This document shows positions 1 to 42,171 of a stretch of 42,171 nucleotides of DNA, in pieces. The stretch covers positions 1-42,171 of the IMG/VR virus record IMGVR_UViG_3300047564_004512. One strand, 5' to 3'. Below the pieces are notes generated by a model, which worked only from the letters and a program-made list of their open reading frames with translations, did no database searches and was not told the DNA's origin. The number at the start of each line of letters is the position of its first letter. The stretch's first letter is position 1. Position numbers and translations under genes: made by a program. The stretch comes from a virus.

Positions 1-143
1 TATGCTTCATCAGTCAGCACAAGATACTCTACATTTTCAGCATCTTTGTGGTCTTCGTAATACACCATACGATAATGGTTGAAGTCGTTGAGGTCTGTGC
101 TGCCGTATTCTACGACACCATCAACAATGCAGAGGTAATTCAT
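1..143 (-). CDS. Partial hypothetical protein, C-terminus off the window
   Basis: The first 47 codons are visible, starting MNYLCIVDGVVEYGSTDL; the gene runs off the left edge. Its ATG overlaps the TGA of the gene before it (ATGA), so the two are probably translated together. I do not recognise the family. The visible part is acidic with no membrane segment. Confidence 0.7.
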   Translation of the reverse strand, partial: MNYLCIVDGVVEYGSTDLNDFNHYRMVYYEDHKDAENVEYLVLTDEA

Positions 144-400
144 TCTACAATCAAACAATAAAGACACTGAAAAATAAAATTTTCTTTTTGCCAGATTTTC
201 TTCACACCATTTTCTTCCCAAGAATACACAACTTCATGCCAAGGGTCTGTTTCTCCATAAGAATTGAAACCCTCAACGGTCACATAACCTTTGGAACCAT
301 CTGCCCGTGCCCAACGAGAACCAACTTGGATTTCGTGTGGTTCAAAGAAATGACGGACAACTGCTTTGCGTCCATCTATGATTTCAGTTTCGTAGTCCAT
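140..400 (-). CDS. Hypothetical protein, 86 aa
   Basis: The product is a small soluble protein with no signal peptide or membrane segment. Residues around 24-65 (VGSRWARADGSKGYVTVEGF) look like one compact beta-rich domain. It is the first gene after a terminator/promoter cassette, with its ATG about 22 bases below the TATAAT box, and it overlaps the next gene by ATGA. I do not recognise the family. Confidence 0.75.
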   Translation of the reverse strand: MDYETEIIDGRKAVVRHFFEPHEIQVGSRWARADGSKGYVTVEGFNSYGETDPWHEVVYSWEENGVKKIWQKENFIFQCLYCLIVE

Positions 401-422
401 CGGTTTGGTTGCTTATGAAGTC

Positions 423-479
423 ATTATAAGGCAAAAAGGGCACCTGTGGAGATGCCCTGTGCCAGTTCTTCAAGTGTCC
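423..479 (-). promoter_or_regulatory. Dyad-type promoter cassette A
   Basis: Read on the minus strand, the half-sites GGACAC and CTGGCA are separated by 8 bases (460-479). A 31-base spacer holding a terminator hairpin follows, then TATAAT (423-428), then the ATG at 400. There is no good -35 at the 17-base spacing. Six more cassettes in the window have this layout. It should drive the genes at 140-400 and 1-143. Confidence 0.75.
433..457 (-). terminator. Rho-independent terminator
   Basis: On the minus strand a GGGCA/TGCCC stem with a 10-base loop (438-457) is followed by five T residues (433-437). It ends the operon of the genes at 479-1133 and sits inside the spacer of promoter cassette A. 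Confidence 0.75.
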
Positions 480-739
480 TATTTCAGTTCCTCTTCAATC
501 CTTTCAATCTCAAAGACTTCATTTAGAAACTCCAAACCATACTTACCAACAACCCAAGCATCTTTATCCTCAAAGAACCTATCACCTACAGTTTCCATAT
601 CGTAGCATTCTTTACCTTTATTGAAGAAGGCAATCACATAACAGTTCTCTTGTCCCGAACCATTAGATTGATACCACTTGACGAGTTCATACTTGTTGTT
701 GCATTTACTCCAACGGAACTCAATATCACGAAATCTCAT
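479..739 (-). CDS. Hypothetical protein, 86 aa
   Basis: The product is a small acidic soluble protein with aromatic-rich stretches (FRWSKCNNKYELVKWYQS) and a charged C-terminus. The ATG overlaps the TGA of the preceding gene (ATGA). It is the last gene of a three-gene operon and ends directly at the dyad of cassette A, whose last base is the stop codon. The family is not recognised. Confidence 0.75.
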   Translation of the reverse strand: MRFRDIEFRWSKCNNKYELVKWYQSNGSGQENCYVIAFFNKGKECYDMETVGDRFFEDKDAWVVGKYGLEFLNEVFEIERIEEELK

Positions 740-930
740 TTGCCCTCCAGTTCATCAAGTTTTTCACCCACAAAATAAGTCAAATCAATCTCATTAGCAT
801 CAACACCTTCATCTTGGCAGTCAAGAATAAACTCCATAAATGCACCAAGAATTAAACACGATTTACGCTTGGTATCAAGTTCTTGATCAACATAAAAGGT
901 AATGTGATCGTAGAGTTGGTCGTAAGTCAT
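736..930 (-). CDS. Hypothetical protein, 64 aa
   Basis: I chose the ATG at 930 (MTYDQLYDHITF) because it lies 8 bases after the stop of the preceding gene. A longer in-frame start at 978 would run into that gene. The protein is acidic and looks helical. The family is not recognised. Confidence 0.7.
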   Translation of the reverse strand: MTYDQLYDHITFYVDQELDTKRKSCLILGAFMEFILDCQDEGVDANEIDLTYFVGEKLDELEGK

Positions 931-938
931 ACTGATGT

Positions 939-1133
939 TCAAAGAATAGAAAAAGAACCACACCATTGGCGAGCCCACACCATTGCCTCATCCAATGGAC
1001 GAGGATTACTCACAACCATACTTTTACCTTCTACAGTCGCCACTGCAACGTAGGTAGGGTTGGAGAGAGACATAGAAGGAACTAAGGTTAGGATACCTTG
1101 CTTACCGCGGCCAGCAGTGTAGTGGAAGACCAT
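939..1133 (-). CDS. Hypothetical protein, 64 aa
   Basis: This is the first gene of an operon driven by cassette B, with its ATG 26 bases below the TATAAT box. A leader containing GAGAGACGCC precedes the start. The middle of the protein (PTYVAVATVEGKSMVVSN) looks like beta strands. There is no signal peptide, and the family is not recognised. Confidence 0.65.
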   Translation of the reverse strand: MVFHYTAGRGKQGILTLVPSMSLSNPTYVAVATVEGKSMVVSNPRPLDEAMVWARQWCGSFSIL

Positions 1134-1159
1134 GGGAGGCGTCTCTCGATTACCTTAGT

Positions 1160-1216
1160 ATTATAGGACAAAAAACACTCACCACAACAGCGAGTGTGCC
1201 AGTTCATTGGGTGTCC
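1160..1216 (-). promoter_or_regulatory. Dyad-type promoter cassette B
   Basis: The half-sites GGACAC and CTGGCA with an 8-base gap lie at 1197-1216. TATAAT is at 1160-1165, a spacing of 31 bases. The 27 bases from the -10 box into the leader (1139-1165) are identical to those of cassette C (4257-4283). The stop codon of the upstream gene lies inside the 8-base gap of the dyad. Confidence 0.75.
1169..1197 (-). terminator. Rho-independent terminator
   Basis: On the minus strand an ACACTC/GAGTGT stem (1175-1197) is followed by a run of T residues ending next to the -10 box. It terminates the eleven-gene operon that ends at 1204. Confidence 0.75.
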
Positions 1217-1602
1217 CAATCGTCATTTAATTCTACACCATCAGTAAGTTCTTTCAACCTATCAAAGAAATCCTCATCAAGTGGAATGAGTTTCTCTTCA
1301 CCACGATCAATACGATCCATCATTTCCATCAACCCTTCAAGGAATTCTCTAGGATAAACATCATCATCATTCAATCCAACCCAGAACCATTCAATACATT
1401 CTTGTTCTGGATCAACATCTTTAAGTAGAGAATAATCTACATAAGATGATCCCATCAGATCTGCCCATACTCTAAAGTTGATACGAATAGTTTGCCATCC
1501 AGTCATCCAACAATGACCAATCCAGTATTCCCACCAGTTGAGGGTGGTTCTATTATTCTTTTTTGGTGCTGTTGATCTAACTGGTGTGCTGTACATTAGC
1601 AT
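1204..1602 (-). CDS. Hypothetical protein, about 130 aa
   Basis: The N-terminus is basic and Trp-rich (NWWEYWIGHCWMTGWQ); the C-terminal half is strongly acidic. Two close ATGs (1602 and 1596) are possible; the second forms a TAATG junction with the preceding stop. It is the last gene of a long operon of small and membrane proteins. The family is not recognised. Confidence 0.7.
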   Translation of the reverse strand: MLMYSTPVRSTAPKKNNRTTLNWWEYWIGHCWMTGWQTIRINFRVWADLMGSSYVDYSLLKDVDPEQECIEWFWVGLNDDDVYPREFLEGLMEMMDRIDRGEEKLIPLDEDFFDRLKELTDGVELNDDWDTQ

Positions 1603-1877
1603 TCATCCGATTTAACAAAATCAAAATCTTTTACATCCTCAAGATAATCCCAATTCCATGTACGTTCAAAGAATCCAAGATCAATCCCAAATTTATATAC
1701 CCAGAATATTACACTTAATACTCCACCACATCCAGATTTAATTTGGAGATATGGCCAACTGGCATAATCATTCCAACTCACAGAACCCTGAAACAATGCC
1801 CAGTTTTTTGTGTGAAGGACTTGAACATACCAATCATGACCGTAATCGTAGCGATGTTTGAATGTGATTAGTTTCAC
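1596..1877 (-). CDS. Hypothetical aromatic-rich protein, 93 aa
   Basis: It starts with GTG at 1877, overlapping the TGA of the gene before (GTGA), so it is probably translationally coupled. The protein is rich in Trp and Tyr and has a moderately hydrophobic stretch (GGVLSVIFWVYKFGIDLG), which may be one membrane segment. Cyanophage small proteins often look like this; I do not recognise the family. Confidence 0.65.
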   Translation of the reverse strand: MKLITFKHRYDYGHDWYVQVLHTKNWALFQGSVSWNDYASWPYLQIKSGCGGVLSVIFWVYKFGIDLGFFERTWNWDYLEDVKDFDFVKSDEC

Positions 1878-2281
1878 TTGTTCATCTGTAGTGTGGGAAC
1901 AGGCATACCACCTTCGGTAGGTACATAGATGGTTACATTACCATTCTTGCTACCGTCTTCAAGACCAGTGATATACAGATACTGAAGATACTCACGGTTG
2001 TCTTTGAGACTATTACCGATGATTTGGTTTGCTTTAGCAACACCAGTAGCACGGATGATTTCAGCATCAGCAAGTTGTTGAGCACTATCTTTTTTTGCTT
2101 GTGCTTCCAGAACTGCTACTTGGCGAGTATATTCTGCCTTCTGAAGTTCTGCTTTACCAGCAAGAGATTGTTGCCATACATTGTATAGTGGTCCACCAAA
2201 GAATAGTAGAGCAACAACAACTACAAATCCACCACCAAGAACAATAGCAACAGGAGTGTTAGGATCATTGTAACGAGTCAT
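1874..2281 (-). CDS. SPFH/prohibitin C-terminal-like membrane protein lacking the SPFH domain
   Basis: Residues about 10-33 form one membrane segment (VAIVLGGGFVVVVALLFFGG). A helical Ala/Glu/Lys-rich coiled coil follows (AEYTRQVAVLEAQAKKDSAQ), then EIIRATGVAKANQIIGNSL, EYLQYLYITGLEDG and NVTIYVPTEGG. That order matches the end of prohibitin, HflK or stomatin proteins (coiled coil, AxGxAxA helix, EYLQY, VIYVPT). The globular SPFH (band 7) domain, normally about 150 residues, is missing. By inference it may join or poison host SPFH oligomers or protect a phage target from FtsH. It sits in an operon of small membrane proteins and overlaps both neighbours. Confidence 0.7.
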   Translation of the reverse strand: MTRYNDPNTPVAIVLGGGFVVVVALLFFGGPLYNVWQQSLAGKAELQKAEYTRQVAVLEAQAKKDSAQQLADAEIIRATGVAKANQIIGNSLKDNREYLQYLYITGLEDGSKNGNVTIYVPTEGGMPVPTLQMNK

Positions 2282-2469
2282 TTTGAAGATCCTCCAGTAT
2301 TTTTAAAAATCATATTAGCAAGAACCACAATAGCAAGGTTCTGCCAGAAAGTCAAGGATACATTAAACCAAGATAGAATCAGACCAAGTAACCATGCTTC
2401 AAATAAGATACTGACTGTTACAAGAACAATCGCAACAAAGATTACACCAACAGCAGTAGAAGTTTTCAT
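2278..2469 (-). CDS. Small membrane protein with two membrane segments, 63 aa
   Basis: Two hydrophobic helices are clear: residues about 5-33 (VGVIFVAIVLVTVSILFEAW) and about 40-57 (FWQNLAIVVLANMIF). A short polar tail follows. It overlaps the SPFH-like gene downstream by ATGA and may work with it at the membrane. The family is not recognised. Confidence 0.75.
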   Translation of the reverse strand: MKTSTAVGVIFVAIVLVTVSILFEAWLLGLILSWFNVSLTFWQNLAIVVLANMIFKNTGGSSK

Positions 2470-2633
2470 TTTTTATAATTCATTTGTGGACAAGATTGGT
2501 AAAATACACCTTCAATATAACATGCTTTTCCTGGTTCATAATGCTTGATAGCAGGGACTTTCATATTACGCTCGCAGATTATATTTCCATCTAAACAAGT
2601 TGCTAAAATCCAAGAAGAAATAATTGTAGTCAT
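2466..2633 (-). CDS. Hypothetical small protein with a possible signal sequence, 55 aa
   Basis: The protein begins MTTIISSWILATCLDGNIIC, a short hydrophobic start that could be a secretion signal, and then has five Cys in all. ATG and stop overlap both neighbours (ATGA at each end), which supports it as real. The family is unknown. Confidence 0.65.
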   Translation of the reverse strand: MTTIISSWILATCLDGNIICERNMKVPAIKHYEPGKACYIEGVFYQSCPQMNYKK

Positions 2634-2944
2634 CCAATTACTCTCCAGCAGACTGTGGCGTTTCCTTTACGTGCAGATTCAATGTGAGCAAAAGCAGCAT
2701 AAGAGAGATCCAGATCAGCATGAGAAAAAGGGCCCCGATCGTTTACACGGACAATTACTTGCTTCATGTTATCTTGATTAGTTACCCTAATCCTCGTACC
2801 CATAGGAAGATAAGGATGAGCTGCAGTCCAACGATAAGCATCAAACCGTTCACCATTGGCGGTTTTTTGTCCATGGAAACCATCTCCAATTCCATAGTAT
2901 GTAGCAATACCACAAGCAAGACCAGCAATCAAAGTTTCAACCAT
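2630..2944 (-). CDS. RlpA-like double-psi beta-barrel protein
   Basis: After a short hydrophobic N-terminus comes the RlpA/DPBB pattern: ATYYG (14-18), GQKTANGERFD (25-35), AAHPYLPMGTRIRVTN (41-56), VRVNDRGPF (65-73) and DLDLSYAAFAHI (77-88). RlpA proteins act on cell-wall glycan (lytic transglycosylase) or bind denuded glycan; this one covers just the barrel, about 85 residues. The ATG at 2944 lies 5 bases after the preceding stop; a longer start would overlap it. With its export signal it probably acts in the host periplasm, perhaps in wall remodelling or lysis. Its activity cannot be read from sequence alone. Confidence 0.85.
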   Translation of the reverse strand: MVETLIAGLACGIATYYGIGDGFHGQKTANGERFDAYRWTAAHPYLPMGTRIRVTNQDNMKQVIVRVNDRGPFSHADLDLSYAAFAHIESARKGNATVCWRVIG

Positions 2945-2949
2945 ATAAA

Positions 2950-3330
2950 TCAATCCCAACTAACATTTTGAATAAGAAAACCAGGCATTACATAAGTCCA
3001 CGCACCAAGACCATCAGTACCACCAGTTCCACCAATTTTATACTCCCATTTGTATTCATACTTATTGTGAGAGTCCCAAGTCATATAACCTTTTTCTTTA
3101 TCAAATCGTCCTTTAATAGTCAGACCATGTTTGTTAGAATAAATGTTACGAGTGCGAAGTGCTCCACCTTTTTCACGAGTTTCAATAACAACACAGATAT
3201 CAGGATAAGTTTGAATACCTGCCTCAAGAAGACAAGGAGTTTCGTATCGGAAAGGACGATATGTTTGTTGTGTATTTGCTAATGCGGGCGAAAAAGAAAG
3301 AATAGCAATCAAAGCTAGAATTTTTTTCAT
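2950..3330 (-). CDS. Exported hypothetical protein, 126 aa
   Basis: A clear signal peptide is present: MKK, then a hydrophobic core, then a cleavage-like SPALA-NT site near residue 19. The mature part is polar with two Cys (33 and 46) that could form a disulfide, and beta-rich stretches (GYMTWDSHNKYEYKWEYKI). It lies directly upstream of the RlpA-like gene in the operon, so it may share an envelope role. The family is not recognised. Confidence 0.75.
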   Translation of the reverse strand: MKKILALIAILSFSPALANTQQTYRPFRYETPCLLEAGIQTYPDICVVIETREKGGALRTRNIYSNKHGLTIKGRFDKEKGYMTWDSHNKYEYKWEYKIGGTGGTDGLGAWTYVMPGFLIQNVSWD

Positions 3331-3497
3331 TTTGCGTATCTACAATCAGGATGTGGTTTAGGTAGTTCAGCACATACTTTATCATATGCATTGAACATTT
3401 CAAAATCACGTTGGATCAACCATGCATTGTACCCAAAAAACAGAGATATTAAAGTTGTGAATGCAAAAATGTACTTTGCAGGAAGATTGATGTTCAT
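3327..3497 (-). CDS. Single-span membrane protein, 56 aa
   Basis: One hydrophobic helix covers residues about 7-24 (KYIFAFTTLISLFFGYNA), followed by a polar tail with two Cys (CAELPKPHPDC). The TGA overlaps the ATG of the next gene. It is one of several one-span proteins in this operon. The family is unknown. Confidence 0.7.
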   Translation of the reverse strand: MNINLPAKYIFAFTTLISLFFGYNAWLIQRDFEMFNAYDKVCAELPKPHPDCRYAK

Positions 3498-3499
3498 AA

Positions 3500-3907
3500 T
3501 CAAACGTGGAGAGGAGAGTCTGAGATTTCAACAATTTCGGGATATTTATTTCCATAATCTTTGCGGTCGTAACATACCCAACCTTCTCTTAAGGTGTATA
3601 GATATGCATACTCTTCTCCATCAGCAAGATAGTCGTAGATATTATCATCATGTCTGGGAGGACAATCTTCACCACGCTGACTGTAGTATTGTGGACCATA
3701 AGATCCATCTGCACTATCATCCCAACGATTATCAGTCCAACATGAAGTCATATCTCCACCATCAATTAGTTCCTCAACTTTATCTCTGACGTTGTAGTGA
3801 GTTTTAAGAATACGACCCAACCACTCAGGATAACCATCATAATGATGATAAACAGAGAGGATCGAATTATCAGAGAGTTGAATTCCGATTCTGCTTCTTG
3901 TAGACAT
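3500..3907 (-). CDS. Conserved phage hypothetical protein, 135 aa
   Basis: The N-terminus MSTRSRIGIQLSDNSILSVY followed by HHYDGYPEWLG belongs to a conserved hypothetical family I recall from many phages. The protein is acidic and rich in Tyr and Trp, with no membrane segment. Its ATG overlaps the stop of the preceding gene (TAATG). The function is unknown. Confidence 0.75.
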   Translation of the reverse strand: MSTRSRIGIQLSDNSILSVYHHYDGYPEWLGRILKTHYNVRDKVEELIDGGDMTSCWTDNRWDDSADGSYGPQYYSQRGEDCPPRHDDNIYDYLADGEEYAYLYTLREGWVCYDRKDYGNKYPEIVEISDSPLHV

Positions 3908-4005
3908 TATTCTTTTGGTAGGTAGTTGAAAAAGTTAGAAAAAAGACAAAAACATGCCCAACCAACACCTGCAGAAATTATCAGGAAGGGCAGTATGATA
4001 GACAT
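3907..4005 (-). CDS. Very short membrane protein, 32 aa
   Basis: The product is almost wholly hydrophobic (residues 3-23, IILPFLIISAGVGWACFCLF). The start overlaps the preceding stop (TGATG) and its own stop overlaps the next ATG (TAATG). This exact fit between two genes is the main support. Confidence 0.6.
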   Translation of the reverse strand: MSIILPFLIISAGVGWACFCLFSNFFNYLPKE

Positions 4006-4253
4006 CAGCAAGCACCCATCATAGGATTAACATTCTTGATCTCAGTGTTGAAACCAGTCACCTCCCAACCCATACCAATACGCTCATCCATCTCGCGGTG
4101 GAACTCACGCATGGGGATGCACTTGTAGGACATAGCATCGACCCCACGGAACTTGAGCACCTTGAACATAAATTGGGTGCTGTCCTTAACAGGAAAGTAA
4201 TCAACAGTCATGGAGGGTTTGCCGTCGATTTGGGAGATAGAAGACAGTTGCAT
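4005..4253 (-). CDS. Hypothetical protein, 82 aa
   Basis: This is the first gene of an eleven-gene operon behind cassette C, with its ATG 24 bases below the -10 box. It is a soluble alpha/beta-looking protein containing FMFKVLKFRGVD and FHREMDERIGMGWEVTGF, a tail reminiscent of proteins with a GWEV-type C-terminal strand. The family is not recognised. Confidence 0.7.
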   Translation of the reverse strand: MQLSSISQIDGKPSMTVDYFPVKDSTQFMFKVLKFRGVDAMSYKCIPMREFHREMDERIGMGWEVTGFNTEIKNVNPMMGAC

Positions 4254-4277
4254 GGGGCGTCTCTCGATTACCTTAGT

Positions 4278-4335
4278 ATTATAAGGGATGGTTGGGTGGA
4301 TCGGAAATGAGTGTGTGCCAGTTATTAAAGCGTCT
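4278..4335 (-). promoter_or_regulatory. Dyad-type promoter cassette C, without terminator
   Basis: The dyad (AGACGC-N8-CTGGCA on the minus strand, 4316-4335) lies 32 bases above TATAAT (4278-4283). There is no clear T-tailed hairpin here, so the spacing is kept even without a terminator. The leader is identical to cassette B over 27 bases. It overlaps the last codon of the upstream gene. Confidence 0.7.
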
Positions 4336-4495
4336 ACAGGATCTTTATTTTTTTCTGATCAGACTTGTAGACTAACATTCTAGCTCCCATCCTATTATCT
4401 ATAGCAGAAACATGTATCACAAGATATTGTTCATCAATGAAGTCAATTACTCCTCGCATATTTTTATACGAGACTTTCATTCCTTCAGTGAACAT
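4334..4495 (-). CDS. Hypothetical protein, 53 aa
   Basis: The product begins MFTEGMKVSYKNMRGVIDFI and looks like a small SH3-like beta barrel (basic, with alternating hydrophobic residues). Its start overlaps the end of the preceding gene by 11 bases. Similar short cyanophage proteins exist to my recollection; no function is known. Confidence 0.7.
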   Translation of the reverse strand: MFTEGMKVSYKNMRGVIDFIDEQYLVIHVSAIDNRMGARMLVYKSDQKKIKIL

Positions 4496-4667
4496 TGGTC
4501 AAATCTTCTGCAAAGGTCCATTCATCTGGATTTTCAGAATCCAATACAAATTCCCTAAAAATAGAGTCAGAATCTTCAATCCTTCCTTGATCTACTAATT
4601 GACTCATTCTATCGCAATAATACTCTTCAATGACTTGAATGCAAAGTTCATAACTACGTTGATTCAT
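4485..4667 (-). CDS. Hypothetical protein, 60 aa
   Basis: The protein is small, acidic and helical (SYELCIQVIEEYYCDRMSQL). It overlaps both neighbours by a few bases, typical of this compact operon. The family is not recognised. Confidence 0.65.
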   Translation of the reverse strand: MNQRSYELCIQVIEEYYCDRMSQLVDQGRIEDSDSIFREFVLDSENPDEWTFAEDLTNVH

Positions 4668-4948
4668 TGGAAAAATTTCATCAAAGGACTAATTTTAATC
4701 GGCATGGTTGTCCATGGTCGAGTGTCGTTTATATCTACAACTTCACCGATCGTCGTAGAGTTAACAGGGGAATAAAACTCTTCAGTTTTTAGTTTGTAAA
4801 AGGAGTGAATTGTTTTTGTTGGTTTTCCGTTATTATAATCGAATTTTCTATCAGTACAGAGCATAATTCGAATAACACCACGTTTGAATTGTTCAGCTTC
4901 ATACCAATATCCTTTTGGAGGTTTGTATGGAAGTTTAGGAACTTTCAT
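4664..4948 (-). CDS. Hypothetical protein, 94 aa
   Basis: The N-terminus is basic and Pro-rich (MKVPKLPYKPPKGYWYEAEQ), followed by beta-like segments. The ATG shares its first base with the last base of the upstream stop. No membrane segment or known motif is seen. Confidence 0.7.
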   Translation of the reverse strand: MKVPKLPYKPPKGYWYEAEQFKRGVIRIMLCTDRKFDYNNGKPTKTIHSFYKLKTEEFYSPVNSTTIGEVVDINDTRPWTTMPIKISPLMKFFQ

Positions 4949-5187
4949 CAGGTAGTAAATGAGTCTACAACATAGGATTCTTCGGTACTCTCTACAGAGA
5001 AAATTCTAGCCTTGATAATGTTCTCCTTTAGAGTTGCGAAGTGCTGTTGATTATATTCGGCTGAACCATCATAATCAGCGATCAGATCAAAGCATTCATC
5101 ATCATCATCCGCAAGAACAACCCAAAGACCACCATATTCTGATGTGGGAAATGGAAGATAATGATCAACGATGTAGATTTTTTTCAT
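4948..5187 (-). CDS. Hypothetical acidic protein, 79 aa
   Basis: I chose the ATG at 5187 (MKKIYIVDHYLPFP). A TTG-initiated extension to 5211 would overlap the preceding gene. The middle is very acidic (LADDDDECFDLIADYDGS). No function is recognised. Confidence 0.7.
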   Translation of the reverse strand: MKKIYIVDHYLPFPTSEYGGLWVVLADDDDECFDLIADYDGSAEYNQQHFATLKENIIKARIFSVESTEESYVVDSFTT

Positions 5188-5200
5188 TTCTTTAGTCAAA

Positions 5201-5371
5201 TTACTCCTCAATAATAAATGTTTGTTTAGTGTTTGTCAACTGCCTCTGCAGTTCTACTCTAACGGAAATTAAATGTGAATATAAAAAATGTTGGTACTCA
5301 TTTCCTTCAATTAGAGATGTAAGGTTATCAATCTGCTGAAGTGCTAAAATCAGTTTAACTTCATCAGTCAT
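5201..5371 (-). CDS. Hypothetical helical protein, 56 aa
   Basis: The protein looks fully helical (VKLILALQQIDNLTSLIEG) with heptad-like leucines. It overlaps the upstream gene by 8 bases. Its final GAGGAG-TAA may serve as the ribosome-binding site for the next gene. Confidence 0.65.
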   Translation of the reverse strand: MTDEVKLILALQQIDNLTSLIEGNEYQHFLYSHLISVRVELQRQLTNTKQTFIIEE

Positions 5372-5471
5372 CTAAATTTTCCTGGTGATCATCTGCATCT
5401 GATGCAATCGAAAGAAGAGAATATGCAATTGTTACAAGCACTCCAAGTGCAAATCCAACAATAAAGGTCAT
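5364..5471 (-). CDS. Very short membrane protein, 35 aa
   Basis: One membrane helix covers residues 3-21 (FIVGFALGVLVTIAYSLLS); an acidic tail (SDADDHQENLDD) follows. The ATG overlaps the upstream stop (ATGA). The small size and exact overlaps match other genes in the operon. Confidence 0.6.
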   Translation of the reverse strand: MTFIVGFALGVLVTIAYSLLSIASDADDHQENLDD

Positions 5472-5605
5472 ACAAATTCTGCGAGATAGTAATCAACTGT
5501 TACTTCATACTTAGCAGCAGAAGATTCAATATCATCCCAGAATTCTTTAGATGTTTCAGACTCATAGAGGTAGAAGTTCAAAAGGTCTGCTGCTTCTTCG
5601 CTCAT
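5468..5605 (-). CDS. Hypothetical acidic protein, 45 aa
   Basis: The protein begins MSEEAADLLNFYLYESETSK; it is acidic and helical. It is the first gene after cassette D and overlaps the next by ATGA. The family is not recognised. Confidence 0.65.
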   Translation of the reverse strand: MSEEAADLLNFYLYESETSKEFWDDIESSAAKYEVTVDYYLAEFV

Positions 5606-5628
5606 GTTCGTTTTGATTTAACTCTGTT

Positions 5629-5685
5629 ATTATACAGAGGTTCTGGGACCATTTCAGAGAAGAGTGGACAGTTGATCAACTGTCC
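5629..5685 (-). promoter_or_regulatory. Dyad-type promoter cassette D with a perfect dyad
   Basis: The palindrome GGACAGTTGATCAACTGTCC (5666-5685) is perfect and is the best version of the dyad in the window. TATAAT is at 5629-5634, a spacing of 31 bases. The palindrome could also act as a weak terminator hairpin for the gene ending at 5690, although no clean T-run follows. Confidence 0.75.
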
Positions 5686-5689
5686 ATTA

Positions 5690-5836
5690 TCAAGAGATCA
5701 TTATCTTCTCAAATAAAGAATCAAAGGTCTTAAAATCATAATCAAGATAGATTCCTTCAGTATTAATATAATGCATAATTTCCTGAAGTAATACTAACTC
5801 TTCATATGAGAGATTGTTCACAGTTAGATTAGTCAT
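5690..5836 (-). CDS. Hypothetical protein, 48 aa
   Basis: The protein is small and acidic (SYEELVLLQEIMHYINTEG) and probably helical. It starts 4 bases after the stop of the YczE-like gene and ends just before the cassette D palindrome. The family is unknown. Confidence 0.65.
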   Translation of the reverse strand: MTNLTVNNLSYEELVLLQEIMHYINTEGIYLDYDFKTFDSLFEKIMIS

Positions 5837-5840
5837 TTGA

Positions 5841-6485
5841 TCAAACTTTAATTGATTCCTCTTTAACTTTGTTTAATAGTCCCACTGGACCATAGTTTGG
5901 TACACCTAGTCTTTGATTTACATAAATGAATGGTTGTATCATCCATCCAACAAAGAATAAGAACGCAATCGTACCAATACCAAACATTCCACCTAATGCC
6001 CAACCAACAGTGAACAATAAAACTTCTGCGATACCTTTGTATACCCAGAAAGGTAATCCTGTTTTATCAGTTAATGCAATCGCTACAAGATCCATTGCTC
6101 GGATACCAAATCCACTCATGATAATCAATGCACTCGCTTCAGTACATAAGAACAATGCAATACAAAGTTCTACCCATGAATTAAGTGGTGTTTGTTCTCC
6201 AGTGAGAAATAGGAAGAAATCAATGAGATACCCACAAAGAAAGAATGTTAGAAATGTAGAAATTGGTGGAATACGTTTAAACTTGTAAATGATCGTCCAA
6301 ATAATTAGACATACAATCGCAAATAAAGATTGAGTTGTTCCAATTAATAATCCAAATTGTTTACGAATACCAGTTGTGAATACATCTAATGGATTTGTTC
6401 CAAGATTAGATGCAATAAAGAATGTTGCTCCTAATGAAAATAGAATACACCCAAGGAAATATAGGAGGTATTTTTTGTTTTTCAT
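5841..6485 (-). CDS. YczE/YitT-like integral membrane protein
   Basis: The 214-residue protein has about six hydrophobic helices. It shows the family's early pattern GCILFSLGATFFIASNLGTN-PLDVFTTGI (residues 12-40), then MSGFGIRAMDLVAIAL near residues 123-138 and GWALGGMFGIGTIAFLFFVG later. Bacterial YczE/YyaS/YitT-type proteins have this repeat (N-LG-xPxD); their biochemical role is poorly known, and YczE affects surfactin production in Bacillus. The full length suggests a working gene, probably acquired from a bacterium. It lies 1 base below a DNA methyltransferase gene in the same operon. The assignment rests on motif recall. Confidence 0.75.
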   Translation of the reverse strand: MKNKKYLLYFLGCILFSLGATFFIASNLGTNPLDVFTTGIRKQFGLLIGTTQSLFAIVCLIIWTIIYKFKRIPPISTFLTFFLCGYLIDFFLFLTGEQTPLNSWVELCIALFLCTEASALIIMSGFGIRAMDLVAIALTDKTGLPFWVYKGIAEVLLFTVGWALGGMFGIGTIAFLFFVGWMIQPFIYVNQRLGVPNYGPVGLLNKVKEESIKV

Positions 6486-6486
6486 A

Positions 6487-7452
6487 TTAACTATAAAGAA
6501 CTTTTGTTAGCGGATTGTTTAACTCATTGATTGAATCTTCCGCTATTTTTATAGCATCTGGATTTACATCCAAGCTGATGCAGTTTCTATTTAGATTTAA
6601 TGAAGAAATTGCTGTAGTCCCAGATCCACAGAAGGGGTCAAGCACCCAACCACCCTCTGGACAAGATGACTTTATAATACGTTCTAATAGTTTCAGTGGC
6701 TTTTGTGTGGGATACTTTCGCTTATTCTTCTCAGATCTACTGATAAAGTATACATCATCCCATAGATTTTGTACAGGGACGCCCTTAGACTCATGAGAAT
6801 AGATTTTTTTGTAAATGTTATTGCTACCGAAGTGCAATAGACCCTGCTCGTCCAAATTTTCAAGTTTTTCCTTTGTTATACGGAATCCATACTGAGGATT
6901 GTATCCTTTGTACTCAAACCGAGCACAGGGGCGACTCTTTTCGCCTGTAACCTTTGCTAAGGCATAGTAACCAACCTCATCCTTATTGTTAAAGCTGTTA
7001 GCAGCATACACTGGGTCAAGAGAGGTATACTCAACCTCAAAGTATGGACTACCTTTCCTGAAAACAACAATCGAATCTACAATATTACCCCAACCGTTTT
7101 TGATGTTGTTCTTAGGACCGCTGCGTTTCCATGAGATGTTAGTGTAGAATGCATCTCTAATCTTAGGATCTACCTTGGACAGAACCAGAGCATTTCCAAT
7201 GAAATTGTTGTGAGCATAAAGCCACCCATCTTTGTTGAGTTTTGCCCAACAGTTGTTGATTACACCCGCATACCAATCGATATAATCGTCGAAAGAACTC
7301 CAGGTATCTGAGAATCCCTTTTCTTCACCATCTTCCTCTTGCATGGTAAAATCCCTCTGCAATCCAAAGGGAGGATCCATGTAGATCAGATCAAAAGTTT
7401 GATCAATACTACCAACTTCTTCTACGGGTTTCTGTAAAATTTGTACGCTCAT
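6487..7452 (-). CDS. Beta-class DNA methyltransferase (N6-adenine or N4-cytosine)
   Basis: Motif IV DPPF is at residues 26-29, a variable target-recognition region follows, then the YPTQKP element (247-252) and motif I DPFCGSGTT (272-280). The order IV...I marks the beta class of amino-methyltransferases. At 321 residues the enzyme is complete. It should transfer a methyl group from S-adenosylmethionine to A-N6 or C-N4 in phage DNA, either to evade restriction or to regulate. No restriction partner is seen. It is preceded by a 53-aa gene with an ATGA overlap. The recognition site cannot be read from the sequence. Confidence 0.9.
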   Translation of the reverse strand: MSVQILQKPVEEVGSIDQTFDLIYMDPPFGLQRDFTMQEEDGEEKGFSDTWSSFDDYIDWYAGVINNCWAKLNKDGWLYAHNNFIGNALVLSKVDPKIRDAFYTNISWKRSGPKNNIKNGWGNIVDSIVVFRKGSPYFEVEYTSLDPVYAANSFNNKDEVGYYALAKVTGEKSRPCARFEYKGYNPQYGFRITKEKLENLDEQGLLHFGSNNIYKKIYSHESKGVPVQNLWDDVYFISRSEKNKRKYPTQKPLKLLERIIKSSCPEGGWVLDPFCGSGTTAISSLNLNRNCISLDVNPDAIKIAEDSINELNNPLTKVLYS

Positions 7453-7610
7453 ATAATGTTTGGATTCTTCTTGTGCTTAGCAATAAAGTCCCGTGCAGAC
7501 TTTTCAGTTCTACAGACTTTTAACTGTTGACCATTATATATTACCATAAGTTGGTTCCCGTAGGGAATAGCAGCGTAGGTGCCTTGCCCCACGATAAATC
7601 CTTCTTTCAT
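7449..7610 (-). CDS. Hypothetical protein, 53 aa
   Basis: The protein begins MKEGFIVGQGTYAAIPYGNQ and ends basic (ARDFIAKHKKNPNII); it may be a small beta-hairpin plus helix. A GAGGA ribosome-binding site precedes the ATG. It overlaps the methyltransferase start by ATGA and lies just downstream of a hairpin-rich region. The family is unknown. Confidence 0.7.
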   Translation of the reverse strand: MKEGFIVGQGTYAAIPYGNQLMVIYNGQQLKVCRTEKSARDFIAKHKKNPNII

Positions 7611-7655
7611 AAAATCCTCATTTTTATTTGGGGTGGAGGACCACTAGGGTCTGTC

Positions 7656-7738
7656 GGGTGAAATTACAAAAAAATCGGGTTTTCACCCTAGGCCAAGACT
7701 GGGTTCTCAGTGGGTCTAGGGTGAGACCCCAGGGGGTC
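7656..7738 (-). promoter_or_regulatory. Hairpin-rich region with mutually exclusive helices, including a terminator
   Basis: Between the helicase and the next gene the minus strand can form competing helices. GGGT-GAAA-ACCC (7677-7688) followed by GATTTTTTT looks like a short terminator. Its 5' half can instead pair as GGGTGAAA with TTTCACCC (7681-7688 with 7656-7663), or as CTAGGGTG with the upstream CACCCTAG (7684-7691 with 7716-7723). The latter is also locked in a GGGTCT/AGACCC hairpin (7712-7729). This is either a plain terminator cluster or an attenuator. Confidence 0.55.
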
Positions 7739-8981
7739 ACCGCTTCACAACGGAAACTGCTGCATCGCCCTGCTCGAAGACAATATCAACGACGTTCTGA
7801 ATCTTCTGGGCAGTGCTGATACCTACCTTGTCGAACACAGGGACACATACAAGACCAAACGATTTGGTGTACTGATCGAGAGCACCAGGAGTGATAGTAC
7901 CAGAGCGAAGTCCAGCAGCATCATCTTTGTGCAGACGAATCACACGACCGATAGTTTGAGAGATGCCGATGTAGTCCATCGAACGCATAAAGATCACAGC
8001 ATTGAGACCAGACACATTGATGCCTTCAGAAAGGATGCTGTGGTGAAGAACAACAAACTTTTTAGAGTCATCCTTACCCCAGTCGCTGAGAGTGTCGAAG
8101 AACACTTCACGATTGACCTTCTGACCATCAATCACAGCACCAGTCTTTGCTGTAATATACATGTAAGAGTAACCACGGAACTGCAGTTGAGTGATGAAAT
8201 CAGACTCAGAGATGAGGTTAACAATATTCTTGGTAGACTTAGCGCAGACCAGAACTTTGTCGCACTGATTGTCGTCGATAGTCTCCAGAAGATTCACAGA
8301 GTCACGAGCAGCAACACTAGTGAAGTTGCTAGCAAGTTGCATCTGCTTGACCACAACTTTAGGGGGAATGATGAAACCACCCTGCACAAGTTCGGGAGCA
8401 GGAACTTGACAAATTACCTGACCATAAACGGCAGTATCGTTCATCCCAGGTTTGGAAATAGTAGCAGAATGCTTAGGAGTAGCAGTGAAGAAATAGCAGC
8501 GGTTAGAAGCAGAAGAGAAATACTCCGTAGCAGGGAAAAAGTGACGTTGGACTGAATTGTGTGCTTCATCGAAATAAATGGTATCAACATCAATTTGTGC
8601 TGCCTGCAGGCGATTCAAAGAGTTGTAGGTGGTGAAAATAAGTTGGTGGCGATTTGCAACCTTACAAGCAGCATCGTGAGCTTGAATTTCAGACACTTTA
8701 GTGGTGCTGAAGTGATGAGTTTCACCACTGTGAACGTGCATCACCTCAACATCAACAATGTGCTCAAGAAACTCAGAGGAGAGTTGCTCGGCAAGAAGGA
8801 TGCGAGGAGCAACGATAACAATGGTCTGAGCAGTTTCAGACTTGAATTGGCGGATAGCGTCGAAGATCATCTTCAGAGTCTTGCCGCCGCCAGTAGGAAC
8901 GATAACCTGACCTTTGCTATACTTTTCCATAGCAGCAGTAGCGCGGGTCTGGTGGGGACGGAGTTGGATCACTGGATTCAT
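7737..8981 (-). CDS. SF2 DNA/RNA helicase (type III restriction Res-like, UvsW-like)
   Basis: The 414-residue protein has helicase motifs in order: an RPHQ start (8-11), Walker A PTGGGKT (29-35), DEAH (138-141), TATP (166-169) and motif VI QTIGRVIRL (342-350). This is a complete two-domain SF2 motor. In T4-like phages UvsW unwinds branched DNA and R-loops; this one lacks an obvious N-terminal DNA-binding extension, so I call it a general SF2 helicase, not UvsW itself. Cassette E precedes it with a very short leader. The coding DNA looks richer in GC than its neighbours. Confidence 0.85.
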   Translation of the reverse strand: MNPVIQLRPHQTRATAAMEKYSKGQVIVPTGGGKTLKMIFDAIRQFKSETAQTIVIVAPRILLAEQLSSEFLEHIVDVEVMHVHSGETHHFSTTKVSEIQAHDAACKVANRHQLIFTTYNSLNRLQAAQIDVDTIYFDEAHNSVQRHFFPATEYFSSASNRCYFFTATPKHSATISKPGMNDTAVYGQVICQVPAPELVQGGFIIPPKVVVKQMQLASNFTSVAARDSVNLLETIDDNQCDKVLVCAKSTKNIVNLISESDFITQLQFRGYSYMYITAKTGAVIDGQKVNREVFFDTLSDWGKDDSKKFVVLHHSILSEGINVSGLNAVIFMRSMDYIGISQTIGRVIRLHKDDAAGLRSGTITPGALDQYTKSFGLVCVPVFDKVGISTAQKIQNVVDIVFEQGDAAVSVVKR

Positions 8982-8994
8982 CGCGTATGAGAGT

Positions 8995-9050
8995 ATTATA
9001 GCAAAAAAGGGTCCCCGAAGGAACCCTGTGTGCAGGTTTCTAAACCGTCA
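8995..9050 (-). promoter_or_regulatory. Dyad-type promoter cassette E
   Basis: The dyad on the minus strand is TGACGG-N8-CCTGCA (9031-9050). TATAAT is at 8995-9000, a spacing of 30 bases. TG one base before the -10 makes an extended -10 (TGCTATAAT). The ATG at 8981 is only 13 bases below the -10, so the transcript would have a leader of about 6 bases. Confidence 0.7.
9003..9027 (-). terminator. Rho-independent terminator
   Basis: On the minus strand an 8-bp stem AGGGTTCC/GGGACCCT with a TTCG tetraloop (9008-9027) is followed by six T residues. It ends the operon of the genes at 9055-9970 and sits in the spacer of cassette E. Confidence 0.85.
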
Positions 9051-9054
9051 CAGC

Positions 9055-9342
9055 TCAACTAAAAATCTTATAAAGACCCCAAATTACCAGAAGTGCAAGT
9101 GTGATAGGCCAGAATTGAATTGCAATAACAATTGTAACTAAAATAGCAATTAGAAACCATGTACCTTCGATAGATCCATCACTACCAGATTCAGATCCAA
9201 CTTGACGTAAATTTCGAATGTAAATTGGTTCATAAAGATGCTCAATCTCTTGTCTAGCGGTACTCATAGATCCAGATTCTACAGTTACAGTATAACTAGA
9301 TCCCGTTGGAACTGTTTTAATTTCTGCTTTGTAAGTAGGCAT
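9055..9342 (-). CDS. C-terminal membrane-anchored protein, 95 aa
   Basis: I chose the ATG at 9342 (MPTYKAEIKTVPTG). The first 60 residues are polar, then a Ser/Gly linker, then a long hydrophobic stretch (TWFLIAILVTIVIAIQFWPI and on) making one or two membrane helices. The N-terminal part (YTVTVESGSMSTARQEIEHL) resembles small proteins with a DUF-type beta-beta-alpha start. The function is unknown. Confidence 0.7.
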   Translation of the reverse strand: MPTYKAEIKTVPTGSSYTVTVESGSMSTARQEIEHLYEPIYIRNLRQVGSESGSDGSIEGTWFLIAILVTIVIAIQFWPITLALLVIWGLYKIFS

Positions 9343-9344
9343 GA

Positions 9345-9575
9345 TCAATAACGTGAACTACAAGGTTGTCTGACTACATCATACCAACGTCTAACATATC
9401 CAGGATTCCATTCTGTTCCTGGTACATATTGCTCTCTATATACACGTCTTCTACACATAGGTGGACTTTGGTATACATGAATTTCACTATCAAAAGGTTC
9501 CCAAAACTCTTTCCAGGTAATCGCATGTGATGGTATTGATGTGAATACAATCGGCAACAGTAAAAGAAATTTCAT
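9345..9575 (-). CDS. Exported small protein, 76 aa
   Basis: A signal peptide is clear (MKFLLLLPIVFTSIPSHA, cleavage near residue 18). The mature part is rich in Arg, Tyr and Trp and has two Cys, at MCRRRVYREQY and near the C-terminus. It lies between two other small genes in one operon. The family is not recognised. Confidence 0.7.
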   Translation of the reverse strand: MKFLLLLPIVFTSIPSHAITWKEFWEPFDSEIHVYQSPPMCRRRVYREQYVPGTEWNPGYVRRWYDVVRQPCSSRY

Positions 9576-9595
9576 ACTTGTTTTATCATTTACTA

Positions 9596-9970
9596 TTACT
9601 TATAAAGATAACCACCTGCCCAATCACAACGCTCAAACATTGATTCACGGGAAGGAATAGAGAGAACATTGTAACGAACACCCTTAGCGGGTGCTTTTAC
9701 GCTAGCAGGTTTCAATACATCACCAGTCTTCTTATCAATAAAAGCGTGAATGCTATCACGACGACCATTAATATACATGAAAACTTTATGGTACTTTCGA
9801 CCAGAAGAGTCGAGTTCAAACCCATAGTTTGCTGCTTTAAGGTGACTAGCATCAGCAGTCAAAGCATCACACAACATCAGACCATACTTAACAATATTAA
9901 GATGAATAGTATTTTGAGCATCACGCTGAGCACAGAAGTCGCTGAACTCTTGGCGAGTGGGAGTGATCAT
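9596..9970 (-). CDS. Conserved cyanophage hypothetical protein, 124 aa
   Basis: I chose the ATG at 9970 (MITPTRQEFSDFCAQRD); a longer frame would start inside the promoter. The protein has a helical N-terminal half and a beta-rich C-terminal half with SGRKYHKVFMYINGRRDSIH and FIDKKTGDVLKPASV. I recall this as a common cyanophage protein of unknown function. Confidence 0.75.
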   Translation of the reverse strand: MITPTRQEFSDFCAQRDAQNTIHLNIVKYGLMLCDALTADASHLKAANYGFELDSSGRKYHKVFMYINGRRDSIHAFIDKKTGDVLKPASVKAPAKGVRYNVLSIPSRESMFERCDWAGGYLYK

Positions 9971-9991
9971 CAGTTTGTTGCGTATGAGAGT

Positions 9992-10048
9992 ATTATAGGG
10001 CAAGAGGGGTGTCCTGCAACCACCAGTGTGCCACTTATTGATCCGTTC
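9992..10048 (-). promoter_or_regulatory. Dyad-type promoter cassette F
   Basis: A weak dyad (GAACGG-N8-GTGGCA, 10029-10048) lies 31 bases above TATAAT (9992-9997). A -35-like TTGCAG lies 16 bases above the -10. The leader ACTCTCATACGC is the same as in cassette E. No strong T-tailed hairpin is seen. Confidence 0.65.
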
Positions 10049-10199
10049 CTCGCATGGAACGAATGAGATATTCAGTGAATTGTTCCATTTTATCTGGGTG
10101 CAAAGCTGCTGGATTTTGATTCATAACCGTTCTCAGAGCATTCATCTCATTCCACTCATCATCTGTTAGATTTTTATCTTTATTTTGGAAGTAGGTCAT
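10035..10199 (-). CDS. Hypothetical protein, 54 aa
   Basis: I chose the ATG at 10199 (MTYFQNKDKNLTDDEWNEMN), preceded by AAAGAGA. The protein is acidic and helical, with PAALHPDKMEQFTEYLIRSM at its C-terminal end. Its stop lies at the start of cassette F. It resembles small proteins I recall from other cyanophages; the function is unknown. Confidence 0.7.
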   Translation of the reverse strand: MTYFQNKDKNLTDDEWNEMNALRTVMNQNPAALHPDKMEQFTEYLIRSMRGTDQ

Positions 10200-10293
10200 G
10201 GTCTCTTTGCGATATATCTCAATGTTAGCATACCAATACACTACTATCTAGAAACTTAATGTTCTCTTTGGGATTGTGTTACGATTTGTAATA

Positions 10294-10548
10294 TTATTTG
10301 ACCTTGGTAAAATCCATTCTATAAATCTGACCTGAAATAGATTTATAGAATAATTGATTTGAAGGTTTATCAAATCCAATATTTTCTGGATCTAGACTAT
10401 CTAAAAACTCTTTAATGGTTTTATTTTCACTCTCTCTTCGATAAAACCAAACGGTAAAGATATCTGAAGAATCATCTTCTGGTAAGAACCCAAAACCATT
10501 TGATTTTTTAAGAGTAAACTTACCATCAAAATCCTTTGGTAAAGCCAT
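10294..10548 (-). CDS. Hypothetical protein, 84 aa
   Basis: I chose the ATG at 10548 (MALPKDFDGKFTLKKSNGFG), just 2 bases after the upstream stop. The protein is mixed alpha/beta with no membrane segment. The family is not recognised. The 94 bases between it and the next gene hold no gene; I see only a weak extended -10 (TGGTATGCT) there. Confidence 0.7.
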   Translation of the reverse strand: MALPKDFDGKFTLKKSNGFGFLPEDDSSDIFTVWFYRRESENKTIKEFLDSLDPENIGFDKPSNQLFYKSISGQIYRMDFTKVK

Positions 10549-10550
10549 TA

Positions 10551-10781
10551 TCAACCATCCGTCGAAAAGAAAGATCCCCAATTTTTTCCGTCAGAATTTT
10601 TCATATCTTCAATTTTATCAAGAATACCATCAAAGGATTGAATTTGATCAATCCTACAAATCATTTCAGCGATCCCATTACAAACAACGGGTCTTTCTTG
10701 GCGGGCAGCATATGCTAATGCATTTCTTAGGGCAGCCTCTGCTTCTTTCAGAGATTCTTCGACTGATTTTGATAGAGCCAT
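10551..10781 (-). CDS. Hypothetical helical protein, 76 aa
   Basis: The N-terminal half is an Ala/Glu-rich helix (SVEESLKEAEAALRNALAYA); a second helical part (GIAEMICRIDQIQSFDGILD) follows. It is the first gene below a canonical promoter at 10808-10836. The function is unknown. Confidence 0.75.
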   Translation of the reverse strand: MALSKSVEESLKEAEAALRNALAYAARQERPVVCNGIAEMICRIDQIQSFDGILDKIEDMKNSDGKNWGSFFSTDG

Positions 10782-10807
10782 TATTTTAAGGTATGTATCA
10801 TAGTCAA

Positions 10808-10836
10808 ATTGTATCGTAAATTGTAGGATTAGTCAA
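10808..10836 (-). promoter_or_regulatory. Canonical sigma70-type promoter
   Basis: On the minus strand TTGACT (10831-10836) and TACAAT (10808-10813) are exactly 17 bases apart. The TGA inside the -35 is the stop codon of the oxygenase gene at 10833-11561. The first ATG below is at 10781. The dyad found at the other cassettes is absent. Confidence 0.8.
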
Positions 10837-11561
10837 TCATCCTCAGTTCTTCTCCTATAACCCTCTCTCTTTAGTCTCTCATCAGTTGTTTTTTTCCAGG
10901 TAAAGTCTCTTTGTGGGTCATAGATAAATGGAGAATGTGCATGATTTTCTATAACATCTTTATAACAGATCCATCCAGTTGCTATGTACTTCTCTTTTGT
11001 ATATACAGGATTTCCTCTATGAACATGAGTAAATTGAGCAGGCCATAGAACACATCTTCCCACTTTTGGTTGAATTCTTACACCTTGCCATAAAAATTCA
11101 GTCTCTCCTTCACCCTCTGGAATATCATTTAAATATAAAATCCATGCTAGAGATCTTTCTAAAGAACTAACATCAGTTGTTTCACAATGCCATACATGAT
11201 ATCCTCCGCGTATTGGAGTTTTTTGAATTTTTACTGCTGGGTTAGTTAGTCTATCAAGAATATCAGAATATAAAATTTGATTATATGTAAAAAATACATT
11301 TTTATAGACTTCTACACACTTATCTACAGATTCTAGAAGTTTAGTAACAACTGGTTGGATTTTCTCATCATCTTTAAAGTTTAATAGATTTATTTGAAGA
11401 TCATGTCTTCCAAGATGCTTATATTCATCAAATTGATTTAGACCTAAGTGTTTCCTATCACCTCTACCTTCAAAAAAATCTATTAGAATATCACACTCTT
11501 CTTTTGTTAAACAATCATCATACGAACCAATAAAAAACTGATGAGAATGCTCCAAATCCAT
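10833..11561 (-). CDS. 2OG-Fe(II) oxygenase, prolyl-4-hydroxylase-like
   Basis: The iron-binding triad is visible as HCE (H125, E127) and a distal H179 in FTHVHRGNP, with WILYLNDIPEGEGETEF as the typical strand between. These enzymes use 2-oxoglutarate, O2 and Fe(II) to hydroxylate a substrate, and P4H-type members act on proline or other residues. At 242 residues the fold is complete. The gene follows the double-domain oxygenase by 1 base. The C-terminal tail is basic (KKTTDERLKREGYRRR). The substrate is unknown. Confidence 0.85.
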   Translation of the reverse strand: MDLEHSHQFFIGSYDDCLTKEECDILIDFFEGRGDRKHLGLNQFDEYKHLGRHDLQINLLNFKDDEKIQPVVTKLLESVDKCVEVYKNVFFTYNQILYSDILDRLTNPAVKIQKTPIRGGYHVWHCETTDVSSLERSLAWILYLNDIPEGEGETEFLWQGVRIQPKVGRCVLWPAQFTHVHRGNPVYTKEKYIATGWICYKDVIENHAHSPFIYDPQRDFTWKKTTDERLKREGYRRRTEDD

Positions 11562-11562
11562 A

Positions 11563-13089
11563 TCAAACTAACCATGTAATAATAGAATATCTAGTTCCGC
11601 TAGTTACAGGCATTACTTCATGGGGATACATAAAGTTTGATGGGAACATAATTACAGATCCTTTGTTTGGTCTAAGAACAACCTCTCTATCAAAGAAACC
11701 AAATTCACCACCGCCATAATCATCATTTAGGCACATTGTACAAGATATTGCTCTTGGTTGTTGTTTAAATGAATCAGTATGCTGAACATAAAAATCTCCA
11801 GTTTTATATCTTAGTAATTCATATCCACTGTCTTCATTTATTTCTATATCAAAATATGGGAATTTTGCTTGATATTTTGATAATGCATTAGCCACACATT
11901 CATAGAGTGCAGAATCTATCTTAGATCTATAATCTGGATTTTGGTTGATAACCTCTGGTTCAGATAATCCAATTACATTACAACGTCTAGATTCTTTATC
12001 AAGACCTCCACCAGTCAGTGCATTGTTCCACAAATCAGTATTAATATATTCATCCAATATTTCATCACACAATTCCAATGGAATAACATCATCGACTACT
12101 ACGATATAGTCAGATAGTTTCGTAGTTGATGTAGTTGAAGTAATCAATGCATTATCATTATTATCTTCAGCAAATTTTCTGTAGATAAATTTATCCTTTA
12201 TTGATTTTGTTACTGAAGTATTTTCTTTACTTTCATCAGTAATGTAATTGATAAAAGCTTTTTCATTTGTCTCATTATCAATAGGACTATCTGGTTCTTT
12301 ATTTACACTACCAGCGATTTTTTTAACTAGTTCTTCTAACTCACTCTCAAAAGTAATAGCTGGACTCATCACGTTCACCTCCTTTTCCTTAATGTTTTTA
12401 TTTTTTAAAACCTTTTTTACAAAATTGTCCGAATGTTGCTCGAATTGTTGGACATCATCTGAACTAGCAAACAATTTATTTTCTAATGCTAGATTTTTTG
12501 TGCTTTGCTCTTCATATAATTTTTTGAGCATCGCTGACTCTTCATTATTACTTACTTTATACTTATCAAAGTAAACATCAGAACATGGTCCATATGCTCT
12601 CACATAATGAGTGAAAAACTGAGCATACCATTCTCCTCTATATGCATCTCTCCAATGAGGAGCAACACATCCAAGGTAGATCATTGCGTCTCCTGGATTT
12701 AGATTAACACATCTTGGATTTCCTTCTGGAGTTTCTATCCATATTGACCACGGACGATCTCCATCTAAATGAACTGTTGCTGATATTTCACAAGCTGGTC
12801 TATCAGTATGCTTTTCTAATACAGAATCATTTTTATATATTCTACCATAGGTGTAAGTAGGCAATACTGGTGTTCCAATAATATCAGAAACATGTGATGT
12901 TTTTTCACATAGTAATTCTAGAGCTGGAAGATAATTATAACAACTGTGAGAGTTTAGAGCTTGTTTATCAGATGGAAAATTGTATTCTTCGGATACTAAC
13001 TTAAACTCTCTTGCTAATTCTTTGGCTCTATCACTGCATATGAAATTAGGAATTACTATATGGTTATTTTCTAGTAAGAAATCATTCAT
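11563..13089 (-). CDS. Fusion protein with two 2OG-Fe(II) oxygenase domains
   Basis: Domain 1 (residues about 1-178) has HTD (94-96) and H145 in APHWR. Domain 2 (about 328-508) has a P4H-like layout: VVDDVIPLELCDEI, HTD (437-439), YGGGEFGFF, then H490 and R500. Between them lies a 150-residue charged, Ser/Thr/Asn-rich linker that is probably disordered. Both domains keep their metal ligands, so both may be active. Having two catalytic domains on a linker suggests processive or multi-site hydroxylation. The gene lies between the coiled-coil gene and another oxygenase gene. Confidence 0.85.
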   Translation of the reverse strand: MNDFLLENNHIVIPNFICSDRAKELAREFKLVSEEYNFPSDKQALNSHSCYNYLPALELLCEKTSHVSDIIGTPVLPTYTYGRIYKNDSVLEKHTDRPACEISATVHLDGDRPWSIWIETPEGNPRCVNLNPGDAMIYLGCVAPHWRDAYRGEWYAQFFTHYVRAYGPCSDVYFDKYKVSNNEESAMLKKLYEEQSTKNLALENKLFASSDDVQQFEQHSDNFVKKVLKNKNIKEKEVNVMSPAITFESELEELVKKIAGSVNKEPDSPIDNETNEKAFINYITDESKENTSVTKSIKDKFIYRKFAEDNNDNALITSTTSTTKLSDYIVVVDDVIPLELCDEILDEYINTDLWNNALTGGGLDKESRRCNVIGLSEPEVINQNPDYRSKIDSALYECVANALSKYQAKFPYFDIEINEDSGYELLRYKTGDFYVQHTDSFKQQPRAISCTMCLNDDYGGGEFGFFDREVVLRPNKGSVIMFPSNFMYPHEVMPVTSGTRYSIITWLV

Positions 13090-13118
13090 TATCTTATATT
13101 ATAAACTATTAAAATTTA

Positions 13119-14537
13119 TTAGAAAGTAAAGTTTAGCATATCTCTCATTTCTTTAGACTCAAGAAGTTGCTCATAGGTAATATTATACTTCTTACATAGC
13201 TCTTGTGCCTTCTGAATCTTAGAGAACCATCCAATGATTTTGTCTATTGGTAAAGTCTCTAGAGTAATAGTAGGATCCATCATAGCTGCCTTAAAGATAT
13301 CTAGTGGATCTTCAGATTGTGCAATTTTAGTAATTGCTTTTGCAGCTCTATTCTGAGCTTCATCTCTAACAATATTTCGTGTCTCTTGCTCAACAAGATT
13401 TTCAATTGCTAGATTCTTAAGTTGTTCATATGATCTCATTTCATATTCAACATCTTTTTCAACAATCTTAGACTGAAGTTCCTTCTCTCTATTTTCAAGT
13501 TCTTTTCTATGAATTTCAATTTCAGATCTCTGAAGTTCCAGAGTTTGAGTCATAATCTCAATTGATTGATCGTGAGCTTGTTTCATCTCATCAATCTTTT
13601 TTCTTTCCAATTTGATTTGCTCTAATTGAAGTTCATTTTGTTGAATCATTGATTGAGCACTTGATTCAGCTAAATCTCTTAGTCTTTGAATTTGAGAAGT
13701 TCTTTCCTCAAGCTCTTCATACCTCTTGTTAATATCGGTAAATGTAATTTCCTTTTCTTCAGCTAACTTTGTATTTAACTCATTAATTCTTTGATATTGC
13801 GCTGAAATTTCATCTTGAGATAATTTATTTTTTTCGTTTAAAATATTCTCAGATTCTTTTAATTGATTGATTTGTGCATTGATAGATTCTTCAATTACAC
13901 TCTTCTTTTCATCAATTTTATCAAAATAAGATTTTACTGTATTATCTACTTTTTCTGCTACTTTCCCCATCTCATCATGAGCTTTTAAAAGATCTTCATT
14001 TTGTTTTTGGAAATGTTCATTCCAGAATTTTTCCCTAGCAGAAATCTCCTGTTCTGATTGAAGTCTCTTATTTTCTGCTTCTAATCTTTGCTTTTCGATT
14101 TCCAGTCGTCTCGCTTCATTTTCACTTTCAACAATTTCTTTTGTTCTTTGCACTTCTAATGCATTTTTTGCTTCTCTTATTTTTTTATTTTCTTCAATGG
14201 TATGCTCTACCATTTTCTTTAATTGCTCTTTTTCCTCATCTACACTTTGGAGTTCGAGAGACTCTTGTTCTTTACGCTGCCTCTCTTCCTCTTCCCTTTT
14301 CATACGGATCTGTTCGATCTTAGGAATTTCATCGAAAAAGATATCCAAATATTTTTGAATATAATCAAGAGACTCGATTTCCTGATTAGGATCTCTAGTT
14401 ACGAATTCAATATGACCTTTATCGTGATTCCATTGAATAGCATGAATGTGTCCATCATTAAAATTCCAAGAATCAAATATGATTGGTCTACCATCTACTA
14501 CTACTTTCTTTTCACTAGGAATAATTGTAACTCTCAT
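13119..14537 (-). CDS. Long coiled-coil protein with a tail-protein-like N-terminus
   Basis: Residues 1-50 (starting MRVTIIPSEKKVVVDGRPI, then IHAIQWNHDKGHIEF) match a module I recall at the start of phage tail-associated proteins of the DUF4376 type. Residues about 78-380 are one continuous Glu/Lys/Gln-rich coiled coil. The last 80 residues are globular and helical (DIFKAAMMDPTITLETLPID). A helical rod of about 300 residues would be some 45 nm long. It may be a virion fibre or assembly part linked to the collar proteins just upstream. The exact role is not known. Confidence 0.7.
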   Translation of the reverse strand: MRVTIIPSEKKVVVDGRPIIFDSWNFNDGHIHAIQWNHDKGHIEFVTRDPNQEIESLDYIQKYLDIFFDEIPKIEQIRMKREEEERQRKEQESLELQSVDEEKEQLKKMVEHTIEENKKIREAKNALEVQRTKEIVESENEARRLEIEKQRLEAENKRLQSEQEISAREKFWNEHFQKQNEDLLKAHDEMGKVAEKVDNTVKSYFDKIDEKKSVIEESINAQINQLKESENILNEKNKLSQDEISAQYQRINELNTKLAEEKEITFTDINKRYEELEERTSQIQRLRDLAESSAQSMIQQNELQLEQIKLERKKIDEMKQAHDQSIEIMTQTLELQRSEIEIHRKELENREKELQSKIVEKDVEYEMRSYEQLKNLAIENLVEQETRNIVRDEAQNRAAKAITKIAQSEDPLDIFKAAMMDPTITLETLPIDKIIGWFSKIQKAQELCKKYNITYEQLLESKEMRDMLNFTF

Positions 14538-14542
14538 TTTTA

Positions 14543-14920
14543 CTAGTTTCCTCCTTCAGGATTTAATAGGTTTTGATCTTCTTCATTATTTTCAATTAGA
14601 TTTTGCTGAGACTCCTCAAAAAACCTAATTTCTTCAACTGCCTCAGATGCACCATAAAACATGTTTGCTGCTGCTTCTAGAATATTTAGATTGCTTTCAT
14701 TTGCTTTTACCATTTCATTTCTAAAGGATTCAACAGCTGCTCCAGTAGAACGTTGCTGCTGTGAATTTTCAATCAAAAGCATTGGAATCCAAGAAATGGT
14801 GCAATTCCATTCATCAACTTCTTGTCCAGTATTTGGATTTATACCTCTAATATGAGTATACCATGCACATTTATTTTGAATGCATTCTTTTTTAATCAAT
14901 GGACAATAATTATTTTTCAT
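14543..14920 (-). CDS. Conserved phage Cys-containing protein, 125 aa
   Basis: The N-terminal part has four Cys (positions 6, 13, 18 and 40) in CPLIKKECIQNKCAWYTHIR and WNCTISW, likely a metal site. A conserved helix LLIENSQQQRSTGAAVESFR follows, then an acidic tail. I recall this architecture as a widespread phage hypothetical protein, often near tail genes. A T4-like late promoter (ATAAATA) lies 35 bases above the ATG. It sits 5 bases above the coiled-coil gene and may function with it. Confidence 0.75.
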   Translation of the reverse strand: MKNNYCPLIKKECIQNKCAWYTHIRGINPNTGQEVDEWNCTISWIPMLLIENSQQQRSTGAAVESFRNEMVKANESNLNILEAAANMFYGASEAVEEIRFFEESQQNLIENNEEDQNLLNPEGGN

Positions 14921-14954
14921 TACAAGTCAAATTAATAATATGTAAATTATACTG

Positions 14955-14961
14955 TATTTAT
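14955..14961 (-). promoter_or_regulatory. Putative T4-like late promoter
   Basis: ATAAATA lies 35 bases above the ATG at 14920. It overlaps the stop codon (TAA) of the preceding collar gene. The core matches the T4 late promoter NATAAATA; its use here is inferred. Confidence 0.5.
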
Positions 14962-16442
14962 TGCAAATAGCAAAGAATAACATCTATGTATTGAACTCTT
15001 AAATCTACTGAGGAAGAAATACTTATGAGTCCGCCAGTATATGGGTGATTATGAGATCCATCACCGCCTGTTAATCCAGTATCTGGACCATTAGTGTTTG
15101 CAGTTCTTATCTGCCCACCAGGAACAAGTATTCTTGTAGCATATCTAGCATTCACTAATTGTGGATATCTTACGGGATTGTAATTTACAAGAGGAACATT
15201 TTTGTTAGCAACGATTCTTTTGGATGCCTGAATATAAGTATTTGCAATAACTCTTTTGTTCGCAATTACTCGGTTAACAATCGGTGATCTATTAACAATA
15301 GGAGTCCTTTTAGGTGCAGGACTTCTTAAATTCCTTGGTTGCTGATATGTTAGTGGATTTCTAGCAACAACTGGTGTTGTTCTTGGTTGTCTGTAACCAA
15401 CAGCAATTGGATTTCTTCTTGGTTGTTGATAAGATCTTGGTTGCTGAACGTTTGCTCTAGTATTGTTCTGCAATGATCTACTAATAGGGCTTCTTCTTGG
15501 TTGTTGATAAGATCTTGGTTGTGGAAAACTATAACTTCTTGGTTGAGCATAGTTACGAACTACCCTATTCCTATTTGGTCGGATAATTCGACCTCTTCTA
15601 GCATTATTATTTCTATCCCTTTCCCCAAATACATTTCGACCTCTGTTTCCAAAAGGAGCCTGTCGGTTAATTACGACTGTAGATTGAGTGTTGATAGGAG
15701 AAGTAAATGGTGACTGATAATTCCTTGTAAATGGATATGATCTCGGTTGCTGAACAGGAACACCAGCGTTAACAGGAGAAGTAAATGGTTGACGATAGTT
15801 TCTAATTACTGGAGTTCTGTATGGTTGTTGAGTTTGAGTCGGTTGTCTGTTAACAATAGGAACTGTATATACTGATGGTTGCCGATAAGTAGATGGCTGC
15901 TGATAAGTTAATGGTTGTTGATATGTTTTTGGTTGCCTATACGCTTGTGGTTGTCTAAATGATTGGGGTTGTGAATATGTTTGAGGTTGTCTATAAGCTT
16001 GTGGTTGTTGATAGTTTCTAACCTGTGCGTAAGCTACCCTAATACCATATTGTATAGGAGTTCTTTCCAGATACCTAGAAGGAGTAGCAGGTCCCGCAGC
16101 AATACCAGTATTCGCTCCTCCTGAACCGTGAGCGTGAGGTGCTATTTGACTAATAGTTAATGTAGTATCTCCAACAGTACCAACACCAACTGTTGTAGCA
16201 GCAATACTTACATTTGATACACTAGGAAAGGCGGAAGTAAAAGGTACATTTCCACCAGTAGCTCCACCAGTAGAACTAACAACCCTAAGAGCTTTATTAT
16301 CTTGAGATGTAGTTTTAGCCCAACCAGTCGGAGCATTTGCTTGATAAAAAACCACAGTGGTATTTTTAGGTATAATTCCATAGAAGGAATTAATTGCGGA
16401 ACTATCCCCAAATACTATACTGGTTGCTGTTAAAATAGCCAT
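14958..16442 (-). CDS. Short tail fibre/collar protein with a large Tyr-Gln-Pro-Arg-rich insertion
   Basis: Residues 1-106 and 448-494 match the 170-aa paralogue just upstream. They include YGIIPKNTTVVFYQ, the APTGW motif, ALRVVS, a first HAH motif (103-105), a second HNH motif (464-466) and the ending VDLRVQYIDVILC. This is the tail-collar (gp12/gp37-tip) design, in which HxH motifs bind metal and the segment between them forms the receptor-binding tip. The paralogue has 35 residues between the motifs; here there are 358. The insertion is made of YRQP, YQQP and QPRS repeats, then VNR/VIANK repeats. A strong TAGGAGGAGGG ribosome-binding site precedes the ATG. It is probably a host-recognition protein. 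Confidence 0.8.
   Translation of the reverse strand: MAILTATSIVFGDSSAINSFYGIIPKNTTVVFYQANAPTGWAKTTSQDNKALRVVSSTGGATGGNVPFTSAFPSVSNVSIAATTVGVGTVGDTTLTISQIAPHAHGSGGANTGIAAGPATPSRYLERTPIQYGIRVAYAQVRNYQQPQAYRQPQTYSQPQSFRQPQAYRQPKTYQQPLTYQQPSTYRQPSVYTVPIVNRQPTQTQQPYRTPVIRNYRQPFTSPVNAGVPVQQPRSYPFTRNYQSPFTSPINTQSTVVINRQAPFGNRGRNVFGERDRNNNARRGRIIRPNRNRVVRNYAQPRSYSFPQPRSYQQPRRSPISRSLQNNTRANVQQPRSYQQPRRNPIAVGYRQPRTTPVVARNPLTYQQPRNLRSPAPKRTPIVNRSPIVNRVIANKRVIANTYIQASKRIVANKNVPLVNYNPVRYPQLVNARYATRILVPGGQIRTANTNGPDTGLTGGDGSHNHPYTGGLISISSSVDLRVQYIDVILCYLQ
15333..16031 (-). repeat. Degenerate Tyr-Gln-Pro-Arg repeat tract
   Basis: Residues about 138-370 of the collar protein carry roughly two dozen short units of the form (T/A/S)Y(R/Q)QP(Q/R), with spacing of 6-8 residues. 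Later copies become QPRSYQQPRR. At DNA level the units share GGTTGTTGATA-like words on the plus strand. The amino acids are strongly biased to Y, Q, P, R and N, and the tract is probably disordered or extended. Confidence 0.85.
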
Positions 16443-16467
16443 TTATTACCCTCCTCCTAATCTTTTA

Positions 16468-16980
16468 TCAATTAAATCTACAAATTATTACATCAATATA
16501 CTGCACTCTTAAGTCAATTGTAGTTGACCAAGGAGAGTCTCCAGAAACGAATGGGTGATTATGAGGTAATCCGCCACCAGTAAGTCCAGTATTTGGAGCA
16601 TCAGTGTTTGCTAAACGTCCAGTAACACTAGGAGCTCCTGGTCTAACGTTGACTTCAGATCCAGCCCCGTGAGAGTGAGATGGAAGTTGTGATGTTATTA
16701 GTGTAGTATCTCCAACAGTACCTGTTGTCGTTACAATACCTGTGATTGGTTTTAATGTTCCGGGAAAAGCAGATGTAAAGGCAATACTTCCACCAGAACC
16801 TCCACCAGTTCCACTAACAACCCTTAGAGCTTTATTATTTTGAGTTGTTAATTGAGTCCATCCAGTTGGAGCAGACGCTTGATAGAAAACTACAACAGAA
16901 TTTTGAGGTATAATTCCGTATCTTGAATTTAGAGATGTACCATCGCTAAAATTAATACCATCTACTGTTAAGACTGACAT
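16468..16980 (-). CDS. Short tail fibre/collar protein, 170 aa
   Basis: This is the uninterrupted paralogue of the gene below. It shares YGIIPQNSVVVFYQASAPTG at 21-40 and ALRVVSGTGG at 51-60, with HSH at 102-104, HNH at 140-142 and the ending IDLRVQYIDVIICRFN. The HxH pairs suggest bound iron or zinc in a trimeric needle-like tip, as in T4 gp37. CTAAATA lies 35 bases above the ATG as a possible late promoter. It is followed after 25 bases by its enlarged copy, so the pair looks like a tandem duplication with later insertion. Confidence 0.8.
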   Translation of the reverse strand: MSVLTVDGINFSDGTSLNSRYGIIPQNSVVVFYQASAPTGWTQLTTQNNKALRVVSGTGGGSGGSIAFTSAFPGTLKPITGIVTTTGTVGDTTLITSQLPSHSHGAGSEVNVRPGAPSVTGRLANTDAPNTGLTGGGLPHNHPFVSGDSPWSTTIDLRVQYIDVIICRFN

Positions 16981-17015
16981 AATATTTTTATTTCATCCTC
17001 CAATTATGCTTTTAC

Positions 17016-17022
17016 TATTTAG
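17016..17022 (-). promoter_or_regulatory. Putative late promoter (CTAAATA)
   Basis: CTAAATA lies 35 bases above the ATG of the short collar gene at 16980, the same distance as the ATAAATA above 14920. Its role as a late promoter is inferred. Confidence 0.4.
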
Positions 17023-17030
17023 TATTTAAA

Positions 17031-17672
17031 TTAGAAACTAATATTAAAAGAGATAGAAACTCTAGTATCATCTACAAGATTTGGTTCAACATAATGAAGA
17101 ATATGAGCAGGAAATAGATATACAACTCCAGGTTCAGCATTCAATTTAAAAAAACTACCATTATCTAAATTTTCATAAAGAAGAGTGTGAGCTGACCCAT
17201 CATTTCTCATCAAATTTAAGTTACCTTGCGTAAAATTAATCTTTGCATAATAAAGAGCTATTAAATCACACTTTGGGTGAGAATGAAGTACATTATAACA
17301 AAATTGTTCATTTATATTAATCCAAAATCCTGTTCCAGATTCTTGGAACATTCTTTGTGAATTCAATTCTTCTTCACACAGTTTATTAGCAAAAAATAAT
17401 ATTTTAGTTCCTAGATCAGATACTGCAGGGAGTTCGACTTCAGTTACAATTTCATCAAGATTATATACATCACTTTGCCATCCCCCAAAATTAGATTTTC
17501 TTACTCCATCAGGATATTTATCTCGAAGAGAATAGCATTCATTTAATATAACATCATTATCAACATTAACTTTTCCTGCCCACACTGTTGTAGGAAAAAT
17601 ATCAAAAGCTTCTACATCCGATATTTCTATATTGGATCTGTAAGGATTTACTCTGTGTTTGTGAACGGCCAT
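17031..17672 (-). CDS. 2OG-Fe(II) oxygenase of the TIGR02466/Oxy_5 type
   Basis: I chose the ATG at 17672 (MAVHKHRVNPYRS), which follows the preceding stop by 4 bases; a longer frame would overlap the neighbour. The family pattern is FDIFPTTVWAGKV at the start, HSH (130-132), then GVVYLFPAHILHYVEPN (H193), with R204 in RVSISFNISF. The 213 residues are the usual length. It lies directly upstream of the two collar genes. The substrate is unknown; virion proteins are an attractive guess only. Confidence 0.85.
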   Translation of the reverse strand: MAVHKHRVNPYRSNIEISDVEAFDIFPTTVWAGKVNVDNDVILNECYSLRDKYPDGVRKSNFGGWQSDVYNLDEIVTEVELPAVSDLGTKILFFANKLCEEELNSQRMFQESGTGFWININEQFCYNVLHSHPKCDLIALYYAKINFTQGNLNLMRNDGSAHTLLYENLDNGSFFKLNAEPGVVYLFPAHILHYVEPNLVDDTRVSISFNISF

Positions 17673-17676
17673 AATA

Positions 17677-18354
17677 TTATTTGTTTTTATCCTTGAAGAA
17701 GAATACCTGATTAATCCTGTAATTATTACTCTCTTTTGTCCCAAAATATCTTTTATCGGTTATATTCATTCCATGATGGAATCTATCACCTTCAAAACAA
17801 ACGAACCTATTATATTTTGATTTAAATTTTCCTATAACTTTCCAATGCTCTTTTGGAACCCAAGCATTCAAATGTTCTGGGATATTATCATAGTCTGGAT
17901 CTTTATACATTCTCTGATAAATGTTGGTCCCACATTCACCATCAGAATAATCATTAAAATATACTATACCGTTCCACCCCGCATCTCTGTGAGGCCACCA
18001 ATAATTATTTTCAAAATCATTATATGGAACATCATAGAATTTAGTCATATTAGTGACGAACTCAGTATCATCTAGAGGTACTGTTTTTCCATCTCCAATT
18101 ATATCAACTATATCCCAAAAGACATCTTTCAATTCATCATAGAATAATTCATGCCTTCTATCCTCAAAATATCTCATATTATGAGTATTTCCATTACCTT
18201 CCTGTTGTTTCCATACTGGACAATTGGTATTCATTATATGGTCACGAATTAGATCTGGATACTTGTAAAAATTATCCATATAGAATATTCTACTATCTCC
18301 AAATCTTTCTTCTATCATGTTTGATAGATCATTTACTTCGAATATATTAATCAT
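17677..18354 (-). CDS. 2OG-Fe(II) oxygenase-like protein (DUF6445-like)
   Basis: The pattern WWPHRDAGWNGIVYFN (H122, D124), FVCFEGDRFHHGM (H194) and YRINQVFFF (R213) fits the double-stranded beta-helix fold of 2OG enzymes and the DUF6445 proteins I recall from phages and marine bacteria. All metal ligands are present. It stands 4 bases before another oxygenase gene of a different subtype. The substrate is unknown. Confidence 0.75.
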   Translation of the reverse strand: MINIFEVNDLSNMIEERFGDSRIFYMDNFYKYPDLIRDHIMNTNCPVWKQQEGNGNTHNMRYFEDRRHELFYDELKDVFWDIVDIIGDGKTVPLDDTEFVTNMTKFYDVPYNDFENNYWWPHRDAGWNGIVYFNDYSDGECGTNIYQRMYKDPDYDNIPEHLNAWVPKEHWKVIGKFKSKYNRFVCFEGDRFHHGMNITDKRYFGTKESNNYRINQVFFFKDKNK

Positions 18355-18556
18355 TTTTCTGATACATATCCAGTGTATTTTCTATTTCGTAAAGAATGTT
18401 CGTTGTTTCTATATTTTCTTCCTGCAATATTTTCACATCATCTAGTAATTTATTGTATTTTTCTTCTAATTCAATTAATTTTGAATAGACATCAATTTCC
18501 TCAACTATCATTTTTTCTGTTGGAGAAAAAAACCATTCTATGAGTTTATTAACCAT
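18347..18556 (-). CDS. Small coiled-coil protein, 69 aa
   Basis: The ATG at 18556 overlaps the preceding stop (TGATG). Residues 18-65 form a heptad coiled coil (KLIELEEKYNKLLDDVKILQ). A short hydrophobic start (MVNKLIEWFFS) could touch a membrane or pack in an assembly. The family is unknown. Confidence 0.65.
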   Translation of the reverse strand: MVNKLIEWFFSPTEKMIVEEIDVYSKLIELEEKYNKLLDDVKILQEENIETTNILYEIENTLDMYQKND

Positions 18557-18777
18557 CACAGTACGCCAACAGATTTTAAATAATTTCTATAAGCCATAAA
18601 TCTGCGAATAGATGGTTGCCCAGGAATTGGTCCCAAACTTTCGCAGATTTCGCAATAGCATAAACAATCATACCACGGGGTTGTTGGATCCAGTGCTGGG
18701 TGTGTTGTTGTTTGTGTGTAGTTCTTTAAGGATCTGAAGAAGTTCTGGAGTCTCGTCCCATTCCCAAATTGTTCCAT
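18556..18777 (-). CDS. Hypothetical Cys-containing protein, frame overlapping the next entry
   Basis: The C-terminal 40 residues look like a real conserved protein (PWYDCLCYCEICESLGPIPG, then SIRRFMAYRNYLKSVGVL). The first 30 residues are read from bases that also encode the more protein-like N-terminus of the frame at 18668-18805. Either two genes overlap by 110 bases, or one gene of about 83 residues is joined by a +1 shift. Confidence 0.5.
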   Translation of the reverse strand: MEQFGNGTRLQNFFRSLKNYTQTTTHPALDPTTPWYDCLCYCEICESLGPIPGQPSIRRFMAYRNYLKSVGVL

Positions 18778-18805
18778 CTTTTTGCGTATAAGTTCTTTTA
18801 GTCAT
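18668..18805 (-). CDS. Hypothetical protein, 45 aa, possibly the 5' part of the overlapping gene
   Basis: The frame begins MTKRTYTQKDGTIWEWDETP and continues ELLQILKELHTNNN, a convincing protein start, with TATAAT (18820-18825) 14 bases above. It ends in TGA after PSTGSNNPVV, where the other frame carries the conserved Cys-rich part. A sequencing error or programmed shift near ACACCC would join the two. Confidence 0.5.
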   Translation of the reverse strand: MTKRTYTQKDGTIWEWDETPELLQILKELHTNNNTPSTGSNNPVV

Positions 18806-18830
18806 AAAATTGATATAAAATTATACTATA

Positions 18831-19289
18831 TCACGTATTACGTATGTAGTCAATAAATTCATCTGGACCATAGATTCCAATATCATCATGAAGTTGAACT
18901 GTAATTGGGATTTTATTTTCATAATGAAATTTCATAATCCAATGATATGCTTTTGTATCAATTTCTTTTCCAGTAGCAGTAAATGCTAGATATGCTGTAG
19001 TTTCCTTTTTTTCATTAACCCATTCTCTCTCTATACAAATAATATTAGATTCACTAGGTTTCATCCATTCTGGAAACACATCTGCTTCTTCAAGCCACAC
19101 ACATTTAAATAATCTACATGGATCTTCTGGTCTTTTTTCATAAATTGAACAACCACTTTTGCATAGATAAAAACATGGTTGACCAGGATTAAATTGGTGT
19201 CCATATGCTTCACCATATAACCACCCTTCACAACAGGATGTGCAATCTCCACATGTTCTTTCAATTGATACATTATGAGAATGAGTCAC
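18831..19289 (-). CDS. YkgJ-like Cys-cluster protein, 152 aa
   Basis: Eight Cys lie in the first 65 residues in the YkgJ-type order: CGDCTSCCEGWL, then PCFYLCKSGCSIYEKRPEDP, then CRLFKCVWL. YkgJ proteins bind zinc or iron-sulfur through such clusters; their role is poorly known. It starts at GTG (19289) in a GTGA overlap with the preceding gene. A metal-binding role next to many Fe(II) oxygenases is suggestive, though only a guess. Confidence 0.75.
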   Translation of the reverse strand: MTHSHNVSIERTCGDCTSCCEGWLYGEAYGHQFNPGQPCFYLCKSGCSIYEKRPEDPCRLFKCVWLEEADVFPEWMKPSESNIICIEREWVNEKKETTAYLAFTATGKEIDTKAYHWIMKFHYENKIPITVQLHDDIGIYGPDEFIDYIRNT

Positions 19290-19552
19290 AACTTCCCTCC
19301 CACTTCGCCTTGATAAGTTTTGGATTCAGAGAAACCTTCCTGCCGTCCCTTAAGATAAAAACGGGTTGCTGATACACATTGCTCTTCAGTGAGAGCCGTG
19401 ATAAGTCCCTGTCCTTCTTTGTCGGTAGAATACCAGAGTCCATATTTTTTTTGTTGGACATAAAAGCAATCATCATACAATTTACTTAGGTTCTGTTTTG
19501 TATCTTCTGATTTTAATTGCTCCACTTGATTTAAGTTTTCTTGCATAATCAT
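19286..19552 (-). CDS. Conserved cyanophage hypothetical protein, 88 aa
   Basis: The core CFYVQQKKYGLWYSTDKEGQ, then EEQCVSATRFYLKGRQEGF, looks like a small conserved domain that I recall from cyanophages. It overlaps the upstream gene by about 70 bases, so its start could be internal. The function is unknown. Confidence 0.7.
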   Translation of the reverse strand: MIMQENLNQVEQLKSEDTKQNLSKLYDDCFYVQQKKYGLWYSTDKEGQGLITALTEEQCVSATRFYLKGRQEGFSESKTYQGEVGGKL

Positions 19553-19691
19553 TTCTATAATCTTCGTATGGGAAATATGCGTTATGTTGAAGGTTTTTCT
19601 TTCCTTCTTTAACGAACCACTCTAGTGCATATGGAAACACTTCATGAAATTTTTTTTCGGAGTGGACTTGTTGATCAATCACTTTTTTCAT
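19482..19691 (-). CDS. Hypothetical basic protein, 69 aa
   Basis: I chose the ATG at 19691 (MKKVIDQQVHSEKKFHEVFP); a TTG 12 bases earlier is also in frame. The C-terminus is very basic (RKLKSSGAIKIRRYKTEPK). It overlaps both neighbours, the downstream one by 71 bases. The family is unknown. Confidence 0.6.
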   Translation of the reverse strand: MKKVIDQQVHSEKKFHEVFPYALEWFVKEGKKNLQHNAYFPYEDYRNDYARKLKSSGAIKIRRYKTEPK

Positions 19692-19932
19692 TTTTAAGTT
19701 CAAATTCTTTTTGTAACTCTTTGGCTATTTTATAGGATCTTCTGGTTAGAAGATAATTACTTATTGGATTTGAAGGATGGTATCTAATCATATAAATTAA
19801 TCTTTCAAAAAATATCTTTATTTGTTTACCCAATAAAATTATATACCTAGCCACATTTTGATCTACGGAGATCATATATGCAAGTACAATGAATACAAAA
19901 AAGATTGATAAGTAGTATGAAGTATTAAACAT
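19675..19932 (-). CDS. Single-span membrane protein, 85 aa
   Basis: One membrane helix is clear at residues 5-22 (SYYLSIFFVFIVLAYMIS). A basic cytoplasmic part (RYHPSNPISNYLLTRRSYKI) follows, then a Lys/Glu-rich helix. The family is unknown. Confidence 0.65.
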   Translation of the reverse strand: MFNTSYYLSIFFVFIVLAYMISVDQNVARYIILLGKQIKIFFERLIYMIRYHPSNPISNYLLTRRSYKIAKELQKEFELKNEKSD

Positions 19933-20098
19933 CTAAATTACTTCTCATTGTGTGCAAATATTCAATGAGTTGAGTTTTAATCAGTTCCAACTCTTCAGCA
20001 CACTCATTATAACTAGCATTAGATCTTATTTCATGATGTCGGGTATGTAGATCTTCTATCATTAGATCTATTGCTATAATTTTTGGATTTTGGTCCAT
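19925..20098 (-). CDS. Hypothetical helical protein, 57 aa
   Basis: The protein looks fully helical (KIIAIDLMIEDLHTRHHEIR, then CAEELELIKTQLIEYLHTM). AAGGA precedes the ATG, and TTAAATA about 22 bases above could be a weak late promoter. It overlaps the next gene by a few bases. The function is unknown. Confidence 0.65.
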   Translation of the reverse strand: MDQNPKIIAIDLMIEDLHTRHHEIRSNASYNECAEELELIKTQLIEYLHTMRSNLDV

Positions 20099-20126
20099 GT
20101 CCTTAATTGCTACCGTTAGTATTTAA

Positions 20127-20714
20127 TCAATCACCAAAAATGTGATTTATTTTTTCTTGATCTATACAGAATCCAAACACCCACAAAATCCTATTTCTTT
20201 TTCCAGTTGTCTTTGTTACCTCATGATATTGTTTAGAGACAATATAGCATAATAAGTCTCCCTCCTCAATATCATATTCTACATCTTCAATAATCGTAAT
20301 TCCACCAGACTCTGCTTTTTGTGTAATTATATTGCAGTGCATGGTCTCTGTTCCTTCATAATATGTTGGATCTACATGTTTACATATTGAACCATTTTCG
20401 AATCCAATTCCATTCACAATACCATTAAAATAAGATGGAGGAGTTTTTACTCCGTCCATCCGAAATAAATCAATAATTCTATCTTGGATATCAAAAGCTA
20501 CTTTTGGATATTGAATTTGATATTCCTTTTTAGAGTGATCCTCAGAGTTTCCTAATCTTGTAGTAAACCTAGTTTCTTCATAATAGTCATCCATATGAGG
20601 ATCATGATATTGATGTCTATTTTTTTGAAAATTATTAATAGACCATAAATTTAATGAATCTATTTCATTTTCAGAAATAAATTTCTTTATTACTTTTGCA
20701 TATGTTTTAGGCAT
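20127..20714 (-). CDS. 2OG-Fe(II) oxygenase, 195 aa
   Basis: The triad is KHVDPT (H113, D115) and YHEV (H164), with R173 or R175 in GKRNRILWVFG to bind 2-oxoglutarate. The strand GGITIIEDVEYDIEEGDLLC between them fits the fold. It overlaps the upstream oxygenase gene by 8 bases, so three of these enzymes are made from one operon. The substrate is unknown. Confidence 0.85.
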   Translation of the reverse strand: MPKTYAKVIKKFISENEIDSLNLWSINNFQKNRHQYHDPHMDDYYEETRFTTRLGNSEDHSKKEYQIQYPKVAFDIQDRIIDLFRMDGVKTPPSYFNGIVNGIGFENGSICKHVDPTYYEGTETMHCNIITQKAESGGITIIEDVEYDIEEGDLLCYIVSKQYHEVTKTTGKRNRILWVFGFCIDQEKINHIFGD

Positions 20715-21333
20715 TGGGAGATCTAAAATTATATGAAATAGTTATCCTAGTCCCAGAAGCGGGTGGTACATGATGGAGTAATTTTGATGGGAAAATGAGC
20801 ATGTGTCCCTCACCAATTCCATGCTCTTGGGCATCTTTTTGTCCAAAATATAAACCATTTTCAAATGGAGTAATTGCTGCATTATAATTGTACCAAGCAG
20901 TAGTATTATATTCTTCTGGAATTGAAAGGAGATAGATGCCAGAGAAATCATTTTTATTGCTATGATCGTGAGTTTCTTGAAATTCTCCTTTATTGTAATA
21001 ATTATACCAAAGATTACTGAGACTAGATTCAGAATAATTTCCAATTTCCGCCTCAGTACATAACATTTGCGAATCAATCAATTCATCAATAAATTCAGAG
21101 TAAGAATTCCAGATAGCATCAATAAGAGGTTCATATGCTAAGATACTCTTATCAACATCAACTGGGGAGTGAAAAGATGAAGTTGAGTTGCATTCCCAAC
21201 AAGATTCATCTCGGTAAGATTTACCATTCAATCTATAATCTTTCTCAATTTTTGGTAAAAGATATTCTTTTAGTTGATTGTGATTTGGAACTTTTGTCCA
21301 GAATACAAAAGGAGAATGAAAAAAGTGAATCAT
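20707..21333 (-). CDS. 2OG-Fe(II) oxygenase of the Oxy_5 type, 208 aa
   Basis: The motif is THDHSNKNDFSGIYLLSIP (H122, D123, H124), followed by GHMLIFPSKLLHHVPP (H187/H188) and R196 in TRITISYNFRS. The layout matches TIGR02466-type phage enzymes. It is coupled to the upstream oxygenase by a 4-base overlap. The substrate is unknown. Confidence 0.85.
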   Translation of the reverse strand: MIHFFHSPFVFWTKVPNHNQLKEYLLPKIEKDYRLNGKSYRDESCWECNSTSSFHSPVDVDKSILAYEPLIDAIWNSYSEFIDELIDSQMLCTEAEIGNYSESSLSNLWYNYYNKGEFQETHDHSNKNDFSGIYLLSIPEEYNTTAWYNYNAAITPFENGLYFGQKDAQEHGIGEGHMLIFPSKLLHHVPPASGTRITISYNFRSPNA

Positions 21334-22049
21334 ACAAATACATACTCCCTAGTTGACTTTGTTTTTGTTACAAAATTAAATGAGAGGACAATTCTTTCAA
21401 CATCACTAGAGTTTGGAGATGTGTAATGTAGAACTGATGATGGAAATAAGATCATAGATCCTTCTTGTACCAGATGAGCAGGAGAATAAATTTGAGGATT
21501 ACCAATAAAATTGGACAAATATGGATTCACAAATTGAGTTGGTGTATGAACTCTCTCGTCATATTGAATATAAACAACGACACTATATCCAACAGGACCA
21601 TGAGTATGAACTTCGTGATGAGTTAACTTTGTGCTTGTTTCAAACCATGAATTCTCCATTACAAGATCGATATCATCAAGATCATCTGGAGCTAACATAT
21701 ATTCAGATCCTGGATCTTTTTTCTGCTCAAAATCATCTTTATTGAAAAGAACATCTTTTGCTAGGAGAATTTCTTCTTCAAGAATATCATAAATTGCAGG
21801 ACTGTATGAATTGCAATTTTTAGAATTATAATGATAATCCGTATTTACATCACCAGGACCGCCTATTTGAATTGCATTTTTCTTGGAATATGAATAAATT
21901 TGCAGCAAATCTTGTTTTTTTTCTTCCCAATTGTTAATCCTAATATGAAGAAGAGGCACACTGAACATGGGCATAAAATGACATGTTGTTTCCACTTGTA
22001 TTGGTGCTGAAAATTTTTCAGCATTACTATTAAAAAGATGTTTACTCAT
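21330..22049 (-). CDS. 2OG-Fe(II) oxygenase of the TIGR02466/Oxy_5 type, 239 aa
   Basis: FMPMFSVPLLHIRI at the start is the family's opening strand. HEVHTHGPVGYSVVVYI (H148, H150) and GSMILFPSSVLHYTSPN (H208) give the metal site, with R219 before IVLSFNFVT. It begins a run of three overlapping oxygenase genes. The substrate is unknown. Confidence 0.85.
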   Translation of the reverse strand: MSKHLFNSNAEKFSAPIQVETTCHFMPMFSVPLLHIRINNWEEKKQDLLQIYSYSKKNAIQIGGPGDVNTDYHYNSKNCNSYSPAIYDILEEEILLAKDVLFNKDDFEQKKDPGSEYMLAPDDLDDIDLVMENSWFETSTKLTHHEVHTHGPVGYSVVVYIQYDERVHTPTQFVNPYLSNFIGNPQIYSPAHLVQEGSMILFPSSVLHYTSPNSSDVERIVLSFNFVTKTKSTREYVFV

Positions 22050-22215
22050 CGGCTAAATCAAACCCCTCAATATTTGAAACTGGTACTCTATGTGATCCTA
22101 TTCTATAATAATGTTCTCCATTTTGCAAGCCAAGATACTCCAGATCACTACATCTGTTTTCTCTAAGCCAAGCTTGCAATCTGTGATGCATTAGATCTGA
22201 TTTGGATGCTTTCAT
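22042..22215 (-). CDS. Hypothetical protein, 57 aa
   Basis: The protein begins MKASKSDLMHHRLQAWLREN and ends YRIGSHRVPVSNIEGFDLAD. It may be a small alpha/beta domain. It overlaps neighbours on both sides by a few bases. The family is unknown. Confidence 0.65.
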   Translation of the reverse strand: MKASKSDLMHHRLQAWLRENRCSDLEYLGLQNGEHYYRIGSHRVPVSNIEGFDLADE

Positions 22216-22433
22216 TTTTCAATTTTCCAATGCTCATTTCCTACCTTAGGAATCCAAAAACAGTACTGTTTATTTAGAGAAACTAAAAAGAAACATTCAA
22301 CACCATCGATAATTTTTTCATTCTCAACAACACAACTATGAAGATTATTCATAATGTTGCAAAATCGATTTTTAGCTTTACTTGAAACTGGTGTAACGCA
22401 GACAATCTTAGACTTTTTCTTTTTAGTTTCCAT
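22212..22433 (-). CDS. Hypothetical basic protein, 73 aa
   Basis: The N-terminus is very basic (METKKKKSKIVCVTPVSSKA), followed by beta-like segments (VECFFLVSLNKQYCFWIPKV). It could bind nucleic acid. It overlaps the next gene by ATGA. The family is unknown. Confidence 0.65.
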   Translation of the reverse strand: METKKKKSKIVCVTPVSSKAKNRFCNIMNNLHSCVVENEKIIDGVECFFLVSLNKQYCFWIPKVGNEHWKIEK

Positions 22434-22475
22434 TTTAATTTTAGTTAGATTTTTTCTAAGCGCAACAAAGGCATT

Positions 22476-22904
22476 CTAGACAGGACACTGGGTATCTGTC
22501 AAGTAATACAGATACAGAACTTGTTCCATTGATCGAGATTGAATTTCCCAAGGTTGATTTTCATAGTCAGTATCAGTATAATCAATACCTTTCCACAAAC
22601 GTTTTTGATGTTTATCTTTCAGGTGTCCCTTTACATGCTGATAAACATGCCACAATTCATGCAATAAAGTTTTGGTATAGTCTTCAACTGTAAGAAAATT
22701 ATGAATTTCTATCAAAAATTCTCTAGGACGATAATTGCAATCTTCTACAGTACACCAACCATAAACTCCTTCTCGATAAAGTCCTCTATGATTTACCTCA
22801 ATAAAAAGTTTATGATTTGGTAAGTGCTTAGTAATAAACCAATTGACTATACTTCTGCATAGTTTTTTGCTATAATTGTAACCAGATAATTCAAGAGAAA
22901 GCAT
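22476..22904 (-). CDS. SprT-like zinc metallopeptidase domain protein
   Basis: The motif HELWHVYQH (H82, E83, H86) is the HExxH zinc site, and E120 in PWEIQS is a plausible third ligand. The segment before it (EFLIEIHNFLTVEDYTKTLL) matches SprT-like domains. SprT/SPRTN proteins cut DNA-protein crosslinks; phage versions are common and little studied. At 142 residues it is a minimal domain without a zinc ribbon. It overlaps the previous small gene by 14 bases. Confidence 0.8.
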   Translation of the reverse strand: MLSLELSGYNYSKKLCRSIVNWFITKHLPNHKLFIEVNHRGLYREGVYGWCTVEDCNYRPREFLIEIHNFLTVEDYTKTLLHELWHVYQHVKGHLKDKHQKRLWKGIDYTDTDYENQPWEIQSRSMEQVLYLYYLTDTQCPV

Positions 22905-22998
22905 AATTTAAAAGTGCATTAGTAATACGAACTCCCCAATTCATAAGAAGCATAAAACTTCCAACAAATAGGATTCGATCTAGGTTTGAAAACCTCAT
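22891..22998 (-). CDS. Very short membrane protein, 35 aa
   Basis: The product MRFSNLDRILFVGSFMLLMN followed by WGVRITNALLNYAFS has one hydrophobic helix. It is the first gene below cassette G, with AAGG before the ATG. Its end overlaps the SprT-like gene. Confidence 0.55.
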   Translation of the reverse strand: MRFSNLDRILFVGSFMLLMNWGVRITNALLNYAFS

Positions 22999-23018
22999 AA
23001 TGCCTTGCGTCTCTCCAT

Positions 23019-23075
23019 ATTATAAAACCCATCGGATCGATCCGATGGGTTCAGTGGACACCTTTTAAACTGTCC
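23019..23075 (-). promoter_or_regulatory. Dyad-type promoter cassette G
   Basis: A nearly perfect dyad GGACAG-N8-GTGTCC (23056-23075) lies 31 bases above TATAAT (23019-23024). A terminator palindrome fills the spacer. The leader has GAGAGACGC, as in cassettes B and C. It should drive the SprT-like gene and the oxygenase operon. Confidence 0.75.
23026..23051 (-). terminator. Perfect 26-base palindrome terminator
   Basis: A 13-bp inverted repeat (AACCCATCGGATC with its complement) is followed by a short T-run that merges into the TATAAT box. It ends the giant fibre gene (stop at 23078). Only one base separates the hairpin from the -10 box. Confidence 0.8.
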
Positions 23076-23077
23076 TA

Positions 23078-26000
23078 TCAATCCACATAATCAAATAGAG
23101 CGGCACCTCTCCATCTGGATCCACCATTATCGGTAACAAACATGAATAGATGAGTTTTTCCTGCTGTTAACAAGGGAGCTTGATCCTCTGGGAATTTAAC
23201 AGAAGAAGGCCACGAAATACTTCCAGATACATGAGTGATTTCAATCGTAACACCAAATACACCAGAAGCAGGAACATTACTAAATGAGAATGTAGTATTA
23301 GAATTAACAGTAGCAGTAAAGTAATTACCTAGTGAGCAATTAATAACAGTTCCTACTCCAACAGAAACTACATTCTGGGATACTGTTCCAGTAATATTCA
23401 GTGAATTATTAACACTAACTGAATTTGTTACAATAGTTGGTAGTGTAGAAATACCAGTAGAATTTATATTTCTGGAAGTAGATATACTACCAGTTACTGA
23501 TAAGTTTCCAGATGCTGCAACATTTGATATAGTAATATCATTTGCAAAAATATTACCAGTAAAAGTAACATCATTGGAGTTGTATGGATACGAAAATACT
23601 ACACTATTAATACTAGAATTTCTTCTGTAGAATGAAATAGAATCTGCTTCCTCATTTAATGCAAAAGATGGGGACAGGTTTCCATTATAAGAAACTCCTC
23701 CACCTCTTGTTGAACGTGATCCAACATAAAGATATCCAGTCCCTTGTGTATCGCCAAATGCTTCAAAACCTGCTGTATTATTATCTCCTGATAGAGACTG
23801 AATAACTGTGTTTGCAGATCTTGATGTATTTCCTGCAGATACATCACCAGCAAAGTTTGCTGTAGAATTTGTAAAATTAGTAGTATTTAATTCCGTAGTA
23901 ATGATTGACCCAGTAACATTTAAATCGTCAATGGATGCTCCACTGAAAACTTGAATACCAGCATTTGCTCTAATTTGGGAATTAAATGTAGTCACTCCTG
24001 CAACTACAGCTCCTCTATTAACAAATACAATATCATTAGTTATAACATCATTCTGGAATGTTGATACTCCAGCAACAAGTAGATATTGTGGCTCTACTGA
24101 ACTTGAGAATAAAGTTAATGTAGCAATTCCACTACTAACATCTACTCCACCAGAAATAGATACGCCAAGTCCAATAAGATTTAAACTAGTTGTAACTCCA
24201 AGATATTCTCCGTAAGTAGAAATTCCAAGGTTTCTAGATAATGGAACTATTTCAGAAATAAGACCAAAATCTTCCCATCTATTGGATGTAGTGTAAACCC
24301 ATCCAAAAGTTCCTCCACTATCAGGAGATGCATTATAAACTACGTCTCCCGCATTTCCTTCATAAGTTGGCTTAGTATTTGATGTAGTATACTTTCTTGA
24401 AATTTTCACATCTCCCTGCAGATACAGAGATTCAGCTTCAATTCCTTTAGTTGAAGTTGATGTTACCTTGTTATTAAAGATAACTGGACCATTGAATTCT
24501 GAAATAATGTTTCCATCAGTTCCACCTTCAACTTTTATTGATCTTCTTACAGTTGTTTCCGCTACATTTTGAACATCAAATCCAACAGAATCTGGAGATG
24601 TAATATCTTCTCCAGTTACAGTTGGAACTGGAGCATCAAATACTTCTTCTTTTCCTGTTGTGGAATTTAATTTTTTATTTCCAATATAGAAATCACCATT
24701 ACTATTCATCGCAGTGAATGCGACAACTCCACCATCAACTTTAGATGATTGAGAAAGAAGTTCTTCTTGGGCAGTTAGTTGTCTATCTTGCCTTTCTGGG
24801 AAAGCAGTTGAATAATTTCCAGAACCATATCCAAGATATTCGAAAGTGTGACCAGATGCTCTGATAATAGAGTTTCTTCTTAATTCTACTGGTATTGGTC
24901 TAATTCTTCTAACTACAGCGCCAACATTGTGAGTGCTTCTTCTGGATCCAAGAACTCCTCTGAATACAGAAACTGGATTACCATCAACAGATTCTCTAAC
25001 TCTCATTACCTCATCATTAATTTGTAAATAATCACCCAACTCCAAGTCAAGATCATTGACTGATGTGAGACTGATATTTGCAATGTCTGCTGAGGAAACT
25101 GCACCAGAAAGAGTTGTACTTAGGTTATCATAAGTTGGAATTTGTCTTCCAGAAATACTTTCATTTTGTCTTGTAATTAATCCACCACGCGAATCAAATC
25201 CATTTTTATATGCATATATTGTTCCTAGTGCATTTGGAACAGTTGTACCAATACCAACATTAACCTCAAATCTTGTGTTATTAACAAACTTAGTAACAAT
25301 GAAATCATCATTGTATCCGCTATAGTTAGCACCGCTAATTCTAACTTTATCACCAAGTAAGAATGGGTGATTTTGCAATGTGGTGAAGGAAACAACACCA
25401 GTATTTTGGTTATATGATAAAGAAGAAATACCAATAGTTGGACCTAAAATATATGCTTTCGCAGAATTAACAACTGTTTGTCCAACTCCAAGTGTAGAGA
25501 TACCATTTATTTGTCTAGAGGATTCGACAAATAAGACTCTTTGACTTAATGTTGATATACCAGTAATTCTGTATAGAGTATTATACTCATCATATAGTGA
25601 ATCTATATTATTAACATAAAGAGTATCACCAATATTATTATAAGTCTTAGAAACTTCTACGATTGCTGTAGTATATCCTACGGTTGTTCCAACGCCAACA
25701 ACAAATAATCTATCACCAATATTATAACCACCTCCACCGTCCATAACTTTGACGCCAGTAAGTGATCCAGTTCCATCAATACTGATAACAGCAGTTGCAT
25801 TATTTCCAGTTACAGAATTTGATGTTCCTACTAGAGATGCATTGTACACTACCTGATTAGAACCACTACCATATCCAAATCCAGGATTAATAATGGAAAG
25901 TTTTGAAATTCTATTTAAGTTATGGTCAATGCTAGTGTATATTGTATGAGCTATTCCTGAAGACGGTGTGGATATAATATTAGTAATAGCAATACCAACA

Positions 26001-29000
26001 TTAAAATCAGAGTAGATTTTATTGATAGTCTCTTTTGTAATACTAGATTCTGGATCATCTACTATCACCTGACCAACTGGATCGGGAAGAGCATATGATA
26101 CAGATGCCTTTGGATCTATTGTTGGATTATCTCTATTGATCTGTGGATAAAGATTCTGAATTGGTTGTCCAAAATTCTCAAGTTCAAAAGGAGATACTAT
26201 AGGGGTATTCGATGTATTTGTTACTATTAAATAATATACACCATCTTGTTGATCTCTAACGTATCTCTGAACTTCCTCAGACCTATAAATCGTATATGTT
26301 CCAGTATATCTACTCTTATAGAAATAAGGTAGATTTTCATTTCTTACTGAGGTATTATTTGTAAATGTCCCAGGATCACTCGACAACTCTACTACAAATT
26401 GCCTTGAATTTGGAATAGAATCAACATAATATTCTCCATTATATGCAACATAGTCATCTCCAGATGGATTTTGAGTACTTGTTACATTACCAATATAAAC
26501 AATAGATCCAATACTCAAATTATGGGGAAGTTCTGTAGTGAAGGTAACTGATCCAGCACTCCAGGTAGCATTTGATATAAATCTAAAGTTTCTTAGCTCT
26601 GAACTATCTGAAAGTGTTTTTTCGGAAAGACTATAATATTTTTCAGTTTCAGATTGGGTACTGAACACATCACTAGACTCTTGAATAACATATCCTTCAG
26701 TAGGGGGTCTAGATGTAAACGGAGTATCTTTTGGTATTACATACCGCAATCTGTATATTCTATCAGTTAATGGTCTAGTATCTGGTTGTCTTAGAATATA
26801 TGTTCTTGGTGTAGATTGTCCAGATAACGATGATAGTAATGGGGTTATTGTATTATCAGTACTAGAAACATTAACGTACCACTGATTGTTAAAAGTATCC
26901 CATTGGATAGGATGTCCAATTTCTCCAGACTTCTTATCGGATACTCTACTAATAACACGTACAGTGCTTGTTTCATTGCTATAAATTGTCGTTTCTTGTC
27001 CAATTAATGCATCATTAAATGTTTTAGCAATTTGAATCTTATCTGCAGACAAACCACTAGTAATTGCATAATAAACTTGACCATTAATTAATCCATCTGG
27101 TATTTGACCAGTATCACTAACTATTCTTATTGTCTCGCCATTTTCAAAACTATGATTTTCTATAAATGTTATAGTATTTGCTGTTATTTCATTTGATATT
27201 CCATTTACCTTCTTAGCAACAGTAAATGACTTTTCATAACTGGTTTCAGTACCAGGCATCACTATTCTAGCCTGATATTGAGTTGATATTCCAGAAACCT
27301 CTATATCAACATACAGTCTATCATTTCGTTTAGCTCCAAGTCTATATCCATCAATTACTGTTTCTGGAGATATGACTTGATTTTTTTCATTATACAAATA
27401 AAGATGAGATGTAGTTCCAACACCGACACTCTGTTGAATATCAATGGAGGTAAATTCAACACTAATATCAGAAAATTCTGTTTCTCTTGGTGGAATTATA
27501 TGAGTAATATATCCAACATCATCTTTTGGAAAAGATTTATTTCTAAATCCTTTTGATACTAAAGATTTTGCTCCAAAGTTGGAGTTTGAGTTTGTTATGG
27601 AAAGATCTCCTCCACTTGTTGCGAGGAAATGAACTCCATAACCAATAGCAAATACAGAAACTATTTGAATGAAAGCATTATTACTTGCCTTTACATGATA
27701 ACTCTCATAAGATGGTTTGTATCTGGATAAAGAATCTGAATATAGATTAGCGATACTAGAAGAATCTTCATATGATCCAGACTCTGGGTTATACTTAACG
27801 AAAGCCTTATTATCTTTTTGAAGACCAATACCAGTGAACTGTGCTACAACAATACTCTTAAATCCATCAGCTTTGCTTCCATCAGCATGTAATCCACACA
27901 TTCCATATACGGAACGTAGAGAAATATTAAAGATATATGGAGATGCTGATGTTACGGTATCAGCGACTATACTTAGACTCGCTTCTGCAATTTCAGATAC
28001 GGATGGTAAAGGAGTTAATGGTGCCGTTTGAGATTGATACTCAATTACGGTATCACTAATTATTTCACTAACAACAAATTGTCCGGTATATCCATTAACA
28101 GTAATACCTTGGATTTGAATAGGAGTATCAACATCCAATCCATCTAATGGTTCATTTAGTGTTACCGTGATTGTATTTGATGAAATAACACCATCTCCAG
28201 CTCTAATGCTAGAGATACCCACTTCTGCACCTCTAGATCCTACAATTCTATACTCATCAACTTTTGCTTCAATATCTAGTGGATTATTTACAGTTTCAGG
28301 TTCAATAGGTCTACCGCTGCTCGTTCCATAAACTGCACCAATCTTATTATAATAGCAATCTAAGTCTGTTTTGTTACCATCAAACCATACTAAAAAGTCA
28401 TCATTAATATTGACTGGATTTACACCATCGGCATATTCAAAGCAAGTTAATTTATGATGAGAAAAGTTTGGAACAAAAGTATTATTTGTATAATCCTTAT
28501 AGCAAATTGCATTTGGATCAGCATCAAATAGACTAAACTGCCACATGTAGCAGGATCCAGTTAATCTAAAGACCGCAGATCTCTCGATATTATCATTTTC
28601 TGGGTTGGGGACATATCTTGGTCTTATCTTTGTTTTTCTTAAATCAAGACCAACGATAGAAGTACCTCTAGGTACTATAACACCACCATGAATACTATTG
28701 AGTTTATAAAGACTATTATTATCAGCTAGTAGATCAAAATTTGTAGTTAGATCAAATGGCGGCAAATCATTCGTAAAATTACCAGACCTAGTATAATAGT
28801 TACCATCTCCTGTTGGTATCCATCCAGGTCTATTATCTACAATATGTTCTCCTGGATAGAGAAGGATAGTAGTTTTTCCAAATCTATCATTTTCTCTACC
28901 AACTTGGTATGAAAATCTAGCTGCTTCAACTAAAGCTCTTTGGATAGTTTTGAAGGGTCTTGCGAGAGAGTTTCCTTGATTCTCAATACTATCTGTTGAG

Positions 29001-29077
29001 TCTAAGCTAGAAGGATCAACATAGAGTATCTCCCCTTTTGTATTTTTTAGAAAATTATCTAAGCGACTAAGACCCAT
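23078..29077 (-). CDS. Giant tail fibre/virion structural protein, 1999 aa
   Basis: The N-terminus (MGLSRLDNFLKNTKGEILYV, then RPFKTIQRALVEAARFSYQV and TTILLYPGEH) is the start of a pectin-lyase-like beta-helix typical of large cyanophage structural proteins. The middle is made of many short beta modules with repeated VGVGTT, GFGYGSG and GGGGYNIGD motifs. The last 85 residues (WPSSVKFPEDQAPLLTAGKT, then SRWRGAALFDYVD) match a common tail-fibre C-terminus. The protein is Asn/Ser/Thr-rich with no signal peptide. It is probably a long fibre or a baseplate-attached fibre that contacts the host. An ATAAATA late promoter lies 31 bases above. Confidence 0.8.
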   Translation of the reverse strand: MGLSRLDNFLKNTKGEILYVDPSSLDSTDSIENQGNSLARPFKTIQRALVEAARFSYQVGRENDRFGKTTILLYPGEHIVDNRPGWIPTGDGNYYTRSGNFTNDLPPFDLTTNFDLLADNNSLYKLNSIHGGVIVPRGTSIVGLDLRKTKIRPRYVPNPENDNIERSAVFRLTGSCYMWQFSLFDADPNAICYKDYTNNTFVPNFSHHKLTCFEYADGVNPVNINDDFLVWFDGNKTDLDCYYNKIGAVYGTSSGRPIEPETVNNPLDIEAKVDEYRIVGSRGAEVGISSIRAGDGVISSNTITVTLNEPLDGLDVDTPIQIQGITVNGYTGQFVVSEIISDTVIEYQSQTAPLTPLPSVSEIAEASLSIVADTVTSASPYIFNISLRSVYGMCGLHADGSKADGFKSIVVAQFTGIGLQKDNKAFVKYNPESGSYEDSSSIANLYSDSLSRYKPSYESYHVKASNNAFIQIVSVFAIGYGVHFLATSGGDLSITNSNSNFGAKSLVSKGFRNKSFPKDDVGYITHIIPPRETEFSDISVEFTSIDIQQSVGVGTTSHLYLYNEKNQVISPETVIDGYRLGAKRNDRLYVDIEVSGISTQYQARIVMPGTETSYEKSFTVAKKVNGISNEITANTITFIENHSFENGETIRIVSDTGQIPDGLINGQVYYAITSGLSADKIQIAKTFNDALIGQETTIYSNETSTVRVISRVSDKKSGEIGHPIQWDTFNNQWYVNVSSTDNTITPLLSSLSGQSTPRTYILRQPDTRPLTDRIYRLRYVIPKDTPFTSRPPTEGYVIQESSDVFSTQSETEKYYSLSEKTLSDSSELRNFRFISNATWSAGSVTFTTELPHNLSIGSIVYIGNVTSTQNPSGDDYVAYNGEYYVDSIPNSRQFVVELSSDPGTFTNNTSVRNENLPYFYKSRYTGTYTIYRSEEVQRYVRDQQDGVYYLIVTNTSNTPIVSPFELENFGQPIQNLYPQINRDNPTIDPKASVSYALPDPVGQVIVDDPESSITKETINKIYSDFNVGIAITNIISTPSSGIAHTIYTSIDHNLNRISKLSIINPGFGYGSGSNQVVYNASLVGTSNSVTGNNATAVISIDGTGSLTGVKVMDGGGGYNIGDRLFVVGVGTTVGYTTAIVEVSKTYNNIGDTLYVNNIDSLYDEYNTLYRITGISTLSQRVLFVESSRQINGISTLGVGQTVVNSAKAYILGPTIGISSLSYNQNTGVVSFTTLQNHPFLLGDKVRISGANYSGYNDDFIVTKFVNNTRFEVNVGIGTTVPNALGTIYAYKNGFDSRGGLITRQNESISGRQIPTYDNLSTTLSGAVSSADIANISLTSVNDLDLELGDYLQINDEVMRVRESVDGNPVSVFRGVLGSRRSTHNVGAVVRRIRPIPVELRRNSIIRASGHTFEYLGYGSGNYSTAFPERQDRQLTAQEELLSQSSKVDGGVVAFTAMNSNGDFYIGNKKLNSTTGKEEVFDAPVPTVTGEDITSPDSVGFDVQNVAETTVRRSIKVEGGTDGNIISEFNGPVIFNNKVTSTSTKGIEAESLYLQGDVKISRKYTTSNTKPTYEGNAGDVVYNASPDSGGTFGWVYTTSNRWEDFGLISEIVPLSRNLGISTYGEYLGVTTSLNLIGLGVSISGGVDVSSGIATLTLFSSSVEPQYLLVAGVSTFQNDVITNDIVFVNRGAVVAGVTTFNSQIRANAGIQVFSGASIDDLNVTGSIITTELNTTNFTNSTANFAGDVSAGNTSRSANTVIQSLSGDNNTAGFEAFGDTQGTGYLYVGSRSTRGGGVSYNGNLSPSFALNEEADSISFYRRNSSINSVVFSYPYNSNDVTFTGNIFANDITISNVAASGNLSVTGSISTSRNINSTGISTLPTIVTNSVSVNNSLNITGTVSQNVVSVGVGTVINCSLGNYFTATVNSNTTFSFSNVPASGVFGVTIEITHVSGSISWPSSVKFPEDQAPLLTAGKTHLFMFVTDNGGSRWRGAALFDYVD

Positions 29078-29107
29078 TGTATTTCTTTGTAAAAATCTTC
29101 TATGTTT

Positions 29108-29114
29108 TATTTAT
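29108..29114 (-). promoter_or_regulatory. Putative T4-like late promoter
   Basis: ATAAATA on the minus strand lies 31 bases above the ATG of the giant fibre gene and just below a terminator. The core equals the T4 late promoter. Confidence 0.6.
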
Positions 29115-29120
29115 TCCCAT

Positions 29121-29146
29121 AAAAAAGAGAGATTCGAAGATCTCCC
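29121..29146 (-). terminator. Rho-independent terminator
   Basis: A GGGAGAT/ATCTCTC stem with loop CTTCGA (29127-29146) is followed by six T residues (29121-29126). It ends the Mom-like gene. Confidence 0.8.
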
Positions 29147-29154
29147 TAAAAAAA

Positions 29155-29751
29155 TTAATTTTTCCACATAACTTTTAAATTTTTATCAAAAATCATTAAA
29201 TATCTGTGTTTACGACTACGATCTCTCCATTCACCATCTTTACCTTTGATAGAACCTCTTGAATGCTTAGTACCATCAGCATAGTAAAAGTCTTTCTTAG
29301 GATCAGTTAGACCGTAGTAAGTAAAATTACAAGCTCTGTATATAGTTCCAACGTGGTGATTAGCATCAGCGTAACTAAGAATAGCACGAACGCGGGCATC
29401 TTTTCTAAACCTCTTAATACATTTACTAACAAACCATGAAGTGATATTATATTCTTCTCTTTGCACCTCTGGATCTATACAAAGACGAGAAAGTTCAAAT
29501 AAACCTTCTTGATCATCTCTTTGAAGACCAAAGGCACCTACGGCAATTTCTGGAACTGGGAGACCAGTAAAAACGCAAGCACCAAGACACCCGCCAATTC
29601 TAATGGGGCATTCCCAGTCAGTATATCTGAAGAGTCCATAATTATATCCAGATTTAAAATCTTTAGATTCGTCTTTTAAATAGTGATGAGTATATAATAA
29701 ATCTTTAATTTCATTTTTACTCACTCTTTCTATATAGAATTCAGACTTCAT
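29155..29751 (-). CDS. Mom-like GNAT-fold acyltransferase
   Basis: The conserved path is FELSRLCIDPEVQREEYNIT (residues 85-104), then a helix WFVSKCIKRFRKDAR, then ILSYADANHHVGTIYRACNF (124-143). This matches phage Mu Mom and related phage proteins, which have a GNAT-like fold; Mom adds a carbamoylmethyl group to adenine. By that family link it may modify phage DNA, or be another acyltransferase. The 198 residues are of usual size. It stands between a 2OG oxygenase gene and the giant fibre gene. Confidence 0.65.
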   Translation of the reverse strand: MKSEFYIERVSKNEIKDLLYTHHYLKDESKDFKSGYNYGLFRYTDWECPIRIGGCLGACVFTGLPVPEIAVGAFGLQRDDQEGLFELSRLCIDPEVQREEYNITSWFVSKCIKRFRKDARVRAILSYADANHHVGTIYRACNFTYYGLTDPKKDFYYADGTKHSRGSIKGKDGEWRDRSRKHRYLMIFDKNLKVMWKN

Positions 29752-29786
29752 TGAAGTAGGTATAAATTACTAGTTATATTTTTAAA

Positions 29787-30476
29787 TCAAGATATTTCTA
29801 ACCACATACTAGGGTGAAGAGTAGATAATTCCAAATCAATTTCTAATGGATTCTTTCTAGTAGTTATCATTAGGTCATAAGAAACAGAGTACCTATAATC
29901 ATCTCCATAATACTTTGATACTTCATGTTCTAAAGTGGATGGGAATATTACCATCTTATTATTTGATGGTTCTATAAAATAATCTATATGTCTATACCGA
30001 GAGTCAGCTTTACTACAATGTATAGGAAGTAGATTCATTGTACTTCTCATAGACTCATGAAATATCAAATCTCCACCACAATGATTTCTATCATATTGTT
30101 TTTGAGTTTTTATATAATAAACTAAACTTAAATGTGAATTTCTATGAGTATGCTTACCAACACTACCTCCTTGAGGATTTACTATTACTGGCCAAGCTTT
30201 TTGTATATGAATGGATGTTTGAAATACATCCGCATTCAGAGACTTTAAATATCTTTTAACATGATATGCAACTTGACTATTCAACCAAGAAAAAGTGGGA
30301 TTATTAAATATCAAGTATTCATTGAGTATATCTCCAGTAACATTAGTATCTTTTATTTCATCTTTAGATCTTTCTAAGAAATCATCCATATAAGATAGCA
30401 TCATGTTATATACTTTTTCTGAAGGATTCAGATCATATGTGTATATCGAAGTGGGAAGTATCGTATTCAGTCCCAT
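29787..30476 (-). CDS. 2OG-Fe(II) oxygenase of the Oxy_5 type, 229 aa
   Basis: The motif is GKHTHRNSHLSLVYYI (H109, H111), followed by CGGDLIFHESM, then KMVIFPSTLEHEVSKYY (H184), with R195 in YRYSVSYDL. It resembles the TIGR02466-type enzymes at 17-22 kb. It is followed after 35 bases by the Mom-like gene. The substrate is unknown. Confidence 0.8.
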   Translation of the reverse strand: MGLNTILPTSIYTYDLNPSEKVYNMMLSYMDDFLERSKDEIKDTNVTGDILNEYLIFNNPTFSWLNSQVAYHVKRYLKSLNADVFQTSIHIQKAWPVIVNPQGGSVGKHTHRNSHLSLVYYIKTQKQYDRNHCGGDLIFHESMRSTMNLLPIHCSKADSRYRHIDYFIEPSNNKMVIFPSTLEHEVSKYYGDDYRYSVSYDLMITTRKNPLEIDLELSTLHPSMWLEIS

Positions 30477-30485
30477 AAGTTACAA

Positions 30486-30647
30486 TTACTTAGTTAAAAT
30501 ATATTCAACAGTATTGGCGATATCATTCATAGCATCTTGAAGATTTGGTCTTTGTCCAGATTCTTGTTTTATAATTGGTCTAGAATCATCAGTCAGAGTC
30601 CAACGCCATTGCTGCATTTCTTTGCAGTGCCATAAATTAATCTTCAT
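30486..30647 (-). CDS. Conserved cyanophage protein, 53 aa
   Basis: The protein MKINLWHCKEMQQWRWTLTD then DSRPIIKQESGQRPNLQDAM and NDIANTVEYILTK matches a short protein I recall from other cyanophages. It overlaps the upstream gene by 11 bases. The function is unknown. Confidence 0.75.
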   Translation of the reverse strand: MKINLWHCKEMQQWRWTLTDDSRPIIKQESGQRPNLQDAMNDIANTVEYILTK

Positions 30648-30819
30648 CTTCTGATTTATTTTTAAATTCTTCCAATTTTATCCAATTGATTAAAGTTGTT
30701 ACTTGTCCTATTTTCTCTTTAACAAATGGATAATCATAAGATAGAGTCGCTAAATGTCCATTATAATGCTCTAGTGCTTCAATTGCTAATTTTCTATCTT
30801 TATTTGATAAGAGAGACAT
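30637..30819 (-). CDS. Hypothetical helical protein, 60 aa
   Basis: I chose the ATG at 30819 (MSLLSNKDRKLAIEALEHYN), with GGAGA seven bases above. The protein looks like a helical hairpin with a Lys/Glu-rich tail. It lies directly below a strong terminator. The function is unknown. Confidence 0.7.
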   Translation of the reverse strand: MSLLSNKDRKLAIEALEHYNGHLATLSYDYPFVKEKIGQVTTLINWIKLEEFKNKSEDED

Positions 30820-30829
30820 TGTTTTCTCC

Positions 30830-30863
30830 AAAAAATAAAAAGGTAGGGGGGAATGCTCCCCCC
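30830..30863 (-). terminator. Strong rho-independent terminator
   Basis: A G-run/C-run hairpin (GGGGGG...CCCCCC, 30846-30863) is followed by TACCTTTTTATTTTTT on the minus strand. It closes the tRNA/structured-RNA transcript just before the gene at 30819. Confidence 0.85.
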
Positions 30864-30943
30864 TTGGCGACTCTACTTAAGATTTGATTTTGCAATAAAT
30901 GCTACTTTCATATCATAGAATCATTAAATTTAGCTTTTTGTCC

Positions 30944-31162
30944 TTTTAAGAAATATAAATTTCTTAAAATTCTCTGCTAAGTTCAGACTATCCTTAATTT
31001 AAACCGCATCGAGTCTGATGGAGTAAGCGGGCTGAAATAAAAATTTCGGCAAGAGATATTAAAAATTATAGAACTTTATCCGCGAAATAAAATTCTTTTA
31101 AATTTTTAATATAGTTTGTTTGCTGTTAGCTAACATATTTCCGAAAAATTATTTTTCGGAAA
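30944..31162 (-). ncRNA. Candidate structured non-coding RNA between tRNA-Thr and the terminator
   Basis: No convincing gene fits in 30864-31162; a 12-codon frame (MKVAFIAKSNLK) near 30912 is too short to support. Strong helices are visible. There is an 11-bp stem at 30944-30969, and TCAGACT/AGTCTGA at 30983-30989 with 31012-31018. A 4-bp CCGC/GCGG pair (31004-31007 with 31027-31030) crosses that stem as an H-type pseudoknot. An 8-bp hairpin lies at 31031-31050, and a 12+10-bp hairpin at 31056-31112. An 11-bp hairpin touches the tRNA 3' end (31138-31162). The minus strand also has AAGGATAGTCTGAAC, like the S element of group I introns, but no full intron core. Confidence 0.5.
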
Positions 31163-31233
31163 GCCCCCGACAGGATTTGAACCTGCGACCAACGGTTTAC
31201 AAAACCGTTGCTCTACCACTGAGCTACAGAGGC
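31163..31233 (-). tRNA. tRNA-Thr (UGU)
   Basis: The cloverleaf is complete: acceptor GCCTCTG with CGGGGGC, an anticodon loop with TGT on a CGGTT/ACCG-type stem, and T-arm GCAGG-TTCAAAT-CCTGT. It reads ACA codons. No CCA is encoded. It is the first RNA of a run that continues as structured RNA. Confidence 0.9.
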
Positions 31234-31239
31234 AAAATA

Positions 31240-31509
31240 TTAATCACTTGGTAACATTTCTGGATTTTCAAGATCCAATTCAAACATAAGTGGATGACAT
31301 AATTCATCAATTAAGTAGAAAGATGTTTTATATAGATCTTCTGGATCAAATCTTCTTTCATTATCAGCTAATCGAATTATTTCTAGATCATACATGTATG
31401 AATCTGGTAATTCATCAAAAGTAAATGGTATGCTATTTATAAAATACATTAGAACTATTTGAGTTCCCTTATTATACCAAACATATCTAGAATCAATTCG
31501 ATACTTCAT
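31240..31509 (-). CDS. Hypothetical protein, 89 aa
   Basis: The protein begins MKYRIDSRYVWYNKGTQIVL and has an acidic second half (DLEIIRLADNERRFDPEDLY). AGGAA precedes the ATG. CTAAATA lies 25 bases above as a possible late promoter. The family is not recognised. Confidence 0.7.
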   Translation of the reverse strand: MKYRIDSRYVWYNKGTQIVLMYFINSIPFTFDELPDSYMYDLEIIRLADNERRFDPEDLYKTSFYLIDELCHPLMFELDLENPEMLPSD

Positions 31510-31533
31510 AGGAAGGTTCCTATTAGTTTGTTA

Positions 31534-31540
31534 TATTTAG
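31534..31540 (-). promoter_or_regulatory. Putative late promoter (CTAAATA)
   Basis: CTAAATA on the minus strand is 25 bases above the ATG at 31509 and just below the oxygenase stop. It is the same word as above the short collar gene. Its role is inferred. Confidence 0.35.
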
Positions 31541-31548
31541 AGGTTTTT

Positions 31549-32049
31549 CTAAAGGGATATATCTAGAGAACAATATTTAATCGCTAAACTATACCTTGCT
31601 TTAGTTCTAAATGAAGAAGCAGAATGTATCATATTAGCGGGGAAAATAATTGCTCGGTTGGGAATAGGCAAAACACCCCTAATTTCTTCATTTTTATCAC
31701 CAACAACAAATTTTGTTTCTCCTCCTTCGTCTAAATCCCATTCAATGTTTGCATAATAAAGAAAAGTAATCTCATCTTCCTCACCATCAGTATGATAATA
31801 AGGTCTTTCTCCAGGTAAGAACAAATTTATATAACATCTATCAACTACATTGTGTAGCGAGAATTTATTTTTAACTTGTTCAACAAAAAATTCAACCCAT
31901 TCATTTTTAGAATTTAGGTCACACGCTAGTCCAACTGGTGGAGATTCTTCATGATCGGTTTCGCCATAAGAATAAGAGAGTTTTGTGCAGTATTTGTAAA
32001 ATTCTACACATTTTTCTGGAGTAATAAAATTATCATAAATTGTAATCAT
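31549..32049 (-). CDS. 2OG-Fe(II) oxygenase, 166 aa
   Basis: I chose the ATG at 32049 (MITIYDNFITPEKCVEFYKY), with GGAGA above it; a longer frame would run through tRNA-Leu. The triad is YHTDGEEDEITFLYYAN (H86, D88) and FPANMIHSASSF (H142), with R152 in ARYSLAIKY. EGGETKF is the usual strand between. It looks complete and is the smallest oxygenase here. It lies among the tRNAs and small genes. Confidence 0.85.
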   Translation of the reverse strand: MITIYDNFITPEKCVEFYKYCTKLSYSYGETDHEESPPVGLACDLNSKNEWVEFFVEQVKNKFSLHNVVDRCYINLFLPGERPYYHTDGEEDEITFLYYANIEWDLDEGGETKFVVGDKNEEIRGVLPIPNRAIIFPANMIHSASSFRTKARYSLAIKYCSLDISL

Positions 32050-32065
32050 TTTTATCTCCAGAAAT

Positions 32066-32148
32066 AGGGCGAGGGGGACTTGAACCCCCACGGGATTACT
32101 CCCAACGGATTTTAAGTCCGGTGCGTCTACCACTTCCGCCACCGCCCC
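32066..32148 (-). tRNA. tRNA-Leu (UAA)
   Basis: The 83-base gene has a long variable arm (GGGA/TCCC), as expected for leucine, a D-arm GCG/CGC, T-arm GGGGG-TTCAAGT-CCCCC and the anticodon loop CTTAAAA with TAA. The acceptor stem has two G-U pairs. It reads UUA codons, which are frequent in AT-rich phage DNA. Confidence 0.9.
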
Positions 32149-32192
32149 GTGGTGGTGAGACAATCATAGCATGAGTTGCTTTGATTGTCTAG

Positions 32193-32266
32193 TGCTGGTT
32201 GCGAGGATCGAACTCGCCTATATCCGATTATGAGTCGGGTGCTTTCACCAGATAGCTAAACCAGCA
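32193..32266 (-). tRNA. tRNA with CAU anticodon (Met, or Ile2 after lysidine modification)
   Basis: The acceptor stem TGCTGGT/ACCAGCA pairs perfectly, the anticodon loop is CTCATAA with CAT, and the T-arm is GCGAG-TTCGATC-CTCGC. A U1-A72 pair argues against an initiator. Elongator Met is likely, since a tRNA-Ile(UAU) sits next to it; the identity cannot be settled by sequence alone. Confidence 0.85.
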
Positions 32267-32269
32267 AGG

Positions 32270-32342
32270 TGCTTCTGCAGGGAATTGAACCCCGTTCACA
32301 CCGTTATAAGCAGTGGGCCTTAACCAATAGGCGACAGAAGCA
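32270..32342 (-). tRNA. tRNA-Ile (UAU)
   Basis: The acceptor stem TGCTTCT/AGAAGCA pairs perfectly, the anticodon stem is CACTG/CGGTG with loop CTTATAA (TAT), and the T-loop is GTTCAAT. It reads AUA, a codon that is rare in cyanobacteria yet common in low-GC phage genes. Confidence 0.9.
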
Positions 32343-32347
32343 TAACC

Positions 32348-32530
32348 TTAAAATGGACTCGAATATGCAAGTGTGTCCTCATCCAAAACACTCCTAACAA
32401 ATTCTAGGACATTCATAAACTCATCAACTGTTTCACAAGAAACTTGCTTCTCTGCTCCAGAATTTGAGTAGAGATATACTGTCCTCTTAATTGGATCAAC
32501 AACACACCTTGTTAGATAGTCATCTTGCAT
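32348..32530 (-). CDS. Conserved cyanophage hypothetical protein, 60 aa
   Basis: I chose the ATG at 32530 (MQDDYLTRCVVDPIKRTVYL). The beta-strand-rich start is followed by a helix DEFMNVLEFVRSVLDEDTLA. It is the first gene of the tRNA transcript, 26 bases below a canonical -10. I recall the family as common in cyanophages; the function is unknown. Confidence 0.75.
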   Translation of the reverse strand: MQDDYLTRCVVDPIKRTVYLYSNSGAEKQVSCETVDEFMNVLEFVRSVLDEDTLAYSSPF

Positions 32531-32556
32531 TCGGGTCGTCCGTTGATTACCCACAT

Positions 32557-32585
32557 ATTATAGGGCATGGGCGCTCAGGCGTCAA
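32557..32585 (-). promoter_or_regulatory. Canonical sigma70-type promoter for the tRNA operon
   Basis: TTGACG (32580-32585) and TATAAT (32557-32562) are separated by exactly 17 bases. The TGA in the -35 is the stop codon of the structural gene at 32582-33205. It should give early transcription of the 60-aa gene and the tRNAs below it. Confidence 0.85.
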
Positions 32586-33205
32586 GCCCTCCCACCATTA
32601 ATAACATATTCACGATTGTCTCCGGGATAATCGCTGGGGGCATTTCCCAAATATTCCGAAATATTTCTGGATACGTCCTTTCTTTGCCCATATACAACAT
32701 ATGTACAATTTATGATCCCTCCAGCATTATTTTTAATAATAATTCGCGTTCCCCATTCAATTTTTTCAACAAATAATTCTTGATATACACCAATTGGTGT
32801 TAAAGTAACTCCAATTGTTTCGGCATCGACAAGTTCTCTCCAATAATCTGGTAGATCTATAACAGTGTTATTTTCCAACCTACCTCTAGTATAAACTTCA
32901 GCCTCTGGACCTTCTAAACAAATATATCTAAGACGATGGTTTTCTTTAGTTGGGTGAGGAATATCAAAAGATTTTTTAGAATCCCAAATAGGAGCCTTAA
33001 CCGATAAAATTCCACCAGCCCATTTTAAATCAGTACACTGAACAAAATCATGCCTTCTGATAGGGCAAGCATCTGATGGATAATTATTATCACCAGTCCA
33101 AGGATAAATTGGGTATCTCCACTCAGAAGTTGGAATACCATTAAATACACCATCACAAGCAGGTTGTGCTACTGATTTGGGTATTTCTGTAGAAAATTCG
33201 GACAT
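32582..33205 (-). CDS. Virion structural protein, 207 aa
   Basis: The C-terminal half (KSFDIPHPTKENHRLRYICL, then EGPEAEVYTRGRL and LPDYWRELVD) is a module I recall at the ends of cyanophage structural and fibre proteins. It is shared with the gene just upstream. The N-terminal half (PIYPWTGDNNYPSDACPIRR) differs. It is probably a baseplate or fibre tip protein. The stop codon lies in the -35 of the tRNA-operon promoter, so late and early transcription units meet here. Confidence 0.7.
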   Translation of the reverse strand: MSEFSTEIPKSVAQPACDGVFNGIPTSEWRYPIYPWTGDNNYPSDACPIRRHDFVQCTDLKWAGGILSVKAPIWDSKKSFDIPHPTKENHRLRYICLEGPEAEVYTRGRLENNTVIDLPDYWRELVDAETIGVTLTPIGVYQELFVEKIEWGTRIIIKNNAGGIINCTYVVYGQRKDVSRNISEYLGNAPSDYPGDNREYVINGGRA

Positions 33206-33208
33206 TTT

Positions 33209-34021
33209 TTATTTTTTCTCCATTTTAGTGTCGTAGTGATATCCTGAAATAGAATATTCATTATTGTTCCCAGGATAGTCTGATGGTGAAGTTCCTTTAT
33301 ATTCCGGAATTAACTTTTCCCCATCTATTCTTTCTGCGTATATATGATAATAGCAATCGATAGGCATACCACCTTTAGACTGAAGATAGACGAAATTTTC
33401 ATCTATCCTTTTTACAATTACATCTTGATGAGATCCAATTGGCTGTAATTGAACACTTATTGACTGAATATCAACAAAATGTTTCCAGTATTTTGGAAGT
33501 TCTATTTGTGTTTTATTTGTAATTCTTCCTCTAACGTAAATATCATTATATGGTGCTTCTACGCAAGTGTGCCTCAATCTCCATCCATCTTTAGATGGAT
33601 GTGGAATATCAAAATTCTTTTTAGCAGAAAGAATATGTGCTCCACAACGAGACATCACCTCTCCCAGTGCAATAATATTTCCACCAGCATTAAGAGTCCC
33701 TCCGAGAGTAATATTCCTATTAACATCACAATTATCCAGAATTGCTGCATCGCCTTGAACTGCTAATGAATATGGACTATTATTTACTGGAGTACATGCA
33801 GGTATAATGCCAGGAATAAATGCTGGGGGAGAATCTGAGTTTACAACGGGACCTATCATGCATGTTGCCCATACATTAGGAAACACGCTTGGACTTCCAA
33901 ATACTAATGGTCCTTCAACATATGCAGATCCTCTTATTTCTGCTGGACCTCTACCCAAACATTCTGGTTTTCCATTTCCAACAAATAATCTTTTACCTAA
34001 AAATAAATCCGATGCTTTCAT
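33209..34021 (-). CDS. Virion structural protein, 270 aa, paralogue of the next
   Basis: The N-terminus (MKASDLFLGKRLFVGNGKPE, then RGSAYVEGPLVFGSP) forms a stacked-beta baseplate-like part. The C-terminal module (KKNFDIPHPSKDGWRLRHTC, then VEAPYNDIYVRGRI and LPKYWKHFVD) is the same as in the 207-aa neighbour. I recall homologues near gp5 in cyanophages. It may form the distal end of a small fibre or the spike complex. Confidence 0.75.
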   Translation of the reverse strand: MKASDLFLGKRLFVGNGKPECLGRGPAEIRGSAYVEGPLVFGSPSVFPNVWATCMIGPVVNSDSPPAFIPGIIPACTPVNNSPYSLAVQGDAAILDNCDVNRNITLGGTLNAGGNIIALGEVMSRCGAHILSAKKNFDIPHPSKDGWRLRHTCVEAPYNDIYVRGRITNKTQIELPKYWKHFVDIQSISVQLQPIGSHQDVIVKRIDENFVYLQSKGGMPIDCYYHIYAERIDGEKLIPEYKGTSPSDYPGNNNEYSISGYHYDTKMEKK

Positions 34022-34040
34022 TTAATTAATCTCCAAAAAA

Positions 34041-34637
34041 TTAGAAAAATGGTAGACCAGAAGGGAATCCTGCTTCTTGCTTTTCCAAAGAAGAAACAGC
34101 TTTAGATCTTTTAACTTGTGTTGCGCCATCTGCAACATCAACTAATCCACCGTATATATTCAAGATACTATCACCTATCATCTCTACCAATCCAGAAGAA
34201 AAGAACTTAGCAACAGAAGTTGCATTTAATTCAATATTTTTTGATCTGAGTTCTATTTTTTCATTAGAATTTAAAGATATAACTCCATTTTTATTATCAG
34301 CACCAGAAGCTATCATATCAATATTTTCGGCTTCCATTCTTATTCTGCCGTTTTTGGCATTAATTACAATATCACCTTCTACTGCTTCGATATAAAGAGA
34401 TGGAGTGTTATATGGAATATCATCTCCACATTTGATTTCAAATACTCCTGGACATCTATGTACGGTCCAACCTTTTCTTATACTATCAAGTTCCCAAGTA
34501 GAATAGTGCCTTCCACCATCGGGACCCATTCTTATCATAAATCCCGAAGTTACTTCATCATCATGGATATGACCATATTTTATTTCGGCATCTTTTTGTC
34601 CGTATCTAATAGTATGAAAATTTTTCTTTTTGGCCAT
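34041..34637 (-). CDS. Spike/beta-helix baseplate protein, 198 aa
   Basis: I chose the ATG at 34637 (MAKKKNFHTIRYGQKDAEIK), in a TAATG overlap with gp5. The core is a beta-helix ladder: GDIVINAKNGRIRMEAENID, then GVISLNSNEKIELRSKNIEL. These repeats are like those of the gp5 C-terminal needle and VgrG spikes. Since the neighbour gp5 lacks such a needle at its end, this protein may supply the membrane-piercing spike. That last point is inferred. Confidence 0.7.
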   Translation of the reverse strand: MAKKKNFHTIRYGQKDAEIKYGHIHDDEVTSGFMIRMGPDGGRHYSTWELDSIRKGWTVHRCPGVFEIKCGDDIPYNTPSLYIEAVEGDIVINAKNGRIRMEAENIDMIASGADNKNGVISLNSNEKIELRSKNIELNATSVAKFFSSGLVEMIGDSILNIYGGLVDVADGATQVKRSKAVSSLEKQEAGFPSGLPFF

Positions 34638-37396
34638 TATTCTCGTGCCCCTACACAATTCATAACAGTAATAATAGATCTTTCTGGTACAGAAGATGCA
34701 ATAGTTTCTGGATCCTCATCTCCAATTTTTTTAATACAGAAAATTGGAACAAGATCTGCATTGAATCCTGTGCTACTATTTATTGTGATATTGGGATACT
34801 CTGAAAATCCAGAACCAGGAGAAATAATATCAACTTTTTCTATAATACCAAAAGGACCTGTTTTTATTTTCAATTGAGCACCAAAATCTGGTTCAATCGT
34901 AACTTCATCAATTCTATCGTCATAATTTAATCCACCAGACACAATTTCTACACCACACAGATATAAAGTAACCCCATATTCACCGGTAGATAGTACAGGT
35001 TTAAATACCTCTGTTTTTTTAGTTTGTTGTAAAATTACATCTTCTTCGGTTCTTATATCCGGTGCAGTAAATCTAGTATATTGCTTTACAATATATTTTG
35101 TTCCTGCTGGGATAATAGTACTTTCCTGAGAATCAGAACCAAATCCAACAATTTCTTTTGGTGCAATAACAAGAGATCCTGGTTGTACTTCTACAAATTC
35201 TCCAGGTTTAATTGGTGATCTCCAAACAAAATCCGGATTTCTTACAATAGTTTCTTCTTTTTTTGCCCAAAGATTACCAAAACTACCAAAACTACCATCT
35301 GGTCTCTGCAAATAACCAGTTCCGGGATCAAGAACAATTACATTATCTACTGTGTATAATTTTGTTGTGGTGGATCCATTACCAACAGCAACCCGTATTG
35401 AGGCAGTTGCTTGTTTACTTCCATTAGATGCTGTTAATACTAAGGTTTGTCCCTTATAAACATCTTTAATCTCTACACATCCTTTATTACTATTAACACC
35501 AAAATTGGAATTTAATACTGAAGTTCCATTTTTAATGTCCCAGCATACAGTAGCAGATTCTCCAGGTTGAATGATACCAGCTGGAGTAACGGTTATAGTA
35601 ACTTCTGGTTCTCCAATTTCAGCATTTCCGGCAGTTACGGATGATATTCCAGATTTTTCTGATTCTGGAGATCCCTTATTGCTTCTATCGCGTGATATTG
35701 GTTTCATAACGGGAATTAATTTAGCGCCAGACCCCTTTCCGCAAGCGTCTTGGAGTGATATTGTTGGAGGTTCAGTGTACCCATATCCACCATTAAGTAT
35801 ATCAACTCCCATTATTTCTCCTGCTTGAGAAATAATTGCATTACCAACTGCACCAATTCCGCCTCCACCAGAAATAGAAATAGTAGGTGGACCGCATAAC
35901 AATGGACCAATATCACACGCATTAAGAGCATCACCAAATGCTGTATTAAACGATGCAACTATGTTATTAGCTGCTCCAGTAACACCAGAAACAGCGCCCT
36001 GAGCACCAGAAACAGCTGCATTAACAGTGCCTTTTGCTTTATCTTTCAAACCCTTTGCCTTACCAACAATATTTTTTATTGATGGTGCAGGACCTTTATT
36101 TGCTTCGCCTTTCCATATACTCCATTCTTCAGTTTCTGGACATTGAAGATCTTCATCGCACAAAAAGAATCCTAACAAATCTTTAATGAAGGAAATAATA
36201 TCACCAGCAAGACTAAAAACAGAACCGATTACATCGGAAATAGCTCCAACAATGGAATCTATAGCAGATGTTAGGTTACCAAAAATACTTCCAAAAATAG
36301 TTCCAAGAACATTTTCAACCATACAAGCTGGTGCATTTAAAACTTTACCAACTAAATCTTTCAACATTCCTTTAATAAGATCAATTAGTCCAGCAATAAC
36401 ATTGTTAAAAAGACAATTCAATCCATCAACAACTTTTAACTGAACTTCTTTTAATTCATCTCTTTCATTGGGAAATAGTAAGAAGTAAAAATCTTTTGCC
36501 TTATCCTGTACGAGTTCTATAGTATATTTTCTAACATTATCAACAATGATTTTCATAAATTCAGCAACTTTTTTAGAAGCCAAATCAATCAATTTATCAA
36601 TTCTTTGCTGTATTCCATCAATTTTTCCATTAATTGCTGCTTCCCAACTATTAAGTTTTTCTTGTACTTCCTGAATTTTTGTTAATAAATTTTTTATTTC
36701 TAATGCTACCCCACCTACACCTTGATTCTCTTCACAACGTATAGGTTTTTTTAGAGATGATGCCTTTCTACCATCTTGCTCTTGATTTTTACTAGCATAT
36801 TCTTTTAATTGATCCTGAGCTCCTGTAATAATAATACCACTTGCTTTAGGTTTTGGTGCAGTAGAATCTTTATCAGGAACTGCATTCTCCCCAGTTACAG
36901 TTTTTGATACCTCAGGGGAGGTTCTTATATGACTTTCAGGTACTTTATCTTTAGGACCATAACCATCAAAGGGGACGAATTTAACTTTTGGTATTTGCTT
37001 ATCTACTAGAGTGTAATTATTATATCCCAATATACCCATAATAACGGGTTGTTGAGCATCTTCTCCATCCAAAAAGAATCCAAATACAAATGTCCCCTGT
37101 CTTATGTTTGGTGTTTGAAAAGATGCTCCACCACCACCCCCAGCAGTAACTGGAAGCATTAACTGTGCCCACGGTAAATCATCATCTGTTAAAGCATTAT
37201 CTTCATACTCAAGATCATGATATCCAAATATTCTTACTTTATATCGGTCAGCATATCCCTTAACTTCCTTCATTGTAGGAACTCTCCTACCAGGAATATT
37301 GGGTGTCCACTTATCTTCGGACGTTACTTGCCCGATCCACCATATAAATCCATCCCTACCAACAAAATATTTTTTGACTAATTCGTGATCAATCAT
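34637..37396 (-). CDS. gp5: Baseplate hub protein gp5-like, 919 aa
   Basis: Residues 1-130 form the gp5 OB-fold domain (GFIWWIGQVTSEDKW, YKVRIFGYH, LPWAQLMLPVTAGGGG, GTFVFGFFLDGEDAQQPVIM, GILGYNNY). After a linker come a coiled coil (233-300) and a hydrophobic helical region (320-412). Then follow Gly-rich beta modules with GGYGYTEPPTISL and GSGFSEYPNITI, and an Ig-like segment (TITVTPAGIIQPGESATVCW). T4 gp5 has a lysozyme domain in the middle; I do not see one here. The protein forms the central hub with the gp27-like protein encoded upstream. Confidence 0.8.
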   Translation of the reverse strand: MIDHELVKKYFVGRDGFIWWIGQVTSEDKWTPNIPGRRVPTMKEVKGYADRYKVRIFGYHDLEYEDNALTDDDLPWAQLMLPVTAGGGGGASFQTPNIRQGTFVFGFFLDGEDAQQPVIMGILGYNNYTLVDKQIPKVKFVPFDGYGPKDKVPESHIRTSPEVSKTVTGENAVPDKDSTAPKPKASGIIITGAQDQLKEYASKNQEQDGRKASSLKKPIRCEENQGVGGVALEIKNLLTKIQEVQEKLNSWEAAINGKIDGIQQRIDKLIDLASKKVAEFMKIIVDNVRKYTIELVQDKAKDFYFLLFPNERDELKEVQLKVVDGLNCLFNNVIAGLIDLIKGMLKDLVGKVLNAPACMVENVLGTIFGSIFGNLTSAIDSIVGAISDVIGSVFSLAGDIISFIKDLLGFFLCDEDLQCPETEEWSIWKGEANKGPAPSIKNIVGKAKGLKDKAKGTVNAAVSGAQGAVSGVTGAANNIVASFNTAFGDALNACDIGPLLCGPPTISISGGGGIGAVGNAIISQAGEIMGVDILNGGYGYTEPPTISLQDACGKGSGAKLIPVMKPISRDRSNKGSPESEKSGISSVTAGNAEIGEPEVTITVTPAGIIQPGESATVCWDIKNGTSVLNSNFGVNSNKGCVEIKDVYKGQTLVLTASNGSKQATASIRVAVGNGSTTTKLYTVDNVIVLDPGTGYLQRPDGSFGSFGNLWAKKEETIVRNPDFVWRSPIKPGEFVEVQPGSLVIAPKEIVGFGSDSQESTIIPAGTKYIVKQYTRFTAPDIRTEEDVILQQTKKTEVFKPVLSTGEYGVTLYLCGVEIVSGGLNYDDRIDEVTIEPDFGAQLKIKTGPFGIIEKVDIISPGSGFSEYPNITINSSTGFNADLVPIFCIKKIGDEDPETIASSVPERSIITVMNCVGARE

Positions 37397-37398
37397 AA

Positions 37399-37611
37399 TC
37401 AGTCTTCGTATACTCTACACTCTAAAGCATCTGGGTGCATATCACAGTATAACTCAAGTGCTGTTGGATCATGTTCATCCTCTGGATGATTTTGATGATA
37501 ATGTTCTAAAGCAGAAAGTTCTTCTTCAGTATGTCTACGTGCTTGCGGAGAAATTGTTGGATCATCAAGAAGTTTTTTGTCCTTGGCGATGTGATCGTTA
37601 ATGTTTTCCAT
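37399..37611 (-). CDS. cp12: CP12-like Calvin-cycle regulator, 70 aa
   Basis: The C-terminus DPTALELYCDMHPDALECRV-YED is the CP12 signature, with the Cys pair C55 and C64. CP12 links GAPDH and phosphoribulokinase into an inactive complex, so a phage copy would slow carbon fixation and favour the pentose-phosphate route for nucleotide synthesis. The N-terminal Cys pair of plant and cyanobacterial CP12 is missing; the N-terminal half is instead charged and helical (ARRHTEEELSALEHYHQNHP), as I recall for cyanophage CP12. It lies between two hub genes. Confidence 0.85.
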   Translation of the reverse strand: MENINDHIAKDKKLLDDPTISPQARRHTEEELSALEHYHQNHPEDEHDPTALELYCDMHPDALECRVYED

Positions 37612-37617
37612 GATTTT

Positions 37618-38928
37618 TTACTTAGAATAGGAATCTCTAACAAGAGTTAAACTAGTTAGACAATCTTTTGGTGTGATTCTATGACATAAACTAGCTATCA
37701 TATATTTTCCGCTAGTTTGTTGGTTGGGGCGTCTCGCAATATCATCCTGAAGATCTGGGAATTCACAGTATACTGTTTGTCCCGCTCTCAAAGTAAAGTC
37801 TCCCCTAATAGTTATATTAGTTTTTACCGAATATAATTGATTATATCTCATAATAGTTTGAGACATTAATTTCGGTGCATCAAAAACAGGTTGTTTAGGT
37901 TGACCTTTCCATGTTGATAATTGCTCTTCTGCTTTTTTTCCAACAGGAAGCCATCCATTATCCAACACTCTAGTCATAAATCTAGTTGGTGTTTGTCTAA
38001 ATTGCTCAGCAACATAATCTAAGTCAGCACCAGCTAAACTTAGACCACCTTGCTGTTCACTTATATCATATGGTCTAGAAACCCATTCAAAGGCGAATGC
38101 ATCAAAATACAATGTTCTGTTAGCATATGTACCAAGAATCAATTTTTGCTGCAAGTCCATGTCTTTCTCAATATACATGTCTTGTATTGGTTCAAATCCA
38201 GGTTTTGTTTGAGTGCTATTTGTATACAAATATTTTTTAGTCGGTTCTTGTTCCATCAATAAATCAATTGATCTAAATTGAAACCCATCATAGGTTTCAT
38301 AGAAAAAATATCCTGCTGCTTGATTTATACTTTTAGTTGGAGCAGATCTAGAAGCTAACCAAGTGCAAACGTGAAATGGTTTCCATTGGTTTCCTATAAA
38401 ATTATAGGGAACACCAGTCTCATCTATCACAGTTTCTTTCTTAGTACCCAATCCAAATGGTGGTGGATCTGTTAATATTTTTTTTACTGCTTCAGATATT
38501 TTTATATCATATCTTTTTATTATTCTAGTTTGCTCATTTTTTAAAAATTCTAAAGAACAAAAATCTAGAAAGTATAAGTCTTTCTGTGTTCCAGGATCAG
38601 CAGCTTTTATTCTATTAACATAAAATGACTTATCACCAATAAAAGATAGTTTATTTTTATATGCATCTTCAATAATCAGATCAGTTTTTTCTCCACCTCT
38701 AATTGGAAGACCATCAAGTATACCAGGCATTGGTTTTTTATTTTCTGGGTCCAATCCACCAGTATCAGCAACTACAGCAGTAAATGTAATGGAATTTGAT
38801 AGTAAATTTTCATAATACTTTATTTCCGGTGCTAACCCCTTAATCTCGGAAGATTTTCCAGTATTAGAATATACTTTGAAAGAAACTATATTACCAGTCG
38901 ATTTATTATTAGAATCGGGAAGAGCCAT
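37618..38928 (-). CDS. Baseplate hub protein, gp27-like, 436 aa
   Basis: The start (VSFKVYSNTGKSSEIKGLAP, then YYENLLSNSITFTAVVADTG) reads like the tube-domain opening of hub proteins such as gp27. The end (FTLRAGQTVYCEFPD, then GKYMIASLCHRITPKDCLTS and LTLVRDSYSK) is the typical last strand set of hub/gpD-like proteins. Its place two genes above gp5 fits the T4 gp27-gp5 pair. Sequence similarity to T4 gp27 is low, so the name is by position and motif recall. Confidence 0.65.
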   Translation of the reverse strand: MALPDSNNKSTGNIVSFKVYSNTGKSSEIKGLAPEIKYYENLLSNSITFTAVVADTGGLDPENKKPMPGILDGLPIRGGEKTDLIIEDAYKNKLSFIGDKSFYVNRIKAADPGTQKDLYFLDFCSLEFLKNEQTRIIKRYDIKISEAVKKILTDPPPFGLGTKKETVIDETGVPYNFIGNQWKPFHVCTWLASRSAPTKSINQAAGYFFYETYDGFQFRSIDLLMEQEPTKKYLYTNSTQTKPGFEPIQDMYIEKDMDLQQKLILGTYANRTLYFDAFAFEWVSRPYDISEQQGGLSLAGADLDYVAEQFRQTPTRFMTRVLDNGWLPVGKKAEEQLSTWKGQPKQPVFDAPKLMSQTIMRYNQLYSVKTNITIRGDFTLRAGQTVYCEFPDLQDDIARRPNQQTSGKYMIASLCHRITPKDCLTSLTLVRDSYSK

Positions 38929-38934
38929 ATATTA

Positions 38935-41778
38935 TTAATAGAGAGCGGCTGATAGAACTTGCTTAAACATATTTCTACTATCACTATTTAACATGCTGGA
39001 ATCATAATCTATTCTTGGTCTCGAAGTCTGTCCAGCACTTCCCAAAGCAGTATTTGCTGCTTGCTGTGGTGGAGGAAGTATTATAGTTGATGGGGATTTT
39101 CTATCATAACTAGCAGATTGACTAATAGCACTCGGAGACACTTTGGGTTTAGTTGAAGATACTGCTGCTTGACTTGGTTTAGCGGGTTGTTGAGATGCTT
39201 GAGGGGCTGGTTTAACAGGAACACTAACAAAAGGAGCATTCATGTTCAATTCGACACTTTCCCCCTTTGGACCTAAAATTTTCCCCTTTTTATCTCCTAA
39301 AATTTCAGCAAACTTACTAAAATCTGTAGTTTCAGATTCTGATGATACTGGTGCTGAAGGTGCTGATGATGTCGATGGTGGTGGTGCGGAAGCAATTGGA
39401 TCTGAAGTTGGTGGTGGAGTGGATCCAGATCCCTTACCTCTTTTTCTAAATTCTGCAGCAATAGCATCTGTATATTTAGTCCCCTTAGTTCCAAATCCAT
39501 CCGCACCAACTTGACCCGTATTCAACCATCTTTCAGCACCACCCATTCCTTGGTTATGAGCATAACCCAAAATCTGAAGTTTTCTTTGAGGATTAGCATT
39601 TTTATATTTTGCATTTCCCATCAAGTAAGTATGATTTGCCTTCGTATACCCAGCAAATAGTGTTTCTTGTAACTGTGGATTTTTTCTAAAAGCTGCTCTA
39701 GCTGAAGGAGTATGTCCTGGATCTGGTACACCAGCATGTCTTGATCCATCAGTTTTTGCAGCTGCACCCATCTGATATCTTCCATCATAATGTCCTCCAC
39801 TACCTCCAGCAATATCATATCTACCACCAGACTCTATCTTTGCAACAGTATTCCTAAACAAGTCCCAATCTTCTTTAGTAAATCCCATCTTTGAATATAT
39901 CGAAGATGGTTCAACAGCACCTCCTGCCTGACCACCTCCTCCACCACCATCACCGCCTCCACCATCGCCGCCTCCACCATCGCCACCATCTCCAGAGGAT
40001 GCTCCAGGGCGAGACTTCATATTTTGTTGATATTTTTTGCTAGCAGAAACTTCTGCATAGATTCTATTTCTAGCCCATTTCCTAAAAGAATATGATAGTG
40101 AACTTGTATCTATATCATCATCAACATCTATTAATCCATTTTCATATGCCTTGAACATCTCATAGGACATATTATCGGCAGCACCATCAGTTGTGGATTT
40201 TAATATAGTTTCGCCCATAGCGATGGCCATACCGATTCTCAACAAATCTCCAATAAATGTTGACTTTTTAAAACCATCACTTAGTTTGAGTAGATATTTT
40301 GATTGATCGTCACCAAAGAAAGATTTTGAATTTTTAATTGCTTTTTGAGAAATTGCAAAAGGTCTTGATCTATTCAAAACTGCCTTTTTGCTTTCCTTAG
40401 ATTCAAATGTTCTTTTTTGAACTCCAGTTTCTCTAGTTATACCAGAAGGAGATGATCCTGATGTTGGTCTTGTAAGCTTCTGTACTTTACCACCCTTTGC
40501 TTTTTGTTCTACTTTTGAAGCTTCCTTTTCTGCTTGACTAACCCTTCCGGTTAGATTTTTATACATTGATTTCGCAAACCAATCTCCAATAGCAGCACCA
40601 ACAAATCCACCAACAGCTGTTCCAACAACTGGTATTGGAATCAATCCAGTACCAATAGCACCACCAATAGCACCGCCGATAGATGCTCCAATCGCACCAA
40701 CTATTGCCCTATCTAGAGGTTCTCCCATAGCTAAATCTATAGCAATTCCCAATATTGCACCAATAACAGGAACTCTTTTAAATATTTTACTAAATGCTTT
40801 CAATCTACCAACAAGTTTTTTAGCACCTTGAGTTGCAGCAAGATCCGCAGCCTTTTTCGATCCAGAAGCTGCTGCTTTCGATGCAGTTTGTGCTACTTTC
40901 TTTGCTGCTTCAGTTCCAGTTTGCCCAAGTATTTTTTTAGCAATTGATTTTAATGGACCACCAACTAAGTTGAATATATATCCACCAGCTTTTTTTAAGA
41001 GACCTGTCAATAAAGATCCAGCCTTGAATAATAATTTTCCAATTAATTTTATTGGCCCACCAAATATTTTTGCTGATAACTTAGCTAGAAATTTAATTTG
41101 TTTAGGAAAATTAGTAGCTAATGATATTATTCCGAATTTAAGAACTTTCCACAAATTATCAACACCAGAAGAAATTCCTTTGATAACATCAATTATTTGC
41201 GGAATATAATTAAATGCCCAGTTTGCTAAACTACCAAGAAAAACATTTAACAAATAATTTGTAATAAAATCGAATATATTACCAGAAGGTTTTGGTGCTC
41301 CCTTTCCAATTTTTTTAGTTTTAGATGGTTTCTTTTCTAATTCATCTTCTTTAGATTTTCTTTTTTGTCGTTCTAACTCTTTTCTCTTTCTAGTATACTC
41401 ATTTTTATCAAATAAAGCACTCTTATCCATTAATGATTTTATAGTGACTAGAGTACTTTTTATTATCAATAATTCATCAAGTAATGGATTATCGGATTCT
41501 TTTTTAACAAGTGCAGATGACTCAGATTTAACTAATGCTCCACCTTTAGAGTCTGTTCCAGAAGAGTTTAAATTTGGTAATTGAGTTTTCTTTGCTAAAA
41601 ATTTTTCAGTAGTTACTTTGACTATTTTTCCTTTTATTTCTTTCTCTGCTTTATCTTTTACCATTCCCTTTATTATGTTTCCACCGCCACCTGCTGCTGT
41701 CCTTGCACCACCGCTTATAGCTCCTCTAGCAGCAGAGGTTGCTAACATTCTACCAGCAGTAGCGAGAAGTGGTAACAT
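38935..41778 (-). CDS. Long tail protein with a lytic transglycosylase/lysozyme-like domain, 947 aa
   Basis: The N-terminal half is Lys/Ala-rich with long hydrophobic stretches (335-400, VIGAILGIAIDLAMGEPLDR, then GASIGGAIGGAIGTGLIPIP) like tape-measure proteins. A Gly/Asp linker (597-619) leads to an SLT/lysozyme-type domain (630-782) with the catalytic-looking KIESGGRYD (E649), DGRYQMG and LGYAHNQG. The tail is Pro/Ser-rich with DFSKFAEILGDKKG (819-832). It probably opens peptidoglycan during infection and may span the tail tube or hub. T4 carries this activity in gp5, so the task seems to have moved here. Confidence 0.7.
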   Translation of the reverse strand: MLPLLATAGRMLATSAARGAISGGARTAAGGGGNIIKGMVKDKAEKEIKGKIVKVTTEKFLAKKTQLPNLNSSGTDSKGGALVKSESSALVKKESDNPLLDELLIIKSTLVTIKSLMDKSALFDKNEYTRKRKELERQKRKSKEDELEKKPSKTKKIGKGAPKPSGNIFDFITNYLLNVFLGSLANWAFNYIPQIIDVIKGISSGVDNLWKVLKFGIISLATNFPKQIKFLAKLSAKIFGGPIKLIGKLLFKAGSLLTGLLKKAGGYIFNLVGGPLKSIAKKILGQTGTEAAKKVAQTASKAAASGSKKAADLAATQGAKKLVGRLKAFSKIFKRVPVIGAILGIAIDLAMGEPLDRAIVGAIGASIGGAIGGAIGTGLIPIPVVGTAVGGFVGAAIGDWFAKSMYKNLTGRVSQAEKEASKVEQKAKGGKVQKLTRPTSGSSPSGITRETGVQKRTFESKESKKAVLNRSRPFAISQKAIKNSKSFFGDDQSKYLLKLSDGFKKSTFIGDLLRIGMAIAMGETILKSTTDGAADNMSYEMFKAYENGLIDVDDDIDTSSLSYSFRKWARNRIYAEVSASKKYQQNMKSRPGASSGDGGDGGGGDGGGGDGGGGGGQAGGAVEPSSIYSKMGFTKEDWDLFRNTVAKIESGGRYDIAGGSGGHYDGRYQMGAAAKTDGSRHAGVPDPGHTPSARAAFRKNPQLQETLFAGYTKANHTYLMGNAKYKNANPQRKLQILGYAHNQGMGGAERWLNTGQVGADGFGTKGTKYTDAIAAEFRKRGKGSGSTPPPTSDPIASAPPPSTSSAPSAPVSSESETTDFSKFAEILGDKKGKILGPKGESVELNMNAPFVSVPVKPAPQASQQPAKPSQAAVSSTKPKVSPSAISQSASYDRKSPSTIILPPPQQAANTALGSAGQTSRPRIDYDSSMLNSDSRNMFKQVLSAALY

Positions 41779-41779
41779 A

Positions 41780-42171
41780 TCAATACTCCAGTATGTTTAG
41801 AAGAGACTTTACAGCAGTATAATGACTAAATTCTGCCATGTTTATAGAAGAGAAATTGACTGGAGGAGTTCCAGTATTACCAGTCATAGAACCACTAGTC
41901 ACTGGTTTAGCAGAAAGATTTGCTGCTGCTAAATTAAGAATCTGAGGAGTTCCAGCGGTTGGGGGAGTTGGAACATTAGATTTTGGTGGGGTTGGAGCAA
42001 TCTGAGCTGCTGATGGCGGTAACATACCAGCTTTCTCATAAGCAGATTTTTGTTCGCCAGACATAATAATATCACCTCTCTTATCACCCAAAATTTCAGC
42101 AAACTTACTAAAATCAACAGACTCTTCTGCTGGAGGTTGTGATCCACTACCTCCGCCCCCTCCACCTGCAC
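41780..42171 (-). CDS. Partial tail protein, N-terminus off the window
   Basis: The frame is open at the right edge. It reads AGGGGGSGSQPPAEESVDFS, then KFAEILGDKRGD, and ends with a Pro/Thr-rich part (PPKSNVPTPPTAGTPQILNL). The Gly linker and the DFSKFAEILGDK motif repeat those at the end of the 947-aa protein just downstream. It is therefore probably a second copy of a related tail protein. The stop is 2 bases before the next ATG. Confidence 0.7.
   Translation of the reverse strand, partial: AGGGGGGSGSQPPAEESVDFSKFAEILGDKRGDIIMSGEQKSAYEKAGMLPPSAAQIAPTPPKSNVPTPPTAGTPQILNLAAANLSAKPVTSGSMTGNTGTPPVNFSSINMAEFSHYTAVKSLLNILEY

Follow-up and report, generated by a model that had tools for sequence, protein, structure and literature searches.

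A hexad-repeat insert between the HxH motifs of a predicted cyanophage tail-fibre tip, flanked by 2OG-Fe(II) oxygenase genes

We analysed a stretch of viral DNA of 42,171 nucleotides (IMG/VR record IMGVR_UViG_3300047564_004512, positions 1 to 42,171), here called the window. Relatives of one of its tail proteins are found mainly in Synechococcus and Prochlorococcus myoviruses (at most 48% identity), so the window most likely derives from an uncultured T4-like cyanophage. A gene for a 494-aa protein lies at 14958-16442, with the coordinates and length given in the original prediction, which left the strand unstated; it is the minus strand. Read directly, the gene has its ATG at 16442 and its end at 14958, and an AGGAGG-type ribosome-binding site (GGAGGAGG, 16457-16450) stands 7 bases 5' of the ATG. 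The gene, its parts and its nearest neighbours are as follows.

14958 to 16442, minus strand: 494-aa tail-fibre-tip protein with a hexad-repeat insert between its HxH motifs (open reading frame, paralogue alignment, ribosome-binding site)
16137 to 16442, minus strand: N-terminal collar-like part, residues 1-102 (54% identity to the neighbour; profile match to 9qgo and 9nxk)
16128 to 16136, minus strand: first HxH motif, HAH, residues 103-105 (invariant in 42 of 42 rows of alignment A5)
15054 to 16127, minus strand: the 358 residues between the HxH motifs, with two hexad-periodic arms (about 320 more than in the short paralogue)
15555 to 15650, minus strand: Arg/Gly/Asn-rich apex, residues 265-296 (insert midpoint, apex fraction 0.48)
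15045 to 15053, minus strand: second HxH motif, HNH, residues 464-466 (invariant in alignment A5)
14961 to 15044, minus strand: C-terminal part leading back to the collar, residues 467-494, with LRVQYIDVILC (nearly invariant in A5)
16468 to 16980, minus strand: short tip paralogue of 170 aa with 35 residues between the HxH motifs, directly upstream of the tip gene
14543 to 14920, minus strand: neighbour of 125 aa at the position of S-SCSM1_246 (gene order identical in S-SCSM1)
13119 to 14537, minus strand: neighbour of 472 aa at the position of S-SCSM1_247, charged and probably a coiled coil (sequence and gene order)

BLAST aligns residues 1-115 and 443-492 of the long protein to its 170-aa neighbour at 54-56% identity, confirming the predicted match of the flanks. 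The open reading frames and motif positions likewise bear out the predicted placement of the insert, with 358 residues between the HxH motifs against 35 in the short protein. The paired motifs, putatively metal-binding from their sequence, are invariant across the 42 rows of alignment A5. A conserved V-Q-Y-I-D-V-I-C block follows the second motif, in what appears to be the order known from gp37. Pfam, PHROGs and NCBIfam recognised neither the insert-bearing protein nor the insert.

A profile built from 29 short tips matches two phage tail fibres of solved structure (9qgo, E 3.3e-10; 9nxk, E 1.3e-5), with both HxH motifs covered. Using tblastn, we found the same tip domain at the C-terminus of a 780-aa tail fibre of phage S-B43 and of a 914-aa protein of Roseobacter podovirus CRP-361. 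In T4 gp37, the collar consists of residues 811-881 and 1010-1026, the iron-bearing needle lies between them, and the receptor-binding surface is at the needle end (PMC6957217). Since the window-type proteins share this collar-needle-collar order, the insert would lie in the needle, between the two metal sites. This is where it was first predicted to be, and the profile match over both motifs and the same placement in relatives now add to the case; we regard the tip extension as fairly secure. AlphaFold single-chain prediction reached a mean pLDDT of only 33.8 for L009, a protein of clade D (the S-SCSM1 clade). The model of the window protein (mean pLDDT 48.7) gave no match in Foldseek; this low-confidence model has long strands at residues 137-164 and 396-423, roughly symmetric about the apex, which we take as a hint only.

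The only cultured phage in which we found a full counterpart is Synechococcus phage S-SCSM1. Its genes 244 (178 aa, short) and 245 (421 aa, with the insert) stand in the same order as in the window and are followed by two more genes and then an oxygenase, which also matches the window. Around 30 further distinct metagenome proteins carry the insert. The original prediction tied it to this one point of the tip, and in relatives it always occurs at the identical point, never at an unrelated place. Scanning with S-SCSM1 245 gave 19 viral loci and a profile scan for tip proteins gave 80, while a pattern of three [YF]xQPxx hexads retrieved more diverged members among many unrelated matches. In the loci inspected, the insert-bearing protein comes directly after the short tip. 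We also considered a cellular origin and rejected it, as a scan of bacterial and archaeal genomes gave just two weak, partial matches.

The spacing between the two HxH motifs is bimodal. Among 97 distinct tip proteins it is either 32-56 residues (69 proteins) or 275-365 (28 proteins), with none between; a looser search added L096, L099, L117 and L118, with spacings from 279 to 366. In the S-SCSM1 clade the spacing is exactly 284 in each of 12 distinct proteins. Insert length is thus nearly fixed within clades, so the repeat number does not float. Comparing insert length and repeat number across relatives had been suggested at the outset: the insert does recur, but free variation in copy number within clades is rejected. 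The near constancy of length also makes the insert look structured rather than floppy, judging from sequence. The pN/pS ratio was compared in clades A and D, and in the insert it resembles that of the flanking domains (0.41 vs 0.48 in the S-SCSM1 clade, 0.24 vs 0.22 in the closest clade), indicating that the insert is translated and under purifying selection.

These data bear on the suggestion that the repeat arose by replication slippage, as a neutral or selfish expansion of low complexity tolerated in a surface loop, or else is an assembly artefact. Repeat units of 18 bp are indeed detectable in the insert DNA and the composition is biased, as such an origin would have it. However, the exactly constant length in the 12 proteins, the bimodal spacing and pN/pS values of 0.2-0.4 in two clades all argue the other way, and we consider this reading, already largely refuted, to be very improbable. 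An artefact, raised in the original prediction as a point to check, is rejected, since cultured S-SCSM1 and many other metagenome assemblies show the same architecture. A 65.5-kb contig also carries the insert locus identically over the 12 kb compared, although it may come from the same sample.

The insert is strongly basic and repetitive. In the window it contains 49 Arg, 5 Lys, 3 Asp, 2 Glu, 45 Pro, 42 Gln, 33 Asn and 25 Tyr residues; His, Cys, Trp and Met are absent, and the pI is 11.8. Its autocorrelation against shuffled sequences peaks at multiples of six residues (z = 10.0 at lag 6, 7.7 at lag 12 and 9.0 at lag 18). Nearly all insert-bearing members show a strong lag-6 signal with harmonics at 12 and 18 and depleted odd lags. 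Counted from Pro, the hexad consensus is P-x-[N/S/T]-[Y/F/N]-[R/Q]-[Q/N], and the period is present in each arm separately in most clades, being weak in L105 and L126. Most of the arms are almost free of Gly, which stays below 1% in four of ten deciles of the insert and nowhere reaches a third. We therefore rejected a collagen-like identity: the period is six, it is not based on Gly, and there are no Gly-X-Y triplets.

Between the arms lies an Arg/Gly/Asn-rich segment (RNNDRFPRRRGGRRRRNDR in S-SCSM1, GNRGRNVFGERDRNNNARRGRIIR in the window protein). By an apex score of our own choosing, 27 of 28 proteins have this apex at 0.46-0.51 of the insert length. In the clade average, Arg makes up 9% of residues at one end of the insert, 31% in the middle and 6% at the other end. 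The original prediction described a loop of YRQP-type repeats; the biased repeats are there, but they are better described as two hexad arms of equal length meeting at the Arg/Gly-rich apex.

In clade A (mirror r 0.86) and clade B (0.93), conservation drops symmetrically towards the middle of the insert; the symmetry is weak in clade D (r 0.46) and absent in clade E (r -0.18). In two clades variability is greatest near the insert midpoint, which is what a distal contact surface would show. The symmetry fits a hairpin without proving one, because any loop that is variable in its middle would also yield it. Taken together, the hexad period of both arms and the Arg/Gly-rich segment at the midpoint suggest a gp37-type needle extended as a hairpin, with a polycationic tip. 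L080 and L087, one close pair of proteins, share 96% identity in the collar but only 54-72% around the apex, as would be expected where a surface makes contact. The strongly diverged apex region of this pair, with pN/pS near 0.9, suggests that the distal tip changes rapidly or recombines.

The annotation of S-SCSM1 marks the short paralogue (S-SCSM1_244) as a virion protein, whereas the insert-bearing S-SCSM1_245 lacks this note. We counted 48 such notes in the annotation, and the available part of the S-SCSM1 paper gives 45 detected proteins (PMC9602691). At least six tryptic peptides of S-SCSM1_245 are of a size suited to mass spectrometry; low copy number or an unsearched modification could explain the missing note. 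The long protein might instead be absent from the virion, helping assembly, serving as a decoy or being released as a cationic protein that acts on the host or competitors. Both the missing note and the extreme basicity of the insert are in line with such a role. Proline- and arginine-rich as it is, the insert also faintly resembles the proline-rich antimicrobial peptides of insects. Yet the protein retains its collar, both HxH motifs and its C-terminal strand, the short homologues are tail-fibre tips, and tryptic mass spectrometry could easily miss a low-copy tip with an Arg-rich insert. We consider a non-virion protein unlikely, and continue with the extended tip.

The original prediction recognised the tip but missed what surrounds it. 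HMM searches place seven 2OG-Fe(II) oxygenase-like genes around the tip pair in the window, with a weak eighth at 29790.

10833 to 11561, minus strand: 2OG-Fe(II) oxygenase, downstream of the tip pair (PF13640, E 1e-11)
11563 to 13089, minus strand: 508-aa protein with a C-terminal 2OG-Fe(II) oxygenase domain and a second HxD...H domain (PF13640, E 2e-18)
17031 to 17744, minus strand: 2OG-Fe(II) oxygenase (2OG-FeII_Oxy_5), directly upstream of the tip pair (PF13759, E 1.7e-14)
17677 to 18354, minus strand: 2OG-like protein with conserved HxD...H, orthologue of S-SCSM1_242, which is annotated as a 2OG oxygenase (no Pfam match)
20127 to 20714, minus strand: 2OG-like protein with conserved HxD...H...R, orthologue of S-SCSM1_241 (below the Pfam cut-off)
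20707 to 21333, minus strand: 2OG-Fe(II) oxygenase (PF13759, E 3e-11)
21330 to 22049, minus strand: 2OG-Fe(II) oxygenase (PF13759, E 1e-10)

Five of the seven (those starting at 10833, 11563, 17031, 20707 and 21330) pass the Pfam cut-off for PF13640 or PF13759; those at 17677 and 20127 do not. The HxD/E...H triad is at least 95% conserved in oxygenase groups B, C, F, G and H, and groups A, D and E have HxH...H in its place. The PF13759-type genes at 17031-17744, 20707-21333 and 21330-22049 show HxH...H at the metal-ligand position, and this is conserved in their orthologues. In the double-domain protein (11563-13089), HxD/H is conserved in 50 homologues, and this companion also occurs beside pairs of two short tips. 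PHROGs names its N-terminal 180 residues 'ferrochelatase', a family name that may be wrong, since the conserved HxD...H of this stretch resembles that of a second 2OG domain. Further upstream of the module, the window contains a 1999-aa open reading frame (23078-29077) with zero Pfam matches, probably a large virion or fibre protein, and a Mom-like DNA modification protein (29155-29751, PHROG 1384) within the structural-gene region.

The presence of these genes follows that of the insert. Where an insert-bearing locus has 2.6 kb or more of upstream flank, at least two 2OG-like genes lie there; this holds for all 42 such loci, and 40 of them have four to six. Downstream of insert-bearing tips there are two or three, where the flank reaches. 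At all 19 loci with two short tips there are zero 2OG genes upstream, and the one downstream is the double-domain protein. Near-identical contigs account for some of the loci in these counts. In S-SCSM1, seven of the ten genes flanking the tip pair are 2OG genes, compared with 24 of about 280 genome-wide (P ~1e-6, post hoc). Against this, S-SCSM2R, whose two tips are both short, has a gene annotated as 2OG within a few genes of them.

In a tree of the shared downstream oxygenase, the insert-bearing and short groups each occupy one side of one branch. The association thus appears to represent a single event, faithfully kept since, and the perfect split (Fisher 3e-16) does not amount to independent replicates; 2OG modification of the arms would likewise rest on this one evolutionary event. 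Among other YxQP-type repeat proteins from the pattern scan, two loci, L083 and L085, had a 2OG-like gene nearby, too few to make a second case.

Two further gene neighbourhoods may be mentioned here. Two loci with paired short tips (L141:9157-11652 and L161:9205-11608) have two or three GT25-like genes in tandem after the double-domain 2OG gene. Their GT25 matches are all below cut-off, but hydroxylation followed by glycosylation is worth testing in such phages. A different phage protein of 460-473 aa, with FQQPYx and ATRPATG-type short repeats, occurs at L076:7948-9327 and L088:1277-2695 (minus strand). It directly adjoins a radical SAM/SPASM gene (Pfam-confirmed in L076; the L088 neighbour starts alike), and the two may possibly form a repeat-modifying pair.

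What might the oxygenases beside the tip do? These enzymes are widespread in marine cyanophages, usually with one to five in each and 24 in S-SCSM1, according to the available text of the S-SCSM1 paper, in which the authors state that the functions were not specifically investigated (PMC9602691). The literature we examined gives no substrate for any cyanophage 2OG oxygenase. One reading is that the tip extension is real, but that the insert is an unmodified polycationic brush or rod, and the 2OG genes serve host metabolism or 2-oxoglutarate signalling and were inherited with the late cluster. The published proposals, as far as the accessible parts of these papers go, are of this kind, namely nitrogen signalling, energy or DNA repair (PMC9602691, PMC3037559); the association has a single origin, and S-SCSM1 has 17 further 2OG genes elsewhere in its genome. 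Harder to reconcile with this are the upstream genes, four to six of which stay put through deep clade divergence and none of which accompany pairs of short tips, as well as their dominance among the flanking genes of S-SCSM1. We are doubtful of an unmodified insert, but take it seriously.

The explanation we prefer combines an extended gp37-type needle with hydroxylation of its arms by the flanking enzymes. The tip would be a trimer of collar-plus-needle type, as in T4 gp37, with the needle lengthened. Each chain would exit the collar, pass the first HxH site and run outward for about 160 residues as an extended hexad arm. After a turn at the Arg/Gly-rich apex, an equally long second arm would lead back to the second HxH site and the collar. 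Three such chains would form a thin rod with a dense positive crown (about +49 per chain and +150 per trimer) that contacts the negatively charged cyanobacterial surface. An elongated hairpin needle of this form, with an Arg-rich apex, an HxH-stapled base and a positive far end, seems to us probable.

Before or during assembly, the 2OG-Fe(II) oxygenases may hydroxylate Pro in the arms, and perhaps Arg, Asn or Tyr, thereby stiffening or chemically tuning the rod. The double-domain oxygenase would already have stood beside pairs of short tips, and the bank would have grown where Pro/Arg/Asn/Tyr-rich arms arose. From the genomic association, we put forward only tentatively that the flanking oxygenases modify the tip, most simply as prolyl hydroxylases. 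A dedicated multi-enzyme hydroxylation pathway acting on a virion adhesin, giving a hardened, modified polycationic tip, goes further and is rather unlikely on present evidence; so is the parallel that such a hydroxylated tip would offer, in principle, to collagen or mussel foot protein. For the combined explanation as a whole, we see something short of an even chance.

If this is true, some of the many 2OG oxygenases of cyanophages, at present classed as metabolic, would have a role in tip modification, and a puzzle over viral auxiliary genes would become directly testable virion chemistry, for which a cultured phage is available. The tip itself would represent a new architecture, in which a hexad hairpin poor in Gly and rich in Arg lengthens a metal-stapled needle. 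It has a bearing on the way broad-host cyanophages stay attached to cells in seawater, and may offer a new class of short-period fibre for structural work.

Viral 2OG hydroxylases accompanied by repetitive Pro-rich proteins have precedents in the Mimivirus collagens with the L230 hydroxylase and in the prolyl 4-hydroxylase of PBCV-1. Those cases involve collagen-type or Pro-rich proteins of eukaryotic viruses, whereas here the candidate substrate is a phage tip with a non-collagen hexad and clustered 2OG genes. The collagen-like tail fibres of E. coli prophages also have an extended low-complexity segment in a phage protein, but, in the available part of their description, it is built of Gly-X-Y repeats (PMC3368898), unlike the nearly Gly-free arms described here.

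A metal-stapled fibre tip is in itself of a known kind. The T4 gp37 tip (collar D10, needle D11, HxH iron sites) likewise forms its collar from an N-terminal stretch and a short C-terminal strand, has HxH motifs and carries its receptor-binding part at the needle end (PMC6957217). The window protein differs in having just two HxH motifs per chain and about 320 extra His-free residues of Arg/Pro/Tyr hexads, a needle extension not described for gp37. The tail fibres 9qgo and 9nxk match over the stretch with both HxH motifs, but in the alignments their stretch between the motifs is short and without a repeat insert. We found no description of an Arg-rich hexad hairpin extension in the literature searched, which omits most subscription journals, and within that same scope the linkage of a hairpin tip to an oxygenase bank appears unreported. 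The accessible text of the S-SCSM1 paper leaves the insert of 245, there a 'short tail fiber protein', unremarked. This protein is nevertheless the closest parallel in gene order, insert position, Arg/Pro/aromatic hexads, the Arg/Gly apex at the midpoint and 2OG genes on both sides; it differs in that its insert is 74 residues shorter and twice as Arg-rich (31% vs 15% in the window).
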